A stretch of 23,419 nucleotides of DNA from a virus, in IMG/VR virus record IMGVR_UViG_3300025626_000132, positions 1 through 23,419 of that record; one strand, 5' to 3'. This document shows positions 1 through 23,419 of this stretch, piece by piece. The notes below the pieces were generated by a model. That model saw only the letters and a list, made by a program, of their open reading frames with translations. It was not told where the DNA came from and ran no database searches. A program made the translations under genes and the position numbers. Position 1 is the stretch's first letter, and each line of letters begins with the position of its first letter.

Positions 1-400
1 CGTTCTGCTGCATTTCTCGTTTCGCTTCCATTGCCCGATACACAGTTCGCTCTCGCTCTTCTCTTATTTGTTTGCGGAGATCGGTCATCTCCTTATACGT
101 GTTTGGCCCGTAGCGATAATTCAATAGAAATTTTATCTCCTTCTCACGTTCGAGCAGTGCTTTCTTATGCGTAATTATTTGCAGTGCTTCTCGCTCGATA
201 CTGTCCGAGCCTTGCGACATCTTCTCGTGGAGCTTTGGCTTTTTTCGCTGGCTCTCAGCTTTGGTTACATCCGCGCAGGCTTCGTACCAACTCGACAAAG
301 TTGTTGTGACATCGTGCAATTCTCGGCCCGCGCCGATCAATTTTTTTGTGAGCGTAAAGGCCGCAGAGGCAGCCGTAAAAGCGCTGATGGGATCGATCAT
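1..400 (-). CDS. Coiled-coil-rich phage protein, 3'-truncated by window edge
   Basis: An open frame starts with ATG at 400 and stays open through 133 codons to the left edge, so the C-terminus is missing. The start lies three bases after the stop codon of the nuclease gene upstream, which suggests translational coupling. The N-terminus (MIDPISAFTAASAAF) is mildly hydrophobic. The rest is very charged and predicted helical, with a Lys/Glu-rich part near residues 85-133 (motifs HKKALLEREKEIKFLL and RYGPNTYKEM). From memory, proteins with this pattern occur in marine phages next to lysis or packaging genes and may end in a transmembrane segment, which would fit an Rz/spanin-like role. That part is outside the window, so this is only a guess. 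The reading is supported by continuous coding in the same direction as its neighbours and by the absence of any better frame here. Confidence 0.7.
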   Translation of the reverse strand, partial: MIDPISAFTAASAAFTLTKKLIGAGRELHDVTTTLSSWYEACADVTKAESQRKKPKLHEKMSQGSDSIEREALQIITHKKALLEREKEIKFLLNYRYGPNTYKEMTDLRKQIREERERTVYRAMEAKREMQQN

Positions 401-403
401 GGG

Positions 404-787
404 TCATCCTTTAAGATGCCCTCGCTCACGTAGAAGGGCTGCATATAACTCCTTCATATGTTTTAACCTGATTACGCATAGGCTGTCGTCCAACGCCTCG
501 CGGTTGCGGCGAGTTATGACCACTGGAAATTCTGTCGAGCGTGTGTCTCTGATGTTGCGCTCCGCTTGCGCGAGTGCGTCTCGTACGTTGAGCCGCTCGG
601 TTCGCTTGGCTTCGACAAATATTTCTGGGGTGCCGAGGAGGTCAGCACCGCCTGCGTGTAGCCCAACCTTGCCGCCGCCGCTGAGTGGTGCGCGTTGCAC
701 CCGCTCCTCGCCGAAGATGTGTTCATTGAACCAGTGTGCGAGATCGACTTCGTATTTGTCGCCCTTCGCTTTTTGCGGATTACCCAT
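404..787 (-). CDS. Holliday junction resolvase-like PD-(D/E)XK endonuclease
   Basis: This 127-residue protein has the layout of the Hjc/VRR-type nuclease fold. A conserved N-terminal acidic residue is E13 (KYEVDLAHWF). A basic RAPLSGGG loop follows at 32-39, then D49 in GGADLLG, then E59-x-K61 in IFVEAKR. These give the E...D...ExK catalytic set that binds a metal ion and cuts DNA. Its size matches archaeal and phage resolvases. Likely roles are resolving four-way or branched junctions made during phage recombination, or trimming DNA before packaging. The start at 787 overlaps the stop of the upstream zinc/HTH gene by 8 bases, with a G-rich Shine-Dalgarno-like stretch ahead of it, and the downstream gene begins almost at once. 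Fold and catalytic motif are seen directly; the exact substrate is inferred. A different restriction-type nuclease of the same fold is the main alternative. Confidence 0.75.
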   Translation of the reverse strand: MGNPQKAKGDKYEVDLAHWFNEHIFGEERVQRAPLSGGGKVGLHAGGADLLGTPEIFVEAKRTERLNVRDALAQAERNIRDTRSTEFPVVITRRNREALDDSLCVIRLKHMKELYAALLRERGHLKG

Positions 788-1169
788 AGCTTTGCCCCCA
801 TATAAAGAAATTGCTGATGTCGAACGGTGGCTTTGGGAGAGATGGCTCTCGATAGCCTTCCTCCTCTTCGCCGAAGCTCATGCGAGACGAGAGTGCCTCC
901 TTCTCGTGGCAATGGGTGCATCGATACTGATTGATGGGTCGCCTCTTCTGATCACCGCATAGGGTGCATGGCCTGTCCCACATCGTCTCTGGCATTTTGA
1001 ATTGGTACTTAGCCCCTGCGAAATACTGCAAGCCCTCGCGCATGAGAATGCGTTTGAGTGTGTCCACGCAGCAGCCCAACTTGTCTGCCATTGTCTGATG
1101 ATCGAGGTCAGCGTGGCGCTTATGTAGCCAGTTGCGTTGCCTCTTCGTAAGCTCTCGTTGCTTTGCCAT
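780..1169 (-). CDS. Small HTH / zinc-ribbon protein
   Basis: The protein has 129 residues from the ATG at 1169. I chose this start over an in-frame ATG at 1199 because AAAGAGGTG lies just upstream of it at ribosome-binding distance. Residues 23-46 (TMADKLGCCVDTLKRILMREGL) look like a helix-turn-helix. Cysteines 68, 71, 84 and 87 form a CxxC...CxxC zinc ribbon. The last 40 residues are acidic then aromatic, without a clear domain. Combining a DNA-binding helix with a zinc ribbon suggests a sequence-specific DNA-binding protein, either a transcription factor or an accessory to the nuclease encoded directly downstream, with which it overlaps. No family can be named with confidence. The roughly 480-bp gene-free stretch before it probably holds its promoter or leader. 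Confidence 0.7.
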   Translation of the reverse strand: MAKQRELTKRQRNWLHKRHADLDHQTMADKLGCCVDTLKRILMREGLQYFAGAKYQFKMPETMWDRPCTLCGDQKRRPINQYRCTHCHEKEALSSRMSFGEEEEGYREPSLPKPPFDISNFFIWGQSYG

Positions 1170-1263
1170 GCTCACCTCTTTGTGGCTCCTGTACCACACG
1201 GCAAACTAATGCACAACTAAAGTTCTTAAATAGTACATCTACCTATTGACTTTCTCGACAAAC

Positions 1264-1516
1264 TTGTTACCCTCGGAGGAGCGAAGACGGCGCAGACAAA
1301 TGAGTTCCCAACAGAGTTGGAACTCATGCAGGCGAGGATAGTAGGCGTGATGCCGAGGGTAACAACTTCTGAGCCACAAACAATTTGCCACCGATAAAAA
1401 GATTTGTTATCAACGAATTGTGAGGGTAGCCCCAGACGCAGTTGGGTCGAACTTAGTTTAATCGCTGCCCTCACACGATCCCTCTTGGCTAGGATACGCA
1501 CTGCGATGGAGGGATC
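1264..1516 (-). ncRNA. Candidate structured non-coding RNA
   Basis: Three side-by-side helical elements (1264-1365 with a nested hairpin, 1419-1475, and 1477-1516) cover about 250 nt almost continuously. This looks like a multi-domain RNA rather than a single terminator or operator. The strand is assigned minus because both flanking genes are minus and transcripts from the primase-helicase gene would read through. A weak minus-strand promoter-like pair (TTGATC at 1518-1513 and TATCCT at 1496-1491, 16-bp spacer) exists but overlaps one stem. It could be an independent RNA, a 5' leader controlling the HTH gene at 1169, or a DNA-level structure such as an origin. I recognise no known RNA class. 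The perfect pairing is seen directly; that it acts as RNA is inference. Confidence 0.35.
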
Positions 1517-1596
1517 AACACCCCCCTTGACCGATGGTTAATCTAAAGTTAGCTTTTAGTTGTGCTGATCGTCCGAACCTGACGTAATTCGGCACT

Positions 1597-1646
1597 GGCC
1601 CTCGCAGCTTAATCTCATCGCAGCTTGGCTCTTACAGGCGAGGGCC
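1597..1646 (-). terminator. Stem-loop just after the primase-helicase gene
   Basis: A perfect 9-bp GC-rich stem (GGCCCTCGC with GCGAGGGCC) encloses a 32-base loop and begins 7 bases after the primase-helicase stop codon in the direction of its transcription. No T-run follows, so a classical intrinsic terminator is not shown. It could instead be a 3' stabilising structure, an RNase processing site, or part of the structured region further left. Confidence 0.3.
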
Positions 1647-1652
1647 GCTTAA

Positions 1653-3614
1653 TCACTGAGCATTTGCAATAGCACTGGCATGTGACATCGCTCTGATCGG
1701 TTGCGTCCACTCACGCACCACCGAGATTTGTTTGTGCAGGCGTGACGCTATCTCTGCGTCCGACAAAGCTGGGCGAGTGACGCCCTTCGCATCCTCCCAC
1801 TCTTGAGCAAACGTCTGCGCCCGTTGCTGTGGTGTGCGCTGTGACATGATCCGAACAGTGTCGTCGTCACGGTTGCTGACGAAACCCACATGATAGTAAG
1901 GCTCGTGCGTGTCGCTCCATTCTCGCACCTTGCCAAACCTCACGTCCATCATCACGTCCATATTCTCTGCATCGTCAATGTGCTGTGGCGATGACATGGT
2001 TGCGAAAGGGGTAGTGGGCAGGTCGCCATCCCATAGGCCAGCCTTGATTTCGGCGCTGTCCTTGTCCTCAAATATTTGCGTGATCTTTATCTGGGTTTCG
2101 AGAACGGTAAGCTGGTTGCTCGAGCCAGCCTCACGGCCCGACACGCTGCCATCGCTCGGCTTGTTTGAGTGATGCACGAGGATGACAGTCAGGCCAGCGT
2201 TACGCAGCTTGAGCATCAGGCGATTGATGTTCGACCATTCCTCTGCGCTATTCTCCATCAAGCCCGACCATGCGCTCCTCACGGTGTCGAGCACAACGAT
2301 GTCAGGTTTGTTTGCTTTGACCCACTGGTAGAATAACTTGAGGCCGCTCTCAGTACGAAGGTTCATATCCTCGCTGTCGTGGAACGGAGCCCAAATCATA
2401 AACTTGTCACCCGCATCGCCGAAGCTGCGCTTGCTTCGAGCTAAAAACTTTGCCACGTTCGACTTCGAATTTTCAAAATCGAGGTAGAGAACCTTGGGTG
2501 TTTTTATAATATTGAACGGCCCGAACCTCGATTGTTTAGCCGCCGCCGCGTACAGCATGTGACGCAGGAACATTGACTTGCCGTGACCGCTGAACCCATG
2601 CACTTGTATGATCGTGCCAGAGGTCGGGATGATGGGGTCAATGTAATACTCGACGCTGCCGATCTGTGCCTCAAGCTCGGGGATATCCTTGGTCGTAATC
2701 GGGGTGAACTTGCGCGGCTCGTCAGCTTCCTCGGGCTCCTCTTCCTTCAACCGATCAGGATGGTTCTTGGCTTCCATGTCCTCGACCCTGCTGCACATCT
2801 GAGCAACCTTGGCGGCATCGATGTAGTCAACGAAAAACTCAGCCATAAACTTGTATGCTTCGTCTACTAGATCGCCGCCTCGATAGCCCTCGGCTGCGCG
2901 TTCCGCGATGGCTTTCCACAATCTGTCGTCTCGGGCGTTGCCGCCACCGCTAGGTAGCTTGCCAACTTGCTCGACCAGTTCAGCCGTCGAGGCCCAGACC
3001 GAGACGTGCCGCTTGACGTTAGCAAGGCTCATGCCCTCAAACTTCATCTCGTTGAACGAGATCACGTTGTCGCCGCTGGGAGTGTCGAACGTGGGCATCG
3101 GATAGACAGGCATGTCATCAAAGTCGCACCCGTCCATAATCGCCCATGACTTGCCTGGGGATGGGGGAGCTAGGACGTAGCCCTTCGAGCCTCGCAGATC
3201 GAACCCAGCGACAGAAGGCCACTCGTGAGATCGAGTGACGTTTTTGCCGACACGGTTCTTGATCCACCCCGCATCTTGGGGGAACTTAAAGTAATAGTGG
3301 AACCCATTTTTTGTACGGGCCACTATAGGTGTGCGGGTCAGCCCCGCCGCCTTGGCTGCATCAACCGAGGGGAGATTTCCTTCATCGTCTGTGTCGCAGT
3401 CAACCACCACCAGCCCACTCAACGGGCCAGTGATGATTGCCACCTGTGCGTCAGGCCACTCAGCCCACCAGCCCTCGATCTCCTCAACCGTGGGCATGGT
3501 CATGTTATCAACGTAATGCCCCCAAGTAATGAGGGGGCTTTTACTCTGCGGGTTGACGGGCAGCGGTGCCCAACCTTTGTCCAGATACTCTAGTGCTGCG
3601 TCGAGTGCTGTCAT
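1653..3614 (-). CDS. Primase-polymerase / RecA-like replicative helicase fusion
   Basis: The 653-residue protein makes primers and unwinds the fork. Residues 1-170 are a bifunctional primase-polymerase (AEP, prim-pol) domain: WAPLPVNPQSKSPLI near 16-29, the metal-binding pair D72-C-D74 in VVVDCDTDD, the TKNGFHYYF nucleotide-binding motif at 101-109, and DLRGSKGYVLAPPS at 139-152. After a helical linker and an acidic stretch (283-300), residues 320-545 form a RecA/RepA-type ATPase. It has Walker A GFSGHGKS (340-347), YLDFEN (377-382), Walker B IVVLD (439-443), and VILVHHSNKP (477-486), a sensor-like strand. The last ~90 residues may bind DNA. The start at 3614 has GGAG nine bases upstream. The start lies inside the Cro-like gene, so the two are co-transcribed. 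Fused primase-helicases like this serve phages that replicate with their own initiation machinery; no DNA polymerase is seen in the window. Confidence 0.9.
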   Translation of the reverse strand: MTALDAALEYLDKGWAPLPVNPQSKSPLITWGHYVDNMTMPTVEEIEGWWAEWPDAQVAIITGPLSGLVVVDCDTDDEGNLPSVDAAKAAGLTRTPIVARTKNGFHYYFKFPQDAGWIKNRVGKNVTRSHEWPSVAGFDLRGSKGYVLAPPSPGKSWAIMDGCDFDDMPVYPMPTFDTPSGDNVISFNEMKFEGMSLANVKRHVSVWASTAELVEQVGKLPSGGGNARDDRLWKAIAERAAEGYRGGDLVDEAYKFMAEFFVDYIDAAKVAQMCSRVEDMEAKNHPDRLKEEEPEEADEPRKFTPITTKDIPELEAQIGSVEYYIDPIIPTSGTIIQVHGFSGHGKSMFLRHMLYAAAAKQSRFGPFNIIKTPKVLYLDFENSKSNVAKFLARSKRSFGDAGDKFMIWAPFHDSEDMNLRTESGLKLFYQWVKANKPDIVVLDTVRSAWSGLMENSAEEWSNINRLMLKLRNAGLTVILVHHSNKPSDGSVSGREAGSSNQLTVLETQIKITQIFEDKDSAEIKAGLWDGDLPTTPFATMSSPQHIDDAENMDVMMDVRFGKVREWSDTHEPYYHVGFVSNRDDDTVRIMSQRTPQQRAQTFAQEWEDAKGVTRPALSDAEIASRLHKQISVVREWTQPIRAMSHASAIANAQ

Positions 3615-3807
3615 TTAAGTCGTCTCCAATGAAGTATTGATTGAGGTCTAGCGCAGGCCACACCTCTTTGATTTGTGAAAGATAAAGGGACGAAATGCTG
3701 GCTCGACGCATCCAACCGTAAGGCACACATCTATTAGTTCCGATGTTTTTTGCGATGGTAGAAGAGCCGCCAAGGTCGGCAACCATTCTGTCGATGTCGA
3801 ATTTCAT
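3541..3807 (-). CDS. Cro-like HTH transcriptional regulator
   Basis: The protein has 88 residues from the ATG at 3807, chosen over an upstream in-frame ATG at 3888 because GAGGAAA precedes it and because the longer form would cover the promoter region. Residues 7-45 (MVADLGGSSTIAKNIGTNRCVPYGWMR... ) fit the small Cro-type helix-turn-helix, in which STIAKNIG and the following helix would contact the operator. An IKEVWPALDLNQYFIGDD segment follows, as in other phage Cro/YdaS-like proteins. It is divergent from the early operon and next to a perfect palindrome at 3858-3873, so it probably represses one or both divergent promoters. Its last ~24 codons overlap the start of the primase-helicase gene in another frame, an unusually long overlap (74 bases). 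A matching CI-type repressor is not in the window, so lysogeny cannot be judged. Confidence 0.75.
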   Translation of the reverse strand: MKFDIDRMVADLGGSSTIAKNIGTNRCVPYGWMRRASISSLYLSQIKEVWPALDLNQYFIGDDLNDSTRRSTRVSGQRLGTAARQPAE

Positions 3808-3819
3808 TTCACTTTCCTC

Positions 3820-3848
3820 TTGCTTGTGCCGTTTGTGTAGCGTATAGA
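3820..3848 (+). promoter_or_regulatory. Sigma70-type promoter for the early rightward operon
   Basis: TTGCTT at 3820-3825 and TATAGA at 3843-3848 are separated by exactly 17 bases. This is a good match to a bacterial sigma70 promoter, with transcription expected near 3855, just before the palindrome and 50 bases ahead of the first gene (ATG 3904, preceded by AGGAG). Use of the host RNA polymerase for early transcription is inferred. Confidence 0.6.
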
Positions 3849-3862
3849 CAACTTTACCACAA
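3834..3862 (-). promoter_or_regulatory. Possible divergent promoter for the Cro-like/primase-helicase operon
   Basis: On the minus strand TTGTGG (3862-3857) and TACACA (3839-3834) are 17 bases apart, placing a start near 3827, twenty bases before the Cro-like ATG at 3807. The hexamers are weaker than those of the plus-strand promoter. The -35 element overlaps the palindrome, so a bound regulator could block it. Confidence 0.4.
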
Positions 3863-3873
3863 CCCCCGTTGTG
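3858..3873. promoter_or_regulatory. Palindromic operator candidate (CACAAC-CCCC-GTTGTG)
   Basis: A perfect 6-bp inverted repeat has a 4-base spacer. It lies just downstream of the expected rightward transcription start and over the -35 of the leftward promoter. Its place between a Cro-like gene and the divergent early operon makes it the natural operator. Related half-sites (TTGTGC near 3824, GTTTGTG near 3831) occur nearby but are not perfect copies. Confidence 0.5.
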
Positions 3874-3903
3874 CAAGCAGACCGTCACTAATCAGGAGTT
3901 CAG

Positions 3904-4326
3904 ATGGACAAAGACATCATATTCGGCGACCAACTATTAACTCTCGCCCCCGAGCACCCCCAAGCAGATCGCCTACTAGAAGCGGCGATGGCCTATGTGA
4001 AATGCCTTGAACAGCAAGAAGAAACTAAGATGCGTTTGGACTATTTGAAGGCCCAACTCTTAGCTGATCTGCCAGAAGAGGTCGGCGAATACCCCATTCA
4101 TTTAGATGGCGGCGGTAGCGTCACGGTTAAGCTCGGCGAGAAATACGAGTGGGACAAAAAAGTTCTGTCCGACCTATTACTAAATGACAACCTGCCCGAC
4201 TGCGTAACCGCAGGATACACCGTCTCGAAAGCCAAGTTCGACAAGGCCGACGAGCACACAAGACAGCAACTCTCACCCGCCCTCACAATCAAACTAGGGC
4301 TCCCAACAATCAAGGTTAGCAAATGA
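3904..4326 (+). CDS. Hypothetical phage protein, first gene of early operon
   Basis: A 140-residue protein that I cannot assign to a named family. The N-terminal half (residues 18-60) is predicted helical with coiled-coil character (RLLEAAMAYVKCLEQQEETKMRLDYL). The C-terminal half looks alpha/beta, with a short strand-rich part (IHLDGGGSVTVKLGEKYEW) and a conserved-looking C-terminal stretch (YTVSKAKFDKADEHTR...LTIKLGLPTIKV). It has no signal peptide or membrane segment. AGGAG lies five bases before the start. Its stop overlaps the ATG of the Sak4-like gene by four bases (ATGA), so the two are translationally coupled, which suggests an accessory role in the recombination module. Nothing in the sequence shows enzymatic activity. 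Confidence 0.8.
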   Translation: MDKDIIFGDQLLTLAPEHPQADRLLEAAMAYVKCLEQQEETKMRLDYLKAQLLADLPEEVGEYPIHLDGGGSVTVKLGEKYEWDKKVLSDLLLNDNLPDCVTAGYTVSKAKFDKADEHTRQQLSPALTIKLGLPTIKVSK

Positions 4327-5102
4327 AAATCACCCCCCTAAAAACAAACGATGGCTCGGTTTCGGGCGCGTCGAAGACGCTGCTCTATGGGCATCACGGC
4401 GCAGGTAAGACTGCGATGATAGGTAAGTATCATAAAGCATTTGGTAAAGGTCTCGTGCTCTCGGGAGAGAGTGGACTGTCGAGCATCAGCGATATGGAGA
4501 TCGACTATCTCCCGTTCAGTTCGTTTGACCGCCCGACTAAAGAAGGCGAGTATTCTTTTAAGGATTTATGTGCGTACGTCATGTCGCCCGAGTTTGCCAA
4601 GCAGGAATATAAGTGGATCGCAATCGATAGCGCGACCGAATTAAGCCAGCGTTGCTTCGCTGATGTCGAAGTCGAGTTCGCCAATAACGCGAACGGCTTT
4701 GAGAAGTGGGGCGTGTACGAGCGCAAGATTACTGCCGCTCTCAAGTGGGTACGTGACCTTGATATGCACGTACTGATCACTGCACTCGCAAGCGAGGAGA
4801 ACGACGACAATGGTGTCACAAACTACTGGCCCATGCTCGTGCAAAAGAAGGTGCAGAAGCTAATACCAGCGTTGTACGACCACGTATTCTGCCTTGTCCG
4901 CAAGACGAGCGAGACCAATGGCAAGCTAGACGTGAAGCGTTATTTGGTCTGCGACCAGATCAACGGATGGCATGGCAAGACCCGTGACCCCCATCGCCGC
5001 CTCGCCGCATTCGAAGAGTGCGATGATGTCACCGAACTATTGCGCCGCGTCTACATGACCGAAGCGCAATTCAAAAAACACCAGCAAGGAGTATCGAAGT
5101 AA
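4323..5102 (+). CDS. Sak4-like RecA-fold ATPase (phage recombinase / annealing factor)
   Basis: This 259-residue P-loop NTPase belongs to the AAA_24/Sak4-like phage group. Walker A is GHHGAGKT at 23-30. A conserved LSGESGLSSI segment at about 46-55 follows. Walker B is KWIAIDSATE, with D102 as the metal-linked acidic residue. HVLITALASEEND near 149-161 fits the strand that carries the sensor residue. The length is typical for the family. Sak4 proteins help pair single-stranded DNA in phage recombination and work with an SSB. The next gene does encode an SSB-like protein, and the one after it a nuclease, so the trio looks like a complete single-strand annealing system. The start overlaps the preceding gene by four bases, and the stop overlaps the next ATG by one. 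Confidence 0.85.
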   Translation: MKITPLKTNDGSVSGASKTLLYGHHGAGKTAMIGKYHKAFGKGLVLSGESGLSSISDMEIDYLPFSSFDRPTKEGEYSFKDLCAYVMSPEFAKQEYKWIAIDSATELSQRCFADVEVEFANNANGFEKWGVYERKITAALKWVRDLDMHVLITALASEENDDNGVTNYWPMLVQKKVQKLIPALYDHVFCLVRKTSETNGKLDVKRYLVCDQINGWHGKTRDPHRRLAAFEECDDVTELLRRVYMTEAQFKKHQQGVSK

Positions 5103-5554
5103 TGTCATTTTCGGAAATGGGATTTGAAGGCGAAGATTTATCAGGCGTCGAAGTGCGAGGCGGTCAAAGCATCTTGGGTGCGGGTCGTCACGTTGTTAAT
5201 ATCAACAGTGCGGAAGTCGAGAAGGACGAGAAGAAAAAAACAATCCAGCTTGTGCTCGGCTACGAGAACGATGATGGCGTGATCCGCCAGTGGATATACA
5301 AGTACCACGATGGCAGCGAGGCCGCGACACGCATTGGTCTCGAGCAGATCGTTAGCTTGCTGACGTGCCTTGGGCATGACGCGAAGAAGACGCCGCACCC
5401 CTCGTACTTTGTGGGTAAAAAGGTGGGCATCGTCGCAAAGGACGAAGTTTATAACGGCAAGACATCAACCAAAGTGAAGTATCATTTCACTGTATCCGAG
5501 GACACCAAGAGCGAAAAAGCGGGTGACATCGGAGACGATGAAATTCCGTTCTAG
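5102..5554 (+). CDS. Single-stranded DNA-binding protein-like (DUF669 type)
   Basis: A 150-residue protein with a beta-rich body of the kind seen in phage DUF669 proteins. Evidence includes alternating strands such as GRHVVNINSAEVEKDEKKKTIQ and VIRQWIYKYHDG, and SYFVGKKVGIVAKDEVYNGKTSTKVKY near 101-127, typical of a late OB-fold half. It ends with an acidic tail finishing GDDEIPF. This is almost the hallmark C-terminus of bacterial SSBs (DDDIPF), which recruits partner enzymes. It should coat single-stranded DNA and load the Sak4-like ATPase encoded just before it. AGGAG is present upstream, and the ATG overlaps the last base of the previous stop codon. The tail motif and gene order are seen directly; OB-fold membership is inferred. 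Confidence 0.8.
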   Translation: MSFSEMGFEGEDLSGVEVRGGQSILGAGRHVVNINSAEVEKDEKKKTIQLVLGYENDDGVIRQWIYKYHDGSEAATRIGLEQIVSLLTCLGHDAKKTPHPSYFVGKKVGIVAKDEVYNGKTSTKVKYHFTVSEDTKSEKAGDIGDDEIPF

Positions 5555-5563
5555 GAGACGACC

Positions 5564-6391
5564 ATGCACCCTGTATCGCCAATAGCAAAAAAAGTAATCG
5601 AGCAGATAGATGCAGGGTACGCCGCAGAGGATCGCGGCGAAGCCCGTGCCTACATAGGTGCGAGTATGGCAGGGACAGACTGCATCGCGCAGATGGCCCT
5701 GTCATTGCGTGGCTTTCCTGATCGCGAACCTGACCCCACGCTCAAGCGCATATTTTTTGCGGGGCACCGCATTGAGGATTGGGTTGTCAAAGACTTGATC
5801 AGGAAAGCTGACGTGCGCGTGTGGGAGAAGGATGACTTTACGGGCCGACAGCATAGGCGCGAGTGGCTCAACGGTCATGTCGTGTGTCACGCTGACGGGC
5901 TGATTGATTTTGAGGACGGGGATGGCCCAGCCATTCTCGAGATCAAATCGATGAACGATGCGAACTTTAAGAAGTTTGTGTCAGTCGGCGTCAAAGCGAG
6001 CCATCGGAAGTATTATCGTCAGATGATTATGATGATGGCTATGTTCCAGATCGAGCGAGCGTTCTTCATTTCGTATTGCAAGAACACGAGCAAGTACCAT
6101 GCGGAACTTGTCGCGTTCGATCAGGAAGAGTGGGACGGCATGTACGTCAAGATACAAGCTGCGCTCGACGGGCAAGCTACTCGCGTATCTGACAAGCCCG
6201 AAGATTGGCGATGCAAGTTTTGTTTCAAAGTCGATAGCTGTTGGAACCCACCGAAACTCAAACCCGCTTGTAACTTTTGTTCGCATAGCTTTGCGAACGA
6301 GAACGGCGGATGGAACTGTAAATTATCTGGCAAGGAAGCGAGAGAGCCGTGCGATAAGTTCGAGCAATTCGCGCCAGAACCAAAGGTGTAA
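5564..6391 (+). CDS. Cas4/RecB-like PD-(D/E)XK exonuclease with cysteine clusters
   Basis: A 275-residue nuclease of the PD-(D/E)XK fold. GHRIEDWVVKDL at 67-78 supplies the helix acidic residue (E71), D111 lies in CHADGLIDF, and E126-x-K128 lies in AILEIKS, completing the catalytic site. QMIMMMAMFQIERAFFI at 153-169 matches the later helix of RecB nucleases. C40 near the N-terminus with C217, C220 and C226 resembles the iron-sulfur cysteine arrangement of Cas4/AddB. A second group, C236, C239, C252 and C263, forms a separate small zinc-finger-like module at the C-terminus. The protein probably resects double-stranded DNA ends so that the SSB and Sak4-like proteins can act. A Shine-Dalgarno AGGAG overlaps the stop of the SSB gene. 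Metal content is inference. Confidence 0.85.
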   Translation: MHPVSPIAKKVIEQIDAGYAAEDRGEARAYIGASMAGTDCIAQMALSLRGFPDREPDPTLKRIFFAGHRIEDWVVKDLIRKADVRVWEKDDFTGRQHRREWLNGHVVCHADGLIDFEDGDGPAILEIKSMNDANFKKFVSVGVKASHRKYYRQMIMMMAMFQIERAFFISYCKNTSKYHAELVAFDQEEWDGMYVKIQAALDGQATRVSDKPEDWRCKFCFKVDSCWNPPKLKPACNFCSHSFANENGGWNCKLSGKEAREPCDKFEQFAPEPKV

Positions 6392-6392
6392 C

Positions 6393-6617
6393 ATGGATAT
6401 CTATGACCAACTATCCGATGTCAGGCAGCGCGTGGTACGCAAGGAAGCTGACATCCAAAGCATTAACGAGCGGCTCGACGGGATGGAAGAACCCAGCACG
6501 GATGACGTTCACAGAGCCGAGACCAAGCTGCGTCACGAGCGAGACAGACTGATCGAACTCAAATGCAAGCAAGTCATACTCGAGTGCGAGATACTGAGGG
6601 AGAGAAAGAATGGTTAA
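6393..6617 (+). CDS. Small coiled-coil protein
   Basis: The ATG at 6393 begins one base after the nuclease stop codon and follows AAAGGTG, which decides the start; the frame is open much further upstream but that part lies inside the nuclease gene. The 74-residue product is almost wholly helical and highly charged: heptad-like runs at 5-30 and 38-70 (DVHRAETKLRHERDRLIELK) are split by a short turn with proline (MEEPSTDD). It looks like an antiparallel helical hairpin or oligomerising peptide. No catalytic motif is visible and no family is recognised. It overlaps the next gene by 8 bases, so it is part of the same transcript. Confidence 0.7.
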   Translation: MDIYDQLSDVRQRVVRKEADIQSINERLDGMEEPSTDDVHRAETKLRHERDRLIELKCKQVILECEILRERKNG

Positions 6618-6924
6618 GTCACGAGACATGCCGCTGCAAGAAGCCTCGCTCATAATCAACAAGGATCGCAATAACGAGTACGGCGAGCCTCACGAGAACT
6701 TCATGTCGATTGCAAACATGCTCAACGAACTTCTCAAGCCTCAACTCGCCGAGGGTGCGAAGCTGGGGCCAGAGCATGTCACCATGATTATGATGGCGGT
6801 CAAGCTGTCGAGGATGGTTACATCACCCACGAAGTTCGACACTTACGTTGATATCTGCGGCTACGCTGCCGTGGGTTGGGAGGCAGTCAGGATTGAGGGG
6901 GCAAAGAATGTCAAAAGAAAGTGA
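6610..6924 (+). CDS. DUF6378-like all-alpha phage protein (MazG-like fold possible)
   Basis: A 104-residue protein with a pattern common in phages. NKDRNNEYGEPHENFMSIANML at 17-38 is followed by LGPEHVTMIMMAVKLSRM (52-69) and KFDTYVDICGYAAVGWEAV (75-93). This matches what I know of DUF6378, a helical family whose acidic and lysine/arginine positions recall MazG/all-alpha NTP pyrophosphatases. A nucleotide-pool role is therefore possible but not shown. GAGGGAG lies eight bases before the ATG. It overlaps both neighbours (8 bases upstream, 17 downstream). Family assignment rests on pattern memory; the function is unknown. Confidence 0.75.
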   Translation: MVKSRDMPLQEASLIINKDRNNEYGEPHENFMSIANMLNELLKPQLAEGAKLGPEHVTMIMMAVKLSRMVTSPTKFDTYVDICGYAAVGWEAVRIEGAKNVKRK

Positions 6925-7063
6925 TGACGCCAAGAAACAAGAGAAGATACGGCAAATGAAGAACCAGCTTAGAAGTTCCCAAGCTGGTTCCGTTTACGCT
7001 CGAGCGAAAGAGGGCGTGACCGTCACGCTCAAGGACATGCCTTGGGCTGACGAGGATCAGTAG
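6908..7063 (+). CDS. Small basic protein at the end of the early operon
   Basis: A 51-residue frame starts at 6908 after GAGGGGG and overlaps the end of the DUF6378-like gene by 17 bases. The first half is charged and helical (DDAKKQEKIRQMKNQLRSS); the rest (AGSVYARAKEGVTVTLKDMPWADEDQ) ends acidic. I do not recognise it. Its stop codon lies inside the C-terminal end of the convergent virion gene (shared bases 7057-7063), and its sequence contains a perfect 10-bp inverted repeat at 6961-6990. Close spacing, ribosome-binding site and start context support it being real despite the small size. Confidence 0.6.
   Translation: MSKESDDAKKQEKIRQMKNQLRSSQAGSVYARAKEGVTVTLKDMPWADEDQ
6961..6990 (-). terminator. 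Perfect 10-bp hairpin, candidate terminator of the late operon
   Basis: GAACCAGCTT at 6961-6970 pairs perfectly with AAGCTGGTTC at 6981-6990 around a 10-base loop. Read on the minus strand it lies 67 bases after the stop of the 3402-residue gene and is followed by TTCATTT, a weak T-rich stretch. This fits an intrinsic terminator that protects the early operon from late read-through. On the plus strand no T-run follows. It is embedded in the coding sequence of the small basic protein. Confidence 0.45.
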
Positions 7064-10000
7064 CCGCTGCCGTAGCCGCTGCCGTATCCACTGCCGTAGC
7101 CGCTGCCGCCGCCCGAGCCTGCGCCCTTCTTACCCGCAGCAGCGTCAACAATATTTTCGACCACCGACTTAGGTAGTGGGCCTCGGCTCACTATCTCTCT
7201 TACACCCGCACGTCTGATCCCATTGGCTTCGTCACCCTCAAAGTAGGAGCGGGTTGCCTCTGCCACTGTGAGAGCATCAAAGAACAATCCTGTGGTTGGG
7301 CCAGCTACCGCTTCCATTACTCTGCGCTGACCGTATGCGCCGTTGTCGCTTTGCGTTGCGACCTCGTACATCAAGTCGCCGAGTAGACCAAACCCAACAG
7401 ACGCCACGAACCCGTCGAATGTTTGACCCAATACGCGGTCAAGGTTCTCATTGTCCTCGAACCCAGCGTAAACAGTCTTGCTTAATCGACGGTCGCGGAG
7501 CGCATGTTCTCTGTTCTCCTCACCGCCTCGGCCCTGCACCTTATCCTTGAGGGCGACCGCTGCTGCACCAGCCACGGGAGCCGCTGTCAGAAGGGCTGCG
7601 AGAGGCGCTAGGCGGTTGTCTGATGCACCGACAAACGCTTTGGCGAAGTTCCCTGTCCGATTGGCGACACCCTCACCAGCGAACGCCTCTCCGAATGTGC
7701 CGCCGATCATGCGGCCCATCAAGAGCGGGAACGATTTAAGCTGCATAACCATCGCGCCAAGTGGCGTCTGACCCCAAAGAGGAAGGTCGTTGGGGTTGGG
7801 CGTAAAGATCATCTGGTTGACCAGTTTAATAACCGAAGTCGATATTTCTTTACTGCGAGGATGTTCGCTCGCAGAGCCTCGGCTCTCCATAATCAGATCG
7901 ATGTCGTCGTCAGCTTCCAAGCCTTTCAGCCCGTTCTGATCGAGGATGCGTTTGGCTATGCGTCCTGATCGTGAGTTCGGAACTTCACGAGCGATACGAG
8001 CCTGTGCTTTAAGGTGCTCGTAAGCAACCGCCGCACCCACATCCCGCATCATGTCAGTCCACGGCGTCAACAGAGTTGTGTTAAAGAAGCCCGACATAAA
8101 CTGCGTTTGATCGACACCGTGAGCCATCGTCATGCGCTGATGCACCACGTTCTCGGTAGCCGCTCCGACATTGCGGATCATCTCACGGTAAGCCTCGCCC
8201 GTGTCCGTTTGCTTCGTGTAGTTCACGAGTGCTCGGGTGTATGATTTCAGATCACCCGTGCGGATCAGTGGAAGAACCAAGTCAGGCAATGACGTGAGAG
8301 TGGTGTAAGTGAGTAGCGTAACGGCGTTGATGCCGCGCAGCCACTTACTTGCGTTGGGCATAGAATATAGGCCGTGCATCCCCTCGATGGGGCGGCGCAT
8401 AGCTGCATTAAAGAAGCCTCTCGCGTGTTGCACATTCTCTGCGCTCGTGTGCTTGGTCAAGCCCTGCGTGTCGTACAGTGCATTGGCGATTGATCGCGCT
8501 CGCTTTTGAAAGTTCTGCCGCATTTGCTGGGCATTCGCTGTGCCTTGGAGGGCAGCTTCCAGTTGCAGCATAATGTTTTCTTCGAGATCACGAGCCGTGC
8601 TACCTTGACGCGCCATGTTAATAAGTTCGTCCGCCTTCTGCATTGCGGGGAACTGCTCTTTGTATGGGGCCATAAAGACATTGTGGTCGAAGGTCTTGTT
8701 CATAACACCCTGACCGTCACCGCCATTGCGCGAGTAGGTTGTTCGGATGATCTTGTTTGAACTGAGCAGGGTTGCGATGGTTGCTTTCGCGCTGGGCGGT
8801 GAGCCCACGATTGCGGTGTAGTCGTGATACCCGTGTGCGCCCACCCCGAATGCCTCGGTCATATCGAGGCGGTGCTCGAGGTTGTCCGAGTATTTGGTCA
8901 TGGCGACGAGGATGTCATTCTCGAGATACCCTGCGAGACTGTTGGGGTGGTTAAAGTCTTGGAACGCAGGGAACTCATCGAGGCGGATCATGCGTCGATA
9001 GTCAATGTGATCGTCGCCGTTGACGTTGCGTAGTTGCTGCGCTGGCTGTGACAGCACACCATCCTCGTCAGTTAGCTTCGTGACAATACGCTCGGCAATC
9101 GTACGGGCGTGTCCATCTGGATGAGGAGCGCCGCCTGTGGATTTCTGCTCGGTCTCGAGGTACTCGGTCAGGCGTCTTGTGAAGTCGTCTTGATTGGCGA
9201 GGATCAGGTCTTTGCGCCACACTTGCGGGAAGTAGTTTTCCTTTAAGTCACCCACAACGATGCCAGCCTTCCGCATTCTTGTGACGGCACTTCTCAGGTA
9301 CGAGCGGACGTGATCATAAACCTTTAGTTCTTCGCTGCCGAGGAACCTTTTTGCCTTGCTGTCTCGCAGGGCCGTCACAATATCCATGTTACTTTTGGGC
9401 TGAGATGTTCTGCGGTGGGGAGAGAAACCCACGACTGAGGCGGCAGAGCCTCGGGCTGCGTCGATCATTTGCCGTGGCCCGTTATCCCAGTAGCGTCCGA
9501 GTGCGCCCTTACTATCGGGCAGCTTTTTCATCATGCCCGTGAGGGGCATAAGGAACTTGCCCATCGCCTCGTTCGTACGCTCGAAGTGACCGCCGCCACC
9601 CTTCTCTGGCTCGAAGTGATTGGCGAGCCAGTTCATACCCGAGTAACGCATGATCGCGCTGTTGGTTTTGAGCGGGTTCCAGACGTTAGACTTTCTGATT
9701 ATGTCCTTGCCGTCCTCGCCGATGTTGCGCCCGTTGGCTGCTGCAATCATCTGATCGAGTGTGCGAGGTGGAACACCGCCCGCCTCGAGAACTCGTGCAG
9801 CCGCGACAGCCATGTTGTCTGACGTGTCCTCTGTTATTGAGTTAATCAGCATTGAGTTTACGTTGACTTCATCATTGCCACCGCCGAGAAGCGGATCAGC
9901 CTCATCGAACATTGACGCTTTGATCGAGCGTATATCTGACGGGTTCAGCATTACTCGCTCGCCGTCAACCGCAACACTCGAGTAGCCCTGCTCGCGCAGA

Positions 10001-13000
10001 ATGCGCTGGATATGCCTCGGGCCACCCGCTATTTCAGAAAGCATCGAATACATTTTGGAGGACGGCATTACGCCCTGCAAAACGAGCGCGGCTTGATCCA
10101 CGTCTATGTTTCCGCCGTTCTCCGCTACGTGTCGGCGTAACGCATTGAGAATTGACTGTACTGCGGGCGTATTCTTGCTGGTCTCTCTCGGGAAGATGAT
10201 TGGGTTCTTGTCCGAGATGAACACGGGCTCGACAGATGTGATGTCAGTGATGCCCATTTCTTCAAGCTGCTCGGATATATCGTCATCCATTGCCCGTAAG
10301 ACAAAGCGGTCTCCGCCTTGACCCATCTTGGCGCGTACATCTCCAAGTGTTTCAAGCAACTCGGTGGCTATTGCTTTCTGGTCATCTGGGAGGGCGGCAA
10401 CCATCTCGCCTGTTCTGCGGTGGATATGATCGACAGGCATCTCGTCAACGTAAACGCCATCTCCCATAAGCTCTGATGGCGCTCGTTTGCTTTTGTAATA
10501 GACACTGACGTTTCCGCCTGTGAAGTTCCTAACCGCATCTATTTGTGCAGGGTTCATACGCGATACGACAGTGCTTGCGTAGCTAGTAGCAAGCTCAGAA
10601 GGAACCTCTTTGCCGTAGGTATCCGCCGCAGACGCATTCGTGATCTTTGCGCCTTCTTTCCCCCCGAATACTGAGCGAACGAACGGCACGGGGAAGCGGC
10701 GTCTTGCGGCAGGCTTGGCGACAATCCCATGCAGGATGTATGAGGCGGCCTCCATCATTTCCTCTGACAGTGACAGGGTGAAGTCATCAAACTTCGGGAT
10801 ATCGTCGCCTTCCATTGTGTCCATCATCTTGCGGAAATCGGTCTCGACGCCATCGTCATCGACCCAATCAGCAAAAATTCTGCCGAGCAGTGTGTCTGCT
10901 GGTACGCCTGACTGACGAGCGTACTTATCTATCAACACGCGGTTGGCATCGGTAACAACAGAAGTGTTGTAAAGAGATTTCCCGATGTACTGCATACTTT
11001 GGGTGATGTCCTCGGACTTGCTTACGTTACTTGCAACGCCCCGCAACTCTTTGACAAACCCGTTCCATCCCTCGTCAGCTTTTGACGGCGGCAAGTCCAC
11101 GCCCAGACGAGCGAGGCGAGCCGCAATGGTGCGAGCCGCGTATGTCGCGTCCGCGTTCCGATGGTTGATCTGGCTCAAGAATGTACGCATTGCAACATTA
11201 GCGTTTGCTGGCACACCGTCTTCCGTTCCGCTGCCAACATTTTGACGCTGCTCGACATCAACAGCTTTGCTGATAGTGGGCGATTTTGCCACTTCCATAA
11301 ATTCAGCTTGATCGTCGGCAATTCTGCGGCGCTTGACTTCTACCCGTATGAAATCACGGTCGGCCTTGGCCTTCTTTGTTTTTGTTGCGGTAGCCTTCGC
11401 GAGCGCCGCCGTAAGCTCGTACTTGTCCATTTTTCCGTAACGCTGCTGCGCTTCCGAGACGTTTGCGTCAGACATCTCGATGGTGTCTTCGCCATTGATT
11501 ATCTGGTTGACCCTGCGGTGCAGCTTTTTACCCAGCGCTGACGGTACGCCAACTGTCTGTTTCTTTTTATCAACGCCACCGGCAACGATATTACGCAAGT
11601 AAGCATCGAGAAGTTCGCCCATGCTTGCGGTCTCGTAGTTGATATTCGCATCGTCGAACTTCTTAATGTCCGCCTGAGACCTAATAGCGTTGGCTTTAGC
11701 CGCACCAGACATGATCTCCCGAGCGGCCTTAAAGTAAGCGGCTCGCTTGCGGTTGGCGGCTTGCGTTACCTTTTTGAAGTTCACCTTTTTCTTTAGAACT
11801 TCGGGTGTGAAGTTGTTGCTCTTGCGGAGATCGAGAACTTCGTCTGACAGGCGGTACTCGGGAAGATCGCCACCCTCAATATCCATGAACTTCTCGTTCA
11901 AGCTGTCGAGCACGTTGTTGATTAAGACCTCAAGATCGCTCTCGTAGAACGCAACCATCTCTGTGTCGAAGCCCTCTCGAAAGGCTTGGCCCTCGATGAC
12001 GCCATCACCTTTTTGGTTGACGTACTGGTTCTCTTTATAAAGCATCTTCGAGAGAGTGTCGGCTGCCGCCTTCATCTTTCTGTTGAACTTCTTGGTTGCT
12101 TGGAATGGGCCAGTGGTGGTGCGATACTCTTCCTGCTTCTTGAAAGCAGATATCTTGTTGTCCTTTATCGTGTTCGCCATTCCGTGAAACTCGTGAGCCA
12201 CTTTAAGCATCGCCTCGGCTGCCATCTGTGGGTCTCTCACGCTCTCGTCTTGACCCATGATTTGTCTGTACTCTTGATGCGCGTCATTCAACTGGACAAA
12301 GCGCATCCGTATTGCTTGGCCTAAACGTGTCGAGCCGTCCACAGGCATGTGGAACTTGACGCGCTTGGCTTCCTTGCGGCTCACAATCATTTTATCGAAA
12401 AGCGGTTCTAGCTCAAGATCGTGTACTTTTTTGCCGCTCATGTAAGACCAAAGCATTTTGACTAGCTTCGTGACTTTGTTCCAGAGCTTTTTATTCTGGG
12501 GGAAGTAAACCGCGTCATGCCTTCTCTGCATGTATAAGGCGAACTGGTTAGCAAACATTTCTTGCGGGCTTTCGGCCCCGTTAAACGCGCCTATTTCCGC
12601 CCCGAAAAGTTCGTCTTCGGGGTTAGTCACTTTGATAAATGGGGTGCGTTGCTCGACCACAGTGCGACCGTAGGCGTCTTTGCCACCGCCATTAAACGTG
12701 CCGTTTGCTGCGTAATACTTATCCATCTGCTGCCAGAACTCGAGTTTCATGTCGGCATTCATCAGGTTTCTGTAAGCCCAGTGGCCCATCTCGTGCATAA
12801 CAATGAAGGTTCCCGAAAGGCCGCCTCGATCTCCATTAGGAAGAAGCGTAACACCTGGGTTCCTTCTGCCTTTCATGTCAAGGTTGATAGAGTTTGTTTT
12901 GTTTGAAACGGAGTGGACGGCCTGATACGATTGGTTGCGCGTTCCTGTGGTGTCCACAAAATTTGGGGCCGCATCTCCGTCTTGAATAACGAGGTCAAAC

Positions 13001-16000
13001 AATCGGTTAATTTCTTTTGTTTCTACATCGCTCAAGTGCCGAGTGATCTTATTAAGGCTGGCCTTTGACGCTTCCACCTTGTCGTTAGGCAACTTGATGC
13101 CGCTCGGAGCCATCCTGTCGATAATAGAGTACAAGCCCGTTAAGGCTTTGATCCGCGTTTGGATCGGGATTTCAATTACGTCACCATTAACGCTCGTAAA
13201 CTTATTGACCCACTGGTCGCTCTCGAGCCTGTTGAGGACTGTCCATAACTGCACAAGGTTTATGGTCTGGGTTTTAAGGACATCTTTATTGTTCGATATG
13301 CCCTGAGTTTGAAGTGGTGTGTTTGGATCGAACTGATACGCTTGCTCTGGCCTGCGGACATTATTGTTGTTTCTCACAAGCATCATTGCATTGTGCAGGC
13401 GGTCAAATAAATCAGGTTCCTCATCCGCCAACTCGCTTAGTTTTAGCTGGGTGTTATAGCCATCTTGCGCGTAATCAACCATCGGGGGCGGAGCTTCGGG
13501 AAGGTCTGCGCGTACCGCACCGTCGAGCAGGTTGTTATCGTTTAGGGGGTCGAAGTTAGCGAGCAATGTTTGAACATCAGTCTTCTGCTGACGGGCTGGC
13601 TTACCGTTGATTGTCTCTGGTATGTACCCAATGTACCAATCGTCGGCGTCTTTGCCGCCAAGGATATCGTCAAGCGACTTGTTGTTCTTGACTTGGTATG
13701 CGCTCGCCATGCGAACATTGTCTTTAGGTGGCTTGCCATCGTCGGTGACTTCTCTTTGCACACGGCGGATCAAGACTGCTATTTTGCCATCACGAGACAC
13801 GAAGCCTTTGACCGTGGACTTCGGCTTGCCGTTAGGCTTGACCTCCACAACAGGCTCGGGCTTGGGGGTGCGAGCATTAATGCGGCGCTTCTCGCGCAGG
13901 TACTTGTCGAGGTCGCCGTGTCCGCCGTCCAAGTCGCCGTCACCCTCATACCTTTTCTGGGCTGCCTCGAGTGCGGCTTCTGCTTCCTCTGCATTAGCAA
14001 ACATCTTCTCGGGCTTAACTGGCGGGCTGTCTGTGGTCTTGCCCGCCCAAGCTGGGCCGAACTGAGCCTTCATTGCCAATTCTTCGGTGGCAAAAACCTT
14101 AATCGTCCATCCTGATTTGTTCTTAATAGGTACACCAAAGAGCATGTCGCCTTTGGTAGCCTTACCCATCACACCGACTTTGCCGCTCTTTATGCCCACG
14201 GCTTGCTCGCCGCCTTGCGAGGTGAAGCGATAAACGGCCTTCTGAACCTTGAGCCCAGCGTCTTTAATTGCGAGAGCGAGAACCTGCTGTTTGTTGAACG
14301 AGCGAGGGTCTAGGTCACGGACGCCATCGGTCACGGTAAACCCGTCACCAATGTCCAAGCCCCTTCTGAACAGGCTGGATATCTTGCTGCTTACTTTCCG
14401 TTCGCCCTTGCTGTTGACGTACGTTTTAAATACACGACCACCCACAGGATCATTCTCGAGCGCTGCGCCTGCCTTGGCTGTCGAGCCGCCCACGCGATTG
14501 CCGCCCGAGGACTTTTGCGAACTGGCTAGGTCGGCCTCGCGGTTCAGAACAAGGTCTTCGGATTTGATGCGCTTAATTTCTTCTGCGCTTGCATCCGCCT
14601 TGACTGTCTTGCGTACCTTATCCCAGCTATTTATGCGGCGCTTGATGGCAGCATATACTTCTTCCGTTACCTCGTCCTTGTAGGCGACGAGATACTTGTT
14701 GATTAGTATTTTCCTGTCTGCGCCGAGGTAGCGTTTGCTCGAGGCTGATGCCTCGATGATGTCCATAAATATGTTGTCAGCCACATCACTGACAGCTTTG
14801 TCACCCGCCGCTTGCTCTGGCGTTCTGCCGTCAAGATAAGCCTGCCGTCTTGCCGCTTCGCTGTCCTCAACCTCCGTTACGGTTTTGCGCTTGCTGCTCT
14901 GGTATTGTTTCTTCTCACCGCCACGAGCCGAGGCGATCTCCATGATTTTTTCAAAGCCATTTGTGGTAATGCGCCCGTCATCGGTCAGCTTAATTTGGCC
15001 GCTTTTGACTAGCTTACCTATATCGTCCTCGGTAAGAGGTGGATAGTCACCGAACTCTTCCGCATTCTTTGCATATATCGCAAGACGATTGCGGAGTTTC
15101 GCCATCTTCTTGTCTTGTGTCTCGGGCTTGACGCTAAAGATAATGTCGGCGGCGCTGCCTTCATTGTCAGGTATTTCAGCGCCAATCCGCCTTACAAAAA
15201 GCTCGGCTTTGGTTTCGTTAGTGCCTCTGTTATCCGCGTTTACATCCGCAGGCGGGGGCGTCTCAACATCAACGTCAGGGGTGTCATCCACATCAACGTC
15301 AGGAGTGTCAGCGTCAGCGCTTGCAGCCTTTGGCTTTGCGGTTGGTTTTGCAGATGACAAGTTGGGAACGAACTGCTTTTCGGGAGCGCCCAGACGAGAT
15401 GATGCCCACTGGCGAACCTGTTGCCTGCCTTTTGCGGACAGAGCGCCAGCTTTAGTTATGTCAATCTCACCCGCATCGATCAGCCTGCCGATCTCATCGT
15501 CAGTAATTGGCTTGAGGCTTGTGCCGTTTTCTTTATTCAGCTTCTCTATTGTTGCTGCGTAACGCGCTCGCATTTCGTCGAGAGACTTAACCCACTTATG
15601 AGGCGCGTCTTTCTTGGTCTTGCCTGCGGCCTTTTTCGTAATGGCAGTCGTGTACGTTGCGGTGCCATCGCCATCAGGGATTTCAAACTCAACGAAGCGC
15701 TTGTACGCCGCTGCCCTCTCGGGGCTTGCAGGCTCTTTAGGTGGGTCGGCTGGCGGTGTGGCTCCAGCGTCCGCACCGACATCATCATCCATGTCCGCGT
15801 CTGATACTTCATCATCATCAGGCTTGGTGTTGGGGTCATCAACGTCTGCTGGCTTGCCGCCTGCGCCCGTGGCGGCATTGGGATCGGGGGTGCTGCTTGC
15901 GCCTCGAGCGGCAGCCCTTGTCGCGTCAAATCCTCTGCGCCACATGCGAGCGGCTTCCTCGCCGTGGACAGATTGGTAGGCGGCTTGCTGTGCAGCGACT

Positions 16001-17265
16001 TGCTCGTCACTCAAGTCCTTCATAGTGCCGTTGCCGTCACTGTCGTACTGCGTAGATTTTGCGCCTTCCTTCTCGTGACGAGCCATGCTTGGGTTGTTAG
16101 CGCTCGTTCCACTCGCGTTGGTTCCCGAGCCGCCCGTGTTGGGGGGAGGGGTTGCCGTGTTGGGGGGAGGGGTTGCCGCCGCTGCGGGCGGAGCGTTGCG
16201 TGTGTTGGCAGTCCAGAACTGGCTATCGAGTTTCTTCTCGACATCAACTAGGCGAGTTTGGAACTCAGCCTGCAAAGCCACCTTGTCTTCACCCGTCTTG
16301 TCAGCGTTGGCTATCTTTTCGCCAAGCTCATCAAGCGCATTTTGGTCGCCCTCGACTTCTCTAACGTGCATCTCGATGTCGGCTCGCTCGGCCTGTGCGT
16401 CTGCAAGATCGTCTTTAAACTCGGCGCGGCGAGCCAAGAGTGTGTCATCAGCAATCTTGGATTGAAGGTCGGCCTCCATACGGCCTAGCTCTAGCAGTCG
16501 GGCGTCGATTGTAGATGCGAGGCGGGAATTGTTGCGCCAGTTTAAGGCTGCATCAGCTTGTTTGCCCGAAGCGAACCTACCGATTACGCCGCCGAGAACG
16601 CCCCCGACACCCGCTTCGATAGCTGCGGCTGTTCCTGTTCGCGTGTTGTCAAATTCTTCGCGCAGGTTTTGCTGGATTTCACGAGACTGCTGGAGCCTGT
16701 CGAAGCCAGCGCCGAGCCCAGCGCCGATAGTGCCCTCGAGCAATGCGCCTTCTTTCGCGCCTTGATAAAGACCCGCAACTCGGGCAGCCTTGCGAGACTT
16801 TCCTGCCGCTCGAGCAGCCTGTGCTACTTTGCCAACCTTCGAGAGCTTGCTGGCAACACCAGCGTACGGTACAAAGTTAATTGGATCGGCGATTATCGCT
16901 CCGCCGTAGTCTCCGAGTTGATCCCAGATAGTGCCTCGTGAGGGCGCTCGCTGCCATGCTGCTGCAAGACGGGTGTGAGTTGCCTTGTCGGCCTCACTGC
17001 CCATGTTGTACTTGCCCATGTCATAGCCAGCCGCACCGAAGTTGCTGTCGATCCAGCGTCGATCAGAGTACCACTCGTCCAGCATCTCGCTCGTGGAAGA
17101 AAATGACTTGCCTTGGCTTGCGTAATACGCACGGATGTCCTTCTGGAAATCCCTGTTTTTAATAAGGTCGCTACCAAAAAGGTTGTCGTAGCCAGATACG
17201 CTATCAAATGTTTTGTTAGCGTTGTGTGTCTTAATAGTTTTAAGAAAGCTCGAGATGTCGGACAT
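7057..17265 (-). CDS. Giant polyvalent internal virion protein (gp16-like position) with metallopeptidase and ART-like regions
   Basis: This 3402-residue protein is the last gene of the virion operon, the T7 gp16 position. Residues 1-100 hold a DEWYSDRRW motif seen in phage ejection proteins. Residues 110-235 are Ala/Gly-rich and membrane-active-looking; 252-350 are coiled coil. Acidic and Pro-rich linkers (355-395, 460-515, 645-685) separate two copies of one domain (about 519-635 and 686-790). HEMGH at 1491-1495, with E1569 in ESPQEMFANQF as possible third ligand, marks a zinc metallopeptidase. Residues 2250-2455 (MGDGVYVDE; QGYSSVAVD; VMLNPSDIRSIKA) resemble the ADP-ribosyltransferase of polyvalent proteins. 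The helical C-terminus has LTSLPDLVLPLI near 2990 and PLWGQTPLGAMVMQLKSFP near 3163, recurrent in this class. It ends in (GSGY)n. It is probably packaged and ejected. GGAG lies 11 bases before the ATG. I saw no RNA polymerase, helicase or transglycosylase motif. Confidence 0.85.
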   Translation of the reverse strand: MSDISSFLKTIKTHNANKTFDSVSGYDNLFGSDLIKNRDFQKDIRAYYASQGKSFSSTSEMLDEWYSDRRWIDSNFGAAGYDMGKYNMGSEADKATHTRLAAAWQRAPSRGTIWDQLGDYGGAIIADPINFVPYAGVASKLSKVGKVAQAARAAGKSRKAARVAGLYQGAKEGALLEGTIGAGLGAGFDRLQQSREIQQNLREEFDNTRTGTAAAIEAGVGGVLGGVIGRFASGKQADAALNWRNNSRLASTIDARLLELGRMEADLQSKIADDTLLARRAEFKDDLADAQAERADIEMHVREVEGDQNALDELGEKIANADKTGEDKVALQAEFQTRLVDVEKKLDSQFWTANTRNAPPAAAATPPPNTATPPPNTGGSGTNASGTSANNPSMARHEKEGAKSTQYDSDGNGTMKDLSDEQVAAQQAAYQSVHGEEAARMWRRGFDATRAAARGASSTPDPNAATGAGGKPADVDDPNTKPDDDEVSDADMDDDVGADAGATPPADPPKEPASPERAAAYKRFVEFEIPDGDGTATYTTAITKKAAGKTKKDAPHKWVKSLDEMRARYAATIEKLNKENGTSLKPITDDEIGRLIDAGEIDITKAGALSAKGRQQVRQWASSRLGAPEKQFVPNLSSAKPTAKPKAASADADTPDVDVDDTPDVDVETPPPADVNADNRGTNETKAELFVRRIGAEIPDNEGSAADIIFSVKPETQDKKMAKLRNRLAIYAKNAEEFGDYPPLTEDDIGKLVKSGQIKLTDDGRITTNGFEKIMEIASARGGEKKQYQSSKRKTVTEVEDSEAARRQAYLDGRTPEQAAGDKAVSDVADNIFMDIIEASASSKRYLGADRKILINKYLVAYKDEVTEEVYAAIKRRINSWDKVRKTVKADASAEEIKRIKSEDLVLNREADLASSQKSSGGNRVGGSTAKAGAALENDPVGGRVFKTYVNSKGERKVSSKISSLFRRGLDIGDGFTVTDGVRDLDPRSFNKQQVLALAIKDAGLKVQKAVYRFTSQGGEQAVGIKSGKVGVMGKATKGDMLFGVPIKNKSGWTIKVFATEELAMKAQFGPAWAGKTTDSPPVKPEKMFANAEEAEAALEAAQKRYEGDGDLDGGHGDLDKYLREKRRINARTPKPEPVVEVKPNGKPKSTVKGFVSRDGKIAVLIRRVQREVTDDGKPPKDNVRMASAYQVKNNKSLDDILGGKDADDWYIGYIPETINGKPARQQKTDVQTLLANFDPLNDNNLLDGAVRADLPEAPPPMVDYAQDGYNTQLKLSELADEEPDLFDRLHNAMMLVRNNNNVRRPEQAYQFDPNTPLQTQGISNNKDVLKTQTINLVQLWTVLNRLESDQWVNKFTSVNGDVIEIPIQTRIKALTGLYSIIDRMAPSGIKLPNDKVEASKASLNKITRHLSDVETKEINRLFDLVIQDGDAAPNFVDTTGTRNQSYQAVHSVSNKTNSINLDMKGRRNPGVTLLPNGDRGGLSGTFIVMHEMGHWAYRNLMNADMKLEFWQQMDKYYAANGTFNGGGKDAYGRTVVEQRTPFIKVTNPEDELFGAEIGAFNGAESPQEMFANQFALYMQRRHDAVYFPQNKKLWNKVTKLVKMLWSYMSGKKVHDLELEPLFDKMIVSRKEAKRVKFHMPVDGSTRLGQAIRMRFVQLNDAHQEYRQIMGQDESVRDPQMAAEAMLKVAHEFHGMANTIKDNKISAFKKQEEYRTTTGPFQATKKFNRKMKAAADTLSKMLYKENQYVNQKGDGVIEGQAFREGFDTEMVAFYESDLEVLINNVLDSLNEKFMDIEGGDLPEYRLSDEVLDLRKSNNFTPEVLKKKVNFKKVTQAANRKRAAYFKAAREIMSGAAKANAIRSQADIKKFDDANINYETASMGELLDAYLRNIVAGGVDKKKQTVGVPSALGKKLHRRVNQIINGEDTIEMSDANVSEAQQRYGKMDKYELTAALAKATATKTKKAKADRDFIRVEVKRRRIADDQAEFMEVAKSPTISKAVDVEQRQNVGSGTEDGVPANANVAMRTFLSQINHRNADATYAARTIAARLARLGVDLPPSKADEGWNGFVKELRGVASNVSKSEDITQSMQYIGKSLYNTSVVTDANRVLIDKYARQSGVPADTLLGRIFADWVDDDGVETDFRKMMDTMEGDDIPKFDDFTLSLSEEMMEAASYILHGIVAKPAARRRFPVPFVRSVFGGKEGAKITNASAADTYGKEVPSELATSYASTVVSRMNPAQIDAVRNFTGGNVSVYYKSKRAPSELMGDGVYVDEMPVDHIHRRTGEMVAALPDDQKAIATELLETLGDVRAKMGQGGDRFVLRAMDDDISEQLEEMGITDITSVEPVFISDKNPIIFPRETSKNTPAVQSILNALRRHVAENGGNIDVDQAALVLQGVMPSSKMYSMLSEIAGGPRHIQRILREQGYSSVAVDGERVMLNPSDIRSIKASMFDEADPLLGGGNDEVNVNSMLINSITEDTSDNMAVAAARVLEAGGVPPRTLDQMIAAANGRNIGEDGKDIIRKSNVWNPLKTNSAIMRYSGMNWLANHFEPEKGGGGHFERTNEAMGKFLMPLTGMMKKLPDSKGALGRYWDNGPRQMIDAARGSAASVVGFSPHRRTSQPKSNMDIVTALRDSKAKRFLGSEELKVYDHVRSYLRSAVTRMRKAGIVVGDLKENYFPQVWRKDLILANQDDFTRRLTEYLETEQKSTGGAPHPDGHARTIAERIVTKLTDEDGVLSQPAQQLRNVNGDDHIDYRRMIRLDEFPAFQDFNHPNSLAGYLENDILVAMTKYSDNLEHRLDMTEAFGVGAHGYHDYTAIVGSPPSAKATIATLLSSNKIIRTTYSRNGGDGQGVMNKTFDHNVFMAPYKEQFPAMQKADELINMARQGSTARDLEENIMLQLEAALQGTANAQQMRQNFQKRARSIANALYDTQGLTKHTSAENVQHARGFFNAAMRRPIEGMHGLYSMPNASKWLRGINAVTLLTYTTLTSLPDLVLPLIRTGDLKSYTRALVNYTKQTDTGEAYREMIRNVGAATENVVHQRMTMAHGVDQTQFMSGFFNTTLLTPWTDMMRDVGAAVAYEHLKAQARIAREVPNSRSGRIAKRILDQNGLKGLEADDDIDLIMESRGSASEHPRSKEISTSVIKLVNQMIFTPNPNDLPLWGQTPLGAMVMQLKSFPLLMGRMIGGTFGEAFAGEGVANRTGNFAKAFVGASDNRLAPLAALLTAAPVAGAAAVALKDKVQGRGGEENREHALRDRRLSKTVYAGFEDNENLDRVLGQTFDGFVASVGFGLLGDLMYEVATQSDNGAYGQRRVMEAVAGPTTGLFFDALTVAEATRSYFEGDEANGIRRAGVREIVSRGPLPKSVVENIVDAAAGKKGAGSGGGSGYGSGYGSGYGSGY
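7060..7107 (-). repeat. 12-bp tandem repeat encoding the C-terminal GSGY tail
   Basis: Four 12-base units (consensus GTAGCCGCTGCC on the plus strand; the third differs at two bases) encode repeated Gly-Ser-Gly-Tyr at the end of the giant virion protein. Near-identity at the DNA level suggests recent slippage expansion. The repeats start immediately at the stop codon shared with the convergent gene. Confidence 0.85.
9901..10518 (-). other. ADP-ribosyltransferase-like region of the giant protein
   Basis: Codons 2250-2455 of the giant protein. An N-terminal stretch (VSVYYKSKRAP...GDGVYVDE) resembles the opening strand and G-x-Y/F-x-T-like segment of ART domains. The end (QGYSSVAVDGERVMLNPSDIRSIKA) resembles their closing part, in which a Gly-Tyr turn is followed by a strand and an 'NPSDIRS' motif. 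The catalytic glutamate cannot be placed with certainty, so the domain may be divergent or inactive. Confidence 0.45.
12526..12948 (-). other. Zinc metallopeptidase region of the giant protein
   Basis: Codons 1440-1580 of the giant protein. TFIVMHEMGHWAYRN carries the HExxH zinc-binding and catalytic helix (H1491, E1492, H1495). About 75 residues later ESPQEMFANQFALYMQ offers E1569 as third ligand, the gluzincin-style arrangement used by phage MPTase-PolyVal domains. It might process the giant protein itself or host proteins after ejection. Confidence 0.7.
15266..15310 (-). repeat. 24-bp direct repeat in an acidic linker
   Basis: Two copies of a 21-base sequence, identical but for one base, start 24 bases apart (15266-15286 and 15290-15310). 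They encode repeated Asp-Thr-Pro-Asp-Val-Asp-Val in the linker after the first copy of the duplicated domain in the giant virion protein. Confidence 0.85.
16136..16177 (-). repeat. 21-bp perfect tandem duplication in a proline-rich linker
   Basis: Two identical 21-base units (16136-16156 and 16157-16177) encode a doubled Thr-Ala-Thr-Pro-Pro-Pro-Asn hinge between the coiled coil and the next domain of the giant virion protein. Perfect identity suggests recent slippage. Confidence 0.9.
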
Positions 17266-17329
17266 TGTATCGGGTACTCCATTTAACCTGATCTCGGCAG
17301 ATTACTCGGAGCACCCTCTTAGGTCGTCC

Positions 17330-20300
17330 TTATTGAGATAACTTTTCCTGCTCCCAAAGTTCGAGAAGCGCAGGATCGTTAGCTTCCATTGCGGTTCTAA
17401 GCTGCATAATCGCCCCTTCGCCTGTGTACCCAAGCTGTGCGGCAACCGTAGCTGCATTACGTCTCAGCCATGACCTCATTTGCAACTGATCGTCAGCATC
17501 GGGCTGCTCAACATCTCCGCTAGGTTCGTTGGTAAACAGACGCTTTATCGCAGCTACGGGATCAGGGCCAACGGTTCTTACTTCGCCGTTGGTAGACGGG
17601 ATTGGCAGGTTCAGTGTTTCTGCAACAACATCCGCAGTGGTTGTTGGTGTTTGAAATACTGGTTCTGGTGGCAGCCTCACGCCCCCGTCTTGGTCTGGTG
17701 TATTGGTTTTGACCTCGTAAACAAACTTTCGTTTTTGTAGGTCGCGTTCCAACCAATCCCGATAGGCTTGGACGTTATCATTGGCATTCAAGCCCGTAGC
17801 TTCTTGGAACATGGTTTTGGGATATGGCTTCATACCTGCCCCCCAACCTTCGCTGAACTCGGTATAACGTGTCCAAGTGCTCTCGACCCCTGCGATGCGT
17901 TCGGCCTCGACCTTCTCGTCTTCCGCTATGCGTTTATCTTCTAACTCAGTAAGTGAGGCCACTTCCATTTCAGCGTCATTCACATAGCCCTCAATCCCCG
18001 CCCTTATTTCTTCGAGGTAGGCTAATTGGCCTTGAAGGGCTTGGACGTTGCCATTGATCTTTGATCTCATTTGCTCGGCGCTCGCGCCTTTGCCATACAT
18101 ATCGTCAGCGCCAGCCTGCCGCAAATTGCCGATCTCTCGCTGTAGCTCCAACATCTCGCCATGCAGCGCTCTCGTAAGCTGACGAGCCTCACCGCTGCCG
18201 TTGATCTCTTGCAGTAGCTCTTGGTAAATGGCGAGCTTCGTGAAGTTTGGCACATCGACGTTTGGTAAGTTATTCGCCGTGCTAAGTTTGCGTATCGCAG
18301 CTTCTATCTTTTCTGCTGTTCCAGTGAAGATAGGCTCGAGAGCAGAAAGGCTCGGATGCCCGCTAAAGTCGGCAGACACTATCCGACCATCCTCGCCAAC
18401 CACAGTGCTTACACGATTAGCAAGTACACCAGATCGTTCGGCGGCATCGGTGTAAGCTGGATCAACCACGTTGTATTGGCTGTTGACGTACGCTTTACGA
18501 TTGAGTTGGTATTGCGCCTTGAACGCTGCCAAGTCCTCTTTTCTGTCAATCGGGTTCATGCCCTTGAATGCAACAATTCCCGTCTCACGCATAGCCGCTA
18601 AGAATGCCGACTGCTCGATGCCGCCGTACGCACCCATAGATAGCCCGCCTTCCATATCCATAAGGCTCGCGTACACCGCGTCCCTCACAACCTCCAAGTT
18701 TGTGCCGCTATCTTTGTTATACAACGGGATTACTTTTAACCCTTCTTCGGTTTCCTTTTGGCCCAGTAACAACTCGTTCATAACGTCCATTATAAGCTCG
18801 TTCGTGGCTGGCAGGCCAAGGGTATTAAAGACACTTTGGATTTCGTTGCGAACGTCAGAAGTAACTTGAGCGCCCACTACCGCGACATCATCTTTTTCGA
18901 GGTCTCCAAGTATGCTGGGTATCATTAGGATGGGTTCGAATATTTCGGCATTAGTATCCATCGGAATTAGGGAGCGATTACCCGCCTCAACCGTTGCTAT
19001 GACTTCGGCGATTGTTTCGTTTTCTCGGACGTTGATTGCCCTGCGAGCCTTCTCGAAAGCTGCGTCGAAGCCTCCGTTCGCAAGAGCTGTGTACTCTGCT
19101 TTCTTGGCGGGGCTAATGGTGATCCCCAGTGCCGTCAGGTCGCGCTCAAACTTTTCCAAGAACTCCTCTCTGCCAGCGTCAACCGCGCCTGCAAAGTCAA
19201 AGTTTGCATTCTCAGATTTGTTTGCGGCCTGATTGATGGAAGCCATTACCTTGCCCATAGCGGTAACGTACCTCTCCGTAATACGAGCTTTTTGTTCGGG
19301 GGTAAGGGTGACATCTGTTTCCAGAGTTGCCTCCATCTTCGCCTCGGCTGCCGCAAGCGCGTCTGCATCGCTCATTCCCGCTTGGGCAAATTCATCGAGG
19401 TCGCCATCTTCCACAGCGACCGCAACTTTTCGGGCTACTTCTTTGTCTTTTTCTTGCTTCAACTCGCCCAATCTTGTCGAGATATTTGCGTCCGCTGTTG
19501 TCGTGTCGAACTGCAAAGTATCGAAGTTTGGGTTGTTTTTGAAGCTGTCCTTCAAAGCGCTGATGTCTCTGTCGTACGCGAGTTGCGTTGTGGCACTTGC
19601 CGCGATTTCGTTTGCTAGTTGAGTAAATCTCGTATCATCTGCGGTCTTGAGTTTGTCGAGCCTGTCTCGTTCTTTTCCAGCATTTATTTCGTCGAGGCTG
19701 GAAATTCTTATCCTGCCTCGTATCCCTTCGTCGCCCGCCTCACGCAACAGTGTAGTTCTAAATTCTTCATAGGCTACTGGCGACATGGTTTGAGCGGCCT
19801 TCTCTAGTCGGCCCATGAAGGATTGTGCGAGCGCTTCTTTGCTGCCCTCGATATTACCTTGCACTCTATTATATGCGTCATCGAGCCAAGCAACATCCCC
19901 ATCCTGATCTTGGTCAGGATATTTGAGAAGGAATGACGCCCTTGCCGTTTGCCAATCCTCGAGGGTCTTGATGTTTTTTGCGGCGTTGAAGGCATAAGTT
20001 GACGCTTCATTTGTCGCGGCTTCTGCCGCATCAGAAATCGTTGTAGAAAGAACGGCCTCGCTTGTTTCAAACTTGCCGCTCACCCTTAACGCCTCGTAAG
20101 CATCTGGATATTGGTTCTTGATTGCCTCTAGTCCTACGTCCGCGCCCTCCTGAGTTTGGTTTACTGCCGTCAGAACTTTTGTCACTTCGGCGAGGACGGT
20201 GGCTTCATTCTTTTTGTCCTGCCGCACATACGCGCCCTTGTACTGGTTGGTGAACTTATCGCCCCATATGCCAGCTTTTGTGTTGAGGGTATCAAATGCG

Positions 20301-20824
20301 CCTTTGGATGGGTTGTTGAGGTAGTCGTCAATTACGCGAGCGTTGTTCTCCTGCCAATCACCCCAAGCCTTGTCGCCAGCCCGCTTGTAAACCGCATCAA
20401 ACATCTTTTCGTCAACTAGCCCATAAGAGTTCATCTGGGCTTTGAAGGCGGCTATTTCTTCTTCTTCGGTGCCGTACATGCCTGCCATAGCGTCACCCAA
20501 GCTAATGATGTCTTGAAGACTTTGGCGAGCGTCCTGTGCTTTTTGACGCTTTGCTGCCTGCGCTGCCGCTGCGTCTTGCTTTGCTTTTGCGTCTCTGTAT
20601 TTTTTGACTTGGCGCTTCATCGTTTCCTCGGTCGGAATGCCCGACTGTAGCCCGCGACTGTTGCCCGCAAGATTGCCGTAATATTCCTTACGCTCTGCAA
20701 CGCTCGCGTCTGGATTTGCCCTTATCCATTCTGCATAAAGCTGTGCGTTCTGTGCGCGGCGATCTTTGCGTTTCTCATCTGCGCCGACGAAGGCGTTTGT
20801 AAAACCGCCGAGTGCTAGAGCCAT
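17330..20824 (-). CDS. Large internal virion protein (gp15-like position)
   Basis: An 1164-residue protein preceded by AGGAG. The N-terminus (MALALGGFTNAFVGADEKRKDRRAQ) is short and hydrophobic then charged. Residues 65-105 are Ala/Lys/Gln-rich coiled coil. The rest is almost all helical with repeated Glu/Ala/Lys-rich segments and few cysteines or enzymatic motifs. Its place between a 342-residue and a 3402-residue virion gene, and its size (T7 gp15 is 747 residues), fit the middle ejectosome protein that crosses the periplasm during DNA delivery. No sequence signature proves this; the assignment comes from order, length and composition. The stop lies 64 bases before the giant gene; that gap shows no hairpin or promoter I trust. 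Confidence 0.7.
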   Translation of the reverse strand: MALALGGFTNAFVGADEKRKDRRAQNAQLYAEWIRANPDASVAERKEYYGNLAGNSRGLQSGIPTEETMKRQVKKYRDAKAKQDAAAAQAAKRQKAQDARQSLQDIISLGDAMAGMYGTEEEEIAAFKAQMNSYGLVDEKMFDAVYKRAGDKAWGDWQENNARVIDDYLNNPSKGAFDTLNTKAGIWGDKFTNQYKGAYVRQDKKNEATVLAEVTKVLTAVNQTQEGADVGLEAIKNQYPDAYEALRVSGKFETSEAVLSTTISDAAEAATNEASTYAFNAAKNIKTLEDWQTARASFLLKYPDQDQDGDVAWLDDAYNRVQGNIEGSKEALAQSFMGRLEKAAQTMSPVAYEEFRTTLLREAGDEGIRGRIRISSLDEINAGKERDRLDKLKTADDTRFTQLANEIAASATTQLAYDRDISALKDSFKNNPNFDTLQFDTTTADANISTRLGELKQEKDKEVARKVAVAVEDGDLDEFAQAGMSDADALAAAEAKMEATLETDVTLTPEQKARITERYVTAMGKVMASINQAANKSENANFDFAGAVDAGREEFLEKFERDLTALGITISPAKKAEYTALANGGFDAAFEKARRAINVRENETIAEVIATVEAGNRSLIPMDTNAEIFEPILMIPSILGDLEKDDVAVVGAQVTSDVRNEIQSVFNTLGLPATNELIMDVMNELLLGQKETEEGLKVIPLYNKDSGTNLEVVRDAVYASLMDMEGGLSMGAYGGIEQSAFLAAMRETGIVAFKGMNPIDRKEDLAAFKAQYQLNRKAYVNSQYNVVDPAYTDAAERSGVLANRVSTVVGEDGRIVSADFSGHPSLSALEPIFTGTAEKIEAAIRKLSTANNLPNVDVPNFTKLAIYQELLQEINGSGEARQLTRALHGEMLELQREIGNLRQAGADDMYGKGASAEQMRSKINGNVQALQGQLAYLEEIRAGIEGYVNDAEMEVASLTELEDKRIAEDEKVEAERIAGVESTWTRYTEFSEGWGAGMKPYPKTMFQEATGLNANDNVQAYRDWLERDLQKRKFVYEVKTNTPDQDGGVRLPPEPVFQTPTTTADVVAETLNLPIPSTNGEVRTVGPDPVAAIKRLFTNEPSGDVEQPDADDQLQMRSWLRRNAATVAAQLGYTGEGAIMQLRTAMEANDPALLELWEQEKLSQ

Positions 20825-20833
20825 AACGCTCTC

Positions 20834-21862
20834 CTATTTTTTATTTGTCATGCCCGTGATCGGGTTGTAATCAAGCGATCTGTCGAGCCAAGTGCCGAAC
20901 GCGCTACCAGCGTTATCAGCGGCGGTCGCCATACGATCAGCAGAGTTAGACGCTGATGTCAGCGCGGTGCCGAAGCCCGCTGCTGTCGCGCCATCTGCGG
21001 CAAACTTGTAAGTTCCAGCAGCTTCGTTGCCTTTGCCGATGGCGTAGTCTCGGAACACAGTGCTTGTATTATTCATCGTGTCGAGGCCCGTCACGTAATC
21101 GTTTAGGTACGTGTTGTTTCTCATGCCTTGCAGGTTTTTAATGTCGTTTATTGCGCCGCCGTACATGCCGATTTTGCCGTCCGCAAACTCCATTCCGTAG
21201 CGTCCACCCGCAATGTCGTCTGAGGAGCGAGAGGTGCTGTAGTCAAGGTTGCCTTTGATGTAGGTCTGGGCATCAGACATCGCATCAATTAAGTTCTGGT
21301 TGTAGGCTTGGGCCTCCATATCAGTAAGGCTTTTCTCCATCTGGATAGCGTATGTCGAGTTCTCCAAACCTTCGGGTATCTTGGCGCTCGCTCGAGCGCG
21401 AGCTTCTGCGACTGCCCTGTCTGTGTTTTGGTTGCGGAGATCAGCAAAGCGACCAATCATCTCGTCTTGCTCTGATCGGCCTTGGTTGTAACGAGAGCTT
21501 GCGTTGTTGCGGAACCTGCTCTCGTCATTGATAAGCGTGTTTTGATAGCCCGTCGAGCGGTCAACAACTTGCGAGGCGTTTTTCAACTCTTCAAGCTCAC
21601 GAGCGTTCGAGAACATGCCGCGCATGTTTTCAAACTGGGTCGCGCTGATTTGGTCGAAACCGCCAAACTGAGAATAGGCAGCTTCAATAGCTGACCGCAT
21701 CTCAGCAGAGCCACTGTTGTAAAGTGACATGACCCGCTCGTTACGAGCGATCTCGGCGGCGGTGAGTGCCGACTGATTATTAGACGCTGTATTGGCTCGC
21801 TCGTTTGACTTGATCATATTCAAGCCAGTGAGCACCGCCATTCCCGTATTGAATAAGCTCAT
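20834..21862 (-). CDS. Small internal virion protein (gp14-like position)
   Basis: A 342-residue protein, the first and smallest of the three candidate ejectosome proteins. Residues 1-20 (MSLFNTGMAVLTGLNMIKSN) form a weakly hydrophobic, possibly membrane-interacting helix. Residues 30-200 are helical, rich in Ala, Asn, Arg and Glu. The C-terminal third is Gly/Ser/Asn-rich (DGATAAGFGTALTSASNSADRM) and ends NPITGMTNKK. This matches the style of T7-like gp14 proteins, which sit in the outer membrane after ejection. AGGAG lies a few bases before the ATG and the stop is 9 bases before the next start. Function is inferred from position and composition only. Confidence 0.7.
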   Translation of the reverse strand: MSLFNTGMAVLTGLNMIKSNERANTASNNQSALTAAEIARNERVMSLYNSGSAEMRSAIEAAYSQFGGFDQISATQFENMRGMFSNARELEELKNASQVVDRSTGYQNTLINDESRFRNNASSRYNQGRSEQDEMIGRFADLRNQNTDRAVAEARARASAKIPEGLENSTYAIQMEKSLTDMEAQAYNQNLIDAMSDAQTYIKGNLDYSTSRSSDDIAGGRYGMEFADGKIGMYGGAINDIKNLQGMRNNTYLNDYVTGLDTMNNTSTVFRDYAIGKGNEAAGTYKFAADGATAAGFGTALTSASNSADRMATAADNAGSAFGTWLDRSLDYNPITGMTNKK

Positions 21863-21877
21863 GTCAGCACTCCTATC

Positions 21878-23413
21878 TTAAACGTACATGCCGCTGTCTA
21901 TTGCCCTGCCAAAGCCAGCGCGTCTTTCGCTCCTAAATTGATCCATGCCGCTATCCACGTTGATCGGGACGTTGACGTAGCGCACCTCGCCTGTCTCGCG
22001 ATCCTTGACGGCTCGGCGCACATACCCGCCGCCGCCTGCGGCGGGATCGGATGGATCAACAACGCCGCCATCATAGTTAGGCTGCAAGGCAAACCCGAAG
22101 GCCGCTTGATATGCCTCTGGGTTATAGTCGGGCGAGTTTGGATCAAGCGTTGAGATATATTCTGAGACTTCCTGCGAGGACAGCCCGTATGAAGCGAGTT
22201 GGTTTTGCAACGATACAAGCTCGGCTTCCATCATCGAAGTGTCCTGACCGCTGCCCGAGGCCGATATTTCTGCGATCTGCTGTTCGAGCGAAGCAATCTC
22301 GGCTGTTATTGCCTCTGCCGCTTCGGCGCTGCCGCTTGTGTAATTGCCGCCGAATAAAGGCGTTGGGCCGTAAGTCCCTTCCGATGTACTTGACGCCACT
22401 GGCTGATCCCCGACATAATCGCCAAAGGTCTGCCTCGAAGCGCCGCCATCATCGTCGCCGCCCATGCTGGCTGCCTTTTGTGCGGCAGTCACGGCTTGAC
22501 CATCCAAGAACTCTTGACGCTCACCGTTTACGTTTAGGCCGCCTTGGTAGTTCGCGCCTGTCGATGAGTAAACCACGCGACCGTTACGCATCTCGAGGCC
22601 ATACTGCTTGCCTTGCTCTCCTGCGACTGCGCCTGTGACAAGGGCTGGATCGACAACATCTGCCGCTTGTACGTTGCCCGTTGAGAGATCAAGACCCTTT
22701 AAGGCGTTGGCTGTGCCACTTATCAAAGCGGGGCCAATAAATCTGTCACTTGCACCACCTGGGCCGCCACCATCTGTGTAGTCCGCCGCATTGATAAAGT
22801 TTCCAGCAAGCGCATTTGTCAGCGTGGTCAAACCGTTGCCCGCATTGCCCATGCCGTCACTGCCGCCAAGACCTTTGTTGTCGAGAGGGTCAACGTAATT
22901 GTTTATGCCGTCTGGGTCGAAAGACGAGCCCTCGGTACTGTAGCTCGATCCAGACCGCCCAGCGCCGCCGCCGTCCATTGCATCGCCAATGCCGTCAAAG
23001 CCGAAGAGCCAACCCGTTCCTTTTTCGTTGGTTGCTGCGCTCGAGGCCGCTGGTTTTGTTTGAGATACTTGGACTGCGGGTGTGGTATTACCGCCGCTGT
23101 TGCTGCTGTTGCTGCTGTTATTAGATGAAGATGATGAGGAGGTGTGTCTTTCCACTGTATTGTCATCTGGGTTAGCCGCTCTGTAATCATCATGCGATCC
23201 GCCGTAATGATTAGCGCCCGATCCGCCTGCGCCGCCACCGTCAAACATATCGCCGATACTCGTGTAGCCACCAAAGAAAAACTCCATCTCGCCCGTCTCG
23301 GGGTTGAAGCTGGTCGCGCCGCCCATATTCTTGAGAAGGTTCGCGGTGAATGGCGTGGCTTGGATGCTGTACTTGTCTCCGCCTCTGCCTTGGTTTGCAG
23401 CTTTGACGCCCAT
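21878..23413 (-). CDS. Gly/Ser/Asn-rich virion-associated protein with repeated DGGG motifs; start may lie outside the window
   Basis: The frame is open to the right edge, so the Met at 23413 may be internal: only six bases precede it and no ribosome-binding site is visible. The visible 511 residues are low complexity. Three copies of a motif (DMFDGGGAGGSG near 55-66, DAMDGGGAGRSG near 144-155, DYTDGGGPGGAS near 211-222) are spaced among Ser/Asn runs (91-107), Thr/Pro/Ala-rich linkers and a helical Glu/Gln-rich section (364-408). The C-terminus (VKDRETGEVRYVNVPINVDSG...RAGFGRAIDSGMYV) looks structured. It is co-transcribed upstream of the ejectosome-like genes, 15 bases from the next start. 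It is probably a tail or internal virion component. No enzymatic motif is seen and no family is recognised. Confidence 0.7.
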   Translation of the reverse strand: MGVKAANQGRGGDKYSIQATPFTANLLKNMGGATSFNPETGEMEFFFGGYTSIGDMFDGGGAGGSGANHYGGSHDDYRAANPDDNTVERHTSSSSSSNNSSNSSNSGGNTTPAVQVSQTKPAASSAATNEKGTGWLFGFDGIGDAMDGGGAGRSGSSYSTEGSSFDPDGINNYVDPLDNKGLGGSDGMGNAGNGLTTLTNALAGNFINAADYTDGGGPGGASDRFIGPALISGTANALKGLDLSTGNVQAADVVDPALVTGAVAGEQGKQYGLEMRNGRVVYSSTGANYQGGLNVNGERQEFLDGQAVTAAQKAASMGGDDDGGASRQTFGDYVGDQPVASSTSEGTYGPTPLFGGNYTSGSAEAAEAITAEIASLEQQIAEISASGSGQDTSMMEAELVSLQNQLASYGLSSQEVSEYISTLDPNSPDYNPEAYQAAFGFALQPNYDGGVVDPSDPAAGGGGYVRRAVKDRETGEVRYVNVPINVDSGMDQFRSERRAGFGRAIDSGMYV

Positions 23414-23419
23414 CGAGGC

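Follow-up and report, generated by a model that had tools for sequence, protein, structure and literature searches.

A promoter-embedded DNA stem-loop beside the Prim-Pol gene of CRP-810-type marine phages, a candidate replication origin

Stem-loops at the replication genes of plasmids and phages

Replication of the Sulfolobus plasmid pRN1 requires a stem-loop of ~100 nt located 3' of orf904, as reported in two independent genetic studies (PMC4234260, PMC3869888). Among pRN plasmids the structure of this stem-loop is conserved and its sequence is not, and the same has been proposed for some phages (one of PMC4234260, PMC3869888). For Bordetella phage BIP-1, a stem-loop 3' of the replication gene was proposed from one sequence (PMC4234260); our scan of BIP-1 for the published structure found a 9-bp arm pair only. 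The oriV of RSF1010 employs the ssiA and ssiB hairpins together with the RepA helicase, the RepB' primase, and RepC (PMC4234260).

How does the locus described here compare? The window (the whole stretch of DNA that was analysed, 23,419 nt) is a marine phage fragment, and no DNA similarity to known phages was found. Its gap at 1200-1652 separates two minus-strand genes, encoding an HTH/zinc-ribbon protein and a Prim-Pol/AAA_25 helicase, and the main part of the block is a single element (1246-1368; Table 1). The locus shares with pRN1 a span of ~100 nt, a position 3' of the Prim-Pol/helicase gene, conservation of structure and not of sequence, a sequence-related Prim-Pol domain, and a small DNA-binding protein in the same module. 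The relationship of the Prim-Pol domain to ORF904 of pRN1 rests on the Pfam match (PF09250, 1.1e-24) and on a PDB search, in which ORF904 structures were the sole matches to the profile (2.8e-6 to 1.2e-5).

There are also clear differences from pRN1. The helicase domain of the phage protein is AAA_25 (RecA-like), whereas ORF904 has an SF3 helicase and a winged helix, neither of which was reported in the phage protein by domain searches. The small protein has an HTH and a zinc ribbon in place of the CopG-like ORF56; a fold search with it gave no significant match. The outer stem is ~8-14 bp and encloses an inner hairpin, compared with 21 nt in pRN1, the -10 box lies in the stem, and other sequence often intervenes between the element and the Prim-Pol gene. 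Owing to the helicase mismatch (AAA_25 versus SF3), we do not assign the element to the pRN1 type, but propose that it would work alike.

BIP-1 resembles the present case in being a phage and in the position of the stem-loop relative to the Prim-Pol gene. The resemblance to RSF1010 lies in a primase that recognises hairpins and works alongside a ring helicase and an initiator that binds DNA, but RSF1010 has separate proteins, two short hairpins, and iterons, and the similarity of RepA to the helicase domain here is at chance level (E 0.77). A different parallel is offered by the M13 minus origin and Frpo of the F plasmid, single-strand promoters/origins that combine promoter elements with a DNA hairpin and have both boxes in the stem. 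The element described here shares this combination of promoter and DNA hairpin; its -35 box, however, lies upstream of the arm, just outside the stem.

Table 1. Features of the window around the element (positions in the 23,419-nt stretch)
Feature	Position	Strand	Basis or remark
HTH + zinc-ribbon protein gene	783-1169	-	Adjoins the element in relatives whose contig holds both
ACACCTAAAG/AACTAAAGTT-type motif copy beside -35 box	1211-1224		k-mer enrichment between HTH gene and -35
-35-like box TTGACT	1246-1251	+	TTGA/TTTAC/TTGCC box 16-17 nt before -10 in 37/37 clusters
Left arm of conserved inverted repeat (TTGTTACCCTCGG)	1264-1276		Promoter-blind search; arm length beyond shuffles
-10-like box TACCCT	1268-1273	+	Within left arm; cluster consensus TA[AC]A[AC][TC], spacer 16 or 17
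Central hairpin within stem-loop (ATGAGTTCC...GGAACTCAT)	1300-1327		Stem search and folding
Right arm (CCGAGGGTAACAA)	1353-1365		Promoter-blind search; complementarity maintained across 30 families
Hairpin 2, candidate + strand RNA structure	1419-1475	+	One compensatory change; G-U changes pairing only on +
Hairpin 3, candidate + strand RNA structure	1477-1516	+	Two compensatory pairs
Hairpin 4	1597-1646		Absent from L002 and L005
Prim-Pol / AAA_25 helicase gene	1653-3614	-	Pfam PF09250 1.1e-24, PF13481 9.2e-19

The element in the window and in its relatives

A sequence-only reading of the block at 1170-1652 had described it as non-coding, with five strong stems mostly compatible in one fold. 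All of these stems exist. The inverted repeat that surrounds the central hairpin (102 nt) is a perfect 13-bp stem, which extends to 16 nt with one mismatch (1261-1276/1353-1368); it is followed by a 12-bp stem that includes one G-T pair (1419-1430/1464-1475), an 8-bp stem (1477-1484/1509-1516), and a 9-bp stem (1597-1605/1638-1646). They do not make up a single five-stem fold, and their conservation differs: the first stem-loop is found family-wide, while the second and third are common to six near relatives. The fourth lies in a stretch of ~135 bp (window 1517-1652) that is missing from two otherwise close relatives, L002 and L005. An 11-nt inverted pair (1211-1221/1555-1565) was considered as an outer stem and rejected, since its right copy falls in the same missing stretch.

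When compared with dinucleotide shuffles, the + strand of the block folds more strongly than 100 of 100 (z -3.4); the signal of the - strand is weaker (z -1.6). The first stem on its own scores z -5.4 when folded as RNA and z -5.0 when folded as DNA, and 1000 shuffles covering the first 330 nt produced no arm of at least 13 bp at the observed span. The frame at 1226-1501 was rejected as a gene: it has no Pfam match and is interrupted by stops in relatives that are 92% identical, which bears out the view that the block is non-coding. No match to an RNA family described in Rfam was found, and the exact pattern of the stem had zero matches in IMG/VR.

To collect relatives, the Prim-Pol and the HTH protein each served as a query against IMG/VR, and roseophage CRP-810 was added, giving more than 100 loci. 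In 71 loci of the first set the Prim-Pol and HTH genes are neighbours, spaced roughly 260-1000 nt apart. The same arrangement is near-universal in the second set, the exceptions being incomplete contigs and L146, where the blind search was unsuccessful. The two genes co-occur wherever the length of the contig suffices; among genome contigs, only distant relatives of the Prim-Pol were found, without the HTH gene. The CRP-810 record carries no annotation for the HTH/zinc-ribbon gene (L013:8413-8706, equivalent to CRP-810 14026-14316), although the gene is conserved in the family. Elsewhere in the window, the minus strand at 7057-17265 encodes a virion-type protein of 3402 aa.

The element was sought in these loci as the best inverted repeat, blind to promoters; an earlier, promoter-led search had missed a few families. 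The blind search returned the same object in every cluster (30 clusters, and 37 after the second set), amounting to 90 distinct sequences at the same intergenic place between the Prim-Pol and HTH genes. Across the 37 clusters the element spans 86-135 nt (median 108), with arms of 8-14 perfect pairs, a GC-rich hairpin in the centre, and a TTGA-type box upstream. In many families other than that of the window, the central hairpin has 10-15 bp and one internal mismatch. When whole contigs were scanned for the promoter followed by an arm match of exactly 11 nt, each contig with a hit had a single element, and nearly all the hits were at this place. The distance from the element to the HTH gene is fairly constant (median 100 nt), and extra genes sometimes intervene between the element and the Prim-Pol gene; the element may, therefore, belong to the HTH/promoter region and not to replication.

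The arms differ in sequence between families (for example TACCCTCGG, TAAAATCG, TATAACGTC, TACAACGAC, TACACTCG, and TACGCTCG) and retain their complementarity. Watson-Crick pairing of the arms is 93%, against a mean of 57% and a maximum of 67% when arms are swapped between families (n=2000). Six of 370 dinucleotide shuffles matched the observed arm length, and none of the six also had a -35 box. Alignment on the -10 box gives TTGAC[T/A] as the upstream consensus, and paired bases reach from ~3 nt upstream of the -10 box to 2-3 nt downstream of it. By consensus match, the window has a sigma70-like promoter on the + strand with a spacer of 16, from which transcription is predicted to start at ~1280. 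An attC-like element and an invertible segment were also considered; the internal loop is longer on its 3' side in nearly all families, and the fixed orientation that results speaks against inversion.

A further motif, ACACCTAAAG, which is related to AACTAAAGTT, is enriched next to the -35 box in the family. In the window there are AACTAAAGTT-like copies at 1215-1224 and 1541-1550, and 1555-1565 carries part of the motif in inverted form. The motif, with its AACACCTAAAG repeats, is a candidate operator, initiator, or binding site of the HTH protein.

Constraint as DNA or as RNA, and competing explanations

Is the structure selected as DNA or as RNA? An RNA of the + strand would be expected to tolerate G-T mispairs, while A-C mispairs correspond to G-U on the - strand. 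The outer stem has 25 GT and 21 AC mispairs in 554 pairs and the inner hairpin has 7 and 6 in 441, giving 32 versus 27 over 995 pairs, without strand-specific wobble bias; locating the arms by perfect runs favours wobble-free pairs, and the extension that was counted treated GT and AC alike. Because both kinds of mispair are equally rare, the main stem-loop looks constrained as DNA and not as RNA of either strand. Independently of this, a genuine promoter would place the transcription start at the inner end of the left arm, leaving the transcript unable to form the outer stem.

The proposal that the block holds a new structured RNA is therefore not supported for the first stem-loop, whose left arm is upstream of the predicted start and whose wobbles lack strand bias. 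For the hairpins at 1419-1516, with their compensatory and + strand G-U changes, it is still a reasonable one. Here, three pairs have changed on both sides, and the covariation score was not reached by shuffles (five distinct sequences). These hairpins fit + strand RNA, as judged from only five distinct sequences.

Other gaps contain features of their own. An sRNA-like unit, with a hairpin loop carrying UCCUCCC (anti-Shine-Dalgarno-like), is present in L008, L015-L018, L097, and L118; in L017, for example, it has the orientation of the window's + strand and is located between the stem-loop and the Prim-Pol gene. It is usually followed by an intrinsic terminator, and in several groups it is preceded by a second promoter-like TTGT-N-TACATT. 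The unit has no Rfam match and is missing from the group of the window. In L013 and most of L028-L083, a small unannotated protein is encoded on the + strand directly after the right arm, in the opposite orientation to the flanking genes. It carries the motif NRxKYPEIAxxVDxVRxxFPxAK and gave no PHROG match and no significant Pfam match.

The strongest competitor to an origin is a purely cis-regulatory role in the divergent promoter region, which has the HTH gene on the - strand and the small gene or RNA on the + strand. The stem-loop would then take no part in replication and would act as a leader RNA, or as a DNA structure that responds to supercoiling or shuts the -10 box. Every cluster has a sigma70-like promoter, the distance to the HTH gene is fairly fixed, motif repeats lie next to the -35 box, and in most families the small + strand gene begins shortly past the right arm. 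However, the left arm precedes the predicted start, so the RNA cannot include it; GT and AC mispairs are equally rare; and the group of the window retains the stem-loop yet has no small gene. We regard this explanation as unlikely, though it keeps an appreciable share of the probability. The leader controlling the HTH/nuclease genes that the sequence-only reading suggested does not fit, since the promoter is on the other strand and points away from these genes; what it would transcribe in most families is the small + strand gene.

It is improbable that the element is a structured non-coding RNA of the + strand, starting upstream of the left arm and folding over the full hairpin, with the promoter match misplaced. 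The + strand does fold strongly and hairpins 2 and 3 have changes of the RNA type, but the main stem shows no wobble excess, the consistent -35/-10 spacing places the start within the hairpin, and there is no match in Rfam. Slightly less probable still is that the arms are a single protein-binding site present twice in inverted orientation (for DNA looping or recombination) in place of a folding element: the arms are near-perfectly identical and occasionally perfect palindromes (e.g., CGATAAAATCG), but they vary freely between families while the HTH core (VDTxKRI) of the adjacent HTH protein is nearly invariant, and neither the central hairpin nor the mismatch that recurs in it is explained.

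A possible origin coupled to a promoter

The core at 1246-1368 is a promoter-embedded DNA stem-loop and most likely, at slightly better than even confidence, serves the Prim-Pol replicon of CRP-810-type phages as its replication origin. By analogy, our best reading of its function is a stem-loop origin like that of pRN1, coupled to a promoter and served by a different helicase. The earlier suggestion of an origin next to the primase-helicase gene is the best supported of the three made for the main stem-loop, though as a DNA element. Cumulative GC skew, which had been put forward as a check, lends it no support and is uninformative as a test: the skew follows gene strand here, with no extremum at the element in CRP-810 or in the window. 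A text search of the paper on CRP-810-type phages found that it mentions neither replication origins nor promoters.

How might such an origin work? The arms would pair and the stem-loop extrude when the stretch is negatively supercoiled, melted at the -10 box by RNA polymerase, or single-stranded. The Prim-Pol/helicase could then assemble at the extruded stem-loop, unwind the DNA, and prime synthesis; the HTH/zinc-ribbon protein, sitting on the repeats next to the -35 box, may act as its loader. Because the -10 box belongs to the stem, the linear (promoter-active) and extruded (origin-active) forms would be mutually exclusive, providing a built-in switch between transcription and replication. 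The transcript would also carry the RNA hairpins at 1419-1516 in the subgroup of the window, or the small gene in most others.

More tentatively, and with the odds rather against it, the element may represent a phage origin of a new class, used across a globally distributed family of marine phages. A single stretch of DNA would switch between the roles of promoter and extruded stem-loop, and, with the -10 box built into the stem, structure alone would keep transcription and the initiation of replication apart. For the CRP-810-type phages, the element provides a precise site that can be tested. If it acts as proposed, the idea of a stem-loop origin would extend from archaeal plasmids to a large group of marine phages with a different helicase, and the unusual fusion of a promoter with a DNA hairpin could tie transcription directly to the start of replication.
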